Made by a program: the position numbers and the translations under genes | Notes under the pieces: generated by a model | The model's database searches: none | Told to the model about the DNA's origin: nothing | The model's input: only the letters and a program-made list of their open reading frames with translations | Part shown: positions 1 to 64,000 of the stretch, in pieces | Numbering within the stretch: the stretch's first letter is position 1 | How the letters are laid out: every line of letters starts with the position of its first letter | Assembly (NCBI RefSeq): GCF_014656375.1 | Contig: NZ_BNCH01000001.1 | Location: 682,001-746,000 of the forward strand | Length of the DNA: 64,000 nt | From: Aliiroseovarius zhejiangensis | GTDB taxonomy: Bacteria > Pseudomonadota > Alphaproteobacteria > Rhodobacterales > Rhodobacteraceae | Direction: 5' to 3'

Positions 1-2
1 TA

Positions 3-2102
3 TTGGAAGACGAGATCGAACAGGCAACACAAGAGCGCGACCAACTGCTGGAAGAAACCGCGGCTGCCGAAGCCCGGCTTCGGTCGATTGAGGACGAGCT
101 GGTTCAGCAGCAAGACCAATCGCGCACCAATCTGCTTTTGGCGGCTGAAATCGAAAGAACCCGCAAATCGCTGGAAGGTGAGCTGTCCGAGGCACAGAAA
201 TTGCTGGACAAATACACGTCGGCATCGGAATCCGCGTCGCTCGAGCTGGCCGAACGACAGGCCAAGGCAGAACAGATTGCCGCAGACACTCAGGCAGCAC
301 AGGCGGTCCTGACGGGGTTGCAAGCGAAGATCGAGACGTTGAAAGATACCGCTGAACAACTGCGTCTGGACAGCGAGAAGGCGGACGACATGGCCGCAGA
401 GATCGCCGATCTCGAAACGCGGAAGGCCGACGGCACCGCCGCTCTTGAAGACCTGACCGCGCAGATAGAGGCTGCCCGCACCGAGCTTGAGGGGCTGAAA
501 GCTGGTATTGCCGAAGACGTTGCCGCACACGAACGCACAAAGAATGAACTTGCCGCCTCTGAAACTCGGCTGACGGAACTGCGTGACGGCATCGCCGAGG
601 CCGAGGCAGACGCCCTACGGCTGGAAGAGTTGCAAGCCCAGACGGCATCGTTGTCTCAGAAAGTCACGGCGTTGACGGATGACATCGAAGCCCGGGAACT
701 CCGTCTGACCGATCTGAACAACCAGATGAAAGACGCGGAAAACAAACTTGCCAACACGCGCGACGCGATTTCGGACGAAACCCTCAATCTTTCTGCGCTG
801 CGCACCGAACTTGCCGCGGCACAAGCGATCATTGACGATCAGAACGCGGCAGAGGCAAAGCTCAAAGAGCTTCGAGCGGAACTGGCAACGGTGAAGCAGG
901 CGCATCAGATGGCGGTTTCACAGACCGCAGCCGCGAAGCAGGATCTTCAGACGGTAAATGCCGAACTGGCCCAGACCCGCGATGCGCTGGCAGTGGCATT
1001 GACCGAAGCCGAGGCTGCCGAGGCCAGAACTGCCGGTGCCGAGGAAGATCTGGCGGCGGCCACAGGGCAGCTTGAAACTGTAGAAGCGCAAATTGCCGAG
1101 CAAGAGTCGCTGGTCGTGGACAACACCGACGCCCGCGCCAGTTTGTCTGCGCTCAGGACTGATATTCAGGCTGCAACGGCTGAAAAAGAAACGCTTGCCG
1201 AGTCGTTGGCAGCCGATCAGCAAGAGCATGCGGCGCTGCAGGCCGATATCGCTACGGCCAAGACGAATCTGGCCACCATTGACGAGACCGTAACGGCCCA
1301 GCGCCAGTTTCTTGCCGAACTGACGGATGAAATCGGCAAGAGCCAGGCGCGCCTGCTCGACCTGGCACAACAAACCGCCGATGCCGAAGCGCGGCAGCAG
1401 GAGCTTGATCAGAAGCGTGCCGAACTGGCCGAACTGACGGAAAAAAGCAGTGCCATCTCGGACGAGCTTGACGCCCTGCAAGACAGGATCGCCGTGACGC
1501 AGGCAGAGCTGGACACCACGCAGGATGAACAAAAGAGTCAGTCTGCCGAACTGGCGCAAACCGTTGAGAAGCTTAAAAATGCCCGCAACGAGCTGGCCGG
1601 GATCGAGCAGGCCAAACGCACCCGCGAAGATGAGGTGGCACAGCTTGAAGAGGAGTTGGCTGAACTGCGCACCAACCGCGAAACCGTCCGCGCCAACATT
1701 CACTTCATGACCCAGACCTTGACGGGGTTGATCGGGACTGGCGCGTCAGCCTCAACCACAGCGCCGCCGACCGTTGTCGAGACCGCACCGCAGGCCATGC
1801 CGGTTGTGGCCTCGCAAACGGAAGACGCCCAAACGACCGGCGCAACGGACGCGCAATCGCCGGATCGTGGCGAGCCAAGCCAGGTCGCGCAGCGCCGCCG
1901 TGCAGTGCCGTTGACCGCAGTTCAGGTGCAAGCCTTGCTGTCGCAAACGCCCGGTCTGTCCGGCGCCGACCCCGACGCGCTGGCAGTATTGCGGACCGAA
2001 CTGGAAAACGGTGCCTGTACGGTGCAAGCCCTGCAATCGGCTTTTGGCACGGTCAACCGGCAGACCCTTGTTGCAATGGTTCGCGAGATCGGCCCGTGTT
2101 GA
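3..2102 (+). CDS. Long coiled-coil protein, 5' end outside window
   Basis: The reading frame is open to the window edge, so the true start probably lies upstream; the first possible start seen is a TTG at base 3. The 699 visible residues are almost entirely heptad-like sequence rich in Ala, Glu, Leu, Gln and Asp (about residues 1-570), typical of a very long coiled coil. A Thr/Ala/Pro/Gln-rich linker follows (about 575-635), then a compact C-terminal piece of about 60 residues containing NGACTVQAL and ending in GPC. No enzymatic motif is visible. The TAXI gene follows after 45 bases on the same strand, so they may be cotranscribed. An envelope or scaffold role beside the secretion genes is inference. 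I do not recognise a named family. Confidence 0.8.
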   Translation: MEDEIEQATQERDQLLEETAAAEARLRSIEDELVQQQDQSRTNLLLAAEIERTRKSLEGELSEAQKLLDKYTSASESASLELAERQAKAEQIAADTQAAQAVLTGLQAKIETLKDTAEQLRLDSEKADDMAAEIADLETRKADGTAALEDLTAQIEAARTELEGLKAGIAEDVAAHERTKNELAASETRLTELRDGIAEAEADALRLEELQAQTASLSQKVTALTDDIEARELRLTDLNNQMKDAENKLANTRDAISDETLNLSALRTELAAAQAIIDDQNAAEAKLKELRAELATVKQAHQMAVSQTAAAKQDLQTVNAELAQTRDALAVALTEAEAAEARTAGAEEDLAAATGQLETVEAQIAEQESLVVDNTDARASLSALRTDIQAATAEKETLAESLAADQQEHAALQADIATAKTNLATIDETVTAQRQFLAELTDEIGKSQARLLDLAQQTADAEARQQELDQKRAELAELTEKSSAISDELDALQDRIAVTQAELDTTQDEQKSQSAELAQTVEKLKNARNELAGIEQAKRTREDEVAQLEEELAELRTNRETVRANIHFMTQTLTGLIGTGASASTTAPPTVVETAPQAMPVVASQTEDAQTTGATDAQSPDRGEPSQVAQRRRAVPLTAVQVQALLSQTPGLSGADPDALAVLRTELENGACTVQALQSAFGTVNRQTLVAMVREIGPC

Positions 2103-2147
2103 TTAATTGAAAGATAATTAAGCATTTAAGAAGAAGGAGATAAGCAA

Positions 2148-3215
2148 GTGAGACAATTTGATTTCGGTATTTTCAAGCGGATTTGTCTGGGCGCTTGCCT
2201 GATGGTCGGGACGTTCGGCGGCACCACGGCTTCGGCGCAGGAGTTTGGCAAGAACATTCTAACGGGCGGCCCCAACGGCACATATATTCAGATCGGCCGC
2301 GATCTGGCCGAAGTGGCCGACGCCTGCGGGCTGACATATGCCATTCAGGAAAGCGCCGGGTCGCTGGAGAACTTCCTGGGGGTGCGCAGGCGCTCGAACA
2401 CCCAGTTCGGCATCGTGCAAAGCGACGTGCTTGAGTACCTCAAGACATATGCCAGCGACGACCCGAATATCGCCCGCGCGATCTTTGGCGTCCGCATCGC
2501 TTTCCCCTTGTACAATGAAGAGGTCCACATTCTGGCCCGTCGCGACATCGCATCGCTGGCCGGTCTGAACGGCAAACGGGTTGCGGTCGGGGTCGAAGAC
2601 AGTGGCACCTTCCTGACCTCGTCTCTGGTGCTGGATCTGGCGGGGGTCAAACCGTCTGAACGGGTCACGATCAACGCAACGGATTCGATGGAGCGCCTTC
2701 TGGCAGGGGATATCGACGCGATGTTCTATGTCGCCGGGGCGCCGACGAAGCTGTTCCAATCCGACCAGATCGACGCGGCACAATTCCATCTTTTGCCCAT
2801 CGACGATCCCACGCTCAGTTCGGTCTATGTGCCGACCAGCATTGCGGCGGGCACCTATCCGTTTCAAAGCGACGCGATCGACGTTGTCGCGGTCAAAGCG
2901 GTGCTGATGACATATGACTACAACGCGAAAAAGAACGAGTATCACAGGCTGAGCTGCAAGGCGGTGTCGGACATGTCGAACCTGATCCTTACAAATTTCC
3001 GCCAGTTGCAAGAGGTCGGCCACCCGAAATGGAAGAGCGTGGACCTGAACGATATACCGCCGGGATGGGATATCGGTGAATGCGTGAACGCAGGTCTTGC
3101 CGACAGCTATCAGATGCAATGCGCCTCTCCTGCCCCGATGGCGGCGGATGAATCGCTGGAAAGCCAGGCGAACGAGGCATACCGCGCCCGCATCTGCGCC
3201 GCGATTGGTTGCTGA
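2148..3215 (+). CDS. TAXI-family TRAP solute-binding protein (orphan)
   Basis: GTG start, preceded by AAGGAG at 2134-2139. The 355-residue protein has a signal peptide (basic start, hydrophobic core to about residue 28, ASA-QE cleavage site near 30). The mature part begins with the TAXI signature: GGPNGTY near residue 40, then a small-ligand lobe (QESAGSLENF) and FGIVQSD. TAXI proteins normally deliver a substrate to a fused 4TM-12TM TRAP permease in the inner membrane. No permease gene lies in the window, and the neighbours are secretion and envelope genes. The C-terminus is extended and has several cysteines, ending in AIGC; the coiled-coil protein just upstream also ends in Cys. Family membership is clear; substrate and partner are unknown. 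Confidence 0.87.
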   Translation: MRQFDFGIFKRICLGACLMVGTFGGTTASAQEFGKNILTGGPNGTYIQIGRDLAEVADACGLTYAIQESAGSLENFLGVRRRSNTQFGIVQSDVLEYLKTYASDDPNIARAIFGVRIAFPLYNEEVHILARRDIASLAGLNGKRVAVGVEDSGTFLTSSLVLDLAGVKPSERVTINATDSMERLLAGDIDAMFYVAGAPTKLFQSDQIDAAQFHLLPIDDPTLSSVYVPTSIAAGTYPFQSDAIDVVAVKAVLMTYDYNAKKNEYHRLSCKAVSDMSNLILTNFRQLQEVGHPKWKSVDLNDIPPGWDIGECVNAGLADSYQMQCASPAPMAADESLESQANEAYRARICAAIGC

Positions 3216-3223
3216 CGCCTGCG

Positions 3224-3259
3224 TGGCACGGCGTTTGCGCACTGCGCGGCGCCGTGCCA
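3224..3259. terminator. Hairpin between convergent genes
   Basis: A perfect 10-bp inverted repeat (TGGCACGGCG / CGCCGTGCCA, 16-base loop) lies between the 3' ends of the TAXI gene and the leftward ExeA-like gene. It has no T-run on either side, so it may be a bidirectional transcription barrier rather than a classic intrinsic terminator. Confidence 0.5.
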
Positions 3260-3312
3260 ATCGGTGCTGATCGGGACCGGGCCACCTGATAGCGAAGTCA
3301 GCGAATGCCGGA

Positions 3313-5238
3313 TCAGGGGGCGTTCAGGGCGGCCTTGGTGGCGTCGCTTGATCCGTCGCTCGCCGCAAGATCAATGGGAAACCAGTCTGACACGGCACCG
3401 GCCGACACGCCGTCCACCACCTGCGCACGCACTCGCCAAAGCGCCGCGCCTGCGGGAACGGGGTGACGCAGGACCGAGCTTTCGATCCCTTCTTTTGCCG
3501 TAACCACCCTGCCCTGATGATCGGCAAACTCGATTGCATACAGGGCCGGGTCCGCCCCGGTGCCGCTGGTCCAGACAAGCACTGCTGTCTGACCGTCCAC
3601 CAGGAACGACAGCAGAGGCACAGGCGCCGCTGGCGCCCCCTGCGCGCGGTCCGGCGGCGGCGTGGTCAACCGATCCGCAGCGGCTTCGACCTGACCCGCG
3701 GCCTGTTCATACCACCTGCGCGCCAGCACATGATCGACCGGCACCCCTTCGCCCAACTCGTAAATCTGTCCCAGAAAATACGCCGCACGCGCGTGACCCG
3801 AACTGGCTGCCAGAGCAAAGGCCACCACCGCCGCCTGCGGGTTCTTGTCAGCCACGGTCAGTGCAAGCCGATACCAATCGTCGACTTCTTCCGGTGGTGC
3901 GCCGAAGCTGTCCAGCACAGCCAGGGCTGCCGATGTGTCGGCAAGGCGCGGCGGCGGAGGTGCGGCGGCCACCGCCTTCGGCAAGGCAGGTTCATCGCCG
4001 CTTCCCTTGGTTGTATCTGCCGCGACATCCTCTTGCGTTCCGGCGACCCTCTCGGTCCCGGGCGCAGGCTCCCCCCCCATCTTTCCCGCAAGCATCGCCG
4101 TATCGGTTGCGCCACCTGAATCGCGCGTGTCTCGGGCCGGTCCGATGACGCCATAGGCCACCAGCGCAAGGCCGGCCACCCCGGCAAGACCGGCAGCCAG
4201 CCTTGGGCGGGACCGTTTCCCGCGCTTGGTGGCGGGGTGCGCGGCGGGCGAAGGCTTGGGATCAGGTGCCGCGACCGGATCCTCATCCGGATTTTTCACC
4301 GACGCAGATGCAGGCGGTGCAGCGGGGGCAACCGTGCTATCGGGCATTTGCACCTTCCGGTTGCTCTTGAAACTTGGCGGCGGCAGGTCCGGCAGGTCCC
4401 CGCCGTCGCCGGTCGCCACTGGTGCCTGAACATCCAGCTTCAGACCCAGGGCTTTCGTGGTCGGCAGTTTGCACCGCTCGACCATCGGGGTCTTGATCTG
4501 GGTCTGTCCCAGCGACCGGGCCTCATTCAGCAACATCTGGCAAAGCAGGTTGATCGCTTGCGGGTGTCCTTGCGTGCGGTCGTGGACCGCCTTGAGCGCC
4601 TCATCCTGGAAGCCCACATCATTGACGCCTGCGACCGTCAGCCGATGCCGGACATAGCCCGCCGTATCCTTGTCCGCCATCGCATCCAGGTTGAAGGACG
4701 GCCCCAGCAACGCGGCCGAGGTCTGGTCAAGCCGCGTCAGCAGATCGGGCAGACCCACAAGAACAATCTTGAACAACGCATTCTCGGGCCCGTCATTCAG
4801 CCGTGCGATATCGAATAACGCAAAAAGATGCGCGTCTTTCAGGTTATGCGCGTCTTCGACGATGACGGTTGGCAGGTCGATGTCCTGCTTCGCGGCCTCA
4901 AGGCTTTGTTCCAGAATACGACGGTGCAGATCCTTTTCCCCCGGCCCCGGATCAGCGCCGAACGCTTCGAGGATTGCGCGACAGGGGTCGACCTTGATCC
5001 GGGGACCGTACGGGCAGATGCCAAGCAGTCGGGCGGATTGTGCGTCCGACATCACCTTGCGAACCACGGTCGATTTTCCCGCCCCCTCGGCGCCGGTAAA
5101 CACCGTCAAAAGGATGCCGCTGTTGATCGCAAAGGCCAGACGGTCGACCGCCAGCGCGTGCACCGCGCTCCAATAGTCATACTCGGGTGAGGTGCTTTGA
5201 AACGCATCGACAGTCAGGACGGGATCAGGGTCAGACAT
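3313..5238 (-). CDS. ExeA-like AAA ATPase with TM segment and Sel1-like periplasmic region
   Basis: The 641-residue protein has an N-terminal ExeA/GspA-type AAA domain: Walker A GAEGAGKST at residues 49-57, Walker B VIVEDAH at 125-131, and GHPQAINLLC near 224-233. A Pro/Ala/Asp-rich linker (about 280-345) leads to one transmembrane segment (about 346-367). The presumed periplasmic part has a Sel1/TPR-like region (about 465-525, with YFLGQIYELGEGV) and a beta-rich C-terminus. ExeA works with ExeB to place the type II secretin through peptidoglycan. Here there is no type II secretion gene, and the usual peptidoglycan-binding domain is replaced by Sel1 and a beta region. It is the last gene of the leftward LuxR/HEPN-like operon. 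A role in envelope assembly of the neighbouring secretion system is inferred. Confidence 0.8.
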   Translation of the reverse strand: MSDPDPVLTVDAFQSTSPEYDYWSAVHALAVDRLAFAINSGILLTVFTGAEGAGKSTVVRKVMSDAQSARLLGICPYGPRIKVDPCRAILEAFGADPGPGEKDLHRRILEQSLEAAKQDIDLPTVIVEDAHNLKDAHLFALFDIARLNDGPENALFKIVLVGLPDLLTRLDQTSAALLGPSFNLDAMADKDTAGYVRHRLTVAGVNDVGFQDEALKAVHDRTQGHPQAINLLCQMLLNEARSLGQTQIKTPMVERCKLPTTKALGLKLDVQAPVATGDGGDLPDLPPPSFKSNRKVQMPDSTVAPAAPPASASVKNPDEDPVAAPDPKPSPAAHPATKRGKRSRPRLAAGLAGVAGLALVAYGVIGPARDTRDSGGATDTAMLAGKMGGEPAPGTERVAGTQEDVAADTTKGSGDEPALPKAVAAAPPPPRLADTSAALAVLDSFGAPPEEVDDWYRLALTVADKNPQAAVVAFALAASSGHARAAYFLGQIYELGEGVPVDHVLARRWYEQAAGQVEAAADRLTTPPPDRAQGAPAAPVPLLSFLVDGQTAVLVWTSGTGADPALYAIEFADHQGRVVTAKEGIESSVLRHPVPAGAALWRVRAQVVDGVSAGAVSDWFPIDLAASDGSSDATKAALNAP

Positions 5239-5286
5239 TCAACCTGTTACCTTCGTTTACATTCCAGTCTTGCCCAAGGCGCCGGC

Positions 5287-5808
5287 TCAGGCGGGGTACC
5301 CGTGGTTCTGGATCAGCATCCACACATCAGAATTCAACGCTTTGAGGTCATTCAGCGACTGTTCGATGTCATCAATGGTCGCCCCATCCAAAGCCGACTT
5401 TTGCCCGACCTTGATCTGGTTCTTGCGGTCGGCCACCCGCATCCGGATGGTCGAAATATCGCCGCTTTGGGAGTTAAATGAATAAATGCAATGATTGTAC
5501 TTGTTGCGCAGGCCGGACAGCAGCTTGATCCGGCGGGTGATTTCCAGCACCGCCTCTCGTTCCGTCTGTGACACGCGTTCAAGTTTCGAAAGCCGTTCGA
5601 CAAGGTCGATCCGGGCGCGCGTGGTGTTGAGCGTCAGAAAGATCACCACCGCGGTCTCTTTATCCGTATGCGACAGCCCTGCGATCAGGTGGATCAACAG
5701 GCTTTCGGTGTTTGTCCAACTGTAATTCAAACGGCCAAGCAGCAGCAGGAACCGGTCAAAATCCCCGCCGGGTCTGTCCTGTGGGTCTGGGTGATCAACG
5801 GCGGTCAT
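5287..5808 (-). CDS. Small helical protein with HEPN-like R-x4-H motif
   Basis: The protein has 173 residues and is largely helical by composition. The sequence RNKYNH at residues 101-106 fits the R-x4-H signature of HEPN domains and follows a long helix (TRRIKLLSGL), as in that fold. It starts 3 bases after the LuxR-type gene ends and 48 bases before the ExeA-like gene, so the three are almost certainly cotranscribed. HEPN proteins are often RNases or nucleotide-binding toxins, but no nucleotidyltransferase antitoxin lies next to it. I do not recognise a closer family. The motif is seen; RNase activity is inference and may be absent. Confidence 0.6.
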   Translation of the reverse strand: MTAVDHPDPQDRPGGDFDRFLLLLGRLNYSWTNTESLLIHLIAGLSHTDKETAVVIFLTLNTTRARIDLVERLSKLERVSQTEREAVLEITRRIKLLSGLRNKYNHCIYSFNSQSGDISTIRMRVADRKNQIKVGQKSALDGATIDDIEQSLNDLKALNSDVWMLIQNHGYPA

Positions 5809-5811
5809 GGA

Positions 5812-6603
5812 TTACCTTCCCTGCAGTCTGTCCAATGTTTGGCCGTGCGACAGGAACCAGTTCGTGGCGCTGACTCTGTTATGCACCTTGAGCTTGCCGA
5901 AGATGTGATGAACATGCAGCTTCACCGTATGTTCGGACAGGCCCAACTGTTCGGCGATGGTCTTGTTCGCCATTCCGGTGGCCAGCAGACCCAGCACCTC
6001 TGCCTCGCGCACCGTCAGGTTTGGCAAGGCCGGCGGCGGAGGGGTCTTCTCTGCCGTTTCATCCGCCTGACCCGTCACCTGTGAAGCCCCGGGTTCAGCC
6101 CCGGCAGAGGTCGGGTTTTGACGGGTCAGCAATTCGGCGGGGACGAACGCCTCGCCCAGAAGCAGAAGCCTGAGCGCGGCGAACCAGGCGTCCAGAGACG
6201 ATTTCATCGGCAAGAACCGCAGAGTGTGTTCGTCTGATGAACCCGCCAGTTGTTGGCGCAACACGCGCCCCGTCTGCGCCGAGGAATAGGCAAGCACCTT
6301 GCCGGCACCGCTGTACACCGGGTCCAGTGCGGGCCGGGTCCGCAGATAGGTTTCCATCGAAGGTTCGTCGAAGATGATCAGGTCCGCGGCCAGCTTGCTG
6401 ACATCATCCAGCGCGTCCAGATCTGAAACGCTGCGAAGGCGCATCGCAGTAACGTCCTTGAATTCATATTCAAGCGTTCTGAGCAACCGGTCGGAGAAAA
6501 CCATACTGTTTCCCAGAAAAATCAGGACGGTATGATCGGGTTGTGTCAATGACTTCGGGGCCTGGGCAATCGGCTCTCTCTGCTTATCTTGCATCTGCAA
6601 CAC
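5812..6603 (-). CDS. LuxR-type regulator with pseudo-receiver domain (CsgD-like architecture)
   Basis: The start is taken as GTG at 6603 because GGAGG at 6611-6615 lies 7 bases upstream; an ATG at 6594 is the alternative. The 263-residue product has an N-terminal receiver-like fold (HTVLIFLG, ADLIIFDEPS, KVLAYSSAQ) with poorly conserved acidic-pocket residues, a Pro/Ala linker, and a C-terminal LuxR helix-turn-helix (LTVREAEVLGLL, HTVKLHVHHIFGKL). An atypical receiver plus LuxR helix-turn-helix is the architecture of CsgD and VpsT, which control biofilm matrix genes. It heads the leftward operon with the HEPN-like and ExeA-like genes and faces the Gly-rich protein gene across a 769-base region. 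Control of that cluster is inferred. Confidence 0.85.
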   Translation of the reverse strand: MLQMQDKQREPIAQAPKSLTQPDHTVLIFLGNSMVFSDRLLRTLEYEFKDVTAMRLRSVSDLDALDDVSKLAADLIIFDEPSMETYLRTRPALDPVYSGAGKVLAYSSAQTGRVLRQQLAGSSDEHTLRFLPMKSSLDAWFAALRLLLLGEAFVPAELLTRQNPTSAGAEPGASQVTGQADETAEKTPPPPALPNLTVREAEVLGLLATGMANKTIAEQLGLSEHTVKLHVHHIFGKLKVHNRVSATNWFLSHGQTLDRLQGR

Positions 6604-7372
6604 AATACATCCTCCAATACTTCGTCCGTCGAGGAGCACATAGGCCTGCCAGTGTGGACTGGCTGACCGGCACCGGTGACGTCGCGTGATTTCCTGACAG
6701 TTGCTCCTGTCAAAAAGAAATATCTCTAAACACTTCAGTCTAAAATCGTAATTATATTCCCATGACTATAACACAGTTGGCCGCGTTGAACAAATTTTCG
6801 CCATATTTCCCGTAAACCCGGTCGAAAACTAATCAATTCGTACTAGGGCCGCCACGCGCAACATGTGCAACTCGCCTTTGGCGTGTAAATCAAGGGGAGT
6901 CGATCTAGTTAGAATCACGCAAAAGGTCAGCATCACTCGATCCAAAGTTGATTCTGAACCGATCAGCGCCGCGTTCTTGAACAAAAAAATGCCGCATTTC
7001 AAAACCCTGCACAGCTAAACCCTTTGTCCGGCTGTTTTTCGGGGCAACTCCAATACAGGCTAAGCGTGCGTCTGCATTTTCAGGCGCCGTAGTGTGAATT
7101 GGTTCAGCAAGTTTATTGAAACAGCCAGGTCGGCAGCCCGCCTTTTCGGGCAAGCAACATCAGGCACCGATCCATATTTTCGGATCAAACACTGGTTTCG
7201 ACCGGCACAGCATAAAGGGGGTACGCGCATTCAGCTTCACGCGGCTGATCCTGTTTTGCCTCGGCAATCCGCTTCACCCGCATCTCACAACATCAAACCT
7301 CAACCATGCCCGCAGATTGGCCACTTTGGAAAGACTGGTGGCGTCCATGGGCATCAGTAAAGGATTTAAGTC
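6604..7372. other. Long divergent intergenic region
   Basis: These 769 bases separate the LuxR-type gene from the Gly-rich protein gene and hold no credible reading frame. The first third is AT-rich (about 6714-6830), unlike the surrounding DNA, and contains the inverted repeat at 6695-6712. The region probably carries the promoters of both transcripts and a long 5' leader for the Gly-rich gene. The ribosome binding site of that gene is AAGGA at 7360-7364. Confidence 0.6.
6695..6712. promoter_or_regulatory. Inverted repeat TGACAG-N6-CTGTCA
   Basis: Two perfect 6-base arms with a 6-base spacer lie about 90 bases upstream of the LuxR-type start codon, at the edge of the AT-rich stretch. The repeat is not followed by a T-run in either direction that would suit a terminator, so an operator is more likely. 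The regulator is unknown; autoregulation by the adjacent LuxR-type protein is possible. Confidence 0.45.
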
Positions 7373-10015
7373 ATGTCAAAAGACAGAGGACATCACACCG
7401 CCAACCAGTTCGCCATCGGCGAAGTGCAGGTTGACGAAGCGAATTTCGACGTCGATGCAGATATTGATGTCGGCTATGCCGATGTTGATCTTGACGCCCA
7501 GCAGCAGCAACAGCAGCAGCAGGTCGACACGTCGGATGTAAACGACAACGCCAACAGTCAGGGCCAGGATCAAGGTCAAGGCCAGGATCAGGGTCAGGGT
7601 CAGGACCAGAACCAACAAGCAAGTTCCGACCAAAGCCAGACCAATGGCGGAGATGACAGCAACGACAACTCCAATTCGGTCAATATCGACTTTGGTGGCG
7701 GTGAGTGGATCCCGCGTGACGACGATGTCGTGGACATCGACGTCAAGGACGGCACCGTTGAAAATGTCGTGACCGCTGGGGGCGACATCGCTCTGGATCC
7801 CGGCGACGACATCGGTGACATCATGACCAACGTCAGATTTGGCGCGGGCAATGATACCGGCGTTGTGAACGTGCAGGAGGCTTACCTGTCCGACGATGAC
7901 CACCTAGGCGCAGCCTCGGTGGCCAACAATGGCGACTTCACCCAAAACGGCAATGCCAACGGTGGCAGCGCCTCGGCTGGTGACGGTATCGCAAATGACA
8001 CCTACACCGGTGACGGTGGTTCGGGTGCGAATGCGGATGGCGGCCAAGCCAATGGTGGCGAAGCCATCGGTGGATATGCCGATGCAACCGGCGGCACCAG
8101 CGGTGATGGTGGCGACAGCGACGCGACCGGCGGCGATGCTGGCGACAGCGGCGAAGCAAGCGCACTGGGCCTGGGCCTTGGCCTTGGCATCAGCGGCAAT
8201 TCTGGTCAGACCAATGGTGGCGACAGCGGTGACGCGGATGCCAACAGCGATGCGACCAGCGATGTCAGCAGCAATAACAACACCCAGGGGTTTGGCGGTA
8301 ACAGCGGCGACTCCTATGCCGAAAGCGACGCCAATGATGGCTCGATCAGCAGCGATGCCAACGGCAACGCAGTTGGTGGCTATGGCACCGGCGGTGATGG
8401 CGGTGACGGCGATGGCGGCGACGGCGGCGACGGCGGTAACGGTACCGGCGGTGACGGCGATGGCGGCGACGGCGGCGACGGCGGCAACGCCCATGGTGGC
8501 GACGCAACCGGCGGCATTGGTGGTGCTGGCGGAGACGGCACAGGTGGCGCTTCGACCACTGGCAATGGCGGCGACGGCGGTGATGGCACCGGCGGCGACG
8601 GCGGCGGCGGTGATGGCGACGGCGGCGACGGTGGCGACGGTGGCAATGGCACCGGCGGCGATGCGGTCGGCGGTTATGGCACCGGCGGCATTGGCGGCGA
8701 CGGTGGTGATGGCGCTGGCGGCGACGGTGGCAATGGCCCCGGCGGCGACGGCAACGCAAACGCCAACACCAGCAACTCGGGCTTCAGCGACAATGACGCT
8801 ACGACCGACAACGATGCCTCCAGCGACAATGATGCAACCGGAAACGGCGGCGACGCCGGGGCAGCATCTGGGGCCGCAGCCGGCGCAGCAGCCGGGCTTG
8901 GACTGCTGAATCTTGCAGGTGCAGGCGCCATGGCTGGCGACCCGACGGCAACGGCCGGCAATGGCCCAGCCGATGCGGGTGGTGCGTCAGACGCAGGAGG
9001 CAACGCCGATGCGGCCGGTGACGGCAGCGGTGATGGCGATGCTGATGCCAGCGGTGACGGCGGCAAAGGCACCGGAGGCGCCGGAGCCGGCGGTGACGGA
9101 GCCATGGGTGCCCAAGGCACCGGAGGCACCGGAGCCGGTGCAACCGGCGGCCAAGGTCCGGGTGGTGCAGGCGCAACCGGTGACGGTGGCGACGGTGCAG
9201 CCGGTGACGGCGGCCAGGGTCCGGGCGGAGCCGGTGCGGCTGCAAACGGCGCTGACGGCGGCCAAGGCCCCGGCGGTGACGGAGCCATCGGTATGGGTGG
9301 CGTCGGCGGCCAAGGCCCCGGTGGGGCTGGTGCAGTCGGTGCAGCCGGTGACGGTGGTCAAGGCCCGGGTGGCGATGGTGCCATGGGCGATGGTGGCGAC
9401 GGCGCCATGGGTGACGGTGGCATGGGCGGTGACGCCGATGGGTCCGCCGACGCCAAGAATGACGTCGACGGCACCGCAAGCTCGACCGCAGATACCGGGG
9501 ACGGCGGCCTGGCCGATGTCTTCTCGGAATCGGCCACTGACGGTTCAGCCGACAGCATGGCAGATGCCATCTCGGGCTACGGCGGTGCGGCGGACACCAA
9601 CCAGACCTCGTCCGCCAGTGCCGATGGCCAGTCCGGCGGCACCAACACCGCAGCCAGCGGTGCCGGTGGCATGGGTGGTACGGCCAACTCGACCGGCGGC
9701 TACAGCGGTGACGCCATGGGCGGCAGCTCGAACGGCGGCATGGCAGATGCCAGCGGCGTGACCGGCGGCATGGGTGGCACGGCCACCAATGGCGCAAGCG
9801 GCATGGCCGATGGCGGCAAATGGGGTTCAGGCAATGGTGACGACGGTTATGTCACCGGCGAATCCTATGCCTCGGCCGCAGCCGTGGTGGACACCGCCGC
9901 GTTCAATCAGAGCATCGTGATGGGTGCCAACGTGCTGGGCAACACGGTCGACATGACCGTTGTTGGCGGCTCGATGAGCTCGACCTATGTCGGTGACGAT
10001 TCGAACGACGCCTAA
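7373..10015 (+). CDS. Giant Gly/Asp/Ala/Asn-rich low-complexity protein, probable type I secretion substrate
   Basis: The 880-residue protein is preceded by AAGGA at 7360-7364. It has no Sec signal peptide. The N-terminus is acidic and Val/Asp-rich, then has eight Gln in a row and a QGQDQG repeat (about residues 43-85). A conventional beta-rich stretch follows (about 105-180). Residues about 185-760 are Gly/Asp/Asn/Ala repeats: GGDGGDG (about 338-462) and five GGQGPGG units (from 592). Two short hydrophobic islands lie near 262-275 and 496-523. The C-terminus is ordered again (AAFNQSIVMGANVLGNTV, then VVGGSM). Lys and Arg are almost absent, so it must be very acidic. True RTX nonapeptides with an aliphatic position are not present. 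With a type I exporter downstream it is most likely an exported matrix, filament or coat protein (inference). Confidence 0.85.
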   Translation: MSKDRGHHTANQFAIGEVQVDEANFDVDADIDVGYADVDLDAQQQQQQQQVDTSDVNDNANSQGQDQGQGQDQGQGQDQNQQASSDQSQTNGGDDSNDNSNSVNIDFGGGEWIPRDDDVVDIDVKDGTVENVVTAGGDIALDPGDDIGDIMTNVRFGAGNDTGVVNVQEAYLSDDDHLGAASVANNGDFTQNGNANGGSASAGDGIANDTYTGDGGSGANADGGQANGGEAIGGYADATGGTSGDGGDSDATGGDAGDSGEASALGLGLGLGISGNSGQTNGGDSGDADANSDATSDVSSNNNTQGFGGNSGDSYAESDANDGSISSDANGNAVGGYGTGGDGGDGDGGDGGDGGNGTGGDGDGGDGGDGGNAHGGDATGGIGGAGGDGTGGASTTGNGGDGGDGTGGDGGGGDGDGGDGGDGGNGTGGDAVGGYGTGGIGGDGGDGAGGDGGNGPGGDGNANANTSNSGFSDNDATTDNDASSDNDATGNGGDAGAASGAAAGAAAGLGLLNLAGAGAMAGDPTATAGNGPADAGGASDAGGNADAAGDGSGDGDADASGDGGKGTGGAGAGGDGAMGAQGTGGTGAGATGGQGPGGAGATGDGGDGAAGDGGQGPGGAGAAANGADGGQGPGGDGAIGMGGVGGQGPGGAGAVGAAGDGGQGPGGDGAMGDGGDGAMGDGGMGGDADGSADAKNDVDGTASSTADTGDGGLADVFSESATDGSADSMADAISGYGGAADTNQTSSASADGQSGGTNTAASGAGGMGGTANSTGGYSGDAMGGSSNGGMADASGVTGGMGGTATNGASGMADGGKWGSGNGDDGYVTGESYASAAAVVDTAAFNQSIVMGANVLGNTVDMTVVGGSMSSTYVGDDSNDA
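8386..8757 (+). repeat. Coding tandem Gly-Gly-Asp repeat
   Basis: Nearly uninterrupted GGC/GGT-GAC/GAT-GGC codons encode GGDGGDG-type peptide repeats inside the 880-residue protein. The DNA is a low-complexity, strand-skewed tract prone to replication slippage and assembly error, and its length may vary between strains. Confidence 0.85.
9146..9432 (+). repeat. Coding repeat of GGQGPGG(A/D)GA units
   Basis: Five copies of the peptide GGQGPGG, each followed by AGA or DGA and an 8-20 residue Gly/Ala/Asp spacer, occur from residue 592 onward. This pattern differs from the Gly-Gly-Asp tract upstream, so the protein has at least two repeat blocks of separate origin. It recalls silk-like and PGRS-like sequences in composition only. 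Confidence 0.8.
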
Positions 10016-10024
10016 ACAATCAAC

Positions 10025-10051
10025 GTCCGGGGCCGCTTGTCGGCCCCGGAC
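10025..10051 (+). terminator. Strong intercistronic hairpin without T-run
   Basis: A perfect 11-bp stem (GTCCGGGGCCG / CGGCCCCGGAC) with a 5-base loop begins 10 bases after the stop of the Gly-rich gene. No T-run follows. It could partly terminate transcription or protect the upstream mRNA end, so that the repetitive protein is made in excess over the downstream genes. Confidence 0.6.
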
Positions 10052-10110
10052 CCGTTCAGTGCCAGGTTCGTTTGTTTGACAACAGTATTCAGCAAGGAGT
10101 TGACGCAGCC

Positions 10111-12147
10111 ATGAGCCTTGACCAGACAACCGAGTCCATCGCGCACTTCATTGGTTTGTTCCACCTCGCTGAAAACGAAGCACGGCTCAGAACGGATTAC
10201 TACGAATTCAAACTGAAACAGAAACTGGCCGAGGCGGGTGAATTTGAGTTCAAGCCCGTCCTCAACAAAGCCCCTTTTGAACTGGGTAAGTTCAACCCCC
10301 ACTCACAGTACACGCCAATCCCCGAACCGCCTGCTCAAGTCGCAGGAAACGGGTCACTCGCCCTTCCGGCGCTGACCGTGCCGCTTGATGGCACGGGCGC
10401 CGTCGGATCGGATGGCCCCGTCCCGATCGACACCGGGGCTGCGGTGGATTTCATCATGGGCAGCGTCACGATCCTGCCTTTCATCCCCCTGCCCTCATCC
10501 GTGATCACGGTGACGATCCAGACCATTCACCTGGATGACAACGATGTGATTGGTGATATCGATGCGGCAGGGTTCCAATCGCTCGACGGTCTGTATGCCG
10601 CGCTTGAGGCCGCGATCGAACTGGCCGAAACACTCCAGCCCTGGACCACTGACGGGCTGATTGCCGAGCTTCTGGACGATGCCGGAAATGTTCTGCCATT
10701 CCTCGACATGATCAACGCGGTCGAAGACCCCGAAATCGAGGGGCTGAACGTCACGATCATCGAAGACGAGGACACGGAAGGTGTGTATGTCAACGGCGAA
10801 CTGGTCGACGAGGTGCCGGAACTGGACGACCATCTGCCCGCCTTTATCAAAGCAAAGCGCGACAAGCTGGACGACGACGAGGACGACGACCAATTGGCCG
10901 GTGTTGCCAAGGATCAGGTCATCCTGGACACCGGAAACGACGCTTGGCCAACCCCTGTCAATTCCGAACACAATGTCAGCGCCGGCGCGAACGAGGCACA
11001 TAACCATGCCGCAATCCACACAAGCTGGATCGACGCGGGCGTCATCGCCGTGGCTGGCGATGTGATCAACCTGAACGCGGTGTCTCAGGTCAACGTGCTT
11101 TATGACACGGACCAGTATCACGACACTCTCCAGAACGACCCAAGCGCGCCGTCACAGGCCCAGAACATCGCGTCAACCCAGATCGACAACCGCGACGTTC
11201 CTGACGGGTTCGAAATCGAAGCATCGGCGTCAACCGACCTGCCGACAAACTGGCATGTGGTGCGGCTGGAAGGCGATGTGACTGTCACCAACTATCTGCA
11301 ACAGCACACGTTCGTGATGGATTCCGACCGGCTGGACCTGACATTTTCGGCCAACTCCACCTCGATCGTGACGGGCGAGAACCTGACCTACAACCTTGGT
11401 GCGGCCGCCGATTTCGGCCAGGGCTATGACCTGATTTTCGTTGGTGGCACCATGCTGTCGCTGAACGTGGTCAATCAGACCAACGTCCTGTTGGACAACG
11501 ACCAGTTCTATGGCTCGGGAATGGATGACGCCGCAGTGTCGGGGCACGACAACCTGTTGCGCAACGAGGCCAGCATCCACCAGGAAGGTATCGACACACA
11601 GGTCGACATGCTGGACGATTTCAAGACCGCGCTGGACGAACTGCAGCAAGGGGTCGACGACCTGTCGGCTGCCGTGGCCCAAAGCGCCTATTTCGAGGGG
11701 CTGGACCAGCTCAGGGTTCTTTATATCGACGGTGATCTGACCCAGATGAACGTCGTCGATCAGGTCAACTATCTGGGCGATATGGATCAGGTGCATATGG
11801 CACTGGATTCGGTCCAGTCCGCTCTGGACGACATTCCGGTGGCCATTACCACCGGGTCCAACCTGTTGACCAACACCGCGTCAATCACCCAGACGGGCTT
11901 TGACTCGGATGTGATGGCGGGTGGCGATTATTATAACGACGCCCTCCTGTACCAGGCCGATCTGATCGACACCGACGCCAACCCGTCGGGCGTCGGCATG
12001 ACCGGCCTGACAAACGAAGCCGTGGCCTTTCTGGCCGATGACATGATTGCCGATGCGGTGAATGACTCGCTCGAAGCCGCAGGCATTGCGAACGACGCCC
12101 ATACCGGCGGCACGGCGTTGGACGTTATGCAGACAATGACAACTTAA
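10111..12147 (+). CDS. Acidic secreted-type protein with three NVVxQxN repeats
   Basis: The start is taken as ATG at 10111, with AAGGAG at 10094-10099; an in-frame TTG at 10072 lacks a good ribosome site. The 678-residue protein has no Sec signal or membrane segment. Its N-terminus is helical (DYYEFKLKQKLAE), followed by a Pro/Thr/Gly linker and an acidic region (DDDEDDD near 260). The C-terminal half contains three copies of a motif: LNAVSQVNVLYDTDQ at about 320, LNVVNQTNVLLDNDQ at about 451 and MNVVDQVNYLGDMDQ at about 546. Copies 2 and 3 are each followed by an N-x-L-x-N-x-ASI segment. Copy 2 shares VGG(S/T)M with the C-terminus of the Gly-rich protein. It lies 24 bases before the secretion ATPase gene, so it is a likely substrate or substrate partner. 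I recognise no named family. Confidence 0.82.
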   Translation: MSLDQTTESIAHFIGLFHLAENEARLRTDYYEFKLKQKLAEAGEFEFKPVLNKAPFELGKFNPHSQYTPIPEPPAQVAGNGSLALPALTVPLDGTGAVGSDGPVPIDTGAAVDFIMGSVTILPFIPLPSSVITVTIQTIHLDDNDVIGDIDAAGFQSLDGLYAALEAAIELAETLQPWTTDGLIAELLDDAGNVLPFLDMINAVEDPEIEGLNVTIIEDEDTEGVYVNGELVDEVPELDDHLPAFIKAKRDKLDDDEDDDQLAGVAKDQVILDTGNDAWPTPVNSEHNVSAGANEAHNHAAIHTSWIDAGVIAVAGDVINLNAVSQVNVLYDTDQYHDTLQNDPSAPSQAQNIASTQIDNRDVPDGFEIEASASTDLPTNWHVVRLEGDVTVTNYLQQHTFVMDSDRLDLTFSANSTSIVTGENLTYNLGAAADFGQGYDLIFVGGTMLSLNVVNQTNVLLDNDQFYGSGMDDAAVSGHDNLLRNEASIHQEGIDTQVDMLDDFKTALDELQQGVDDLSAAVAQSAYFEGLDQLRVLYIDGDLTQMNVVDQVNYLGDMDQVHMALDSVQSALDDIPVAITTGSNLLTNTASITQTGFDSDVMAGGDYYNDALLYQADLIDTDANPSGVGMTGLTNEAVAFLADDMIADAVNDSLEAAGIANDAHTGGTALDVMQTMTT

Positions 12148-12171
12148 TCCATTTTCAAAGCGAGTGATTAC

Positions 12172-14142
12172 ATGACCAATGCGGCACAGCAGGTCCGCGA
12201 CCCGGAAGCACCTTCAAAACCACGGTTGGTGTTGAAAACGGTCGACCGGGTCGAAACCGAGACGCAGCCGACATCCAAGATGGACGGCGCGGGGATCGGT
12301 GTAACCATCGACCAGAAGGCGAACCAGCCGATTTCAAACAAGACCAACCCTCCCCCCACCCGTTCCGGCGGTGGTGGTGGCGACGGTGGCGGCGGAGGCG
12401 CCAATTTCCACAAGCGGATCGGACCGCAGGACTTTTCGCAAAGCCTGAAGGAAGGCATGGCCGCCGTGCGCGGCAACCTTCTGTTCGTGATGGTGATGAC
12501 CTGCGCCACCAACATCCTGATCCTGTCGATCCCGATCTATCTGTTCCAGATTTCCGACCGGGTGCTGACCAGCCGGTCCACCGACACGCTGATCATGCTG
12601 ACCATCGTCATCGCGGGCGCGGTGATCCTTCAGGCCGTCTTTGATGCGGTCCGGCGGTTCGTGCTGATGCGCACGGCGGTCGAGGTCGCGGCGAAGCTCG
12701 GCACCCCGATCCTGAGCGCCGCGGCGGCGGCATCATTGAACGGCACCGGGCGCGAATATCAGACGCTGGGCGATCTTCAGCAACTGCGCGGCTTCATCGT
12801 GTCGGGCACGCTGATCTCGTTCCTTGACGTACCCTTTGCGCCCCTGTTCATCCTGGCGATTTTCCTTGTGCACCCGCAGCTTGGCATGATCGTGATCGTG
12901 ACCTCTCTGCTGTTGCTGGTGATCGCGCTGATCAACCAGAAAGCCACCGCAAAACCCTTTGCCGAAGCCAACCTGGCGCAGTCCAAGGCAAACATGCACC
13001 TGGATTCGATGTCCCGAAACAGCCAGATCATCAACGCGTTGGCCATGATCCCCGAGGCCGTGTCGATCTGGGGCAAGGACACCGCCGCATCACTGACCGC
13101 GCAGGTGCGCGCGCAGGACCGCAACATCATCTCAGCCGCGTTTTCGCGTGGCGTGCGCCTGTTGACGCAGATCGGAATGCTGGGCTGGGGCGCGTACCTG
13201 GCCATTCAGGGCGAGATCACGGGCGGCATGGTCATCGCGGCGTCGATCATCGCGGGTCGCGCGCTCGCCCCGATTGAGGGGTCGATCGAGGGGTGGAATG
13301 CTTTCATCCTGACCCGCGGCGCCTATGGCCGTATCCGCACGCTTCTGCAAAACTCTAAACTGCAATTCGAAAAACTGCGCCTGCCCCGACCCGAAGGCCG
13401 GCTGGATGTGGAACGTCTGCTGTTCGTGCCCCCCGGCACCAAGGATGTGGTGCTGAACGGTCTCAGTTTCCAACTAAACCCCGGCGAAAGCCTGGCGATC
13501 ATCGGCAATTCCGGCGCGGGCAAGACGACGCTGGGCAAGATGCTGGTTGGCTCGATCCTGCCCACATCGGGCAATGTGCGGCTGGACCTGATGGACCTGC
13601 GCAACTGGGAACCGCGCCAGTTCGGTGAAAGCATCGGCTATCTGCCGCAGGACGTGCAACTGTTCCCGGGTTCGATCAAGGACAATATCGGCCGGATGCG
13701 CGCCGATGCGACGGACGAACAGATCTATGAGGCCGCCAAACTGGCCGATGTGCATGAGATGATCGCCAACCTGCCGCAAGGCTATGAAACGATGGTGGCC
13801 GCCGATGGCTCGCCGCTGTCGGGCGGGCAGAAACAGCGTATCGCGCTGGCGCGCGCGTTCTTCGGCAACCCCCGCATGGTAGTGCTGGACGAGCCGAACT
13901 CGAACCTCGATGCGGCGGGCGACAAGGCGCTGGCGCGCGCCATAGAACATGCGCGCCGCAGCAAGATCACCGTGGTCGTGATCACCCAGAAACCCGCCCT
14001 TCTGGACGTGGTCGACAAGATCATGCTGATCCGCGACGGCTCGATCGCGCTGTTTGGTACGCGCGACACCGTGTTGCAGCGGATCCGCGACGACCAGCGC
14101 GCGCGCCAACAGCCACCCAAACCACTGGGGGAGCAAACCTGA
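12172..14142 (+). CDS. Type I secretion ABC transporter, PrtD/HlyB class
   Basis: The 656-residue inner-membrane protein powers export through a trans-envelope channel. The N-terminus is a disordered extension with a Gly tract (residues 66-76) and no C39 peptidase domain, so leader peptides are not cleaved. Transmembrane helices begin near residue 100 (NLLFVMVMTCATNILILSI). The nucleotide-binding domain has Walker A GNSGAGKT at 445-452, LSGGQKQR from 549 and Walker B MVVLDEP from 569, all intact. It is followed after one base by the HlyD-type gene and preceded by the two putative substrates. The outer-membrane TolC partner is not in the window. The Gly-rich extension before the membrane domain is unusual and may contact the Gly-rich substrate (inference). 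Confidence 0.93.
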   Translation: MTNAAQQVRDPEAPSKPRLVLKTVDRVETETQPTSKMDGAGIGVTIDQKANQPISNKTNPPPTRSGGGGGDGGGGGANFHKRIGPQDFSQSLKEGMAAVRGNLLFVMVMTCATNILILSIPIYLFQISDRVLTSRSTDTLIMLTIVIAGAVILQAVFDAVRRFVLMRTAVEVAAKLGTPILSAAAAASLNGTGREYQTLGDLQQLRGFIVSGTLISFLDVPFAPLFILAIFLVHPQLGMIVIVTSLLLLVIALINQKATAKPFAEANLAQSKANMHLDSMSRNSQIINALAMIPEAVSIWGKDTAASLTAQVRAQDRNIISAAFSRGVRLLTQIGMLGWGAYLAIQGEITGGMVIAASIIAGRALAPIEGSIEGWNAFILTRGAYGRIRTLLQNSKLQFEKLRLPRPEGRLDVERLLFVPPGTKDVVLNGLSFQLNPGESLAIIGNSGAGKTTLGKMLVGSILPTSGNVRLDLMDLRNWEPRQFGESIGYLPQDVQLFPGSIKDNIGRMRADATDEQIYEAAKLADVHEMIANLPQGYETMVAADGSPLSGGQKQRIALARAFFGNPRMVVLDEPNSNLDAAGDKALARAIEHARRSKITVVVITQKPALLDVVDKIMLIRDGSIALFGTRDTVLQRIRDDQRARQQPPKPLGEQT

Positions 14143-14143
14143 C

Positions 14144-15496
14144 ATGACCCAGTCGAACCTTCCCGCCAACGCCGTCGTCATCCACGAATGGCATGACAAG
14201 GTGCCGCGCTCGATCAAGAAACACGTGATGTTCGGACTGCTTCTGCTGGTCGTGACCTTTGGCGGATTCGGCGCATGGGCGTTTCGCGCACCGCTTGCCG
14301 CTGCGGTCATCGCGCAAGGCAGTTTCGTGGCCACCGGGCGCAACAAGATCGTGCAGCACCTTGAAGGTGGAATCATCCATGAAATCCTGGTCAGAGAAGG
14401 CGACGAGGTCTCGGCGGGCGACGTTCTGCTGACCCTTGATGAAACCGCCGCGCTGGCAAACCGGCGCGAATTGCACATTCGCAAAGCGCGGCTTGAGGCG
14501 ACCGTGACCCGTCTTGCCGCCGAGTACCGCGAGCTGGAACAGCTCGATTTTCCGCAACAGCTTTTGGACGAGGCCAGTCAGGATCAGGAAATCGCGTCGA
14601 TCCTTGATGGTCAGCGGCTGTCATTCAGCACCGCCCGCGCTTCGCTGAACAATGATGTCTCGCTATTGGAACGCAACATCAACGCGCTCGAAATCCGCAA
14701 GACCGGGTATCAGATCCAGCATGATTCCCACGTCAAGATGGTCGAACTGCTGGATCAGGAATACGCCGACAAAAGCAAATTGCTGAGCGGTGGTCTGATC
14801 CGCCAGACCGAGGTGAACGCGCTGCTGCGCGCCAAAATCGAAGCACAGGGCCAGATCGGGCGCCTGCAAGCCGAGGTGAACGAAAACGAGCAGTTGATGC
14901 TGAAACACCAGACCCAGATCGAAAAGGTCCGCAGCCTGTATCGCGAAAATGCGTTGGATGAATTGCAGGTCATCCAGGCCGAACTTGAAAGCGTGCGTGA
15001 AAAATACCGCAAGGCGGAAAACGTCCTGACCCGGTCCGAAGTCACGGCCCCGGTCAGCGGCACGATCCTGCGCCTGCACTATTTCACCCCCGGTGGGGTG
15101 ATCGAAACCGGCAAGCCCATCGCGGAAATCCTGCCCTCCAGCGCGCCCCTGATCGTCGAGACCTTGATCCTGCGCACCGATATCGACAGCGTGCATCGTG
15201 GGCAGAACGCCGTTGTGCGGCTGACGGGGCTGAACGCGCGTACGACGCCGGTGCTGGACGGCACGGTCGATTATGTCTCGGCGGATGCGATTGCCGACAA
15301 CGCAAACGGTGTCACGCGCGAAGTGTTCGTGGCACGCGTAACCCTGTCGCCCGAAGAACTGGCCCGTGTCAAAGGCTTCGTCCCGACGCCGGGTATGCCG
15401 GCCGAGGTGATGATCCAGACGGCCGAACGGACCTTTGCGCAGTACATTGCCCGGCCGCTGGCCGACAGCATGGCGCGCGCGTTCCGGGAACAATAG
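14144..15496 (+). CDS. HlyD/PrtE-family membrane fusion protein
   Basis: The start is ATG at 14144, one base after the ATPase stop, with GGGGGAG at 14127-14133. The 450-residue adaptor has one transmembrane segment (about residues 25-45), a biotinyl-lipoyl-like half (GRNKIVQHLEGGIIHEILV, then GDEVSAGDVLL), a long coiled-coil hairpin (about 110-290), the returning lipoyl half (VTAPVSGTILRL) and the beta-barrel (IVETLILRTDID). It bridges the inner-membrane ATPase and TolC. All parts expected of the family are present and the length is typical, so the exporter looks complete apart from the outer-membrane channel. Confidence 0.93.
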   Translation: MTQSNLPANAVVIHEWHDKVPRSIKKHVMFGLLLLVVTFGGFGAWAFRAPLAAAVIAQGSFVATGRNKIVQHLEGGIIHEILVREGDEVSAGDVLLTLDETAALANRRELHIRKARLEATVTRLAAEYRELEQLDFPQQLLDEASQDQEIASILDGQRLSFSTARASLNNDVSLLERNINALEIRKTGYQIQHDSHVKMVELLDQEYADKSKLLSGGLIRQTEVNALLRAKIEAQGQIGRLQAEVNENEQLMLKHQTQIEKVRSLYRENALDELQVIQAELESVREKYRKAENVLTRSEVTAPVSGTILRLHYFTPGGVIETGKPIAEILPSSAPLIVETLILRTDIDSVHRGQNAVVRLTGLNARTTPVLDGTVDYVSADAIADNANGVTREVFVARVTLSPEELARVKGFVPTPGMPAEVMIQTAERTFAQYIARPLADSMARAFREQ

Positions 15497-15651
15497 GGAA
15501 CCGGGAAGAACGCGCTTTCCGAAAGTGCGATGCCAGCGTGATATCCGGCGGAGGCATGCAGTCGGTTGTGGGCCGCGATCCCCGCCCCATGGAAATTCAG
15601 CCATGCAACCCCCATCTTAGACAGGACTGACTTTTCCAAGGGGGTTCAGAT

Positions 15652-16101
15652 TTGAAGACTTATGAAAAATCCGCTGAAGCCATCGCCAAACTGTCGCCTG
15701 AACAATATCGCGTGACGCAGGAGAACGGCACCGAGCGTCCGGGTAGTGGTGAATACCTCGGCAACAAGGAGCCCGGTATCTACGTCGACATCGTTTCGGG
15801 CGAGCCGTTGTTTGCGTCCTCGGACAAGTATGAAAGTGGCTGCGGCTGGCCCAGCTTCACCAAGCCGATCGAGCCTGCCCATATCACCGAGCTTCAGGAT
15901 GCCTCGCTCGGGATGATGCGGACCGAGGTTCGGTCGTCCCATGGCGACAGCCATCTTGGGCACGTGTTCCCTGACGGGCCAAAGGACCGGGGCGGGCTGC
16001 GCTATTGCATCAACTCGGCCTCGCTCAGATTCGTGCATCGCGACGATATGGAGGCGGAAGGCTACGGGGACTATCTCAATCAGGTGGAGGATATCGGATG
16101 A
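15652..16101 (+). CDS. msrB: Peptide-methionine (R)-S-oxide reductase
   Basis: TTG start with AAGGGGG at 15638-15644; no in-frame ATG is available nearby. The 149-residue protein reduces the R epimer of methionine sulfoxide in proteins and free methionine. It carries [18 protein letters not shown] and the catalytic [11 protein letters not shown]. The second CxxC pair that binds zinc in many MsrB proteins (GNCDAHL in E. coli) is replaced by SSHGDSHL, so this is a zinc-free type. It overlaps msrA by the sequence ATGA, so both repair enzymes are made together. No regulator is adjacent. Confidence 0.95.
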
Positions 16102-16607
16102 CACAAGAGCGTGCAGTTCTGGCCGGGGGGTGTTTTTGGGGGATGCAGGATCTGATCCGCAAGCTGCCCGGCGTGATCTCGACCCGGGTGGGATATACGG
16201 GCGGCGATGTGCCCAATGCCACCTATCGCAATCATGGCACCCATGCCGAGGGGATCGAGATCATTTTCGACCCTGATAAGATCACCTATCGCCGCTTGCT
16301 GGAGTTCTTCTTCCAGATCCATGACCCGACCACACCGATGCGGCAGGGCAATGACATCGGGCCGTCCTATCGTTCCGCGATTTATTACGTGGATGATGCA
16401 CAGAAGGCCGAAGCCCTGAACACCATCGCGGATGTCGAGGCATCCGGCCTGTGGCCCGGCAAGGTCGTCACTGAAGTTGAACCCGTGGGCGATTTCTGGG
16501 AAGCGGAGCCTGAGCATCAGGATTATCTTGAGCGCGTTCCCAACGGATACACCTGCCACTTCGTGCGCCCCGACTGGGTTCTGCCCAAACGCGACGCCGC
16601 CGAATGA
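16098..16607 (+). CDS. msrA: Peptide-methionine (S)-S-oxide reductase
   Basis: The start is ATG at 16098, overlapping the msrB stop by four bases with GGAGG just upstream. The 169-residue enzyme reduces the S epimer of methionine sulfoxide. The catalytic motif [10 protein letters not shown] is at residues 10-19; family residues GYTGG and [11 protein letters not shown] follow. The distal motif is [10 protein letters not shown], near the end. The length is at the short end of the MsrA range, without an N-terminal signal, so it is cytoplasmic. With msrB it forms a complete methionine repair pair. Confidence 0.95.
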
Positions 16608-16622
16608 CAGGTTAAACCAGGA

Positions 16623-16648
16623 CGCGGGCTGGTCATACCCGGCCCGCG
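16623..16648 (+). terminator. GC-rich hairpin after msrA
   Basis: Inverted arms CGCGGGC and GCCCGCG with a 12-base loop follow the msrA stop. There is no T-run, so termination here would be weak or Rho-assisted. It separates msrBA from modABC. Confidence 0.35.
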
Positions 16649-16714
16649 CGCCCGATCTGTCGCAGCAAAAGACCTTGCCGCCCCCGTCTGCATGTCGTTA
16701 TCTGCTCGGCGATC

Positions 16715-17536
16715 ATGTATATCCGTCGCGCCCTTTCTGTTGCCCACATTCTCCTGCATCGCTCAGGCCTGCTTGCGGTGTGGCTTGGCTGCGCGGTGGC
16801 CATGGCCCTTTTGTTCACATCCACAGTTGCGCGGGCGGATGAGATCACCGTGTTTGCCGCCGCCAGCCTGAAGGACGCGTTGGATAAAGCCGTTCAGGGC
16901 TTCGAGGCCGAAACCGGAAACACCGTTCATCTGTCCTATGCCGGCTCGTCAGTGCTTGCCCGGCAGATATCGCAGGGCGCGCCTGCGGATGTGTTCATCT
17001 CGGCCAATACCGACTGGATGGACGTGCTGGAAACCGATGGGCATATCGCGGCGGAAACGCGGGTTGATCTTGTCGGCAATGATCTGGTGCTGATCGCCCC
17101 CGCGAACGCTGCGGCCCCCACACCGGTCGAACTGACCGATCTTGCCGGGTATCTGGCCGGACGGCGATTGGCGATGGGGCTGGTCGAGGCCGTTCCCGCC
17201 GGCATCTATGGCAAGGCGGCGCTTCAGTCTCTGGGCCAGTGGGACAGCGTTGCCGCCCTGGTCGCGCAAACCGACAATGTACGCGCGGCGCTGGCGCTGG
17301 TTGCGCTGGGGCAGACGCCGTTGGGCATCGTCTATGGCAGCGACGCCTTGGCAGATGCCCGGGTGCAGGTGGTGATGCGATTTCCGGCCGACAGCCACCC
17401 TGCCATCCGTTATCCGGCAGCAGTCATCGCGGGCAAGGGCCGGGACACCGCCCACGCGTTCCTGAATTGGCTTCAGCAGGACATGGCAATTGAGGTTTTT
17501 CTGAACTACGGCTTCACCGCGTTGGAGGGGACATGA
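16715..17536 (+). CDS. modA: Molybdate ABC transporter, periplasmic binding protein
   Basis: The 273-residue protein has a long signal peptide (hydrophobic about 18-37, ARA-DE cleavage near 41). The mature part starts with the ModA signature ITVFAAASLKDAL, followed by SYAGSSVLARQI and GAPADVFISAN, which form the oxyanion pocket. It captures molybdate or tungstate for ModBC, feeding molybdenum cofactor enzymes. It overlaps modB by four bases. The Met at 16715 gives a slightly long leader; a later Met near residue 30 would cut into the signal peptide, so the upstream start is preferred. Confidence 0.95.
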   Translation: MYIRRALSVAHILLHRSGLLAVWLGCAVAMALLFTSTVARADEITVFAAASLKDALDKAVQGFEAETGNTVHLSYAGSSVLARQISQGAPADVFISANTDWMDVLETDGHIAAETRVDLVGNDLVLIAPANAAAPTPVELTDLAGYLAGRRLAMGLVEAVPAGIYGKAALQSLGQWDSVAALVAQTDNVRAALALVALGQTPLGIVYGSDALADARVQVVMRFPADSHPAIRYPAAVIAGKGRDTAHAFLNWLQQDMAIEVFLNYGFTALEGT

Positions 17537-18228
17537 CCGGCTGGCTGGGGCCGCAGGAGTGGCAGGCGGTTGCGCTGTCGCTGAAGGTGGCATTCTGGGC
17601 AACGGTGTTTTCCCTGCCGCTGGCAATTCTTGTCTCGCATGCCCTGGCGCGGTGGGACTTTCCGGGCAAGCAGGCCGTCAACGGCCTTGTGCATCTGCCC
17701 CTGATCCTGCCGCCGGTCGTCACCGGTTACCTGCTGCTGTTGATGTTCGGGGCAAACGGTCCTGGCGGGCGTGTGTTGGAAACGTTGGGCATGGGCATCG
17801 CCTTTCGCTGGACCGGTGCCGCGCTGGCTGCGGCGATCATGGGGTTTCCCCTGATGGTGCGTGCCATACGGCTGTCGATCGAGGCGGTCGACCAGCGGTT
17901 GGAACAGGCCGCCGCCACATTGGGGGCCAGCCGATTGAGTGTCTTTGCCACTGTCACCCTGCCGCTTGCCCTGCCCGGCATTCTGACCGGCACCATTCTT
18001 GGGTTTGCCAAGGCAATGGGCGAGTTTGGAGCGACGATCACTTTCGTTTCGAACATTCCGGGGCAGACGCAGACCCTGCCCTCGGCTATTTACAGCTTTT
18101 TGCAAGTGCCTGGTGGTGAAACCGAAGCAATGCGGTTGGTCATCGTGTCGATCTTCGTCGCCATGGCCGCGCTGATATTGTCCGAGGTCTTTGCCCGCCG
18201 CATCGCCAACCGGATGGCAGGCGCATGA
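17533..18228 (+). CDS. modB: Molybdate ABC transporter permease
   Basis: The 231-residue inner-membrane protein has about five hydrophobic segments and the permease EAA-type loop (LEQAAATLGASRLSVFATVTLPLALPGI). ATGA overlaps join it to modA upstream and modC downstream. The size and the motif GEFGATITFVSNIPG are typical of ModB. It forms the transmembrane path for molybdate. Confidence 0.95.
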   Translation: MTGWLGPQEWQAVALSLKVAFWATVFSLPLAILVSHALARWDFPGKQAVNGLVHLPLILPPVVTGYLLLLMFGANGPGGRVLETLGMGIAFRWTGAALAAAIMGFPLMVRAIRLSIEAVDQRLEQAAATLGASRLSVFATVTLPLALPGILTGTILGFAKAMGEFGATITFVSNIPGQTQTLPSAIYSFLQVPGGETEAMRLVIVSIFVAMAALILSEVFARRIANRMAGA

Positions 18229-19325
18229 CCCACCCTGCCCTTTCCGTTCACCTGAAACAGGACCGCGACACCTTCGCGCTGGATGTAAGTTTCGATGCAC
18301 CGTCGGGCTTGACCGTGCTGTTCGGCGCTTCGGGATCGGGCAAGACCTCGGTCATTGATGCGGTCGCGGGGCTGGGCACCTCGGCCACCGGGCAGGTCGC
18401 GGTTGGGGATCAGGTTTTGATGGATACGGCGCGCAAAATCCATCTGCCGCCACACAAAAGGCGGCTGGGATACATCTTTCAGGACGACCGCCTGTTTCCG
18501 CATCTGAGCGTGGCGCGCAATCTGGATTATGCCCGCTGGATCACCCGCCAACCCAAGGATCAAAAAGCCTTCGATCGCGTGGTCGAGATGCTGGGCATCG
18601 GATCGCTTCTGCCGCGTCGCCCGGCGCGATTGTCGGGGGGGGAAAAACAACGTGTTGCCATTGGACGCGCGCTGTTGGCCCGCCCCAAGCTGATCCTGGC
18701 GGATGAACCTCTGTCCGCGCTGGACGATGCGCGCAAGGCGGAAATTCTGCCGTATTTCGAGCGGTTGCGCGATGAAAGCGATGTGCCGATCCTGTATGTG
18801 ACCCACGCCGCGACCGAGGTGGCGCGACTGGCGACAACCGTCGTGGCGCTAGCGGCGGGACGGGTGATCCGACAAGGCACCGCCGCCGAGGTTCTGGGCG
18901 ACCCCAGCTTCACACCGGGCGGCCTGCGCGATATCGGAGCGGTGATCGAAGCACAGGTGTTGACCCACCACGCAGACGGCTTGACCGAGCTGGACGCGGG
19001 TGGCCTGCCCCTTCTTTTGCCGCAAGTGGTCCGATCTGTCGGTGACAAGCTGCGGCTGCGCATCGCCGCGCAGGATGTGATCCTGTCAAAGACCCGGCCC
19101 GAGGGGATGTCGGCCCTGAACATCCTGCCCGGCACCATCGCGGACATTCAGACAAGCGACGGTCCGGGCGCGGTGGTCTCGCTGGATACAGCCGCTGGGC
19201 GGGTGCTGGCGCGGGTCACGAAACGATCCGCGCAGGCAATGGGATTGCAGCCGGGGGGGAGCATCTTTGCGGTCGTCAAATCGGTCGCCGTAGCCCCCGG
19301 CGACGTTGGCACAGCGTCGCGCTAA
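18225..19325 (+). CDS. modC: Molybdate ABC transporter ATP-binding protein
   Basis: The 366-residue ATPase has Walker A FGASGSGKTS near residues 33-42, the signature LSGGEKQRVAIGRALL, Walker B LILADEPLSALD, and the C-terminal TOBE/mop domain that senses oxyanion (about 290-360, with ALNILPGTIADI). It energises ModB. It is the last gene of modABC and overlaps the 3' end of the convergent FAD oxidoreductase gene by four bases. Confidence 0.95.
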   Translation: MTHPALSVHLKQDRDTFALDVSFDAPSGLTVLFGASGSGKTSVIDAVAGLGTSATGQVAVGDQVLMDTARKIHLPPHKRRLGYIFQDDRLFPHLSVARNLDYARWITRQPKDQKAFDRVVEMLGIGSLLPRRPARLSGGEKQRVAIGRALLARPKLILADEPLSALDDARKAEILPYFERLRDESDVPILYVTHAATEVARLATTVVALAAGRVIRQGTAAEVLGDPSFTPGGLRDIGAVIEAQVLTHHADGLTELDAGGLPLLLPQVVRSVGDKLRLRIAAQDVILSKTRPEGMSALNILPGTIADIQTSDGPGAVVSLDTAAGRVLARVTKRSAQAMGLQPGGSIFAVVKSVAVAPGDVGTASR

Positions 19326-20623
19326 AGCTTGTCGCGCAGGGAAAACCAGAACATGGCCGCGACCAGAAGGGGCCAGCGCATCGCCACGCCACCCGGGAAG
19401 CGCGGGGTCGGCACGGACGCCATCAGGTCGAACTGCTCGGCTTGACCGGCGATCGCCTCGGCAGCCATTTTGCCGCCCAACGTCGCCATCGCCACCCCGT
19501 GCCCGGAATAGCCGGATGCCGACAGGACATTGCCCTTCAACCGGGCGAAATGCGGCATGCGATTCAGCGTGATGCCCAGCGTGCCGCCCCAGGCATAGTC
19601 GATCCTGGTGTCCCTCAGTTGCGGATAGATCTCCAGCATCGGTTTGGACACCAGCTTCACAATGTCCTTCGGGAAGCGATAGCCATAGCTTTCGGCACCC
19701 CCAAACAGCATCCGGTTATCTTCGGACAGACGGAAATAGTTGATGACGAACTTGCTGTCCGCCACCGCGTGACCGTCGCGGATCAGCGATTTGGCAAACC
19801 CGTCCTCCAAAGGTTCGGTCGCAAGGATGTAGTTGTTGATCGGCATGACCCGCGCGGCCACGCCCGATTCGGCATTCCCAAGATAGCCATTGCACGCCCA
19901 CAGGACGTGATCGGCAGTGACCCGCGCCGTGTCGGTTGTGACAACCACCTTTGCCCCATCGCTCACGCCCGTGACGCGGCTGGTCTCGCAGATACGCGCG
20001 CCCGCAGCCTCAGCCGCCCGTGCCATGCCGAAGGCCAGACGCAGCGGATGGGTATGCCCCCCGCCCATATCCAGCGACCCACCATGATAGGCAGGCGAGC
20101 CGCACAGTTGGCGCATCTCGTCCCGATCCACAGCGCGGATCAGGTCATAGCCATATTCTTCGTTCAGCTTGCGCACATAGGCATGATCTTCCGGCACGTA
20201 ACGTGCGCGGTGCATCGCGTGCAGGATACCATCGGTGAAGCCAGCGTCGGGTGCGTGTTTCGCCACAATGTCGCGCACGAGTTGAACGCTCTCCAACGCC
20301 ATGTCCCAGAGCTTTCGCGCGTCGTCGCGCCCCACCATCTTTTCCAGCGCGTCCTGTTCCAGCCGCTGCCCGGTGCCCACCTGACCACCATTGCGTCCCG
20401 ACGCCCCGAAGCCCACGCGCTGTGCCTCGAGCAACAGCACGTCGTAGCCGCGTTCGGCAAGGTGCAGGGCTGCCGAAAGACCGGTATAGCCACCACCGAT
20501 GACGCAGACATCGCATCGCATATCCCCTGCCGCCGCGGGATACGGTCCGGGGGCATCCGCCGTGGCGGCATACCAGGATTGCGGGTATTCCCCGCTGCGG
20601 TCATTGGCGGTCAGTAAGTCCAT
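19322..20623 (-). CDS. FAD-dependent amine oxidoreductase, gamma-glutamylputrescine oxidase-like
   Basis: The 433-residue DAO-family flavoprotein has an N-terminal ADP-binding motif CDVCVIGGGYTGLSAALHLAERG (broken here only by its length; key residues GGGYTG) and ASGRNGGQVG, which is typical of PuuB-like enzymes. The C-terminal FAD motif is SGYSGHGVAMATLGG. PuuB oxidises gamma-glutamylputrescine to the aldehyde, releasing peroxide. It lies 55 bases downstream of the transaminase gene on the same strand. A second, different member of the family is encoded at 28372-29697, so substrate division between the two is open (other gamma-glutamyl or N-methyl amines). Confidence 0.85.
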   Translation of the reverse strand: MDLLTANDRSGEYPQSWYAATADAPGPYPAAAGDMRCDVCVIGGGYTGLSAALHLAERGYDVLLLEAQRVGFGASGRNGGQVGTGQRLEQDALEKMVGRDDARKLWDMALESVQLVRDIVAKHAPDAGFTDGILHAMHRARYVPEDHAYVRKLNEEYGYDLIRAVDRDEMRQLCGSPAYHGGSLDMGGGHTHPLRLAFGMARAAEAAGARICETSRVTGVSDGAKVVVTTDTARVTADHVLWACNGYLGNAESGVAARVMPINNYILATEPLEDGFAKSLIRDGHAVADSKFVINYFRLSEDNRMLFGGAESYGYRFPKDIVKLVSKPMLEIYPQLRDTRIDYAWGGTLGITLNRMPHFARLKGNVLSASGYSGHGVAMATLGGKMAAEAIAGQAEQFDLMASVPTPRFPGGVAMRWPLLVAAMFWFSLRDKL

Positions 20624-20641
20624 GAACCCCTCATAGGACAG

Positions 20642-20661
20642 GGGCCGGGAGATCCCGGCCC
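20642..20661. other. Intercistronic hairpin between transaminase and oxidoreductase genes
   Basis: A perfect 8-bp stem GGGCCGGG / CCCGGCCC with a 4-base loop, flanked by GATCAG direct repeats at about 20662-20682. No T-run follows on the minus strand. It could tune the ratio of the two gene products or act as a processing site. Confidence 0.45.
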
Positions 20662-20678
20662 GATCAGGTCAGATCAGA

Positions 20679-22073
20679 TCAGCCTGCGACCAGCAGACCT
20701 TTCTCTTTCACGATCTCATAGGCTTCGTCCAAGGACTTGCGCGCGCGTTCGATCAGCGTGTCGATTTCGGCCCTGGTGATCACCAAGGGCGGCGAGATGA
20801 TCATCCGATCGCCCACATGGCGCATGATTAGGTTGTTGGCAAAGCAACGTTCACGCGTGATGTAACCGACCGTGCCGGTATCTGCAGCAAACGGTGCGCG
20901 CTTGGATTTGTCCGGCGTCAGCGCCAGCGAGGCCATCATACCGACAATCTTGGTCTCGCCCACGAACGGGTGATCGGCCAGCGAATGCCATTTCTCGGCC
21001 AGATAGGGCGCGGTGTCTTCGCGCACGCGGTCGACGATGCCTTCTTCCTGAAGAATGCGCAGGTTTTCCAAAGCGACCGCACAGGCGACGGGATGGCCGG
21101 AATAGGTATAGCCGTGGTTGAACTCGGTCGCTGCCAGCACATCGGCCACCTTGTCCGACACGATAGACGCACCGATGGGGACGTAGCCCGAGCTGAGCCC
21201 CTTTGCGACGGTCATGATGTCGGGTTTGATATCCAGGGTCTGGCTGCCGAACCAGTTGCCGGTGCGGCCGAAGCCGGTGATGACCTCGTCGACGATCAGC
21301 AGAATGTCGTATTTCCGGCAGATGCGCTGGATTTCAGCCCAATAGCCGTCGGGCGCGACAATCACACCCCCCGCCCCCTGCACGGGTTCACCGATGAACG
21401 CCGCGACTTTTTCGGGGCCGATTTCCTTGATCTTGGCTTCAAGTTGCTGGGCGCGTTCCAGACCGAATGCTTCCGGGTCCGTGTCGCCGCCTTCGGCATA
21501 CCAGTTGGGCTGGTCGATGAACTCGATCCCCGGAATGGGCAGGCTGCCCTGCCCGTGCATCCCCTTCATGCCACCCAGCGAGGTGCCGCCGATGGTGGAC
21601 CCGTGATAGGCGTTCCAGCGCGAGATGATCACCTCGCGTTCCGGCTGGCCCTTTTCGGCCCAATAGGTGCGCACCATGCGGATGTTGGTGTCATTGGCGT
21701 CCGAGCCGCCATTGGCATAGAACACATGGTTCAGATCGCCCGGCGCCAGTTCGGCCAGTTTTTGGGCCAGCGCGATGGCGGGCACATGGGTCGTCTGGAA
21801 AAACGTGTTGTAATAGGGAAGCTCGCGCATTTGGCGGGCGGCCACATCCGCCAGTTCGTCACGGCCATAGCCGATATTGACGCACCACAGACCCGCCATG
21901 GCGTCCAACACCTGCTCGCCCTCGCTGTCCTTCAGCCAGATACCCTTGGCCGAGGTGATGACCCGCGCGCCTTTCTGTTTCAACTCGCCATCGGCGGTGA
22001 AGGGGTGCATGTGGTGCGCTGCGTCGATCGCCTGAAGCTCGGCGGTGGGCAGGTGATTGGTGATTTTGTTCAT
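20679..22073 (-). CDS. Class III aminotransferase, putrescine/omega-amino acid:pyruvate type
   Basis: The 464-residue PLP enzyme has the expected motifs: GLWCVNIGYG near residue 63, YYNTFF, the PLP phosphate region GGSDANDTNIRM, the Asp motif LLIVDEVITGFGRTG, and the Schiff-base lysine in TVAKGLSSGYVPIGA. The sequence style matches SpuC-type putrescine:pyruvate aminotransferases and related omega-aminotransferases. It probably converts putrescine or a gamma-glutamylated product to the aldehyde with pyruvate as acceptor. An AGGAG site lies just before the ATG. Its upstream region holds two copies of AATATGATCAAA, which suggests control by the GntR-type gene next to it. Confidence 0.87.
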   Translation of the reverse strand: MNKITNHLPTAELQAIDAAHHMHPFTADGELKQKGARVITSAKGIWLKDSEGEQVLDAMAGLWCVNIGYGRDELADVAARQMRELPYYNTFFQTTHVPAIALAQKLAELAPGDLNHVFYANGGSDANDTNIRMVRTYWAEKGQPEREVIISRWNAYHGSTIGGTSLGGMKGMHGQGSLPIPGIEFIDQPNWYAEGGDTDPEAFGLERAQQLEAKIKEIGPEKVAAFIGEPVQGAGGVIVAPDGYWAEIQRICRKYDILLIVDEVITGFGRTGNWFGSQTLDIKPDIMTVAKGLSSGYVPIGASIVSDKVADVLAATEFNHGYTYSGHPVACAVALENLRILQEEGIVDRVREDTAPYLAEKWHSLADHPFVGETKIVGMMASLALTPDKSKRAPFAADTGTVGYITRERCFANNLIMRHVGDRMIISPPLVITRAEIDTLIERARKSLDEAYEIVKEKGLLVAG

Positions 22074-22155
22074 CTCGGGACTCCTAGAACGGTGCGGGGC
22101 GGGACCACGGCCATGGAATCATCAGTGACGCCGCCCAGAGAAAAGCTGCGGTCAG

Positions 22156-22205
22156 AATATGATCAAAAATTTCGCTGTCAACGGCGAGACCGAAATATGA
22201 TCAAA
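22156..22205. promoter_or_regulatory. Direct repeat AATATGATCAAA x2 upstream of transaminase
   Basis: Identical 12-mers AATATGATCAAA occur at 22156-22167 and 22194-22205, 38 bases apart, upstream of the transaminase gene; the second overlaps the stop codon of the GntR-type gene. The core TGATCAAA recurs as TTTGATCAAA at 22971-22980 before the putrescine binding-protein gene. Shared sites on both arms of the locus make them operator candidates for the local GntR/FCD regulator. Confidence 0.5.
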
Positions 22206-22860
22206 CCTTTTCGGCCAGAAGGGTTTCCCGAACCTGGGCGATTCCCTGCTCGATGTCACCGCGCACCGCCGCCGCCACGCGGTCGGCGTCACCGGACTTC
22301 AGCGCCTCCAGCGCCTCGGCGTGTTTGTCAGGCAGGTTCGCCGTGCCGTATCGCCCCAGCACCACGCGCAGCGATGGGCCTGCGCGCAGCCACAGCATGT
22401 TGGCGATGGATGACAGAACCTCGGTGCCCGCAAGATCGTACAGATAGGCGTGGAACCTGTAATTGTGCTCCAGATAGCCGCGCACATCACCGCGATCAAT
22501 CGCCGCGTTCAGCAGGTCATCATAGCCGACCAGCCGTTCAATTTCTGCCGGGCCGACATTTTCCGTAGCCATACGAGCGAGCTCCGGCTCGATGCTCAGA
22601 CGGGCGAACGCGATTTCATCCCATTGCGCCATGTCAGGCTGCGGCACAGACACGCGGCGGTTTCCCTTGAAGATCAGAGCACCCTCGGACGTCAGGCGGC
22701 GGATCGCCTCGCGCACCGGGGTCATGCCCACATCCAGAACCTGCACCAGCCCCTGAATTGTAACCGGCTGCCCCGGAGCAAGTTCGCCAAACAGAATCAT
22801 TTCGCGCAATTTGCGGTAAACGCGCTGGTGATCTGGCAGTTTCGCGGGTTTCTCGGACAC
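22201..22860 (-). CDS. GntR-family (FCD subfamily) transcriptional regulator
   Basis: GTG start with a GGGGG ribosome site. The 219-residue protein has an N-terminal winged helix (YRKLREMILFGELAPGQPV, then VGMTPVREAIRRLTSEGAL) and an all-helical FCD ligand domain (about 80-210) with the metal-binding His/Asp pattern (HNYRFHAYLYDLAG). FCD regulators usually sense small organic acids or amine breakdown products and act as repressors. It sits between the transaminase and the putrescine transporter genes, transcribed towards the former, and is the obvious controller of the locus (inference from position and from shared sites). Confidence 0.9.
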   Translation of the reverse strand: MSEKPAKLPDHQRVYRKLREMILFGELAPGQPVTIQGLVQVLDVGMTPVREAIRRLTSEGALIFKGNRRVSVPQPDMAQWDEIAFARLSIEPELARMATENVGPAEIERLVGYDDLLNAAIDRGDVRGYLEHNYRFHAYLYDLAGTEVLSSIANMLWLRAGPSLRVVLGRYGTANLPDKHAEALEALKSGDADRVAAAVRGDIEQGIAQVRETLLAEKV

Positions 22861-22937
22861 GTGCGCCCCCTACATCATATTTGTTTTGCCAATTCCGGCG
22901 GCAAAGATAATCTTTGAAAGCAATCTACTATGCTATC

Positions 22938-22980
22938 GGTAATATTACCATATTGCGCCGATGGTATTTTTTTGATCAAA
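22938..22980. promoter_or_regulatory. Overlapping palindromes upstream of putrescine uptake operon
   Basis: Three symmetric elements lie within 43 bases: GGTAATATTACC (22938-22949, perfect), TACCAT-N9-ATGGTA (22946-22966) and TTTGATCAAA (22971-22980, perfect). They occur 45-87 bases before the binding-protein start codon. The GGTnnnnnnACC spacing is compatible with GntR/FCD operators; the TGATCAAA core is shared with the transaminase upstream region. Confidence 0.55.
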
Positions 22981-23024
22981 TGTCGCAAGTCTGGGCGCAA
23001 GCCCAAATCAGGGAGAGACTGCAA

Positions 23025-24110
23025 ATGAAAAAAACTTGGGTAACCTTGGGTGTCGCACTGGCCATGGGGGCAACCGCCGCCACCGCCGAGGAAGTGCGCG
23101 TGTACAACTGGTCGGATTATATCGACGAGGACCTGCTGGCGAAATTCGAGGAAGAAACCGGGATTGACCTTGTCTATGACGTGTTCGATTCCAACGAAGT
23201 GCTTGAAACCAAGATGCTGGCCGGTGGGTCGGGTTATGACGTGGTTGTGCCAACGGCGTCATTCATGGAGCGTCAGATCACCGCCGGCGTGTTTCAGACG
23301 CTTGACAAGTCCAAGCTGCCCAATGCCGGCAACCTCTGGGATGTCATCGCCGAGCGCACCGCCCAATTTGACCCGGATAACGCCTATTCGATCAACTACA
23401 TGTGGGGCACCACGGGTCTGGGTGTGAATGTCGGCAAGGTCAAGGAGGTTCTAGGCGAGGATGCGCCGATTGACAGCCTTTCACTGATCTTTGACCCCGC
23501 CAATATGGAAAAGCTGGCCACATGCGGCGTGCATATTCTGGACGCACCGGACGAAGTGGTGCCGGCCGCTCTGACCTATCTTGGGGAAGACCCCAACAGC
23601 CACGACCCCGACGTGCTGGCGAAAGTCGAACCCTTGATGTCGGCGATTTCACCCTATGTGCAGAAATTCCACAGCTCGGAATACATCAACGCGCTGGCGA
23701 ATGGCGACATTTGCGTGGCCTTTGGCTGGTCTGGCGATGTCCTTCAGGCACGCGACCGGGCAGCCGAGGCCGACAACGGCGTTGAAATTGCCTATAACGC
23801 CCCGAAAGAGGGTGCGCTGATGTGGTTTGACCAGATGGCAATTCCGGCAGACGCCCCCAACCCGGAGGGTGCGCACAAATTCCTGAACTTCATGCTGGAT
23901 GCGCAGAATATGGCGGCGGCATCGAACTATGTCTATTACGCCAACGGCAACAAGGCATCGCAGGAGTTTCTGGAAGAAGATGTTATCGGTGATCCCGCCA
24001 TCTATCCGACAGAAGAAGCCATGGCGAACACTTATGTGAAAGCCGCCTATCCTTCCAAGGTTCAGCGGGTCGTGACGCGCATGTGGACCGCGATCAAATC
24101 GGGCACCTGA
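23025..24110 (+). CDS. potF: Putrescine/polyamine ABC transporter, periplasmic binding protein
   Basis: The start is ATG at 23025, with GGGAGAG at 23011-23017, giving a proper signal peptide (MKKTWVTLGVALAMGATAAT, cleavage ATA-EE near 21). Of 361 residues, the mature N-terminus VRVYNWSDYIDEDLL is the hallmark of PotF/SpuD-type proteins; later motifs are ETKMLAGGSGYDVVVPTASF and AYSINYMWGTTGLG. It binds putrescine or a related diamine in the periplasm. First gene of an uptake and catabolic operon that runs to 29697. A terminator-like hairpin after it suggests that it is made in excess over the membrane parts. Confidence 0.9.
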   Translation: MKKTWVTLGVALAMGATAATAEEVRVYNWSDYIDEDLLAKFEEETGIDLVYDVFDSNEVLETKMLAGGSGYDVVVPTASFMERQITAGVFQTLDKSKLPNAGNLWDVIAERTAQFDPDNAYSINYMWGTTGLGVNVGKVKEVLGEDAPIDSLSLIFDPANMEKLATCGVHILDAPDEVVPAALTYLGEDPNSHDPDVLAKVEPLMSAISPYVQKFHSSEYINALANGDICVAFGWSGDVLQARDRAAEADNGVEIAYNAPKEGALMWFDQMAIPADAPNPEGAHKFLNFMLDAQNMAAASNYVYYANGNKASQEFLEEDVIGDPAIYPTEEAMANTYVKAAYPSKVQRVVTRMWTAIKSGT

Positions 24111-24122
24111 GCCTGACCTGAC

Positions 24123-24168
24123 GCGCCTTCCGTGTGATTTTGACATGCGGAAGGCGCCTTCATTTTTC
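24123..24168 (+). terminator. Attenuator-type terminator between binding protein and ATPase genes
   Basis: A 10-bp stem GCGCCTTCCG / CGGAAGGCGC with a 15-base loop is followed by CTTCATTTTT. It lies inside the operon, 12 bases after the binding-protein stop. Partial readthrough would give more binding protein than transporter, which is the usual stoichiometry. Confidence 0.75.
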
Positions 24169-24182
24169 CCGCCGAGGTTATC

Positions 24183-25328
24183 ATGTCTGACGCCGCAACT
24201 GCTCCGGTTTCTGTTTTCGCACCCTGGGAAGACCCTCAGGCCAAGCCCCTTATCCAGTTTCAGAATGTCACCAAGCGATGGGGCGATTTCACCGCCATCG
24301 ACGATCTTTCCATCGACATCTATACAAAAGAGTTCTTCGCGCTTCTGGGGCCGTCAGGCTGCGGCAAGACGACGATGATGCGGATGCTGGCCGGGTTCGA
24401 GACACCAACCGAAGGCAAGATCCTGATCGACGGGCAGGACGTCGCGGCGATCCCGCCGAACAAGCGCGCGGTGAACATGATGTTTCAAAGCTATGCGCTG
24501 TTTCCGCATCTGTCGGTCGCCGAAAACATCGCTTTTGGTCTGAAACGCGACAAGCTGCCCAAGGATCAGATTGCCGCGCGGGTCGAAGAAATGCTGACCC
24601 TTGTGCAGTTGAACAAGTTTGCCAATCGCAAACCGCACCAGATTTCCGGCGGTCAGCGCCAGCGTGTCGCGCTGGCCCGGTCGCTGGCAAAGGCGCCCAA
24701 GCTCTTGTTGCTTGACGAACCCCTTGGCGCGCTGGACAAGAAGCTGCGCCAAGACACGCAGTTCGAACTGATGGACATTCAGGAAAAAACCGGCACCACA
24801 TTCGTGATCGTGACCCACGATCAGGAAGAGGCGATGACCGTCGCCAGCCGTATCGCGGTGATGGATCACGGCCAGATCATCCAGGTCGATACGCCCTCCA
24901 AGATCTATGAAGAGCCGAAATCGGTCTATGTTGCGGATTTCATCGGCGATGTGAACCTGATCAAGGGCAAAGTGTCCCACTACGACGATGGCCATGCCGC
25001 CATCAGTTGGGCCGAAGGTCAACCGGAGCTGAAAGGTATCTCGCCCCTGTCGCTGACCCTTGGCAGCGAAGCGACCCTCGCCGTCCGCCCCGAAAAGCTC
25101 AGCATCTACACCTCGCGCCCGAAAGATCAGACCAACGTGATCAAGGGCAAGGTTTTGGACATTGCCTATCTGGGCAACATGTCCACCTATGTGATCGAAA
25201 CGCCGACCGGTGAGCATATCAAAGCCCAGATCGCCAATACGCGCCGCATTCAACGCAGGCAGATCACCTGGGAAGACAAGGTCTGGCTCAGCTTTACGGA
25301 AACCGCAGGCGTGGTGCTGGACAGATGA
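24183..25328 (+). CDS. potG: Polyamine ABC transporter ATP-binding protein
   Basis: The 381-residue ATPase has Walker A LGPSGCGKTT near residue 56, Q-loop FQSYALFPHLSV, signature ISGGQRQRVALARSLA, Walker B LLLLDEPLGALD, and a C-terminal TOBE domain (about 290-375). The family is PotA/PotG. It hydrolyses ATP to drive uptake through the two following permeases. The start at 24183 is supported by AGG spaced about 8 bases upstream. It overlaps the next gene by four bases. Confidence 0.92.
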   Translation: MSDAATAPVSVFAPWEDPQAKPLIQFQNVTKRWGDFTAIDDLSIDIYTKEFFALLGPSGCGKTTMMRMLAGFETPTEGKILIDGQDVAAIPPNKRAVNMMFQSYALFPHLSVAENIAFGLKRDKLPKDQIAARVEEMLTLVQLNKFANRKPHQISGGQRQRVALARSLAKAPKLLLLDEPLGALDKKLRQDTQFELMDIQEKTGTTFVIVTHDQEEAMTVASRIAVMDHGQIIQVDTPSKIYEEPKSVYVADFIGDVNLIKGKVSHYDDGHAAISWAEGQPELKGISPLSLTLGSEATLAVRPEKLSIYTSRPKDQTNVIKGKVLDIAYLGNMSTYVIETPTGEHIKAQIANTRRIQRRQITWEDKVWLSFTETAGVVLDR

Positions 25329-26215
25329 AACGCCTCGCCCTGATCTCTGTTCCATATCTGTGGCTGCTGGCCCTGTTTCTGGTGCCGTTCCTGATCGTTC
25401 TGAAGATCAGCCTGTCGGACACCGCCCTGTCGATCCCCCCCTATACACCAACGCTTGACCTGTCCGAAGGCTGGGCGGGTGTCAAGGAATGGTGGGCCGG
25501 GCTGGATATGGAGAACTTCTGGTGGCTGACCAGTGATGACCTGTATTGGAAGGCGTATCTGTCCAGCCTGAAGATCGCCATCATCTCGACCATCCTGACG
25601 CTTCTGGTCGGCTATCCCATCGCCTATGGCATGAGCCGCGCGCCCGATGAATGGCGCCCCACCCTGATGATGCTGATCATCCTGCCCTTCTGGACCAGCT
25701 TCCTGATCCGCGTTTATTCGTGGAAGGCGATCCTGTCGAACGAAGGGCTTTTGAATCAGCTTCTGATGAACCTTGGCATCATTCAGGAGCCGCTGATCAT
25801 CCTGAACACAAACGTCGCCGTCTATATCGGCATTGTCTATACCTATCTGCCCTTCATGGTGCTGCCGATCTATTCGGCGCTGGAACGGCTGGATGAAAGC
25901 CTGCTGGAGGCCGCCGAAGACCTTGGCTGCTCGCGCTTCACCGCCTTCTGGCTGGTGACATTTCCGCTGTCCAAACAGGGCATCATCGCCGGATCGTTCC
26001 TTGTATTCATCCCCGCCATGGGCGAATTCGTGATCCCGGCCCTGCTGGGCGGGTCCAAGACGCTGATGATCGGCAAGGTGCTGTGGGAGGAGTTCTTCTC
26101 GAACCGCGACTGGCCGGTGGCCTCGGCCGTGGCCGTCATTCTGCTGCTCCTGCTGATCATCCCCATCGTCCTGTTCCAGCGGAACGAGGAAAAGCAAAGG
26201 GAGGCTGAGAAATGA
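25325..26215 (+). CDS. potH: Polyamine ABC transporter permease, PotB/PotH type
   Basis: The 296-residue inner-membrane protein has about six transmembrane helices, and the EAA loop LLEAAEDLGCSRFTAFWLVTFP lies near residues 195-215. The first helix begins at residue 5, and a long periplasmic loop (about 35-75) follows, as in PotH. The overlaps with both neighbours are four bases. It forms half of the membrane channel with the next gene product. Confidence 0.92.
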   Translation: MKRLALISVPYLWLLALFLVPFLIVLKISLSDTALSIPPYTPTLDLSEGWAGVKEWWAGLDMENFWWLTSDDLYWKAYLSSLKIAIISTILTLLVGYPIAYGMSRAPDEWRPTLMMLIILPFWTSFLIRVYSWKAILSNEGLLNQLLMNLGIIQEPLIILNTNVAVYIGIVYTYLPFMVLPIYSALERLDESLLEAAEDLGCSRFTAFWLVTFPLSKQGIIAGSFLVFIPAMGEFVIPALLGGSKTLMIGKVLWEEFFSNRDWPVASAVAVILLLLLIIPIVLFQRNEEKQREAEK

Positions 26216-27024
26216 GGCGCCTGTCCTGGTTCAATGCAATCTCCCTGACGTTGGGATTTGCCTTTCTTTACATCCCGATGCTGATCCTGATCACCTATTC
26301 CTTCAACGCGGGCAAACTGGTGACCGTGTGGTCCGGTTTCTCGACCAAATGGTATGGTGAGCTGTTCCGGAACGAGGCGTTTCTGGACGCCGCCTGGGTC
26401 ACGCTGAAGGTTGCCGTGATGTCGTCCACCATCGCCACCGTCCTTGGCACCATGGCGGCCTACGTGATGGTGCGCGCCGGGCGCTTTCCGGGTCGGACGC
26501 TGTTTTCCGGCATGATCTATGCGCCGCTGGTGATGCCCGAAGTCATTACCGGCCTGTCGCTCCTGCTTTTGTTCATCTCGATCGGGCTGGATCGCGGGGT
26601 TTTGACCATCGTGCTGGCGCACACCACCTTTTCGATGTGTTTCGTGTCAGTCGTCGTGTCCTCGCGTCTGGTCACCTTCGACCAGTCGCTGGAAGAGGCC
26701 GCGCTTGATCTTGGCTGCACCGGGTTCGAGGCGTTTCGCCTTGTCACCCTGCCCATCATCATGCCCGCCGTCGTGTCGGGCTGGCTGCTGGCCTTCACCC
26801 TGTCGCTGGACGATCTGGTGATCGCGTCCTTCACCTCGGGCCCCAGTTCAACCACCCTGCCGATCAAGATTTTCTCGGCGGTGCGATTGGGCGTCAGCCC
26901 GGAAATCAACGCGCTGTCGACCATCATGATCGGTCTGGTGACGATCGGTGTGATCGGGGCTTCCCTGACCTCGAAACGGTCTATCGCAAAACGCCAAAAA
27001 GACGAGCAAGGGGCCATCCAATGA
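26212..27024 (+). CDS. potI: Polyamine ABC transporter permease, PotC/PotI type
   Basis: The 270-residue permease has six predicted helices, the periplasmic loop FSTKWYGELFRNE typical of PotC/PotI, and the EAA loop LEEAALDLGCTGFEAFRLVTLP. It pairs with the PotH-type permease. It overlaps the glutamine synthetase-like gene by four bases, which ties uptake directly to the first catabolic step. Confidence 0.92.
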   Translation: MRRLSWFNAISLTLGFAFLYIPMLILITYSFNAGKLVTVWSGFSTKWYGELFRNEAFLDAAWVTLKVAVMSSTIATVLGTMAAYVMVRAGRFPGRTLFSGMIYAPLVMPEVITGLSLLLLFISIGLDRGVLTIVLAHTTFSMCFVSVVVSSRLVTFDQSLEEAALDLGCTGFEAFRLVTLPIIMPAVVSGWLLAFTLSLDDLVIASFTSGPSSTTLPIKIFSAVRLGVSPEINALSTIMIGLVTIGVIGASLTSKRSIAKRQKDEQGAIQ

Positions 27025-28367
27025 GCGATTTCCTGAACGAGTTCGCCACCTATTGCGACACGCATGGCCGCCCCGACCGGATCGAGCTGATGCTGTGCGA
27101 CATCAACGCTGTCCTGCGCGGCAAGTGGTTGCCGGGGGACGACGAAAAGAAACTGTCCGAAGGGGCTGTGCGCCTGCCGCATTCGACCTATGTGCCCAAC
27201 ATCCTTGGGGCCGAAGTGTCCGAGACAGGTCTGGGCATCATCATCGGCGACCCGGACGGGCGCATCGTGCCGATCCCCGGATCGCTGAAACCGGTACCAT
27301 GGGCCAAGGGCAACATGGCGCAGGTGCAGGTTGAAATGCTGGACCCGGACACCGGCAAGATCAGCGAACTGTCCTCGCGCAAGCTCTTGTCCAACATGGT
27401 GGATCGCTTCCATGATCAGGGTTGGCACCCGGTACTGGCCAGCGAGTTGGAGTTCTATCTGATCCAGCCCCGGCAGGACGAGGACGAGGCACCAACCCCG
27501 CCCGAGCGCAGCCCGGATGCCCAGAACTATGATCTGGAGGTGTTGGAGCGCACCCAGGACGTTCTGGACGACATTCTTGAAGTGGCGGCCAAACAGGGTC
27601 TGGCCACCGATACGCTGATTGCCGAATACGGCCCCGGCCAGTTCGAGGTGAATTTTCACCATACCAACGACGTGATGAAAGCCGCCGACACGGCGCTGCT
27701 GTTCAAACGCCTCGTGCGCGGCGTGGCCCGCAATCACGGGCTGGAAGCCACGTTCATGGCCAAGCCCTATGCCAATTTCCCCGGCAACGGGATGCATCTG
27801 CACGCCTCGGTCGTTGATCGGGACGGCAAGAATATCTTCGACGACGGCAGCGGGCAGGCTTCGGACATGCTGCGCGCGGCGGTGGGTGGCACGCTGGACA
27901 CGATGCGCGATCTGCAGGCGATCTTTGCGCCGCATCTCAACTCCTATCGTCGCTATCGCCCGATGAGCTTTGCGCCCTCGGCCCCGGACTGGGGCTATGA
28001 CAACCGCGCCGCCGGTGTGCGCCTGCCCGAAGTCTCTGGCCCGGGCGCGCGTCTGGAACACCGGATCGCCGGGGCGGATGTGAACCCCTACCTCGTAATC
28101 ACCGCGATCCTCGGGGGCATCCTGCACGGGTTGAACACCAAACCCGACCTACCGCTTCCGCTGGATGATCCGAACGCCGAAACCGCGCCGCGTTTGACCG
28201 CGGACTGGATTCGCGCCGTTGATCGCTTCTCACAGTCCGACATCGCGGCCGAGATCTTCGGGACGCGCTATCGCGACATCTATGCCGCGGTGCGTCTGGA
28301 CGAGATTGACCAACTGACCAACGAAATCAGCCAGATCGAATACCGCGCCTATCTTGGCCGGCTCTGA
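27021..28367 (+). CDS. puuA: Gamma-glutamylputrescine synthetase (glutamine synthetase family)
   Basis: The 448-residue enzyme shares the glutamine synthetase fold. The N-terminal domain has LMLCDINAVLRGKWLPG; the catalytic domain has ASELEFYL (metal-binding Glu), GPGQFEVNFHH, and the ATP/metal motif GNGMHLHASV, then the RxxR-like YRRYRPMSFAPSAPDWG. It joins glutamate to putrescine using ATP, the first step of the Puu route. Its place in the transporter operon and before a PuuB-like gene supports this over housekeeping GlnA, which lacks this context and has the adenylylation loop. Substrate could extend to other amines. Confidence 0.88.
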   Translation: MSDFLNEFATYCDTHGRPDRIELMLCDINAVLRGKWLPGDDEKKLSEGAVRLPHSTYVPNILGAEVSETGLGIIIGDPDGRIVPIPGSLKPVPWAKGNMAQVQVEMLDPDTGKISELSSRKLLSNMVDRFHDQGWHPVLASELEFYLIQPRQDEDEAPTPPERSPDAQNYDLEVLERTQDVLDDILEVAAKQGLATDTLIAEYGPGQFEVNFHHTNDVMKAADTALLFKRLVRGVARNHGLEATFMAKPYANFPGNGMHLHASVVDRDGKNIFDDGSGQASDMLRAAVGGTLDTMRDLQAIFAPHLNSYRRYRPMSFAPSAPDWGYDNRAAGVRLPEVSGPGARLEHRIAGADVNPYLVITAILGGILHGLNTKPDLPLPLDDPNAETAPRLTADWIRAVDRFSQSDIAAEIFGTRYRDIYAAVRLDEIDQLTNEISQIEYRAYLGRL

Positions 28368-28371
28368 CACC

Positions 28372-29697
28372 ATGCCCCGCCGCATCTATGAAGACTACGC
28401 CTATTCCGATGCGGCGCGGGCAGAGTGTATCTGGCCGCTGCCCGATCAGAACTGGCCGGCGCTGAACGCAGATACAAGGACCGATATCGCGATTATCGGC
28501 GGTGGCTATACGGGGCTGTCGGCAGCCCTGCATCTGGCACAAGCGGGGGTGGGTGTCACAGTGCTTGAAGCCAACCAACCGGGTTGGGGGTCTTCTGGCC
28601 GAAATGGCGGCTTCTGTTGCATCGGTGGCGACATGCGGGGGCTGGGCGCGATCCAGAAGCGCTATGGCGACACCGCAACCCTGGCCTATTTCAACGCCCA
28701 GCGCGACGCGATCGACCTGGTGGCCGACCTTCTTGCAATCCATGCCATCGACGCCGACACCCACTCGGACGGAGAGGTGCAGCTCGCTCACCATCCCAAG
28801 GCGATGACACAACTCGCCACTGAAAAGGACCACTGGGCCGCCTTCGACATCGACGCCCGCCTGATCCCGGCAGATGGCCTTGCTGCAAGGGGACTCGCGG
28901 GCCGGTTTCATGGCGCGCTTCACGTGCCTTTGGGATTTGCCCTGAACCCCGGAAAATATGTTGGCGGTCTCGCCAAAGCGGCCACCCGCGCAGGTGCCAC
29001 GATCCATGCGCGCAGCCCCGTCACACGGATCGTCAGAACACCAAGCGGTTACACGCTTATTACCCCGCAGGGCAGGATCATTGCCGACAGACTGATCCTT
29101 GCCACCAACGGCTATGGAACCGACGGCCTGCCAGACTGGATGACCGGACGCTACCTGCCGTTGCAATCCAACATTCTGGTGACGCGCACCCTGACCGGGG
29201 ACGAGATCGCCGCGCAAGGCTGGTCTTCCGACCTCATGGCTTATGACAGCCGAAACCTTCTGCATTATTTCCGGCTGCTGCCCGACCGCCGCTTCCTGTT
29301 CGGCGCACGCGGCAATATCCGGGCCAGCGCGCCGGGACAGGACGCGATGCGCGCACGGTTGCACCGCGATCTGGCAGCCTTGTTCCCCGCATGGGCCAAT
29401 ATCGAAACGCCCCATTTCTGGTCAGGCCTTGTCAGCCTCTCGCCAGACCTGCTGCCCTATGCCGGCCCGATCGGAGACTGGGAAAACGCCTGGGCAGGCA
29501 TGAATTATCACGGAAACGGCGTCGCCATGGCCACATGGGTGGGTGCGCGGCTGGCCGACATGGCCCTTGGGCGCCAACAAGCCCTTCCCGTCCACACCCG
29601 CCCCCTACCCCGCTTTCCCCTTGCGGGGATCCGACGCAGCTATCTCTATCCGGCTGTTCTGGGTTACCGCCTCATGGACGGTCCGCCCCCCACGTGA
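28372..29697 (+). CDS. puuB: Gamma-glutamylputrescine oxidase-like FAD enzyme
   Basis: ATG at 28372 is chosen, 4 bases after the previous stop; an in-frame TTG at 28354 would overlap. The 441-residue DAO-family protein has the dinucleotide motif IAIIGGGYTGLSAALHLA, the WGSSGRNGGF segment and the C-terminal FAD motif GMNYHGNGVAMATW. It should oxidise gamma-glutamylputrescine to gamma-glutamyl-aminobutyraldehyde. PuuC and PuuD, the next enzymes of the classical path, are not in the window. It is the last gene of the operon and is followed by a terminator-like repeat element. Confidence 0.87.
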   Translation: MPRRIYEDYAYSDAARAECIWPLPDQNWPALNADTRTDIAIIGGGYTGLSAALHLAQAGVGVTVLEANQPGWGSSGRNGGFCCIGGDMRGLGAIQKRYGDTATLAYFNAQRDAIDLVADLLAIHAIDADTHSDGEVQLAHHPKAMTQLATEKDHWAAFDIDARLIPADGLAARGLAGRFHGALHVPLGFALNPGKYVGGLAKAATRAGATIHARSPVTRIVRTPSGYTLITPQGRIIADRLILATNGYGTDGLPDWMTGRYLPLQSNILVTRTLTGDEIAAQGWSSDLMAYDSRNLLHYFRLLPDRRFLFGARGNIRASAPGQDAMRARLHRDLAALFPAWANIETPHFWSGLVSLSPDLLPYAGPIGDWENAWAGMNYHGNGVAMATWVGARLADMALGRQQALPVHTRPLPRFPLAGIRRSYLYPAVLGYRLMDGPPPT

Positions 29698-29709
29698 CCC
29701 CGTGTTTTC

Positions 29710-29764
29710 TTCTGGCCATAAATATCCTGGGGTGAATTGGCGCAGCCAAGAGGGGCAACGCCCC
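29710..29764 (+). repeat. Dispersed intergenic element, copy 1, with terminator-like hairpin
   Basis: The sequence TTCTGGCCATAAATATCCTG followed by GGGT closely matches part of the element at 42640-42714 (TTGTCACAAATATCCCGGGG). Each copy is followed by a G/C hairpin: here GGGGC-AAC-GCCCC at 29752-29764, then TTT. It lies between the end of the putrescine operon and the end of the convergent ligase gene, where it can stop transcription. Confidence 0.6.
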
Positions 29765-29777
29765 TTTCCCTTGTTCC

Positions 29778-31304
29778 CTATCCCTGCAACAGATCGGCGT
29801 AGGTTTCGCGCATAATGTTCTTTTGCACCTTGCCCATCGTATTGCGCGGCAAGGCCTCTGCCATGACGACGCGCTTGGGCTGTTTGAACTTCGCAAGGCG
29901 GCCCGAAACCCCGTCCAGAATCACACGCTCGTCGATCGCCGCCCCTGCCCGGGCAACGACGACAGCCACCACGGCTTCCCCGAAATCCGGGTGCGGCACG
30001 CCGATCACCGCGCTTTCCAGCACACCAGGCAGCGCATCAATCACGCCTTCGACTTCTTTCGGATAGACGTTGAAGCCCCCGGTGATGATCAGGTCCTTGC
30101 CCCGCCCGACGATCGTGACATAGCCGTCGGCATCGATCACTGCCAGGTCCCCGGTGATGAACCAGCCATCCGAACGCAGCTCTTCCGCCGTTTTCTCGGG
30201 CATCTGCCAATAGCCTGCAAAGACGTTGTCGCCGCGCACCTCCAGCACACCGATCTCGCCCCGGGGCAGTTCGGCACCCGTCTCGGGATCGCACACTTTC
30301 ACGTCAACGCCGGGCAGCGGGACGCCCACGGTGCCCGCGCGCCGTTCCCCATCATAGGGGTTCGAGGTGTTCATGTTGGTTTCAGTCATGCCATAGCGTT
30401 CAAGGATCGCGTGGCCCGTGACCGCCCGCCAACGCTCGTGCGTTTCCGCCAAAAGCGGCGCCGACCCGGAGACGAACAGGCGCATGTTGCGCGCGGCGTC
30501 CGCCAGCCGATCATCTTGCAACAGCCGGGTGTAGAAGGTCGGCACCCCCATCAATGCAGTGGCCCGCGGCATGGCGCGGATGATCGCATCGGCATCGAAG
30601 CCGGGCAAGAAAATCGCCGCGCCACCCGCCATCAATGTGACATTGGTTGCGACGAACAGACCATGGGTGTGAAAAATCGGCAGGGCGTGGATCAACACGT
30701 CCTTGTCGGTGAACCGCCAGTAATCGCGAAGGGTTTCGCTGTTCGACGCCAGTGCCCGGTGGGTCAGCATCGCGCCTTTCGACCGCCCGGTCGTCCCCGA
30801 TGTGTAAAGGATCGCCGCCAGATCCAGCGCAGCGCGTGGCACCGCCCGGAACCCCGGTTCCTGCGCATCACGGGCGGGCACCAGCGTCCCTGCTTCCCCC
30901 TCACCCAACGTCATTACATGGGCCACATCGGCATCCGCAGCCACAGACGCCAGCGCGTCCAGATTCGCCGGGTCGCAGACGAAGACGCGCGGCGTGGCAT
31001 CGCCAAGGAAATAGGCCACCTCGTCCGGCGTATAGGCTGTGTTCAGGGGCAGGAATACACCACCCGCCAACACCGTGCCCACGTAAAGCTCCAGCATCGC
31101 GGGTTCCTTCGGGGCCTGCACCGCCACCCGATCCCCCGGCGCAAGGCCACGCGCCACCAGCGCCGCCGCCATACGCTCTGCATTCGACCAGAAATCACCA
31201 TATGTGATCGTGCGGCCGTCGCGCATATCCGTCAGGAAGGTTGCGGCGTGACGTCCGTCAGAGGCGCGCGAAATGGCATGGGCAAGGTGGTTCTGGTCGT
31301 ACAT
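29778..31304 (-). CDS. matB: Malonyl-CoA synthetase-like AMP-forming ligase
   Basis: The 508-residue enzyme of the ANL superfamily has the ATP-binding P-loop ILYTSGTTGRSKG near residue 159, YGMTETNMNTSNPYDGERR, GWFITGDLAVID, and the C-terminal catalytic Lys motif PRNTMGKVQK. The TETNMNTSNPYDGERR stretch and the length are typical of MatB, which makes malonyl-CoA from malonate and CoA with ATP. No malonyl-CoA decarboxylase or malonate transporter gene lies beside it. Family assignment is firm; malonate specificity is likely but could be methylmalonate or another short diacid. Confidence 0.82.
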   Translation of the reverse strand: MYDQNHLAHAISRASDGRHAATFLTDMRDGRTITYGDFWSNAERMAAALVARGLAPGDRVAVQAPKEPAMLELYVGTVLAGGVFLPLNTAYTPDEVAYFLGDATPRVFVCDPANLDALASVAADADVAHVMTLGEGEAGTLVPARDAQEPGFRAVPRAALDLAAILYTSGTTGRSKGAMLTHRALASNSETLRDYWRFTDKDVLIHALPIFHTHGLFVATNVTLMAGGAAIFLPGFDADAIIRAMPRATALMGVPTFYTRLLQDDRLADAARNMRLFVSGSAPLLAETHERWRAVTGHAILERYGMTETNMNTSNPYDGERRAGTVGVPLPGVDVKVCDPETGAELPRGEIGVLEVRGDNVFAGYWQMPEKTAEELRSDGWFITGDLAVIDADGYVTIVGRGKDLIITGGFNVYPKEVEGVIDALPGVLESAVIGVPHPDFGEAVVAVVVARAGAAIDERVILDGVSGRLAKFKQPKRVVMAEALPRNTMGKVQKNIMRETYADLLQG

Positions 31305-31439
31305 TCTATCCTCATGACGCTGTTCATGAATTAGCCGCGCGTCCTTGTGGGGTCAATCGACCTGACCCGGAACGGCGCGACTGCCGACCCGCGCCACCGA
31401 CCAGTTTGACAATCGCAGCGATTGCCCCAATCTGGGCGC

Positions 31440-32000
31440 ATGACGGACCTCAAGATTTGCATTCCTTACTATTCGGGCTTCGGCCATACGAAACGGATCG
31501 CCCAATCCATCGCCAGGGGTGCCGGGCCAACCGCAACGCTGCTGGATGTCGAGAACATGACCGGCGCCGACTGGGAGGCGCTGGACGCAGCAGATGCCAT
31601 CATCTTCGGGGCGCCCACCTATATGGGGTCGGCCGCAGCGCGGTTCAGCCTATTTCTGGAACAGGTGGATACGAGATGGGAAAACGGCGAATGGGTCGAC
31701 AAGATTGGTGCTGGCTTCACGACCGGCATTCATCCATCAGGCGACAAGCTGGCAACGCTACAAAGGTTTTCGTTGTTCGCGGCCCAGATGGGCATGATCT
31801 GGGTCGGTCAGGCCGAAATCGGCGCCCCCGTGAAACCGGATCGGCCGGGCGCAAATCGCGACGGAAGCTGGCTGGGTCTGATGGTGACCGAGCAATTGGG
31901 GCAGGATGACGATCTGCTTGCCGAGGATCTGGAAACCGCTTGCCGGTTCGGGCAACGCGTGGCAGCGGTGACGCACCAGTGGGTGCGCGGCAGCCCCTAG
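31440..32000 (+). CDS. Flavodoxin-like NAD(P)H:quinone oxidoreductase family protein
   Basis: ATG at 31440 is preferred; 18 bases earlier is an alternative. The 186-residue protein begins with a flavodoxin-type FMN phosphate loop (CIPYYSGFGHTKRIAQSIA), then IIFGAPTYMGSAAARF, the second FMN loop, and SGDKLATLQRF. These resemble WrbA-like flavodoxins. It probably binds FMN and reduces quinones in two-electron steps, but the partner is unknown. It stands alone, converging on the DUF1992 gene. Confidence 0.82.
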   Translation: MTDLKICIPYYSGFGHTKRIAQSIARGAGPTATLLDVENMTGADWEALDAADAIIFGAPTYMGSAAARFSLFLEQVDTRWENGEWVDKIGAGFTTGIHPSGDKLATLQRFSLFAAQMGMIWVGQAEIGAPVKPDRPGANRDGSWLGLMVTEQLGQDDDLLAEDLETACRFGQRVAAVTHQWVRGSP

Positions 32001-32026
32001 CCCGTGGATCCCATGGCCGTCGACCG

Positions 32027-32332
32027 CTAGCGATACGCCTTTCGCGCGATGGCAATGCGCGCCTCCATCATCGACATATCCTTCAGAATGTCGTGGCGAC
32101 GGGACGGTTCGCCGGTGGCGGCCAGTTCGTCCCGCAACTGTCGCAATTCGCGCGACAGGCTGACAAATTCGGGCACGGCGTTGCTGTCTCGGATCAGGCG
32201 GTTCAGCAATGCGTTTTCGGGATCTTCGACCTTTGGCAGGGGTTTTCCAGCCCCTGGCAGATCATCAAATTCACCCGCTGCCTGTGCGTCGCGAATGCGT
32301 TGGTCAACAAGGTCGAACAAGGGGTGATCCAT
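32027..32332 (-). CDS. DUF1992 / DnaJ-homologue conserved-domain protein
   Basis: The 101-residue cytoplasmic protein matches the DUF1992 family (the domain of DNAJC28-like proteins), recognised from LVDQRIRDAQAAGEFDDLPGAGKPLP near the N-terminus and a basic, helical C-terminal half. It lacks a J domain. The function of this family is not established. It stands downstream of the nucleotidase gene, separated from it by a minus-strand terminator, so it is probably transcribed independently. Confidence 0.85.
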   Translation of the reverse strand: MDHPLFDLVDQRIRDAQAAGEFDDLPGAGKPLPKVEDPENALLNRLIRDSNAVPEFVSLSRELRQLRDELAATGEPSRRHDILKDMSMMEARIAIARKAYR

Positions 32333-32374
32333 GGGTCAAGAATACCCCGGCACCGCAAGGGATCAAGAAATGAA

Positions 32375-32399
32375 AACCCCCGCCGTTACCAGCGGGGGC
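32375..32399 (-). terminator. Intrinsic terminator of the nucleotidase gene
   Basis: Read on the minus strand, a stem of GCCCCCGC / GCGGGGG type with an 8-base loop is followed by TTTTC, about 25 bases after the stop of the 5'-nucleotidase gene. The arms are CCCCCGC (32377-32383) and GCGGGGG (32392-32398). Confidence 0.75.
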
Positions 32400-32421
32400 T
32401 TCCTGTTTCACTCCGGCGCAA

Positions 32422-33993
32422 TTACTTCTGCGTGATCCGCCCATCCAGCGTCGGCGCGGTCGACCCCAGTTCGGCCAGATATTCTGCCGTCACATCCGCA
32501 AGGTCCGGCCCGAAATCATAGGCGTTCTGGGCATCACGGAACATTTTGTATCCGTCCCCGCCATTGCGCACATAGTTGTTGGACACAACACCATAGGTCT
32601 TGGCCGGGTCGATGGGGACAAAGCTGTCACCTTCCATCACCATCACATCCGAAATCCGTTCGCCTGCGGGTTTTGACACATCGAACGTGTATTTCAGACC
32701 CGCCACCTGCGGGAAGCGGCCTGCACCTTCCTCGTGCTGGCTGACCCCGTTTTCCAGTGCCTCGACAATGGTCGCGCCGCTGACCTGGAAGGTCGACAGG
32801 GTGTTCTGGAACGGAAGAACCGTCAGCACTTCGCCCATCGTGACCTCGCCCGCGTCGATCGAGGCACGAATACCGCCCCCGTTCTGGATCGCGATCTGAA
32901 TGCCCTGATCCTTGACCCGTGCCAGCATCGCATCGGCAATCAGGTTGCCCATGGCGCATTCCTTGGAGCGGCAGCTGTCCCGCTCGCCGTCGATCATTTC
33001 CGAGGTCTGCGCCACCACCCGGTTGCGGATTTCGTCCAGCGGTGCGGCCGCTTCGGCAATGCGCGCCACGGTCGCTTCGTCCTCGGTCACGGCAGCGTCC
33101 ATGATGATCGGCTCGCCCGTGGCTTCGGTGATGTTGCCTTCGTCATCGAATGTGACGTTCAACTCGCCCAGGAATTTGCCATAAGCATAGGCCGACACGA
33201 TTGCGGTGTTGCCCACCATGGTCGGATAAGGCCCTTCGGCGCGTTCGTTGGAGTTCGACAACAGCGTGTTGGTATGCCCCCCCACGATGATGTCCACGCC
33301 GGTCGTTTCCGCGGCCACCTTCTGATCGACCCCATAACCCGAATGGCTAAGCACGATGATCTTGTTCACCCCTTCCGCGGTCAGCTTGTCAACCTCGCCC
33401 TGTACCGCCTGCACGGGGTCGGTGAAGATGATGTTGGGACCGGGCGAGGCCAACTCGTCGGTGTCCTGCGGGGTCAGGCCGATCAGGCCCAGCTTTTCCC
33501 CGCCCCGTTCGATGATGGTTGACTTCGCCAGCTTGTCCGCCAGCATCGGCTCGCCCGATACATCGGCGTTGGACATCAGGACCGGGAAATCCACCGCGTC
33601 CATGAAGCCGCGCAGAACTTCGGGGCCGTCGTCAAATTCGTGGTTGCCCACGGTCATGGCGTCATAGCCCATCTTGTTCATCATCTCGGCGGCCAGCTTG
33701 CCCTTGTAATAGGTATAGAACAGCGTGCCCTGGAACTGGTCGCCCCCATCCACGAGGATCGAGTTGTTCGAGCGCGCGCGCGCTTCGGCAATCGCGCTGA
33801 CCAGACGGGCGGACCCGCCGAAGCATTCGCCAGCGGTGTTGTCTTCGGCCGAGCACCCGCTGTCATACTTGCTGATCGGCTCGAACCGTGCATGGAAGTC
33901 ATTGGTGTGCAGAACGGTCAATGTATAATCCGCCGCTGCTGTGCCTGCTGTCATGGCCAAAGCCGCTGCGGTCGTCATGAAACGCGTAATCAT
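32422..33993 (-). CDS. Periplasmic 5'-nucleotidase / UshA-type metallophosphoesterase
   Basis: The start at 33993 gives a clean signal peptide (MITRFMTTAAALAMTAGTAAA, cleaved before DY). Of 523 residues, the N-terminal metallophosphatase domain has LHTNDFHARFEP, VDGGDQFQGTLF, GNHEFDDG and GHTNT, which bind two metals. The C-terminal 5'-nucleotidase domain has NGGGIRASID near residue 385 and NNYVRNGGDGY near 490, which stack the base. It would hydrolyse nucleotides or related phosphates in the periplasm to give nucleosides and phosphate. There is a Cys pair (SGCSAEDNTAGECFG) near residue 50. The nucleoside salvage genes at 52-55 kb could use its products. Confidence 0.9.
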   Translation of the reverse strand: MITRFMTTAAALAMTAGTAAADYTLTVLHTNDFHARFEPISKYDSGCSAEDNTAGECFGGSARLVSAIAEARARSNNSILVDGGDQFQGTLFYTYYKGKLAAEMMNKMGYDAMTVGNHEFDDGPEVLRGFMDAVDFPVLMSNADVSGEPMLADKLAKSTIIERGGEKLGLIGLTPQDTDELASPGPNIIFTDPVQAVQGEVDKLTAEGVNKIIVLSHSGYGVDQKVAAETTGVDIIVGGHTNTLLSNSNERAEGPYPTMVGNTAIVSAYAYGKFLGELNVTFDDEGNITEATGEPIIMDAAVTEDEATVARIAEAAAPLDEIRNRVVAQTSEMIDGERDSCRSKECAMGNLIADAMLARVKDQGIQIAIQNGGGIRASIDAGEVTMGEVLTVLPFQNTLSTFQVSGATIVEALENGVSQHEEGAGRFPQVAGLKYTFDVSKPAGERISDVMVMEGDSFVPIDPAKTYGVVSNNYVRNGGDGYKMFRDAQNAYDFGPDLADVTAEYLAELGSTAPTLDGRITQK

Positions 33994-34164
33994 TGGGAAC
34001 CCCCTGTTATTGTGTCTTGCCAACAAGTTGACGCGAGTCGGCCCGACTTGTCAAAGATCGCGATATGATTGACGAACTGACGTAAGGGGAAGATGTCAGC
34101 GCGGGCAGCGACCAATTGCTGCGTTCCGCCAACACCGCTTGACGTTGGGCAAGCTGCGCGTCAC

Positions 34165-34512
34165 ATGAAGGGCATGCAGATATACAAGATCTTCCGCGCC
34201 GCAGAATGGCAGGCGTTCGAGGCAACGGGCAAAACCCTGGGCGCCCCGATTGACCTGACCGATGGCTACATCCACTTCTCGACCGCTGATCAGGTCGCCG
34301 AGACCGCGCGAAAGCACTTCGCAGGCGAAGACGGTCTGGTTCTGGCAGCCTTTGAAACCGATGCGATGGGCACCGCCCTGAAATGGGAACCGTCCCGCGG
34401 CGGTGCGCTGTTTCCACATCTGTATCGCGAACTGGTCCTGTCCGAAGTCCTGTGGCATCGCACCTTGCCTCTTGGCGAAGGCAGCCACCAATTCCCCGAG
34501 TGTCTGGCATGA
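34165..34512 (+). CDS. DUF952 family protein
   Basis: The 115-residue protein begins [18 protein letters not shown] at 34174 is an alternative start. It has the DUF952 signature (IYKI, then [20 protein letters not shown], and FPHLYREL). This family is related in fold to ADP-ribose/glutathione-like enzymes only by prediction and has no proven function. It overlaps pyrD by ATGA, so it is cotranscribed and translationally coupled with it, a link common in alphaproteobacteria as far as I recall. It is cytoplasmic by lack of signals. Confidence 0.83.
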
Positions 34513-35573
34513 ACCTGATCGAAAAAATTGGACTGAAACTTCTGCATCAGGTTGATCCGGAACGCTCGCACACACTGGCATTGATGGCGATGAAGGCCGG
34601 TATTGTGCCGATGCCCGGCATCGTCACAACCGACCGGCTGAAAACCTCGTTCTGCGGGATGACGTTGACCAACCCGGTCGGGCTTGCCGCAGGGTATGAC
34701 AAGAACGCGACCGTCGTGGATGCTCTGACGCAAGCCGGCTTCGGGTTCGTCGAAGTGGGCGCCGTCACCCCCCACCCGCAACCCGGCAACCCGAAACCAC
34801 GGCTGTTTCGCCTGACCGAGGATCAGGCGGTTATCAACCGCTTCGGCTTCAATAATGAAGGAATGGGGGCCGCCGCTGCCCGGCTGACCCGGCGGTCGCG
34901 CCGCCGCCCGGTGCCCGTGGGTCTGAACCTTGGCGCCAACAAGGACAGTGATGACCGCGCCGCGGATTATGTGCAGGTCTTTGAAACCTGCGCCCCCTTC
35001 ATTGACTTCGCCACCGTCAATGTCAGCTCGCCCAACACGGAAAGGCTGCGCGATCTGCAAGGGGCCGAGGCGTTGCGCGGGCTGTTGTCTGGCGTGCTGG
35101 CCGCACGCGAAAACCAGGACAAGTATACGCCGATCTTTCTGAAGATCGCGCCGGACCTGACCGACGCGGAACTGGCCGAAGTGGCCCAGGTGGCGCAGGA
35201 CGTGGGCGTGGACGCCATCATCGCCACCAACACCACCCTGTCCCGCGACGGGTTGAAAAGCCGTCACAAGGACGAGGGCGGCGGCCTGTCCGGCCCCCCC
35301 TTGTTCGAAAAATCCACCCGCGTGCTGGCACGGCTTTCGAAATTGACGGATGGTGACATGCCCCTGATCGGGGTGGGTGGCATTGCCTCGGCGGACGATG
35401 CGTATCAGAAAATCCGTGCCGGGGCTTCGATCGTACAGCTTTATTCGGCGCTGGCTTACAAGGGGTTGAGCCTTGTCGAAGAGATCGCGCTGGGGCTGGA
35501 CGCATTGTTGGAACGGGACGGGTTCGCCCATGTCGCGGACGCCGTCGGAACCGGACGAGAGGACTGGCTATGA
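34509..35573 (+). CDS. pyrD: Dihydroorotate dehydrogenase (quinone), class 2
   Basis: The start is ATG at 34509, overlapping the previous stop. The 354-residue flavoenzyme oxidises dihydroorotate to orotate with quinone, the fourth step of pyrimidine synthesis. The N-terminal helical membrane-docking segment ([21 protein letters not shown]) marks class 2. FMN and substrate motifs are [25 protein letters not shown] (catalytic Ser), [20 protein letters not shown] and [11 protein letters not shown]. All key residues are intact. It overlaps the ArsC-like gene by four bases. Confidence 0.95.
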
Positions 35574-35911
35574 CCGAGATATGGCACAACCCGCGTTGTT
35601 CGAAATCGCGCCAGACGCTGGCAATTCTGGAAGGTCGCGGCGAGGACGTGACCGTGCGCCGCTATCTGGACGATCCGCCCGATGCGGGCGCACTCAGGTC
35701 AGTTCTGGCAGCCCTTGGCGTAGCCCCCATCGAACTCGTGCGCACCGGCGAAAAGGTGTTCAAGGAGCTCGGGTTGTCCAAGGACAGCCCGGATGACGAG
35801 TTGATTGCTGCGATGGTGTCCCATCCGATCCTGATCGAACGACCCGTGGTGATCAAGAACGGCAAGGCCCGGATCGGCCGGCCGCCGGACAGCGTGATTG
35901 ACATTCTCTAG
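35570..35911 (+). CDS. arsC: ArsC/Spx-family thioredoxin-fold protein
   Basis: The 113-residue protein has the glutaredoxin-linked ArsC layout: [13 protein letters not shown] with the single redox Cys at residue 10, a conserved Arg region ([12 protein letters not shown]) and [11 protein letters not shown]. Such proteins reduce arsenate with glutathione and glutaredoxin. No ars operon genes are near, and its place in the pyrD operon suggests a housekeeping redox role, so arsenate reduction is not assured. It converges on the MATE gene with a 3-base gap. Confidence 0.85.
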
Positions 35912-35914
35912 ACT

Positions 35915-37231
35915 TCAGGCCGCACTGCGCTCCAGCGCAGGATAGCGCAGGCCCAAAGTCACGCCGCGCGCGATGAACGAGATCAGCAGCGCCAGCCAAA
36001 GCCCGTGATTACCCAATGGCGGCATCAGGACCAGCACCGCGATGATGTAAACCACTGTGGACACAACCATCATGTTGCGCATGTCAGCGGTGCGGGTGGC
36101 ACCAATGAAGATCCCATCCAGCATCCATGACGGCCATCCGACCAGCGGCGCAAACACCATGTAGATCAGAAAGACCCGTGCGGTGGCGCGCACCTCTTCG
36201 GCGGTGGTCATCAGGTCGATGGCCATGCCGCCAAACAGCAGAAACCCCAGCGCCAGCGTCGCCGAAATGCCTGCCCCCCACTGGCTGGACATGATCGCAG
36301 CCCGGCGCAGCCCGGCCCTGTTGCGCGCGCCCAGCGCCTGACCGACGAAGGTCTCGGCCCCGAAGGCAAAGCCATCCATCGCATAGGCCGTGACGTTCAG
36401 GAATTGCACCAGAATCTGGTTGGCAGCCAGTTCCACGTCGGAAAACCGCGCGCCGAGAAACATGAAACTTGTGAACATCGCGGTCAGCAGCAGCGAGCGG
36501 ATCAGGATATCGCTGTTCACCACCGCAATGCGTTTCAGGGTTTCGGCGTGCATCACCCGTCCCCAGTCACGCCAGGCGGCGTTGGCGAACACATCCCGAC
36601 ACAGCCAGACGGCCAGCGCGGCACCACCGACCTCTGCGATCAAAGTGGCGATTGCAACACCTTCCACGCCCCATCCCAGCCCCATGACAAACCACAGGTC
36701 CAGCACGATGTTGACACCGTTCATGGCAACCTGAAGAACCAGAACGGCGCGCGTCCGCTCCAACGCGATCAGCCAGCCGGTAAAGGCGTTCAGCGCGATG
36801 GCAAAGGGCGCGCCCCAGATTCGGATCGTCAGATAGGCTTGCGCCATGCCCTCGACCTCGGCCGAGGCCGGGGCCAGTCTGAACGCCGCCCAGAACAGCG
36901 GGATTTGCAGCGCAATCAATGCCAGTCCGGCGACGGCCCCGATCATCGTGGCACGGGTCAGCATGGCCGACACCTCGCCCATGCGTCCTGCGCCATAGGC
37001 CTGTGCGGTCAGGCCCGTTGTGCCCATCCGCAAAAACCCAAACACCCAATAGAAGGTCGAGATGATAACCGCGCCGATCCCCACCGCGCCGATTGGTGCC
37101 GCCTCGCCCAACTGGCCGATCACGCCCGTATCCACGATGCCCAGGATCGGCACCGTCACATTGGACAGCACAATCGGCCCTGCCACCGCAAGGATACGGC
37201 TGTGGGTAATCTGAACTGCACGCGGGGTCAT
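35915..37231 (-). CDS. MATE-family multidrug/metabolite exporter (DinF type)
   Basis: The start at 37231 overlaps the upstream thioesterase stop by four bases. The 438-residue protein has about twelve transmembrane helices and the MATE pattern of two six-helix halves: LSNVTVPILGIVDTGVIGQLG in helix 1-2, FWVFGFLRMGTTGLTAQAYG-like helix 2-3 region, and the second half from GARFSDVELAANQILVQF. It exports organic cations or metabolites using a Na+ or H+ gradient. Its operon with two hotdog thioesterases hints at export of a product released from CoA (inference). Confidence 0.9.
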   Translation of the reverse strand: MTPRAVQITHSRILAVAGPIVLSNVTVPILGIVDTGVIGQLGEAAPIGAVGIGAVIISTFYWVFGFLRMGTTGLTAQAYGAGRMGEVSAMLTRATMIGAVAGLALIALQIPLFWAAFRLAPASAEVEGMAQAYLTIRIWGAPFAIALNAFTGWLIALERTRAVLVLQVAMNGVNIVLDLWFVMGLGWGVEGVAIATLIAEVGGAALAVWLCRDVFANAAWRDWGRVMHAETLKRIAVVNSDILIRSLLLTAMFTSFMFLGARFSDVELAANQILVQFLNVTAYAMDGFAFGAETFVGQALGARNRAGLRRAAIMSSQWGAGISATLALGFLLFGGMAIDLMTTAEEVRATARVFLIYMVFAPLVGWPSWMLDGIFIGATRTADMRNMMVVSTVVYIIAVLVLMPPLGNHGLWLALLISFIARGVTLGLRYPALERSAA

Positions 37232-37743
37232 TTCTGAGGCATCAGGAAATGGCCGGTCGCCTGTGCATAGAGCTTGTTTCGATTGTCTTGCCAGGCCTCG
37301 ACATGCACCGAGGCATAACGCCGCCCCTGCCGAACGATCCGCGCACGTGCATAGGCGTCGCGCGGCAGACCTGACCGAAGATAGTCGATCGAAAAGTCGA
37401 TGGTCTTGGGCAGATAAGGAAGGTTGTCCGGTCCCAGAGTGCCAGGATCCAGCTTGCCGCTCTCCATATCTTCCCACAGAGAGACCCAGCTGAGTTCGAT
37501 CACCGCAGCGGTTTCAAGAAACGCTGCCGTCACGCCACCATGAATGGCCGGCAACAACGGATTGCCGATCAGCTTGTCGGAAAAAGGCAGAACCGCCGTC
37601 AGCTCGTCGCCATGGCGTTCCACGGTGATCCCGAGAAAGGTCAGGTATGGCACACTGCCCACCAAAGCCGACAGGGTCGCATCGCGCCGTTTTTTGACGA
37701 CCTCGACCGGTTCCGGGCGCGGGCGTTTGACAGATCCGCTCAT
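37228..37743 (-). CDS. PaaI-type hotdog thioesterase (second of pair)
   Basis: The 171-residue single-hotdog protein has the PaaI signature [13 protein letters not shown] near residue 87, and beta strands [15 protein letters not shown], then [18 protein letters not shown]. It should hydrolyse an acyl- or aryl-CoA thioester. It has a basic N-terminal extension (about 20 residues) that its neighbour lacks. It overlaps both neighbours by four bases, so the three genes form one coupled unit. Confidence 0.87.
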
Positions 37744-38234
37744 GTGTCGTCGCCTCCGCTGATTTCGGCCGAGATTTCGGTCGAACGCCGCCTGGGATCC
37801 CCATCGGCGGAAAACGCGCCGGTTGCTGTGGCCACCGGGCGGCTTTCATCTTCATCCAGTGCAACGGCACGCACAAAGGCCACCGACCGCGTGACGTGAT
37901 AGCACGTGGCACGCGCGGTGATCCGCTGCCCGGGCGTCGCGGGTCGCATATAGTCGATGCGCAGGTCGATCGTGGCCGTGATGGCGGGGGCGTCCGGGTG
38001 GCTCATCACCGCCGATCCGCAACAGGTGTCCATCAGAGCCGACACCGCGCCGCCGTGAATCACCCCCGATCGCGGATCACCGATGAAACGGGGATCATAG
38101 GGCATGGACATTACGGCCTCGCCCTCGCCCAATTCGTCCAGCGTCATCCCCAAAGCCCCGCAATGCGGGATGGCCTCGGTGAATTTCCGAGCGATTTCAG
38201 CTTTCTTCTCTGCGGTCAGACCTTTGATCATCAC
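37740..38234 (-). CDS. PaaI-type hotdog thioesterase (first of pair)
   Basis: The 164-residue protein has the PaaI motif [17 protein letters not shown] near residue 56, with [17 protein letters not shown] and a strand [17 protein letters not shown]. It is only distantly similar to the downstream copy, so the pair probably has split substrates. The C-terminal tail ([19 protein letters not shown]) is extra relative to the fold. It is the first gene of the thioesterase-thioesterase-MATE operon. Confidence 0.87.
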
Positions 38235-38297
38235 GGGCCCTCTTTTGTATCTCCGCCATTTATTGGCCCTTGCAAATCGCGCGTCCAGCCCTTACTT

Positions 38298-38326
38298 TCG
38301 CAATTAAGAATTATTCTCAATCGCAA
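38298..38326. promoter_or_regulatory. Irr (ICE)/Mur-like box upstream of metal exporter
   Basis: The near-palindrome TTAAGAATTATTCTCAA (38304-38320) agrees at 15 of 17 positions with the alphaproteobacterial ICE consensus TTTRGAAYNRTTCYAAA as I remember it. It is framed by two direct TCGCAA repeats at 38298-38303 and 38321-38326. It ends 8-15 bases before the start codon at 38335, so bound protein would block transcription or initiation. Confidence 0.55.
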
Positions 38327-38334
38327 GAGCTTCC

Positions 38335-39459
38335 ATGACAGACGCCACAGCCCTGACAGCCCCGATGGGGAAAATGCGCCCGAAACGCCTTTTGGTGTTG
38401 GCGATCATGCTTGCCTTGTCAGTGGCACCCGGACAACTGGGCGAGCTGACACGCGAGCTGATGACCGATGCTTACGTTCAGGTTTCAGTGTTTGTGGCAG
38501 CCACGCTGTTGCTGTTTTACGGGGCCGAGCGACTCTTCAGCTTCGACATCGGCGAGAGCCTGTCCAGGGCGCGCGGGGCACAGGTGCCTCTGGCGGCGCT
38601 GTTGGGGGCCACTCCGGGTTGCGGCGGGGCTGTCGTGGTCGTTGCTGCCTACAGTTCAGGCCATGTGGGATTCGGCGCCGTGGTCGCCACGCTGACGGCC
38701 ACCATGGGCGATGCGGCGTTCCTGCTGATTGCCACGCGGCCTGATGCCGCCATCATCGTTCTGCCCCTGTCTTTGCTGGTCGGTATCCTGTCCGGCTGGC
38801 TGATCGACCATTTCCACACGGTTGAATACCGCGCCTCGACGCTGGCAAGTTGCGAGCTTGCCCCGCTGATCGGGCGCACCCGCCCGCAGGACGTGGCCTA
38901 TCTTGTTCTGGCGGCTCCGGGTCTGGTGGTGGGTGCCGCGCAGCTTGCTCAGGTCGAGATCAACGCGCTGTTCGGCATTCCGGTCCAGTGGATCGCCCTT
39001 GCCGGTACATTTCTGGGCCTGACGATCTGGGCCACCTCGAAACTGGCTGCAATGACCAACACACATGACAGCCCGCTGACCCGGATGGCCGAAGAAACGA
39101 GCTTTATCTCGGTCTGGGTGATCGGCGCCTATCTGGCTTACGATTACGTTGCCGAGTTCGCCGGGGTGGATATCGAGCTTCTGTTCCAGTCCATCGCCCC
39201 GCTACTGCCGTTGATGGCCATTCTTGTCGGGCTGATCCCCGGTTGCGGCCCGCAGGTGCTTGTCACCACCCTGTACTTGAACGGCGTCATTCCTTTCGCC
39301 GCGCTGATGGGGAATGCGATCTCGAATGACGGCGATGCGCTGTTCCCGGCGATTGCGCTGAACCCGAAAGCGGCGCTGATGGCCACGCTGTATTCCACCA
39401 TCCCGGCCCTGATCGTGGCCTATGGATTCTATGTTCTGGCACCCGGCTTCATGAACTAG
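38335..39459 (+). CDS. Predicted manganese/heavy-metal exporter (ArsP_2/MneA-like)
   Basis: The 374-residue membrane protein has about ten hydrophobic segments arranged as two inverted halves, each with a Pro-Gly-Cys-Gly motif: GATPGCGGAV near residue 84 and GLIPGCGPQV near 300. This duplicated motif identifies the putative 10-TM heavy-metal exporter family, of which MneA of Vibrio cholerae exports Mn2+. Acidic and polar residues in the helices (GDAAFLL, SNDGDALFPA) may bind metal. The regulatory box upstream is of the metal-responsive type, in agreement with manganese or iron control. No metal-uptake gene is adjacent. Confidence 0.82.
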   Translation: MTDATALTAPMGKMRPKRLLVLAIMLALSVAPGQLGELTRELMTDAYVQVSVFVAATLLLFYGAERLFSFDIGESLSRARGAQVPLAALLGATPGCGGAVVVVAAYSSGHVGFGAVVATLTATMGDAAFLLIATRPDAAIIVLPLSLLVGILSGWLIDHFHTVEYRASTLASCELAPLIGRTRPQDVAYLVLAAPGLVVGAAQLAQVEINALFGIPVQWIALAGTFLGLTIWATSKLAAMTNTHDSPLTRMAEETSFISVWVIGAYLAYDYVAEFAGVDIELLFQSIAPLLPLMAILVGLIPGCGPQVLVTTLYLNGVIPFAALMGNAISNDGDALFPAIALNPKAALMATLYSTIPALIVAYGFYVLAPGFMN

Positions 39460-39551
39460 ACCTGCGCAGCAGAGGAAAAGGCTCTCGGCAATTGCACCCG
39501 CTGCAACGCTCCTTTACGCTGTGCTCCATCAAGACTGGAAATGGGGCACCG

Positions 39552-39920
39552 ATGACCGACGACCGCCTGACCTTCAAGGAAATGTGCGCGAAATTCGACG
39601 TAACGCCGCGCACACTCAGATACTACGAATACATCGAACTTCTGAGCCCCGAAAAGGAAGGCCGCGCCCGGTACTATACCCCGCGCGAAGTTGCCCGCAT
39701 GACACTGATTCTGCGCGGGCGGCGGTTTGGCTTCTCGCTTGAAGAACTCCGCCAGTGGCTTCTGATCTACGATGAAAAAGGGACCGAGGCGCAAAACCGC
39801 GCCTGGGTCGAGCTTGCCGACCGGCAACTGGTTGACCTGCGCAGACAGCAGGAACAACTGGCCGAAAGCATCACGGATTTGCAGAAACTGCGCGATGACG
39901 TGGCCAACGCGCTGGACTGA
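39552..39920 (+). CDS. MerR-family regulator (first of pair)
   Basis: The start is ATG at 39552. The 122-residue protein has an N-terminal MerR winged helix (FKEMCAKFDVTPRTLRYYEYIELLSPEKEGRARYY region), a [17 protein letters not shown] second helix pair, and a long dimerisation coiled coil (about 85-120). No Cys ligand set for metals is present, so it belongs to the organic-effector or acyl-CoA type rather than metal sensors. It lies between the metal exporter and the second MerR gene; its own target is unclear. Confidence 0.88.
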   Translation: MTDDRLTFKEMCAKFDVTPRTLRYYEYIELLSPEKEGRARYYTPREVARMTLILRGRRFGFSLEELRQWLLIYDEKGTEAQNRAWVELADRQLVDLRRQQEQLAESITDLQKLRDDVANALD

Positions 39921-39928
39921 GTTGCTCT

Positions 39929-39944
39929 GATTCCCCCGGGAATC
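39929..39944. other. Inverted repeat GATTCCC-CC-GGGAATC
   Basis: A perfect 7-bp inverted repeat with a 2-base centre lies 8 bases after the first MerR stop. The two-base loop is too tight for a hairpin terminator and no T-run follows, so a protein-binding site or chance is more likely. Confidence 0.3.
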
Positions 39945-40053
39945 GCGCCTGAAGGCCGCCGTCACCTCGGTTTCTTCAGAATCCGGCCAAACCGGCGCTG
40001 TTTTAGTTTTTGATGAAAAAACATGCCCTTGCGTAAAGCGATGGCGTTTTCGA

Positions 40054-40109
40054 CGTTACGTAACGACAAGAAAACCCCTGACGCCACGTTACATTTACGT
40101 CAACGTCAA
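40054..40109. promoter_or_regulatory. LiuR/MerR-type operator candidates before second MerR gene
   Basis: CGTTACGTAACG (40054-40065) is a perfect 12-bp palindrome, and TTTACGTCAACGTCAA (40094-40109) is a near-palindrome with ACGT cores. Both lie in the AT-richer 5' region 64-119 bases before the MerR start at 40173. ACGT-containing palindromes of this type are recalled for LiuR, the MerR-family regulator of branched-chain amino acid and fatty acid degradation, so autoregulation of this regulator and the operon behind it is likely. Confidence 0.55.
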
Positions 40110-40172
40110 CTTATATAGTAAGACGTGCTGGTCAGAACACACGACCGGCGTCGGGTAAAGATTGGAGCAAGT

Positions 40173-40562
40173 ATGACCGACGAACTGATGACCATTCGGC
40201 AAATGTGCGATGCATTCAACGTCACCGCGCGCACGCTGCGTTTTTACGAGGCGAAGGAACTGATCGCCCCCATTCGCGAAGGCCAGAAGCGGCTGTTCAC
40301 CAGACGTGACCGCGCGCGACTGAAGCTGATCCTGCGGGGCAAACGCTTTGGCTTTTCGCTGGAGGAGATTCGCCAGCTTCTGGATCTCTACGACCGTGGC
40401 GATCAGCAGAAGACACAGTTGAAACGCACCTATGACGTGGCACTTGGACATCTGGATGACCTGAAGCGCCAACGCGCCGAACTGGACGACGCAATCGACG
40501 ATCTGACCAACCAGTTGCAATGGGTGAACGACAAGATCGCTTCGCTCGACGATGACCACTAA
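40173..40562 (+). CDS. MerR-family regulator of the acyl-CoA operon (LiuR-like)
   Basis: The start is ATG at 40173 with TTGGAG upstream. The 129-residue protein has a MerR winged helix ([24 protein letters not shown]), the second part [21 protein letters not shown], and a C-terminal coiled coil ([22 protein letters not shown]). It is a clear paralogue of the MerR gene 250 bases upstream. The stop is 23 bases before an acyl-CoA dehydrogenase gene, so it most likely regulates its own operon, as LiuR does for leucine and acyl-CoA catabolism (inference from layout and upstream palindromes). Confidence 0.9.
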
Positions 40563-40585
40563 GATTTAGGACAAGGACGACCCCT

Positions 40586-42361
40586 ATGCCCAGCTATACC
40601 GCGCCCACAAAGGACATGGCCTTCCTGCTGCACGAAGTGCTAAAGGCCGAGACGCTGAACATCCCCGGATACAACGACCTGGAACCCGATTTTACGGGGG
40701 CCGTTCTGGAAGAAGCCGGAAAAGTGGCCAGCGAGGTTCTGACACCCCTCAACGTGGTGGGCGATCACGAAGGGTGTCGGCTGGAGAACGGCGTCGTCTA
40801 CACCCCGTCCGGGTTCAAGGATGCGTTCGAGCAGATGAAGGAAGGCGGCTGGACAGGTCTGGACATGCCCGAAGAGTTCGGTGGCCAGAACATGCCCGTC
40901 CTGCTGGGCACCGCGGTGGGCGAGATGTTTTCAGCCGCCAACCAGGCGTTCACCATGTATCAGGGGCTGACCCACGGCGCGGCCTCGGCAATCCTGGCGC
41001 ATGGCACGGATGAGCAGAAGGCGACCTTCCTGCCCAAGATGATCAGTTGCGAATGGACCGGCACGATGAACCTGACCGAACCGCATTGCGGCACCGATCT
41101 GGGCCTGATGCGGACCAAGGCGGAACCGCAGGATGATGGGTCCTACAAGGTGTCAGGGCAAAAGATCTTCATCTCGGCCGGCGATCACGACATGTCCGAG
41201 AATGTCATCCATTTGGTGCTGGCAAAAATTCCGGGCGGTCCCGACGGCATCAAGGGTGTGTCGCTGTTCATCGTGCCAAAATTCAACGTGAATGAAGATG
41301 GGTCGATCGGCGCGCGCAACGGTGTCAGCGTGGGCAACATCGAGAAAAAGATGGGGATCCACGGCAACTCGACCTGCGTCATGAACTATGACGAAGCAAC
41401 CGGTTATCTGCTGGGTCACATGCACAAGGGCATGCGCGCGATGTTCACCATGATGAACGAAGCCCGCCTGGGCGTCGCCATGCAAGGCCTGGCGCAAGCC
41501 GAAGCGGCTTATCAGAACGCCGTGATCTATGCCAAGGACCGCCTGCAAGGACGTGATGTGACCGGCGTCAAGAATCCCGACGGACCCGCTGATCCCCTGA
41601 TCGTGCATCCCGACATTCGCCGGTCTCTGATGGATCAGAAAAGTTTTATCGAAGGTGCGCGCGGCTTCCTTCTGTGGGGCGCGCTGCTGATTGACCAGGC
41701 GCACCGCGCAGACGACAAGGACGCCGATGGTCTGATCAGCCTGATGACCCCGGTCCTCAAAGGTTTCCTGACCGATCAGGGCTTTGACATGACCGTTCTG
41801 GCGCAGCAGATTTACGGCGGCCACGGCTATATCGAAGAACACGGGATGAGCCAGTTCGTCCGCGACGCCCGGATCACCCAGATCTACGAAGGGGCCAATG
41901 GCGTTCAGGCACTTGACCTTGTGGGCCGCAAGCTGGCCGCCGACGGGGGCAAACACGTCATGGCCTTCTTCGATCTGATCAAAGCCTTCTGCAAGGAGCA
42001 GGGTGAAGATGATGCAATGAAAGATTTCATTGACCCCCTTAAAACCGCGTCGAAGCACCTGCAGGCCGCGTCGATGTTCTTCATGCAGAATGGTATGAAA
42101 AACCCGAACCATGCACTGGCAGGCAGCTATGACTTCATGCACCTGTTCGGCCATGTCTGCCTGGGCTACGCTTGGGCGCAACAAGCCCGCGCCGCGCTGG
42201 ACGCCCTTGCAAACGGTACCTCTGACGCCACGTTTTACGAGACCAAATTGACAACGGCGCGCTACTATATGGCACGCCGCCTGCCCGCCACGTCGATGCA
42301 CCTGGCACGGATCGAAAGCGGCGCGGACACCGTCATGGCGCTGGACGCTGAAGCGTTCTGA
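40586..42361 (+). CDS. Acyl-CoA dehydrogenase, large (DmdC-like) clade
   Basis: The 591-residue flavoprotein is longer than the classical 380-residue enzymes because of extra N- and C-terminal helical domains. N-terminal [56 protein letters not shown] (FAD site) and [23 protein letters not shown] (catalytic Glu region, [17 protein letters not shown]) are all present. This clade includes DmdC, the 3-methylmercaptopropionyl-CoA dehydrogenase of roseobacters, and other acyl-CoA dehydrogenases; which substrate is used here cannot be told. It is the first enzyme gene after the MerR regulator and begins beta-oxidation. Confidence 0.92.
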
Positions 42362-42388
42362 ACCGCGTCAACAAAGCTAGGAGAGAAC

Positions 42389-42601
42389 ATGCCGAAACGC
42401 TTCAAACTGACCCGCCGCTTCCCCTGTGCCATGACAGAGGATGGCTATCGTCGGCTGAGGCGTTTCGCGAAAGAGGCAGGGCTTGACGAAGGTGAAGCCC
42501 TGTCCTTCCTCTTTGAACATTTCGACAGCGTAACGGACCATGAAAACCTGACAGCGCGTCTGCGCCTGTTCAATTCGGAACTGGATGCACGCAAACGCTG
42601 A
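42389..42601 (+). CDS. Conserved-looking small protein in the acyl-CoA operon
   Basis: The 70-residue protein is highly basic at its N-terminus (MPKRFKLTRRF), with Phe and Arg/Lys-rich helices and no Cys or membrane segment. It has a good ribosome site (AGGAG at about 42380) and follows the dehydrogenase gene by 27 bases. It could be a small ligand or nucleic-acid-binding helper, but nothing proves it. A function is unknown; coding is supported by the ribosome site and normal codon use. Confidence 0.7.
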   Translation: MPKRFKLTRRFPCAMTEDGYRRLRRFAKEAGLDEGEALSFLFEHFDSVTDHENLTARLRLFNSELDARKR

Positions 42602-42639
42602 ACACACCGCCCACGGCCATCACAGGAGCCTCCGGCGGG

Positions 42640-42714
42640 GATATTTATGACAAGAAAAATCGCGCTCTTTTTCTTGTCACAAATATCCCGGGGGTCCGGG
42701 GGCAGCGCCCCCGG
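42640..42714. repeat. Dispersed intergenic element, copy 2 (head-to-head), with hairpins
   Basis: The arms GATATTTATGACAAGAAAAA (42640-42659) and TTTTTCTTGTCACAAATATC (42668-42687) are 19 of 20 complementary across an 8-base spacer. A second hairpin CCGGGGGC-AGC-GCCCCCGG (42696-42714) follows. The right half matches the element near 29710, so this copy is a double, inverted version. It sits between the small protein and the GST gene, where it may act as a terminator or processing site within the operon. Confidence 0.65.
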
Positions 42715-42741
42715 CGACGAGGCATCAAAAAGGAGGCATGG

Positions 42742-43377
42742 ATGACAGTCAAGCTCTACTGTTTTGGGGAAAGCGGCAATGCCTACAAGGCGACTCTGAC
42801 GCTGGAGTTGTCCGGTCTGGAGTGGGAGCCGGTTTTTGTCGATTTCTTCAACGGCGAAAGCCGAAGCCCCGCGTTTCGCGAACTGAACCCGATGGGTGAA
42901 GTGCCGGTCATGATCGACGGGGATGTGACCCTGTCTCAGTCAGGCGTCATTCAGGACTATGTGTCGTCGAAATCTGGCAAGTTGGGCGGGCGCAGCGCGA
43001 ATGAACGCCGCGAAATCCTGCGCTGGCAGTTCTGGGACAATCACAAGATGTCCTCGGTTGCAGGCAACACCCGTTTCCTGATGAATTTCCTGCCTGAAGA
43101 CAAGCGTCCCGCCGAAGTCATCGACTTCAATCAGGCGCGACTGAAAAGCGCCTACAAGGTGCTTGAAGGCGAGTTGGCAGAGCGCAACTGGCTGGTTGGT
43201 GATGCCATCACGCTCGCTGATATCTCGTGCTGTGGCTATCTGTATTACCCTGAACCCTTCGGCTTCGACCGCGCCGAATGGCCCGCCATCGACGCCTGGC
43301 TGACCCGGATTTCGGAGACGCCCGGCTGGAAACACCCCTATGACCTGATGCCCGGCTCCCCCGCGGACCGCGCGTAA
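42742..43377 (+). CDS. Glutathione S-transferase family protein
   Basis: The 211-residue protein has a thioredoxin-like N-terminal domain (KLYCFGESGNAYKATLTLELSG, NPMGEVPVMID, LSQSGVIQDYV) and an all-helical C-terminal domain with LADISCCGYLYYPEPFGF. AGGAGG lies just before the ATG. Position between the dehydrogenase and thiolase genes is unusual for a GST and suggests detoxification or thiol chemistry linked to acyl-CoA breakdown (inference). It is preceded by the repeat element, so it may have its own mRNA end. Confidence 0.88.
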   Translation: MTVKLYCFGESGNAYKATLTLELSGLEWEPVFVDFFNGESRSPAFRELNPMGEVPVMIDGDVTLSQSGVIQDYVSSKSGKLGGRSANERREILRWQFWDNHKMSSVAGNTRFLMNFLPEDKRPAEVIDFNQARLKSAYKVLEGELAERNWLVGDAITLADISCCGYLYYPEPFGFDRAEWPAIDAWLTRISETPGWKHPYDLMPGSPADRA

Positions 43378-43399
43378 GATCCTGAAAGGAAGCAAGAAA

Positions 43400-44605
43400 A
43401 TGACCGACGCCTATATCTATGACGCCGTACGCACCCCGCGTGGCAAAGGCAAGAAGGACGGCACGCTGCACGAAGTAACCGCCGTGCGCCTATCTGCGGT
43501 GGCCTTGAACGCTCTGAAAGAGCGTAACAATCTCGACGGCCACGCCGTGGAGGATGTGATCTGGGGCAACGTGACCCAGGTGGGCGAACAGGGCGCGTGC
43601 CTCGCGCGTTCATCGGTGCTCTATTCCGATCTGGACGAACGGATTCCCGGTGTCTCGATCAACCGCTTCTGTGCGTCGGGCCTGGAAGCCGTGAACATGG
43701 CCGCCAACCAGGTGAAGGGCGGCGCGGGCGACGGTTATATCGCCGGCGGCGTGGAAAGCATGAGCCGTGTGCCGATGGGCATGGATGGTGGGGCAATTGC
43801 CGCCGATCCTCATCTGGCGATGAAAGCCTATTTCGTGCCGCAGGGCATCTCGGCCGACATTATCGCGACCGAGTACGGGTTCAGTCGCGATGACTGTGAC
43901 GCTTATGCCGTCGAAAGCCAGAAGCGCGCGGCTGCCGCCCGCGCGGACGGGCGCTTCAAGTCGATCGTGCCGGTCACCGACCAGAACGGGTTGGTGATCA
44001 TGGCCGAGGACGAAATGATCCGCGAAACCACGATGCAGACCCTCGGCGGCCTGAACCCATCCTTCAAGGCAATGGGCGAGGCAATGCCGGGCTTTGATGC
44101 CGTGGCACTTCTAAAATACCCGCATCTGGAAAAGATCAACCACGTGCACCACGCAGGGAACTCGTCCGGGATTGCCGATGGATCCGCCGCCGTGCTGATC
44201 GGCAACAAGGAGTTTGGCGAGCGTCACGGTCTGAAACCGCGTGCGCGCGTCAAGGCAACATCCAAGGTTGGCACCGATCCGACCATCATGCTGACCGGTC
44301 CCGTTCCTGCCACAGAGCGTGTTCTGCAAGCCGCTGGCATGTCGTTTGGCGATATCGACCTGTTCGAAGTGAACGAAGCCTTCGCGTCCGTCGTGCTGCG
44401 CTTCATTCAGGCGTTTGACGCCGACACTGACAAAGTCAACGTGAATGGCGGCGCCATCGCCATGGGCCACCCGCTGGGTGGAACCGGCGCGATGATCCTG
44501 GGCGCGTTGCTGGACGAGATGGAGCGGTCCGACAAGGAGACCGGTCTGGCCACGCTCTGCATCGGGTCGGGCATGGGTGCCGCAACCATTCTTGAACGCG
44601 TGTAA
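43400..44605 (+). CDS. fadA: Acetyl-CoA acyltransferase (thiolase)
   Basis: The 401-residue enzyme has the acyl-Cys motif [16 protein letters not shown] near residue 91, the loop [12 protein letters not shown], the His/Asn motif [10 protein letters not shown], and the C-terminal catalytic [15 protein letters not shown] and CIGSGMGAA. It cleaves 3-ketoacyl-CoA to acetyl-CoA and a shortened acyl-CoA. AAGGAAGCAAG precedes the start. It is directly followed by the multifunctional FadB-type gene, as in fadBA operons (here with order A-B). Confidence 0.92.
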
Positions 44606-44620
44606 GAAGGAGACGTTACA

Positions 44621-46825
44621 ATGGCTGATTTTCACTATTCCGTGGACGCCGATGGCGTCGCCACCATCACCTGGGACGTGCCGGGCAAATCCATGAACGT
44701 GCTGTCCTATAACGCGCTGCGCGAGTTGGACGCACATATCGACACCGTTCTGGCCGACGACGCCGTGAAAGGCGCGATCATCACCTCGGGCAAGAAAGAT
44801 TTCGCCGGGGGAATGGATCTGAACGTGATCGCCCAGATGAAGAACGACGCTGGCGACAACCCGGCGCAGGGACTGTTCGACGGCGTGATGGGGATGCACG
44901 GCGTGCTGCGCAAGATCGAACGCGCCGGCATGGACCCCAAGACCAACAAAGGCGGCAAACCGATCGTCGCCGCCCTGCCCGGCATCGCGCTTGGCATTGG
45001 TCTGGAAATCCCGCTGGCCTGTCACCGCATCATTGCGGCGGACAACCCCAAGGCCAAGATCGGCCTGCCCGAGATCATGGTCGGCATCTTTCCCGGCGCC
45101 GGTGGCACCACGCGGCTTGTGCGCAAGATGGGGGCGATGGCGGCGGCGCCGTTCCTGTTGGAAGGCAAAACGGTTGCGCCCGACAAGGCCAAAGCGGCTG
45201 GCCTGATCGACGAGGTTGTACCGGCAGACGAACTGCAAGCCCGCGCGAAAGAGTGGGTGTTGAACGCAACCGACGCAGATATCGTCAAACCCTGGGACCA
45301 GAAGGGCTATAAAATGCCGGGCGGTGCGCCCTATCACCCCGCTGGGTTCCAGACCTTCGTGGGGGCCGCAGCCATGATCCACGGCAAGACCAATGGCGTT
45401 TATCCTGCGGCGAAAGCCCTGCTGGCAGCGGTGTACGAAGGTGCGTTGGTGCCGTTTGACGACGCGCTTCGCGTGGAATGCCGCTGGTTCGTCAATGTGC
45501 TGATGAACCCGTCCTCCTCCGCAATGATCCGGTCGCTGTTCATCAACAAGCAGGCCTTGGAAAAGGGTGCTGTGCGCCCGAAAGGCGTCGATGATCAATC
45601 GGTCAAGAAAGTTGGCGTTCTGGGCGCGGGCATGATGGGCGCAGGCATCGCGCTGGTGTCCGCCATGGCGGGGATGGAGGTCGTGTTGATCGACCAGACC
45701 CAGGACGCCGCAGACCGCGGCAAATCATACTCCGAGAGCTATCTGGACAAGGGCATCGCCCGCAAGAAAGCCACGCCCGAGAAGAAAGAGGCCGTCCTGT
45801 CCGCCATCACCGCGACCACCGATCTGGACGCGCTGAAAGGCGCGGACCTGATCATCGAAGCGGTGTTTGAGGACATGGGCGTCAAAGCCGAGATGACCAA
45901 GAAAGTCGAAGCGGTGGTCGGGGAAGATTGCATCTTCGCCACCAACACCTCGACCCTGCCGATCACCGAACTGGCCAAGGCGTCAGTGCGTCCCGATCAG
46001 TTCATCGGCATCCATTTCTTCTCGCCGGTCGAGAAGATGATGCTGGTCGAGATAATCAAGGGCAAGGAAACCGGGGATCGTGCGGTGGCCAAGGCGCTGG
46101 ACTATGTGCGTCAGATCCGCAAGACGCCGATCGTCGTCAATGACGCGCGCTTCTTCTACTGCAACCGCTGCATCATTCCCTATATCAACGAAGGGATGCG
46201 CATGGTTGGCGAGGGCGTCGCGCCCGCGCTGGTCGAAGGGGCGGCGAAGCTTTTGGGCTTCCCCGTCGGGCCGCTGCAACTTGTCGATGAAACCTCGATC
46301 GAGCTGGGCGTGAAAATCGCCAAGGCCACCAAGGCGGCGATGGGTGATGATTACCCTGACGACGCGGTGGACGAGATCATCTTCTGGATGGCCGATCAGG
46401 GTCGCATGGGCCGCAAGGCCAAGGCGGGTTTCTATGACTATGACGACAAGGGCAAGCGCACAGGGTTGTGGGAAGGGCTTGGCGACAAGTTCCCGCTGGC
46501 CGACGATCAGCCTGACCTGACCGAAGTAAAACATCGCCTGATGATGGCACAGGTGCTGGAAGCCGTCCGCGCGCTGGAAGACGGCGTGTTGGAAGACATT
46601 CGCGAAGGTGACGTGGGTGCGGTTCTAGCCTGGGGCTTTGCGCCGTGGTCCGGTGGCCCGTTCAGCTGGCTGGACATGATCGGCGCGGACAAGGCGGTCG
46701 AGATTTGCGATGGCCTGACCGACGCACACGGCGCACGCTTCACCACGCCCGCACTGCTGCGTGATCTGGCGGACAAAGGTGACACATTCTATGGCCGCTT
46801 CGACACCGCGCAAGACGCTGCCTGA
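44621..46825 (+). CDS. fadB: Enoyl-CoA hydratase/3-hydroxyacyl-CoA dehydrogenase (FadB/FadJ type)
   Basis: The 734-residue bifunctional enzyme has an N-terminal crotonase domain ([43 protein letters not shown]), then an NAD-binding domain ([21 protein letters not shown] near residue 327) and C-terminal helical 3HCDH domains ([32 protein letters not shown]). It hydrates enoyl-CoA and oxidises the L-3-hydroxyacyl product, supplying the thiolase. Its start follows the thiolase stop by 15 bases with AGAAGGAG. It ends the operon before a strong terminator. Confidence 0.93.
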
Positions 46826-46843
46826 TGGCCGCTGAAAACACCC

Positions 46844-46872
46844 AAAAAGCCCGGCCGACCGCCGGGCTTTTT
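46844..46872 (+). terminator. Intrinsic terminator of the beta-oxidation operon
   Basis: A perfect 12-bp stem AAAAAGCCCGGC / GCCGGGCTTTTT with a 5-base loop and built-in T-run follows the fadB stop by about 20 bases. The flanking A-run means it also works for the convergent MAPEG pseudogene transcript. Confidence 0.9.
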
Positions 46873-46882
46873 CAATTTGCGC

Positions 46883-47446
46883 CTACCACATCAGGGCAAG
46901 CAACAGATATCCGGCCATCCCGTAAAGCGCAGCCAGGCTCACGCTCATGAATATCCCGCGCAGCACTGCTTTGCCCCGTAGCGCGCTGTAGGTATAGCCC
47001 AACCTGCCTATGCCAAACCCGATGATCCAGATCTGAGACGTGAGCGTTGATGGCGAAGCCAGTGCCATCAGCAAAGCCAGACCCCCGAACTACATCGTGT
47101 TTTCGGTCGCGTTTCGGTGCGCATTGTGATGCCGTTCCAACGCGCGCCAACCCAATGCCGGCACATCTTCCTTGCGCGCATTGGCTTCTGCATACTCCTT
47201 GGGCGAGGCATAGATGCCGTGGTGCAGGCGGGTCAGTTCACTCCACGTCATCAGCCAGGTATGGTTCAGCAGCAACAGCGCGTTTGCCACAACCAGCGCG
47301 GCCATGACCCCGACAGATGGCAGGGCCACGGTCAAAGGCTCGACACCAAGAACAAGGTTCACCACCATCGAAATCACAATCAGCCCGATAGGGTAGACGA
47401 CGATGATCCGAGTGAGTTTTCGTATGCGTGCCGCACTGTCCGACAT
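46883..47446 (-). pseudogene. MAPEG-family gene split by one in-frame amber codon
   Basis: Reading from ATG at 47446, 118 codons end at TAG (47090-47092); the same frame then continues without other stops to 46883, adding FGGLALLMALASPS and a further 54 residues. Joined, the product is a MAPEG protein (glutathione/eicosanoid type): TM1 near residues 12-32, the loop HHGIYASPKEYAEANARKED, the signature ERHHNAHRNATENT just before the stop, and GFGIGRLGYTYSALRGKAVLRG after it. MAPEG proteins are glutathione-dependent membrane enzymes of unknown role in bacteria. Either the gene is recently inactivated, the codon is suppressed, or the base is a sequence error. Confidence 0.85.
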
Positions 47447-47537
47447 GAAACCCTGCCGTTTCGGCGCGTTTCATCGCGCGCAATTTGATCGCTCAAAGAC
47501 AGGGGCTGAGATCGTCTTAAAATGGGGCGGCTATCAA

Positions 47538-48188
47538 TCAGTCGAACCGATATCCGAAACGGGCAATGTCCGTGGCACAGCATTCTGCAACGATTTCAGC
47601 GAGCTCGTCGGTATAGGCGGCACGATAATCGCGGACGCGGTCAGACCGGTTTACATGCGGCAAAGGGCGCAGTGAGAACCCCAGATGGGTTTCAAAAGGT
47701 GCAAGATCATCGGACAGCGCCTCCATCCGCGCGAACAGATCGCACCGCTCTTGCCCGTTTTGATCCGTCACATAGGACGCAAATGGCGATGCGGCGAAAC
47801 TGTCCAGCGTGTGCTGGTGGGTTACGAACTCCGAAAAGGTCAGGACATGCGCCAGATCGACCGCCGGATGATCGAAATGCTGCGCCTTGAGCCAGTGATA
47901 ATAGCTGACCAGCCTGTCCCACGGGTTGCGCACAAGCGTCACGATGAAATAGTCATCGATCTGGTCTTGCGTTACGGGGCCATAGATATCGCGCAGGCGC
48001 GAATGCTTCCACAACCGCCCGGAGGACTGAACATGCGCCATGCGTTTGCGCCGGCGGATCGCCTTGGGCGTATCACCCAGTAAGATGTCGTCTTTCATCG
48101 CCCGCGCCTCAAGTGCCATTGCGAGAGACGTACCCCCGGTTTTCGGCGGATGGATGAAGATGTAACGACGTCCATGCGAAATGATCAT
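47538..48188 (-). CDS. Sulfotransferase-family protein
   Basis: The 216-residue protein has the 5'-phosphosulfate loop PPKTGGTSLAMAL near residue 14 and the 3'-phosphate binding motif VTLVRNPWDRLVSYYH near 83, both in proper order for the sulfotransferase_2-type family. It would transfer sulfate from PAPS to a sugar or other acceptor. Members in roseobacters often sit in surface-polysaccharide loci, but no such genes are beside this one. No signal peptide or membrane anchor is seen, so it is cytoplasmic. Confidence 0.85.
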   Translation of the reverse strand: MIISHGRRYIFIHPPKTGGTSLAMALEARAMKDDILLGDTPKAIRRRKRMAHVQSSGRLWKHSRLRDIYGPVTQDQIDDYFIVTLVRNPWDRLVSYYHWLKAQHFDHPAVDLAHVLTFSEFVTHQHTLDSFAASPFASYVTDQNGQERCDLFARMEALSDDLAPFETHLGFSLRPLPHVNRSDRVRDYRAAYTDELAEIVAECCATDIARFGYRFD

Positions 48189-48208
48189 GCCCCGACCTTA
48201 GCCGGGTT

Positions 48209-49114
48209 TCAGACCACACGCGAGCGCAGAGAGATGATAGCCCCCGAAACGATAATTAGGGCCATGCCGAAAATTGCGCGGGCAGGCACCGGATCGCCGA
48301 ACAGCACGAAACTCCACCCTGCCGCAAAGGGGAGCAACAGGTATTCATAGATCGCCACCTGTGCCGCCTCTCCCATCTGGTAGCCCTTGAAAATCAGGCC
48401 AACCGCGACAAGCGACCCCACCGCCTGCATCACCGTCAACCCCCAGCCCAGTGGCGTGGGCCAGACCAGACCGCGCAGGATGAACCCGTCCGCACCGGCA
48501 GGCGCCTCGGGCGCCCAAACGGTCATCGCGATCGACCCGATCAGACCGAACAGCCCCAGCGACAGGAAGAAAAACAACAGCATGGACAGGGCACTTTCCC
48601 CTTCGCACCATTGCCGGGTGGCGATCCCTCCAATGGCATAGAAGAACCCGGCGGCCATCGGGACCAGCGCCAAAGGGGCAAGACCGTTGGCAAACGGGTC
48701 CAACACGATCAGCACCCCGACAAATCCGACAATCGCGGCGCCAAGGCGGATTGCACCGACCGGCTGGCCAAGAAACAGGGCAGAAATCAACAAAACCCAG
48801 ATCGGCGCGGTGAACAGCCCGGCGGCAACCTGACCGATGGGCAGAAAGGCCAGGCACCCGAAATAGATCAGCATCGCCACCGCTGCGAACCCACCGCGCA
48901 CCATCACTGCCCAAAGGCGAACAGGCGCCAGTCGTGCATGTCCATACCGGGATAACAGCATCAGAATACCAACAGCCATGATCGCGCGCATCAGGTGAAA
49001 CTGCCACAAACCAAGGTCTTGCGCTATCAGCGTCACGAAATTGTCGAAAAAGCCCAGAAGGAACATTGCCAGACAGATCGTGCCCGCCGCCGCAAATGTC
49101 CGATTTCCTGACAT
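48209..49114 (-). CDS. EamA/DMT-superfamily transporter
   Basis: The start is taken at ATG 49114 with AGGAAGGA upstream; an ATG at 49141 is the alternative. The 301-residue protein has ten transmembrane helices in two EamA repeats (FLLGFFDNFVTLIAQDLG; IGQVAAGLFTAPIWVLLISALFLG; and VAIYEYLLLPFAAGWSFVLFGD in the second). These exporters move metabolites such as amino acids. It is divergent from the acyl-CoA ligase gene. The substrate is unknown. Confidence 0.88.
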   Translation of the reverse strand: MSGNRTFAAAGTICLAMFLLGFFDNFVTLIAQDLGLWQFHLMRAIMAVGILMLLSRYGHARLAPVRLWAVMVRGGFAAVAMLIYFGCLAFLPIGQVAAGLFTAPIWVLLISALFLGQPVGAIRLGAAIVGFVGVLIVLDPFANGLAPLALVPMAAGFFYAIGGIATRQWCEGESALSMLLFFFLSLGLFGLIGSIAMTVWAPEAPAGADGFILRGLVWPTPLGWGLTVMQAVGSLVAVGLIFKGYQMGEAAQVAIYEYLLLPFAAGWSFVLFGDPVPARAIFGMALIIVSGAIISLRSRVV

Positions 49115-49225
49115 GTCGTTTTCGTCCTTCCTGACCGTCATCCCGGGATTGACCACACGGGTGTCGTTCTGATCTGCTTCCAGAACGACATACAGCACTG
49201 ACAAACCGAAACAAGACAGGGAGCA

Positions 49226-50875
49226 ATGCCAATGGGCTGGATGGCTGATGAAACCGGATTGGATAAATGCGCGGCGAATTTCGTGCCTTTGACGCCCCTG
49301 TCGCATCTCAGACGCGCGGCGCTGGTCTTTCCCAAGCGCGAAGCACTGGTCTATGGCGCGCGGCGTCTGACCTATGCCGACTATCATGCGCGCGTCTCGC
49401 GTCTGGCCGCGGCACTGGCCGGACGCGGGATCAAACCGGGCGACGTCGTGGCCACACTTCTGCCCAACATCCTTGCACATGTGGAAGCCAGCTTTGGCAT
49501 TCCCGCCTGTGGGGCCGTGCTGAACACGATCAACACGCGGCTGGATGTGGATACTGTGGCCTATATCCTTGACCACGGCGCGGCACGCGTGGTGTTGGTG
49601 GACACTCAGCTTCTGCCGCTGGCTGAACGCGCCATCGCGCAACTCGCGGATCGGGGCCAGCCCGCCCCGACCATCATCGAGGTCGCCGACCCCGATGCCG
49701 GATTCCCCGCCACCGGAAATCATCTGGAATACGAGGATCTGCTGGCGGAAGGGGATCCCGCGTTCGACTGGATCATGCCGCAGGACGAATGGGAAAGCCT
49801 TGCGTTGAACTACACCTCTGGCACCACCGGGCGCCCCAAGGGCGTGGTCTATCACCACCGCGGCGCCTATTTGATGACGATGGGCACGCCGATCAGTTGG
49901 GGGATGACGCTGTATCCGCGTTATCTGACCATCGTGCCTCTGTTTCACTGCAACAACTGGAACCACACATGGATGATCCCCGCACTTGGCGGCACGGTGA
50001 TCTGCTGCCGCGACATCACCGCCAAGGCAATCTATGACGCGGTCGCGGACGAGGGCGTGAGCCATTTCGGCGGTGCACCGATCGTGCTGAACATGATCGT
50101 GAACGCCCCCGAAACCGATCGCCGCAGCTTCAACCACACGGTCGAAGTCTTCACCGCCGGTGCCCCGCCCGCCGCCGCCACCCTGGCTGCGATCGAACCC
50201 TTGGGTTTCAACGTCACCCAGGTCTATGGCCTGACCGAAACCTACGGGCATGTCACCGAATGCCTATGGAACGGCCCGGAATGGGATGATCTGCCGCAGG
50301 ACGAGAAGGCTTTGATGAAAGCACGCACCGGCGTTGCCATGCCTATGATGGAGCACATCACAGTCCTGGATCCCGAGACGATGGAACAGGTGCCGATGGA
50401 CGGCGAGTCGATTGGCGAGATCATGATCCGGGGCAATTCCGTGATGAAAGGCTATCTGAAAAACCCGGATGCCACGCGCGAGGCGTTCCGGGGCGGTTAT
50501 TTCCATTCGGGTGACATCGCGCATCAGACACCGGATGGCTATATCCGCATCACCGACCGGGCCAAGGACATTATCATTTCCGGCGGCGAAAACGTCAGCT
50601 CGGTCGAGGTTGAGGGCGTCCTGATGCATCATCCCGCCGTCAGCCTGTGCGCCGTGGTCGCCAGGCCGGATGAGAAATGGGGCGAGGTGCCCTGCGCTTT
50701 TGTCGAATTGAAAGACGGCGCACAGGTGACCGAGGACGAGTTGATCGCCTTTGTGCGCACGCGTCTGGCCGGGTTCAAAACCCCGAAAATGATCGAGTTT
50801 TGCGAGCTGCCCAAGACCTCGACCGGGAAGATACAGAAGTTCGAGTTGCGCGACCGGCTGCGGAACACGTCCTGA
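49226..50875 (+). CDS. Medium-chain/aryl acyl-CoA synthetase (AMP-forming)
   Basis: The 549-residue ANL enzyme has the P-loop LNYTSGTTGRPKG near residue 196, YGLTETYGHVTE, and GGYFHSGDIAHQ, with the catalytic Lys motif LPKTSTGKIQKFELRD near the end. The N-terminal region (ANFVPLTPLSHLRRAALVFP, INTRLDVDTVAYIL) places it in the plant AAE/benzoate-type clade rather than acetyl-CoA synthetase. It activates a fatty or aromatic acid to its CoA ester. No dedicated regulator is adjacent. It could supply the acyl-CoA operon 3 kb upstream. Confidence 0.88.
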   Translation: MPMGWMADETGLDKCAANFVPLTPLSHLRRAALVFPKREALVYGARRLTYADYHARVSRLAAALAGRGIKPGDVVATLLPNILAHVEASFGIPACGAVLNTINTRLDVDTVAYILDHGAARVVLVDTQLLPLAERAIAQLADRGQPAPTIIEVADPDAGFPATGNHLEYEDLLAEGDPAFDWIMPQDEWESLALNYTSGTTGRPKGVVYHHRGAYLMTMGTPISWGMTLYPRYLTIVPLFHCNNWNHTWMIPALGGTVICCRDITAKAIYDAVADEGVSHFGGAPIVLNMIVNAPETDRRSFNHTVEVFTAGAPPAAATLAAIEPLGFNVTQVYGLTETYGHVTECLWNGPEWDDLPQDEKALMKARTGVAMPMMEHITVLDPETMEQVPMDGESIGEIMIRGNSVMKGYLKNPDATREAFRGGYFHSGDIAHQTPDGYIRITDRAKDIIISGGENVSSVEVEGVLMHHPAVSLCAVVARPDEKWGEVPCAFVELKDGAQVTEDELIAFVRTRLAGFKTPKMIEFCELPKTSTGKIQKFELRDRLRNTS

Positions 50876-50956
50876 CCCACCACGCGCATTGCCCCGACGC
50901 GGGCAACGCTCTATTCTTGCGGCAATGATAACGAGCAGGCGAGACCCGTCCCGACC

Positions 50957-51973
50957 ATGACGGCCCTCACGAAATATCAGCGGCTGGAAGCGGCCGGGTT
51001 GTGGCGCGCCGATACGCAGGCGCAGCGCCGCGATGTGATCGTGTCGCTGGGGGATGCGACGCTGACCATCACCGACACGCATGAAACCGCGCTGACCCAT
51101 TGGTCCCTGCCCGCCATTCTTCGGCTGAACCCGTCCGAACGCCCGGCCCGCTATGCCCCCGGCGAAGATGCCACGGAAGAGTTGGAGATCGACGACGACA
51201 CGATGATCCGGGCGATTGAAAAGGTGCGCCGCGTTGTCGAACGCCGACGCCCCCACCCCGGTCGCCTGCGCCACTGGATCACGGCCGGACTGTTTTGCCT
51301 GTTATTGGTGCTGGGTGTGTTCTGGATGCCAGGGGCGCTGCGCAATTATACGGTCTCGGTGGTGCCGGACCCGACACGGGACGCCATCGGGCAAAGAATT
51401 CTGGATCGAATCGGCCGGGTGGCGGGCCAACACTGCGACGGGCACGAAGGGTTGGAGGCGCTAGACCGCTTGCAATCCCGCGTTCTGAACAGTGCGGATA
51501 CCCGCGTGATCGTGCTGTCGGGCGGGGTGCAGACCGCGACCCACCTGCCCGGTCGGATCACCCTTCTGAACCGCGCCTTGATCGAGGATTACGAAGAACC
51601 CGACGTGGTCGCCGGTTTCCTGCTGGCCGAGGATCTGCGCCGCCAGAACACCGACCCGATGAACGCCCTGCTGGAGCACGCGGGTCTGAAAGCGACCGCT
51701 CAGCTTCTGACGACCGGTGATTTGCCGGACAGCGTTATCGACAGCTATGCCGAGGATCTGTTGACCGCCCCTCCGGCCCCGCTGGACCAGACAGACCTTC
51801 TGGCGCGATTTGAACAAGCGGGGGTTCGCTCCACCCCCTATGCCTATGCGCTGGACATTTCCGGCGAAACGACGCTGGACCTGATCGAGGCCGATCCGGT
51901 CCCCTTGGCAGAGGCCACGCCCTTGTTGACGGATGCCAACTGGGTGCGTCTGCAAGGGATCTGCGGCGAATAA
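50957..51973 (+). CDS. Membrane protein with degenerate M48-like domain
   Basis: The 338-residue protein has a cytoplasmic N-terminal domain of about 110 residues, one transmembrane segment (about 115-132) and a periplasmic C-terminal domain. In that domain RVIVLSGGVQTATHLPGRITLLNRALI and VVAGFLLAEDLRRQNTDPM correspond in spacing to the strand-strand-helix region and HExxH helix of M48 metallopeptidases, but the His-Glu-x-x-His is absent. The likely reading is an inactive, M48-like protein, possibly a regulator. The similarity is weak and based on my reading of the motif; no other family is recognised. Confidence 0.6.
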   Translation: MTALTKYQRLEAAGLWRADTQAQRRDVIVSLGDATLTITDTHETALTHWSLPAILRLNPSERPARYAPGEDATEELEIDDDTMIRAIEKVRRVVERRRPHPGRLRHWITAGLFCLLLVLGVFWMPGALRNYTVSVVPDPTRDAIGQRILDRIGRVAGQHCDGHEGLEALDRLQSRVLNSADTRVIVLSGGVQTATHLPGRITLLNRALIEDYEEPDVVAGFLLAEDLRRQNTDPMNALLEHAGLKATAQLLTTGDLPDSVIDSYAEDLLTAPPAPLDQTDLLARFEQAGVRSTPYAYALDISGETTLDLIEADPVPLAEATPLLTDANWVRLQGICGE

Positions 51974-51980
51974 GCGGCCC

Positions 51981-51994
51981 GGCAGATAACTGCC
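51981..51994. terminator. Short inverted repeat between convergent genes
   Basis: GGCAG-ATAA-CTGCC lies between the stops of the M48-like and upp genes. The 5-bp stem and 4-base loop are weak and no long T-run follows, so the terminator role is doubtful. Confidence 0.3.
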
Positions 51995-52627
51995 TTACTT
52001 CGTGCCGAACATCCGGTCGCCCGCATCACCCAATCCCGGCATGATATACCCTTTTTCGTTCAGCTTTTCATCCAGCGCGGCTGTGATGATCGGCACATCG
52101 GGATGGGCTTCCTTCATCCGGGCCACCCCTTCGGGCGCAGCCAGAAGGCACATGAACCGAATGTTGCGTGCACCGGCCTTTTTCAACAGATCAATCGCCG
52201 CGGCCGAGCTGTTGCCGGTGGCGAGCATCGGATCGACAGCAATGACCAGACGATCTTCCAGCGCCTCGGGCACCTTGAAGTAATACTGCACGGGCTCCAG
52301 CGTTTCCTCGTCGCGGTACAGCCCGACGAACCCCACGCGGGCCGATGGGATCAGTTCAAGAACCCCGTCCAGCAACCCATTGCCCGCCCGCAAGATCGAC
52401 ACCAGTGCCAACTTGCGCCCCGCCAGCACCGGGGCGTCCATCTCCTGCATCGGCGTCTTGATCCGCTGGGTTTCCATCGGAAGCTCGCGCGTCACCTCAT
52501 AGGCCAGAAGCTGGCTGATTTCGCGCAGAAGCTGGCGGAAATGGTTGGTCGGCGTGGTCTCGTCGCGCATCAGGGTCAGCTTGTGCTGGATCAACGGGTG
52601 CTTCACGACGGTCAGATGCTCATACAT
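51995..52627 (-). CDS. upp: Uracil phosphoribosyltransferase
   Basis: The 210-residue enzyme salvages uracil to UMP with PRPP. The PRPP loop [25 protein letters not shown] is intact, and [20 protein letters not shown] at the N-terminus and [14 protein letters not shown] at the C-terminus (uracil and product sites) are typical. It overlaps the add gene by 8 bases and is the last gene of the cdd-deoB-add-upp operon. Confidence 0.96.
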
Positions 52628-53612
52628 CCTGGGCCTCCACTATCTTGCGCACACGCTCGCGTGTCGCATCATCACAAAACGCCGCCTCGATGGCGGTCAG
52701 GTTCAGGGCTTTGAAATCTGCCGCATCCCAGCCAAACTGGCGCGACAGATCTTCGTATTCTTTCACCATATCGGTGCGGAAAAACGGCGGGTCGTCGGTG
52801 GACACCGTGACTTTCACACCCCGATCGCGCAGCCTGGCAATCGGGTGGGCTGCAAGGTCGGGATAGACACCAAGAAAGACGTTGGAGCCGGGGCAGACCT
52901 CTAGCGTGATCCCGTCTTGGACCAATCGGTCGACCAACGCAGGGTCTTCGATGGCGCGCACCCCGTGGCCGATACGTTCAACCCGCAGATCATCCAGGGC
53001 TGCCCGCACCTCGTCCGGGCCGTTCCATTCGCCCGCATGGGTGGTCAGCTTCAACCCGGCCTCGCGCGCCATGTCGAATGCATAGGCAAAATCGCCCTGT
53101 TTGCCGGATTTCTCGTCCCCACCCATGCCATAGCCGGTGATGAACCCGCCCGCGGTCTGTTGCGCACACCGCGCGACCTCACGCGCCGCGTCCGGGCCGA
53201 AATGACGCACGGCGGTCACGATCCCGCGCAGCGTGATGCCCGCATCACGCTCGGCCTCTGCGGCGGCGTCCTGGATGGCGGCAAGATAGTCGCGCCACGC
53301 CGACACATCACGCCCACCGCAGAAATCGGGCGAGATGAACGTCTCGACATAGACCACGCCCGCCTCGGCGCAGTTCTCCAGCACCGCACGGGTCAACCGC
53401 GCATAATCTTGCGGCGAGTTCAGCACCGAGGTTGCCGCTTCATATACTTCAAGGAAATGCCAGAAATCGCGATAGGCATAGCCGCCATCTGCCGCGAAGA
53501 TCCCAGACAGATCGACGTTTTTTTCCTTTGCCAATCCGCGAATGAAGTCTGGCGGCGCCGCCCCTTCGATATGGGTGTGCAACTCGACCTTTGGCAATGC
53601 TTTGAAACTCAT
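52620..53612 (-). CDS. add: Adenosine deaminase
   Basis: The 330-residue amidohydrolase deaminates adenosine to inosine. Zinc and substrate residues are in [32 protein letters not shown] and VSTDDPPFF, all in family order. It overlaps deoB by four bases upstream and upp by eight downstream. The EWNG loop deviates slightly from typical E. coli Add, so close relatives such as adenine-type deaminases are possible, but this order is typical of Add. Confidence 0.92.
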
Positions 53613-54823
53613 AGAAACGACTTCCCCGCCCCGCGGGCGTCCAGCCCCAGATGTGCCGCGACAGATGCCCCAATGTCAGAGAAACCGCAAATGCCAATTT
53701 CCTTTGCGCCCAGTCCGGCGCCGATCACCGGGACACGTTCGCGTGTGTGATCTGTGCCGACCCAGGTCGGATCATTGCCGTGATCGGCGGTGAAGATCAG
53801 CACGTCACCGTCGCGCATCTTGTCAAACACGCGTGGCAGTTCGGCGTCGAACCATTCCAACGCGCGGGCATAGCCCGACACGTCGCGCCGATGGCCGTAT
53901 TGGCTGTCGAACTCGACAAAATTTGCAAAAACCAGATCGCCATCCTGCGCGCTGTCCATCGACGCCACAAGATGTTCCATCAACTCGGCGTCTGCGCCTT
54001 TCTTCAAGGTATCAATGCCGCGATGGGCGAAGATGTCGCCAATCTTGCCAATTGCATGAACCTTGCGTCCCGCGTCATGCACCCAATCGCACAGGGTGGG
54101 CTTGGGCGGAGTCATCGCAAAATCGCGGCGGTTGGTGGTGCGCTTGAAGCCCTCGGCCTCGGACCCGACGAAGGGGCGGGCAATGGCACGGCCAACCTGC
54201 ATTTTGTGGACGATGGGTGCGATGTCCTCACACAGCGAGATCAGCCGATCCAGGCCAAACGTCTCTTCGTGGGCGGCAATCTGGATCACGCTATCGACCG
54301 AGGTATAGACGATGGGCTTGCCGGTGCGCACATGCTCGGCGCCCAGGTCTTCGATGATCTGCGTGCCGGATGCGTGCTTGTTGCCCAGAATGCCATCCAC
54401 ACCGGCGATTTCGCAAATCTTTCGGGTCAGGTCTTCGGGAAAGGCAGGCTGGGTATCGGGGAAATACCCCCAGTCCCATGGCACCGGCACACCAGCAATT
54501 TCCCAATGGCCGGACGGCGTGTCCTTGCCATTCGACACCTCTTGCGCCGCGCCCCACAGGCCGTGCGGGGTTGCGTTCAGCCCCGGCGTTTCATCATTCG
54601 AGGCCAGCCGGATCGCCGCCCCCAGCCCCAGCCCGTCCAGATTTGGCATCTTCAATGGGCCAGAGCGCCCATCCTCGGCCCGGCCTTCGGCGCAGGCCTG
54701 CGCGATATGGGCCAGTGTGTTGGACCCGGTATCCGGCACCGTCTTGTCGTTGAAAAACTTGTGCGCGTCAGGGGCGCCGCCACAGCCGGCGCTGTCCAGA
54801 ACGATCAGGAAGGCACGGTTCAT
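53609..54823 (-). CDS. deoB: Phosphopentomutase
   Basis: The start is ATG at 54823, overlapping the cdd stop by four bases. The 404-residue alkaline-phosphatase-fold enzyme interconverts ribose-1-phosphate and ribose-5-phosphate (and deoxy forms). Key motifs: [20 protein letters not shown] with the metal Asp, TGSNTLAHI with the phosphorylated Thr, [10 protein letters not shown] and [16 protein letters not shown]. It connects nucleoside cleavage to pentose phosphates. deoA or a nucleoside phosphorylase is not adjacent in this window. Confidence 0.96.
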
Positions 54824-55212
54824 GTGTTCTCCATATGCTCGGTGCCAAAAGCGCCCGGCAGCAGCTCGGCCATGGTCATGGTCAGGCTTTCGCCACCCAT
54901 CGTCATCATTCTGATGGTGGCATCTGCGTCGGCGAATTCGGCCAGTTTCTGGCGGCATCCACCGCAGGGTGTCACCGGCAAGGGGGCATCCGCGATGACC
55001 ACCGCTTCCACAACCTTGTGATCACCCGCAACCACCATGGCAGCGATGGCACCCGCTTCGGCGCAGGTGCCTTCGGGATAGGCCACGTTTTCAACATTGC
55101 AGCCCGCATATACATGGCCCGACGCACATCGCAGTGCCGCGCCCACCTTGAAATTCGAATACGGGGCATACGCATTTTCACGCGCGGTTTTGGCAGCATC
55201 CAGCAGCGACAT
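54820..55212 (-). CDS. cdd: Cytidine deaminase
   Basis: The start is ATG at 55212 with GGAGG upstream. The 130-residue enzyme converts cytidine and deoxycytidine to uridine forms. Zinc ligands and catalytic Glu are in [19 protein letters not shown] and [12 protein letters not shown]. It is the first gene of the leftward nucleoside salvage operon and is divergent from maeB. Confidence 0.95.
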
Positions 55213-55330
55213 CGGGCCTCCTGAACGGATATGAGGTTGGTATTCAGACACCGTGACCCGCCACGCAGCGGGATGCAAGGCCAAACCGCCCATATTGACG
55301 TGCCTGCGATTTCCTGCGCTATCCTGTGAT

Positions 55331-55401
55331 TGCGCAAGCAGGCTTGATTGCGCACCTTTACCTGTAGTAAAGCGACCCAAAAGATAGTTTAAAGTTAAAC
55401 T
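55331..55401. promoter_or_regulatory. Three nested inverted repeats in the cdd-maeB divergent region
   Basis: TGCGCAA-N10-TTGCGCA (55331-55354, with CAAGC-AG-GCTTG nested inside), CTTTAC-N5-GTAAAG (55356-55372) and AGTTTAA-AG-TTAAACT (55386-55401) are each perfect. The last ends 7 bases before the GGAGG site of maeB. Together they form a compact operator-like region for one or more regulators of maeB. Confidence 0.55.
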
Positions 55402-55418
55402 TCTTGCCGGAGGACACC

Positions 55419-57692
55419 GTGAGCGACGACAACTACCCCCGCAAACGCGCACTGGATTACCATGAATTTCCGAAGCCCGGGAAGCTGGAGATCCGCGCCA
55501 CGAAACCGATGGCGAACGGGCGCGATCTGAGCCTGGCGTATTCGCCGGGGGTGGCCGAAGCCTGTATCGAAATCAAGAACGACCCTTCGGCGGCAAGCCG
55601 CTACACCGCACGGGGCAATCTGGTTGCCGTTGTGTCGAACGGGACTGCGGTGCTTGGTCTTGGAAATATTGGCGCGCTGGCTTCGAAACCGGTGATGGAA
55701 GGCAAGGCGGTTCTGTTCAAGAAATTTGCCAACATCGACTGTTTCGACATCGAACTGAACGAAAAAGACCCCGAAAAACTGGCCGAGATCGTCTGCGCCA
55801 TGGAACCCAGCTTCGGCGCGATCAACCTGGAAGACATCAAGGCCCCCGATTGTTTCATCGTTGAACAAATCTGTCGCGAGCGGATGAACATTCCGGTGTT
55901 CCATGACGACCAACACGGCACCGCCATTGTCGTGGGCGCGGCGGCCACCAACGCGCTGCGCGTTGCTGATAAGTCATTCGATCAGATCAAGGTCGTGTCC
56001 ACCGGCGGTGGGGCGGCTGGGATTGCCTGCCTGAACATGCTGCTGAAACTGGGCGTGAAGCGCGAAAACGTCTGGCTGTGCGATATCGACGGGCTTGTCT
56101 ATGAAGGCCGCGAGACCGAGATGACACCGCAAAAGGCCGCCTATGCTCAAGGCAAGACTCCGGCCACACTGGACGATGTGATCAAGGATGCCGATCTGTT
56201 CCTGGGTCTGTCCGGCCCCGGCGTTTTGAAGCCCGAAATGGTCGCAAAAATGTCGAAACGCCCGATCATTTTCGCACTTGCCAACCCCACGCCCGAGATC
56301 ATGCCCGACGAAGTGCGCGCCGTTGCGCCTGATGCGCTGATCGCAACCGGTCGGTCGGATTTTCCCAATCAGGTCAACAATGTCCTGTGTTTCCCCTTCA
56401 TCTTTCGCGGTGCGTTGGACGTTGGCGCGACCGAGATCAACGACGCGATGCAACTGGGCTGTATCGAAGGAATCGCGGCTCTGGCCCGCGCGACAACCTC
56501 TGCCGAGGCCGCCGCCGCCTACAAGGGCGAACAACTCAGCTTTGGCGAGGACTACCTGATCCCGAAGCCCTTTGACCCGCGTCTGATGGGTGTCGTTGCC
56601 AGCGCAGTGGCAAAAGCCGCGATGGAAAGCGGCGTCGCCACACGCCCGGTGGACGATATCGCAGCCTATAAGGCGACGCTGGACGGATCCGTATTCCGCT
56701 CGGCCCTGATCATGCGCCCGGTCTTCGAAGCCGCCGCCACCGCCGAGCGCCGCATCGTCTTTGCCGAGGGCGAGGATGAGCGCGTGTTGCGTGCCGCCAA
56801 CGCGATGCTTGAGGAAACCACCGATGCGCCGATCCTGATCGGACGACCGGACGTGATCGCGCATCGCTGTGAACGTGCCGGTCTGTCAATCACGCCCGGC
56901 AAGGATTTCCAGATCGTGAACCCGGAACGCGATGACCGCTATCGCGACTACTGGACCGCCTATCACCAGATCATGGCGCGCAAAGGCACAACGCCGGATC
57001 TTGCCAAGGCGATCTTGCGCACGAACACGACCGCGATTGCCGCGATCATGGTGCATCTGGAACAGGCAGACAGCATGATTGCCGGCACCTTCGGGCAATT
57101 TTTGTGGCACCTGAACTATATCAAGCAAATCCTCGGGACAGACCAATTGCACCCGATTGGGGCGCTCAGCCTTATGATCTTGCAGGATGGCCCATTGTTC
57201 ATTGCTGACACGCACGTGCACAACACACCAACGTCGGAACAGATCGCAGAATCGGTGTGTGCAGCAGCGCGCCATGTGCGCCGCTTCGGGGTCGAGCCGA
57301 AAATCGCGCTTTGTTCCTATTCTCAGTTCGGCAACCACGATGGCGACAGCGGCAAACGGGCCCGTGGCGCGCTTGAAATTCTGGACAGCCGTCCGCGCGA
57401 TTTCGCGTATGAGGGCGAGATGCATGTCGACGCGGCGCTGGACACGGATGTACGGAACCACATCTTCCCCGATGCCCGTTTCGACGGGCCGGCCAACACG
57501 CTTGTGTTTGCCAATGCCGATGCTGCCAGTGCTGTGCGCAACACGTTGAAGGTCAAGGGCGGCGGGCTTGAGGTCGGGCCGATCCTGATGGGCATGGGCA
57601 ACCGCGCCCATATCGTCACGCCGTCAATCACGGCACGCGGGCTGTTGAACATGTCGGCGGTCGCCGGCACACCCGTTGCCAAGTATGGCTGA
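55419..57692 (+). CDS. maeB: NADP-type malic enzyme with C-terminal phosphotransacetylase-like domain
   Basis: GTG at 55419 is preferred because GGAGG at 55409-55413 is 5 bases upstream; a TTG at 55404 would precede that site. The 757-residue protein has a malic enzyme N-terminal part ([31 protein letters not shown]), an NAD(P) domain ([21 protein letters not shown]) and a C-terminal region (about 430-757) resembling phosphotransacetylase ([23 protein letters not shown]). It decarboxylates malate to pyruvate, producing NADPH; the C-terminal domain usually senses acetyl-CoA. Length and order match MaeB. Confidence 0.94.
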
Positions 57693-57718
57693 GACGACTC
57701 AGGGCTGCTAATCTTTGC

Positions 57719-57755
57719 AAGGCGGAGTTTGCAGATTTGCAAATTCCGCCTTTTT
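57719..57755 (+). terminator. Intrinsic terminator of maeB
   Basis: A 15-bp stem AAGGCGGAGTTTGCA / TGCAAATTCCGCCTT with one G-T wobble and a 4-base loop is followed by a T-run. It lies 27 bases after the maeB stop. Its arms contain TTTGCA sequences, so two of the TTTGCAA-like matches in this region are explained by the terminator itself. Confidence 0.9.
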
Positions 57756-57783
57756 CAAAATTCAGACGCTTGTTTCGCAGTGG

Positions 57784-57824
57784 TTTGCAAAAATTTGCAA
57801 GCCATTTCCTGCTCGATTGCAAAT
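57784..57824. promoter_or_regulatory. ScfR-type TTTGCAA sites upstream of prpE
   Basis: TTTGCAA occurs at 57784-57790 and 57794-57800, 10 bases apart (one helical turn), and ATTGCAAAT follows at 57816-57824. These lie 100-140 bases before the prpE start, outside the maeB terminator. As I recall, PccR of Rhodobacter sphaeroides (ScfR family) uses paired TTTGCAAA motifs to control propionyl-CoA genes; spacing here is 10 instead of 12 bases. Control of prpE by such a regulator is inferred; no scfR-type gene lies in the window. Confidence 0.5.
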
Positions 57825-57923
57825 TTTTTCCGTCAAACCGTCGCACCATGAAACAGCACGCTTGCCCCAAGGACAGTCAGGCGCGTAACACTTCTTACCA
57901 AGGGAAACTGGAGGAAGTGCACC

Positions 57924-59813
57924 ATGGCATACAAAGACGTTTACGCTGCGTGGCAGGCAGACCCGGAAGCATTCTGGATGGACGCCGCCAAGGCGATCAC
58001 CTGGGACAAGTCGCCATCGAAAGCGCTCTTTGACGAAAACGCACCGCTTTACGAGTGGTTCTCGGACGGCATGGTGAACACATGCTACAATGCCGTCGAC
58101 CGCCATGTCGAAAACGGCCGCGGCGATCAGGTGGCGATCATTTATGACAGCCCGATCACCGGCAACAAGGCCAAGATCACCTATGCCCAGTTGCAAAACC
58201 GCGTCGCAGCCATCGCGGGCGCGCTGAAAGCAAAGGGCGTCGAAAAAGGCGACCGCGTGATCATCTACATGCCGATGGTGCCCGAGGCCTTGATGGCGAT
58301 GCTGGCCGTGACCCGGATCGGTGCGGTGCATTCGGTGGTGTTCGGCGGGTTTGCATCGAACGAACTGGCCGTGCGTATCAACGATGCCAAGCCCAAGGCG
58401 ATCATCGCCGCGTCCTGCGGGATCGAACCGGGGCGCGTCATAGCCTACAAACCATTGCTGGACGGGGCGATCGACATTGCCGAACACAAGCCCGAGTTCA
58501 CCATCATCCTGCAACGCGAGGAAGCGGTGGCCGATCTGATCGACGGGCGCGATTTTGACTGGGCGGAGCTGGAGGCATCGGCGGAACCGGCCGATTGCCT
58601 GCCAGTCGAGGGCAACCACCCTGTCTATATCCTCTACACCTCTGGCACGACCGGGCAGCCCAAGGGTGTGATCCGTCATACCGGCGGACATCTGGTGGCG
58701 CTGAACTGGACAATGAAGAACCTCTATAACGTCGATCCGGGTGACGTGTTCTGGGCGGCGTCTGATGTGGGTTGGGTGGTTGGTCACAGCTATATCACCT
58801 ATGGCCCGCTGATCCACGGCAACACCACCATCGTGTTCGAGGGCAAGCCCGTGGGCACCCCGGATGCAGGCACCTTCTGGCGGGTGATTTCCGAACATAA
58901 CGTGAAGTCCTTCTTTACGGCCCCCACCGCGTTTCGCGCGGTAAAACGTGAAGACCCCAAGGGTGACTTCGTCAAGAAGTACGACCTGTCCTGCTTGAAA
59001 CAGGTCTATCTGGCCGGCGAACGTGCTGATCCGGACACCATTGTCTGGGCACAGGAACAGTTGAAGGTGCCGGTGATCGACCACTGGTGGCAGACCGAAA
59101 CCGGCTATGCGATTGCCGCAAACCCCTTGGGGATCGAGGAATTGCCAGTCAAGCTGGGCTCGCCTTCCGTTCCGATGCCGGGCTATGACGTGCAGATCCT
59201 TGACGAAGGAGGCCATCCGATGCCCGCGGGCGAGTTGGGAGCCATCGCGATCAAGCTGCCCCTGCCACCCGGCACCCTGCCCACGCTTTGGAACGCCGAA
59301 GAACGGTTCAAATCAAGCTATCTGAACGCCTTCCCCGGCTATTATGAAACGGGGGATGCCGGTTACAAGGACGAGGACGGATACCTTTACATCATGGCGC
59401 GCACCGATGACGTGATCAACGTCGCAGGGCACCGTCTGTCCACCGGCGCGATGGAGGAGGTTCTGGCCAGCCATCCCGATGTGGCCGAATGCGCCGTGAT
59501 CGGCGTCACCGACCAGTTGAAAGGGCAATTGCCCCTGGGGCTGATCTGCCTGAATGCGGGGACCGACCGGCCCGAGGGTGAGGTGACAGCCGAATGCGTC
59601 AAGCTGGTGCGTGACAAGATCGGACCTGTCGCAGCTTTCAAACTGTGCATCGTGGTGGATCGTTTGCCCAAGACGCGGTCGGGGAAGATCCTGCGCGCAA
59701 CCATGGTCTCGATCGCCGACGGCAAGGATTACAAGATGCCCGCCACGATCGACGACCCTGCCATTCTGGAAGAAATCCGCGAGGCGCTGCACAGCCTTGG
59801 CTATGCCGGCTGA
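57924..59813 (+). CDS. prpE: Propionyl-CoA synthetase
   Basis: The 629-residue ANL enzyme activates propionate (and often acetate) to CoA esters. The first residues MAYKDVYAAWQADPEAFW and LYEWFSDGMVNTCYNAVDRHVE match the PrpE clade more than Acs. ATP and CoA motifs are ILYTSGTTGQPKGV, VFWAASDVGWVVGHSYI, WWQTETGYAI, GRTDDVINVAGHRLS-type (here ARTDDVIN), and the catalytic Lys in LPKTRSGKILRATM. Length equals typical PrpE. It is preceded by TTTGCAA sites suited to propionyl-CoA control. Acetate as a second substrate is probable. Confidence 0.9.
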   Translation: MAYKDVYAAWQADPEAFWMDAAKAITWDKSPSKALFDENAPLYEWFSDGMVNTCYNAVDRHVENGRGDQVAIIYDSPITGNKAKITYAQLQNRVAAIAGALKAKGVEKGDRVIIYMPMVPEALMAMLAVTRIGAVHSVVFGGFASNELAVRINDAKPKAIIAASCGIEPGRVIAYKPLLDGAIDIAEHKPEFTIILQREEAVADLIDGRDFDWAELEASAEPADCLPVEGNHPVYILYTSGTTGQPKGVIRHTGGHLVALNWTMKNLYNVDPGDVFWAASDVGWVVGHSYITYGPLIHGNTTIVFEGKPVGTPDAGTFWRVISEHNVKSFFTAPTAFRAVKREDPKGDFVKKYDLSCLKQVYLAGERADPDTIVWAQEQLKVPVIDHWWQTETGYAIAANPLGIEELPVKLGSPSVPMPGYDVQILDEGGHPMPAGELGAIAIKLPLPPGTLPTLWNAEERFKSSYLNAFPGYYETGDAGYKDEDGYLYIMARTDDVINVAGHRLSTGAMEEVLASHPDVAECAVIGVTDQLKGQLPLGLICLNAGTDRPEGEVTAECVKLVRDKIGPVAAFKLCIVVDRLPKTRSGKILRATMVSIADGKDYKMPATIDDPAILEEIREALHSLGYAG

Positions 59814-59834
59814 GGCAGGTCCATGACGGCAAGC

Positions 59835-59870
59835 AACTCATCCGGCCCCGCGTCGGATGAGTTCTTTTTT
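59835..59870 (+). terminator. Intrinsic terminator of prpE
   Basis: A perfect 10-bp stem AACTCATCCG / CGGATGAGTT with a 9-base loop is followed by CTTTTTT. It lies 22 bases after the prpE stop. Confidence 0.9.
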
Positions 59871-59940
59871 GATTTTTTCCAACGGTAGGCTAGAACCAAC
59901 AGAGCAATTATTTTTTGAGCAGATTTATTGGGGAGCAACC

Positions 59941-61413
59941 ATGGCGACACCGGACCGCGGTCATTCTGACCCTGCCTGCTCCTCCGCCACCGCCGGTCCG
60001 CGTCCCGTGGTGATGGCGCTGATCCCACCCCAGATATCCAGCCTGTTCCCGTCCGACATTCTCCAGTCGCTGGACTGCGACATGAGGCAGGCAAACTCGA
60101 TCACGGATGCGCAAATTCTGACCGATGGGCAGCGAGTCGATCTTGCTATCGTGCCGCTGGATGTGAACGGGTGCAGCACACTTCCCCTTATTCGCGATCT
60201 GATGAAATACGATCCCGATCAGGCGATTATCGTTGTATCCCAAAGTGACCAGATCAACGATGCCGCCGAAGCCATGCGCATCGGGGCGCTGGATTGCATT
60301 TTCGTGCCATTCACACCGGATCGCCTGAAAAAAACTATCACTCAGGCGCTGTGCAAAAGCATCGCAGAACGCTCTGACACGACGGCATCAACTGATGTTT
60401 CCAGCCCCCCTGCGCGCCCGATCACCTTGCAGTCCACCCACGAGGAAGCACCCGACTCCGACGACGCGCATCCGATACGGCACGGCATGGTCCTGTCTGA
60501 TTTGTCCATGAAACCGGTGCTGCACGCGTTGGACACCATCGCGGTATCCAACGCACCAATCTATATTCAGGGGGAAACCGGCACGGGAAAAGAGCTGCTG
60601 GCGCGTGCATTTCACGCAGAAAGCCAACGCGCATCAGGCCCGTTCATCGTTGTTGATTGCGCGCGATTGGCCCCGGACACGTTGGCCCAACAGCTCTTTG
60701 CAAGCTCGCGCGGACCGGGTGGCGCCGCCAGTGCTGCCGATGGCGGTACGTTGTTTCTGGACGGCATCACCCGGATGGATCTGCAGGTGCAAAATCAACT
60801 GATGCGCTTCCTGGAAAGCGGCGACGTATCGCCATTGGGCTCACATGATGCAACACGTGTGGATGCCCGCATTATCTGCGCCAGCAGCGAGGACGCGCAG
60901 ACCGAGATCGAAGCCGGGCGTCTGCGCGGGGATCTTTACTACCGCCTGCACGTCGTGCCGATCACCTTGCCCGCCCTGCGCGACCGCGGCGAGGATATTT
61001 TGGCGATTGCCAACACGAAACTGGTTCAGATGGCCCGCCGCGAAGGTCGCCGGTTTCGCGGTTTCACACCTGACGCGGTCGATGTCCTGCAGGCGCACCC
61101 CTGGCCCGGCAATGTCCGGCAGTTGATCAACGTCATCTGGAACATCGTGCTGCACCACGACGGCGAAACCGTGACCACCGAGATGTTGCCGGATGACCTT
61201 CTGGCCGGGCTGTCCGTGCCTCGCATCAGTTCTGAACCAGCAGGACCGCTGGACAAGATGGGGCTGTTGGGCCGGCCGCTGGCAGAAATCGAACGCATCG
61301 TGATTGAAGAGACGATTCGCATGCAGGGCGGATCAATTCCGCGCGCCGCCCAGGTGCTTCAGGTGTCACCCTCGACCATTTATCGGAAACGGGAAAGCTG
61401 GAGCCACCGCTGA
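59941..61413 (+). CDS. Degenerate NtrC-family regulator (GAFTGA-less)
   Basis: The start is ATG at 59941 with GGGAG upstream. The 490-residue protein has an atypical receiver (Pro72 replaces the phospho-acceptor Asp; Asp74 is nearby), a linker, an AAA+ domain with Walker A GETGTGKE at 211-218, and a C-terminal Fis-like helix-turn-helix (about 466-486). The sigma-54 contact loop GAFTGA is missing: residues 252-268 read LFASSRGPGGAASAADG. Walker B is LFLDG at 271-275, with Gly in place of the catalytic Glu. It is therefore unlikely to activate sigma-54 by ATP hydrolysis and may be a sigma-70 type or repressor regulator, as for some other GAFTGA-less NtrC relatives. Confidence 0.9.
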   Translation: MATPDRGHSDPACSSATAGPRPVVMALIPPQISSLFPSDILQSLDCDMRQANSITDAQILTDGQRVDLAIVPLDVNGCSTLPLIRDLMKYDPDQAIIVVSQSDQINDAAEAMRIGALDCIFVPFTPDRLKKTITQALCKSIAERSDTTASTDVSSPPARPITLQSTHEEAPDSDDAHPIRHGMVLSDLSMKPVLHALDTIAVSNAPIYIQGETGTGKELLARAFHAESQRASGPFIVVDCARLAPDTLAQQLFASSRGPGGAASAADGGTLFLDGITRMDLQVQNQLMRFLESGDVSPLGSHDATRVDARIICASSEDAQTEIEAGRLRGDLYYRLHVVPITLPALRDRGEDILAIANTKLVQMARREGRRFRGFTPDAVDVLQAHPWPGNVRQLINVIWNIVLHHDGETVTTEMLPDDLLAGLSVPRISSEPAGPLDKMGLLGRPLAEIERIVIEETIRMQGGSIPRAAQVLQVSPSTIYRKRESWSHR

Positions 61414-61434
61414 ACCGGCAGCACGGGCTGTGGA

Positions 61435-62196
61435 TCAGACGAACTGTTCTCGGATCAGTCGTTCTTCCAACCCGTGGCCCGGATCGAACAGAATGCGGTG
61501 TGCGATCTCATTGTTTGACTTGATTTCGACCGACACCACGTTGCGCACGGATCGCCCGTCGGCATCGGCCATGACCGGGCGCTTTTCATGCTCCATCACA
61601 TCAAACCGCACCACGGCGTTTTTCGGCAGCAGTGCCCCGCGCCACCGGCGTGGACGAAACGCGGCCATTGCCGTCAACGCCAAAACGTCTGACCCGATGG
61701 GCAGGATCGGACCATGTGCCGAGTAATTATAGGCCGTTGACCCGGCCGCCGTGCACAACAAGGCGCCGTCACAGACAAGTTCAGGCAGGCGCACCCGACC
61801 ATCCACACTGATTTGCAGTTTCGCCGCCTGCGGACCGGCGCGCAACAGGCTGACCTCGTTGATCGCAAGCGCCTTGTGAATGCTGCCATCCGCCCCTTCC
61901 GCGCGCATGGCAAGCGGGTTGATCACCTCTTCCTCAGCGGCGATCAGGCGTTCGACCAGGTCATCGGGCGAATACTCATTCATCAAAAACCCAACCGTGC
62001 CACAGTTCATGCCATAGACGGGTGCGGACAAGTCTTGCGTGTCATGCAGGGTTTGCAACATGAACCCATCGCCACCCAGCGCGACAATGATGTCGGCATC
62101 GTCCACAGGTTTGTTGCCATAACGGGCTACCAGTTCTGCCTTCGCGGCTTCGGCGATTTCGGCGTTGCTGGCGACGAACGCGATATTGTGGCTCAT
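61435..62196 (-). CDS. nadK: NAD kinase
   Basis: The start is ATG at 62196. The 253-residue enzyme phosphorylates NAD to NADP. Motifs: [14 protein letters not shown] near residue 39 (catalytic GGDG), [24 protein letters not shown] and [19 protein letters not shown] (substrate site). The length is short but normal for alphaproteobacterial NadK. It is divergent from glyA, with a common upstream region. Confidence 0.94.
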
Positions 62197-62223
62197 CTTC
62201 GGGTTTCCTGTGCCTGTCCCTTG

Positions 62224-62330
62224 GTTTCCGAAAGAAACACATGTTTCCCCAAAGTGCCAGAAATTGCCGCGTCTTTCCGCAGCGATGTCGCTTTCCGGTC
62301 TTTGCGATCTGTGGCGTTTCCGATAGGAAA
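62224..62330. promoter_or_regulatory. TTTCC/GGAAA cluster between nadK and glyA
   Basis: Three GTTTC/GAAAC half-sites form two overlapping inverted repeats (GTTTC-N5-GAAAC at 62224-62238 and GAAAC-N4-GTTTC at 62234-62247). Downstream lie two more TTTCC units and the inverted repeat TTTCC-GATA-GGAAA at 62317-62330, 37 bases before glyA. The repeated TTTCCG word within 107 bases points to a regulator-binding array for glyA, nadK or both. Confidence 0.45.
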
Positions 62331-62366
62331 TCCGGACATCTGGCTTCCAACCCAAGGATTACGCGC

Positions 62367-63659
62367 ATGACCTCCACCCGTGACCAAGGTTTCTTCACCG
62401 AACCCCTCGCCTCTCGCGATCCCGAGCTTTACGGCTCGATCACCGATGAACTGGGCCGCCAACGCGACGAGATCGAGCTGATTGCCTCGGAAAACATCGT
62501 GTCCGCCGCCGTGATGGAGGCACAAGGCTCGGTCCTGACCAACAAATACGCCGAAGGCTATCCGGGGCGTCGTTACTATGGCGGTTGCCAGTATGTCGAC
62601 GTGGCCGAAACGCTCGCAATTGATCGCGCCAAGCAGCTTTTCGGGTGTGAATTCGCCAACGTGCAGCCGAACTCGGGCAGCCAGGCCAACCAGGGTGCCT
62701 TTATGGCGATGATCCAGCCGGGCGACACGATCCTGGGTATGAACCTTGCCTCGGGCGGTCACCTGACCCACGGCGCGGCCCCCAACCAGTCGGGCAAGTG
62801 GTTCAACGCGGTGCAATATGGCGTGCGCAAGCAGGACAACCTGATCGACTATGACGAAGTGCAGGCGTTGGCGACCGAGCACAAACCCAAGCTGATCATC
62901 GCTGGCGGCTCGGCCATTCCGCGCCAGATCGACTTTGCGAAGTTTCGTGAAATCGCCGATTCGGTCGGGGCCTTCCTGCTGGTTGACATGGCGCATTTCG
63001 CCGGTCTGGTTGCGGCGGGCGAACACCCCTCGCCCTTCCCTTATGCCGATGTAGCGACGACCACGACCCACAAAACCCTGCGCGGTCCGCGTGGCGGCAT
63101 GATCCTGACCAACCGCGAGGATCTGGCCAAGAAGATCAACTCGGCCATTTTCCCCGGCATTCAGGGCGGCCCGCTGATGCATGTGATCGCTGCGAAGGCC
63201 GTCGCGTTTGGCGAGGCGCTGCGCCCCGAATTCAAGACCTATCAGAAGCAGGTTCGCGCCAATGCCGTCGCGCTGGCCGATCAGTTGATGAAGGGCGGGC
63301 TGGACATCGTGACCGGCGGCACCGATACGCATGTGATGCTGGTTGATCTTCGCCCCAAGGGCGTGACCGGCAACATCGTCGACAAGGCCCTTGGCCGGGC
63401 GCATATCACCTGCAACAAGAACGGCATTCCGTTTGACCCGGAGAAACCCACCGTCACCTCGGGTATCCGCCTTGGCACACCTGCCGGCACCACGCGCGGC
63501 TTCGGCGAAGCCGAGTTCCGCCAGATCGCGGACCTGATCGTTGAAGTGATTGACGGGCTGGCCACCAATGGCGAGGACGGCAATCAGACGGTGGAGGCTG
63601 CAGTGAAGGCGAAGGTCGCCGATCTCTGCGCGCGGTTCCCTCTCTATCCGAATCTGTAA
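62367..63659 (+). CDS. glyA: Serine hydroxymethyltransferase
   Basis: The start is ATG at 62367. The 430-residue PLP enzyme interconverts serine and glycine with tetrahydrofolate. Motifs: [43 protein letters not shown], and the Schiff-base lysine in [14 protein letters not shown]. The chain is full length. It supplies one-carbon units and glycine; no glycine-cleavage genes are in the window. Confidence 0.96.
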
Positions 63660-63708
63660 GGCCGCAACTTAACGCCGTCGCTTGCAGGTATCCGATATCG
63701 CAGCTGCA

Positions 63709-63744
63709 GAAAGCCCCGCCAACCAGACGGGGCTTTCATTTTTT
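63709..63744 (+). terminator. Intrinsic terminator of glyA
   Basis: A perfect 10-bp stem GAAAGCCCCG / CGGGGCTTTC with a 9-base loop is followed by ATTTTTT. It lies about 50 bases after the glyA stop. Confidence 0.9.
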
Positions 63745-63775
63745 CAACCATCTGTATTTATGTCCTGATACTCGC

Positions 63776-64000
63776 TCAAATCAATCCGCGCCAAAGGGCG
63801 AGACACAGACCCAAGGCGATGACGATCAGGATATTCGTCAGAATGCTGGTCGAAACGCTGACCGCAATGCCCCGTCGTCGGTCCCACGCATCGAAATTCA
63901 GCAAATAATGCTCGATCGCATTGGCCGCTTTCTCCAGCCTCACCTGATCCAACTGCCGCCCCAACCGCGGATGCCGGGCCAGTCTCATGGCCTCAACCAG
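63776..64000 (-). CDS. Small membrane protein, 5' end possibly outside window
   Basis: The frame is open from the stop at 63776 to the window edge. A Met at 63988 would give 70 residues, but the codons upstream of it remain open, so the start may lie further on. The visible part is a basic helical stretch (LDQVRLEKAANAIEHYLLNFDAWDRRRG) then one transmembrane helix (about 50-68, TNILIVIALGLCLALW). It converges on the glyA terminator. No family is recognised. Confidence 0.55.
   Translation of the reverse strand: MVEAMRLARHPRLGRQLDQVRLEKAANAIEHYLLNFDAWDRRRGIAVSVSTSILTNILIVIALGLCLALWRGLI

Follow-up and report, generated by a model that had tools for sequence, protein, structure and literature searches.

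Curli and Fap, two bacterial functional-amyloid systems, use special outer membrane pores. The curli repeat comprises 22 residues, and at csgD-csgB the regulator faces a long divergent intergenic region. FapC is reported to carry imperfect repeats that each form one cross-β layer and are held by conserved Asn and Gln (PMC12392863), and curli-type loci that include csgG and csgF are reported from Pseudovibrio (PMC5959193). For type I secretion systems, an attachment role has been predicted for several PrsDE substrates (PMC2275737, PMC8146911), and R. leguminosarum toaDE and tobDE are described as type I systems with no known substrate encoded close by (PMC2275737). The latter may be related systems. 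By titles and abstract openings among the matches listed, a literature search that left most subscription journals outside its scope gave no account of the gene pair described below, or of a type I-exported amyloid in these bacteria.

We analyzed a locus within a 64,000-nucleotide stretch of Aliiroseovarius zhejiangensis DNA (the window). It encodes a 678-residue repeat protein (protein B), a Gly-rich partner (GlyR) and the ABC transporter and adaptor of a type I exporter (Table 1). The repeats, their conservation, their strand register in a structural model, the elements shared by the two proteins and the gene order were computed. We favor, with a probability of roughly 0.48, a reading in which B and GlyR assemble outside the cell as a matrix or adhesin system of two proteins, served by a type I exporter encoded in the same locus.

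Table 1. Features of the locus, with positions in the window and the basis of each assignment.
Feature	Position	Strand	Basis
Conserved 173 aa protein, no assigned family	5287..5808	-	Profile matches in 40/40 loci; Pfam none over cut-off
Divergent LuxR-type regulator	5812..6639	-	PF00196 E 2.2e-20; adjoins locus in 39/40 loci
Long divergent intergenic region, 733 bp, LuxR gene to GlyR	6640..7372	.	Length compared across 39 loci
GlyR, Gly-rich partner, 880 aa	7373..10015	+	Composition; aligned with 11 relatives
b-type element of GlyR, QEAYLSDDD, residues 168-176	7874..7900	+	Alignment, profile comparison, motif scan
Conserved C-terminal 64 residues of GlyR, a-type element QSIVMGANVLGN (9908-9943) and VGGSM	9821..10012	+	39-sequence alignment; B a-half profile ranking
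Protein B, 678 aa repeat protein, putative type I secretion substrate	10111..12147	+	ORF, ATG start, ribosome-binding site
N-terminal helix of B, residues 5-41, conserved	10123..10233	+	AlphaFold2 helix, pLDDT about 62-81; G15 invariant; R25, Y30, F33 at least 90%
Copy R0, half repeat (b strand; Q137, D143, D145)	10501..10551	+	AlphaFold2 strand 131-147; profile matches to R3 and GlyR N-domain
Coil 1, residues 287-336 (N298, Q326)	10969..11118	+	AlphaFold2 fragment model; R1-R3 profile probability 98.5%
Coil 2, residues 349-410 (N352, Q398), low-confidence insert	11155..11340	+	Core alignment, AlphaFold2 fragment model; R2-R4 97.6%
Coil 3, residues 417-467 (N428, VGGTM, Q456)	11359..11511	+	Core alignment, AlphaFold2 fragment model, profile comparison
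Coil 4, residues 474-563 (N485, helical insert, Q551)	11530..11799	+	Core alignment, AlphaFold2 fragment model; R3-R4 96.8%
Coil 5, residues 577-620 (N588, Q615)	11839..11970	+	Core alignment, AlphaFold2 fragment model; R1-R5 95.9%
C-terminal octapeptide of B, possible type I secretion signal	12121..12144	+	Asp at -8 in 40/40 B proteins
Type I secretion ABC transporter, PrtD type	12172..14142	+	TIGR01842 706.6 bits, cut-off 510.15
Type I secretion adaptor, HlyD type	14144..15496	+	TIGR01843 371.4 bits, cut-off 208.65

Repeat anatomy and predicted fold of protein B

The B gene is preceded by a ribosome-binding site rated as good (AAGGAG, 10094-10099). A sequence-only reading of this DNA had noticed three motif copies in B, at about residues 320, 451 and 546. 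These are real: matches to the strict motif N.[VIL].Q.N.L.D.DQ lie at residues 322, 452 and 547, and none arose in 10,000 shuffles of B, but three is an undercount. A looser motif, Q...[LVF].D.D, has five copies (residues 137, 326, 398, 456, and 551; mean 0.10 in shuffles, five or more in 0/10,000), and a sixth (Q615) is visible from the alignment of relatives. Only five of the 250 window ORFs of at least 100 codons hold the loose motif, namely B with its five copies and the Gly-rich neighbor and three other frames with one each. Alignments of 40 and 48 B proteins revealed a two-part repeat unit, in which an a-half centered on N-x-A-x-I, usually preceded by G-x-N-x3, is followed by a b-half, a strand of about 20 residues with the pattern V-x-V-x-G-D-x5-N-x3-Q-x-N-x-L-x-D-x-D. 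In total, B contains five two-part repeats and one N-terminal b-half (R0, Q137); of the a-half motif, coil 2 retains just the Asn (N352). The NLLxNxASI segment reported to follow copies 2 and 3 is present (DNLLRNEASI at 480, SNLLTNTASI at 583), but it forms the first half of the next repeat and not the tail of the previous one. The VGG(S/T)M sequence said to be common to both proteins was confirmed, as VGGTM at residue 444 of B and VGGSM in GlyR.

Relatives keep the copies in the 40- as well as the 48-sequence alignment, their absence having been named beforehand as a possible refutation. The core alignment comprised 48 of 50 proteins, as L085 and L086 were dropped for large inserts; the plasmid loci L087, L088, L089, and L119-L121 and the split L112 were also left out. 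Residues Q326, Q398, Q456, Q551, and Q615, as well as N298, N428, N485, and N588, are invariant in 48/48 core sequences, and N352 is conserved in at least 90%. Profile-profile comparison of the repeats gave probabilities of 98.5% (R1-R3), 97.6% (R2-R4), 96.8% (R3-R4), 95.9% (R1-R5), 95.6% (R1-R4), 94.0% (R2-R3), 93.8% (R3-R5), 90.9% (R1-R2), 89.1% (R0-R3), and 62.4% (R0-R1). For each of these ten pairs, eight among coils 1-5 and two with R0, the observed score was reached by 0/100 column shuffles. Outside this shuffle control, R0-R2 and R0-R4 gave 86 and 78.5%, and single comparisons of R5 with R0, R2, and R4 gave no match. A chance origin of the repeats was rejected on the basis of the motif shuffles and the column-shuffle controls.

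AlphaFold2 modeling of whole B (40 sequences) yielded a pLDDT of 72.3 and a pTM of 0.68, with confident strands in residues 284-622 and pLDDT below 50 at 43-126, 257-284, 623-678, and some shorter stretches. Modeling of residues 284-622 (48 sequences) raised these values to 88.5 and 0.83, the five models ranging from 86.5 to 88.5 in pLDDT. In five of five coils, the conserved Asn takes offset +3 of an 11-residue strand and the invariant Gln takes offset +8 of a long strand; the 11-residue strands begin at 295, 349, 425, 482, and 585, the long ones at 318, 390, 448, 543, and 607. The copies thus share one predicted strand pattern and do not adopt unrelated folds, the outcome for which structure prediction had been proposed as a check. 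A parallel in-register solenoid would be expected to place equivalent residues at one strand position in all coils. On this model, the core of B is best read as an Asn/Gln-laddered β-solenoid, with stacking and direction taken from strand positions, not coordinates. Of the β-solenoid or amyloid-like module suggested earlier, the solenoid would fit the model; neither a solved solenoid nor an amyloid gave a significant structural match.

Foldseek searches of the PDB with the whole-B and core models gave no match at E ≤ 0.001, with TM-scores of 0.16 or less. Below significance, the FapC amyloid ranked first for whole B (E 0.17), and for the core curli CsgA (8c50, E 0.097) ranked first and FapC third and sixth (E 0.74), at rmsd values of 22-33 Å; other rows for the core were SufB/SufD and further β-rich chains. 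VIA-align placed FapC first for whole B (Z 3.3; Z ≥ 2 in 4/49 chains), and for the core, among 32 chains, FapC alone reached Z ≥ 2 (Z 3.4 over 82 residues at an rmsd of 6.0 Å). In a viral structure library nothing reached E ≤ 0.001; the third and fourth rows there were "curlin associated" phage proteins. We regard the FapC, CsgA and curlin-associated rows as suggestive company and not as a match; a family absent from the Foldseek and VIA-align lists is not thereby excluded. At the sequence level, Pfam and NCBIfam had no family over cut-off for B or GlyR, and a PDB profile search with B returned five chains at E ≤ 10 (best E 0.52), which were judged to be chance and did not include FapC. Membership of the curlin family was not supported: Curlin_rpt scored 13.8 bits in B against a Pfam gathering score of 20.7 and reached E ≤ 0.1 in 2/40 members. 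CsgG had no match in the own genome, in a search whose control found CsgG in 4/14 known genomes. Plain curli was rejected on these two grounds.

B has only five predicted coils, of about 44-90 residues, with a loop in coil 2, a helical insert in coil 4 and uneven Q-to-Q spacings of 72, 58, 95, and 64 residues, unlike a uniform fiber subunit. It is conceivable, if somewhat unlikely, that B is a single-chain β-solenoid adhesin or polysaccharide-binding protein that never polymerizes, and GlyR a separate Gly-rich surface protein with which it has merely export and regulation in common. The glycosyltransferase genes flanking one Sulfitobacter copy and the GlyR element found without B nearby on two Sinorhizobium fredii plasmids fit such a role, which nevertheless leaves unexplained why B repeat elements recur in the conserved parts of GlyR.

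The Gly-rich partner and its B-related elements

GlyR consists of 30% Gly and 15% Asp, with 0.9% Lys + Arg and no Cys. The length of GlyR-type ORFs (n = 40) ranges from 343 to 1632 residues; the middle is variable, and the conserved parts are the N-terminal domain and the last 64 residues, which show a mean column identity of 71% over 39 sequences (an alignment that omits L078 and the second gene of L066). For three divergent and one very long GlyR, Pfam had no family over cut-off. In the distant relatives L109, L111, L116, L117, and L078, GlyR is shorter (264-386 aa) and has a prion-like make-up, with Gln-rich and then Asn-rich stretches followed by FNxDQxxxLV. A tandem pair of GlyR-type genes lies upstream of B in L066, L078, and L110.

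Both ends of GlyR appear to carry B-related elements. The relation is clear at the N-terminus and weak at the C-terminus, where it is judged from ranking. The N-terminal domain carries Q-x3-L-x-D-x-D; the loose motif occurs somewhere in 27 of 41 GlyR-type ORFs, in at least one of them outside this domain. Compared with R0 of B, the N-domain reached a profile probability of 94.3% over 19 columns (0/100 shuffles), and GlyR N-domains ranked first and second with a b-half profile of B, making up 10 of the 16 non-B rows listed. The C-terminal element (QSIVMGANVLGN...VVGGSM) reached 18% with R3 (0/100 shuffles), 9% with R5 (1/100), and 2.6% with R1 (4/100). When a profile of the B a-half only was run against 5,770 mechanical ORFs, 58 were matched as B and the ten best non-B rows were GlyR C-termini; 26 of the 32 non-B rows listed were labeled GlyR, at a best single E of 0.046. 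The idea of a module joining the two proteins, formerly based on VGG(S/T)M, gains support from these further shared elements, so that the link between B and GlyR is better founded than that sequence alone implied, and the two S. fredii plasmids with a GlyR element and no B nearby count against it.

The shared Asn/Gln/Asp spacing could also have arisen by convergence, if any long stacked strand selects for it. This we consider improbable. In its favor are the low pairwise probability of the GlyR C-terminus and the Asn/Gln array that FapC is reported to have of its own (PMC12392863). Convergence does not sit well, however, with the match of R0 to the GlyR N-domain or with the B and GlyR genes being neighbors in 39/40 loci. 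Type I secretion signals are usually C-terminal, as is one of the GlyR elements, and the last eight residues of B start with Asp in 40/40 proteins (D.MQ.MLA in eight, DVMQTMTT in four). Instead of being assembly strands, the elements common to both proteins could on this view serve docking or secretion, with the conserved GlyR C-terminus and the B tail as type I signals for the exporter. We hold this to be quite improbable; the related elements of B lie inside the confidently predicted sheet core, away from the C-terminus, and the B tail differs from that of GlyR.

Gene order, putative export and distribution

Six genes of the locus are conserved: those for the two putative substrates, the ABC and HlyD proteins, the LuxR-type regulator and the 173 aa protein. 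Of the 40 loci compared, one from the window and 39 from relatives, 39 show the order 173 aa-protein gene and LuxR gene, facing GlyR and B; ABC and HlyD follow in 37 of these, and in the other two (L022 and L068) B lies at the contig end. The fortieth locus, L078, has B, ABC, HlyD and weaker GlyR-type genes with no LuxR match. B is thus linked to ABC and HlyD genes in 38/40 loci, and the remaining two stop at a contig end. In a set of 18 loci that are more distant or lie on plasmids, with L078 among them, ABC and HlyD occur throughout and GlyR-type ORFs in 16, the exceptions being L088, with a small unlabeled ORF that has a similar element, and L118, with no detectable GlyR. A TolC-type protein is encoded elsewhere in the own genome.

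RTX nonapeptides (GGxGxDxUx) were found in 0/40 B proteins and as a single match each in 6/40 GlyR, and an RTX repeat protein was rejected as the identity of B. With these nonapeptides absent from B, the export reading rests on gene linkage and the C-terminal peptide, and the earlier description of B as "secreted-type" holds solely through the adjoining type I exporter genes. A type I-exported pair is the best reading of B and GlyR.

Between mechanical ORF starts, the LuxR-GlyR intergenic region has a median length of 684 bp (range 320-820; 39 loci with both genes). Its G + C content is below that of the surrounding locus in each of the 39, which hints at dense regulation. In a single-sequence PDB search, nearly every row matched the DNA-binding end of the regulator and just 1yio_A extended back to residue 110; a CsgD/VpsT-like signal domain is unsupported by these rows. 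The gene for the 173 aa protein accompanies the LuxR gene, but in L088, L115, and L135-L137 its place is downstream of HlyD or overlapping it. An Rfam search of window positions 6000-16700 gave two rows, both below gathering scores. At 3313-5238 on the minus strand, the window encodes an AAA ATPase with a Sel1 repeat, which resembles the XrtA/PEP-CTERM-associated ATPase TIGR03015 (E 5.9e-23, below cut-off).

B was detected in 12/148 near genomes (own included), 34/394 genomes of the family, 6/75 of one other family, 2/289 across the class and 8/398 across the phylum, all eight from the same class; each count includes the own or center genome, and the genome sets overlap. Within the genus, B is present in 5/20 other genomes, in two of them as a version just 38% identical, which suggests exchange of the locus between lineages. 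A contig scan with B as the sole query gave one locus, that of Aliiroseovarius sp. Z3. The GlyR element was found in 9/101 genomes, all nine of which also have B.

Among 72,556 plasmid records searched by tblastn, B occurs in 32 and the GlyR C-terminus in 28, with 26 in common; hosts of B include Ensifer, Sulfitobacter, Sinorhizobium, Paracoccus, and Shinella. Four of the six B-only records were examined (L088, L135, L136, and L137; two Sinorhizobium records were left out), and in L135, L136, and L137 profiles identified a diverged GlyR-type gene in place, that of L136 being annotated as "fibrinogen-binding protein." The GlyR-only records L133 and L134 (S. fredii) have no B, ABC or HlyD within 8 kb, and these copies may be either remnants or GlyR working alone. 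In L121 (Rhizobium plasmid) the locus copy is broken over several frames, and in L112 B is split over two. Annotated B copies that were inspected are called "hypothetical protein" or, in Sulfitobacter faviae, "type I secretion protein ATPase." The latter label is on B in three of five Sulfitobacter records (L087, 7998-10106, and Sulfitobacter sp. W074 plasmids), where B has no ATPase match, and is probably a misannotation.

A candidate matrix system and its relation to known systems

In the two-protein system that we favor, the divergent LuxR-type regulator would switch the gene set on, and B and GlyR would leave the cell in unfolded form by way of the PrtD/HlyD pair and a TolC-type channel whose gene lies outside the locus. 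Once outside, B would fold into a five-coil β-solenoid in which stacked Asn and Gln side chains hold the coils together. GlyR would serve as an acidic Gly-rich spacer, of very different length between species, with a b-type element near its N-terminus and an a-type element at its C-terminus; these could extend the sheets of B, or those of other GlyR chains, at their open edges, tethering the spacer to B and building a fiber or a mesh. Secretion, parallel stacking, B-GlyR contact, fiber formation, an adhesive role and regulation of the B/GlyR set are the parts of this scheme that we infer. The conserved and register-matched repeats, the shared elements, the co-occurrence (39/40 loci; 9/9 genomes) and the TolC-type protein count for a two-protein system, and the lack of a significant structure match, the weak similarity of the GlyR C-terminus, the loose pairing on plasmids and L118 without GlyR count against it.

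A bolder proposal, which we hold to be unlikely, is that this is a further bacterial functional-amyloid system beside curli and Fap, so far in Alphaproteobacteria only and type I-exported. Here B would be the Asn/Gln-laddered nucleator or fiber core, and GlyR a length-variable Gly-rich linker, both ends of which are detached halves of the B repeat that plug into the growing sheet. There is a real chance that B and GlyR, as exported matrix repeat proteins, form a separate amyloid system. Export of a laddered solenoid pair by a type I system would differ from the pore-based solutions of curli and Fap, and a set of hypothetical proteins encoded on roseobacter, Paracoccus and rhizobial chromosomes and plasmids would gain a role. 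The shared half-repeats are a concrete prediction of how two matrix proteins may join.

Like FapC/FapB of Pseudomonas (PDB 9u4u, 9nqd), the locus comprises two repeat proteins, with imperfect Asn/Gln repeats, and the fold comparison of FapC with the B core (Z 3.4, 82 aligned, rmsd 6.0 Å) stands beside a Foldseek E of 0.74, below significance; in contrast to Fap, the B locus has type I exporter genes. With curli CsgA/CsgB it shares Gln/Asn-spaced strand repeats and a LuxR-type regulator facing a long divergent intergenic region, whereas B coils of about 44-90 residues differ from the 22-residue curli repeat, and the curli-type loci of Pseudovibrio have another gene set. The exporter belongs to the PrtD/HlyD subfamilies, as for the RTX adhesins and Rap proteins secreted via PrsDE/PrtDE. 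B differs from these in having neither RTX nonapeptides nor a Pfam match over cut-off, and here the exporter genes adjoin two putative substrates.
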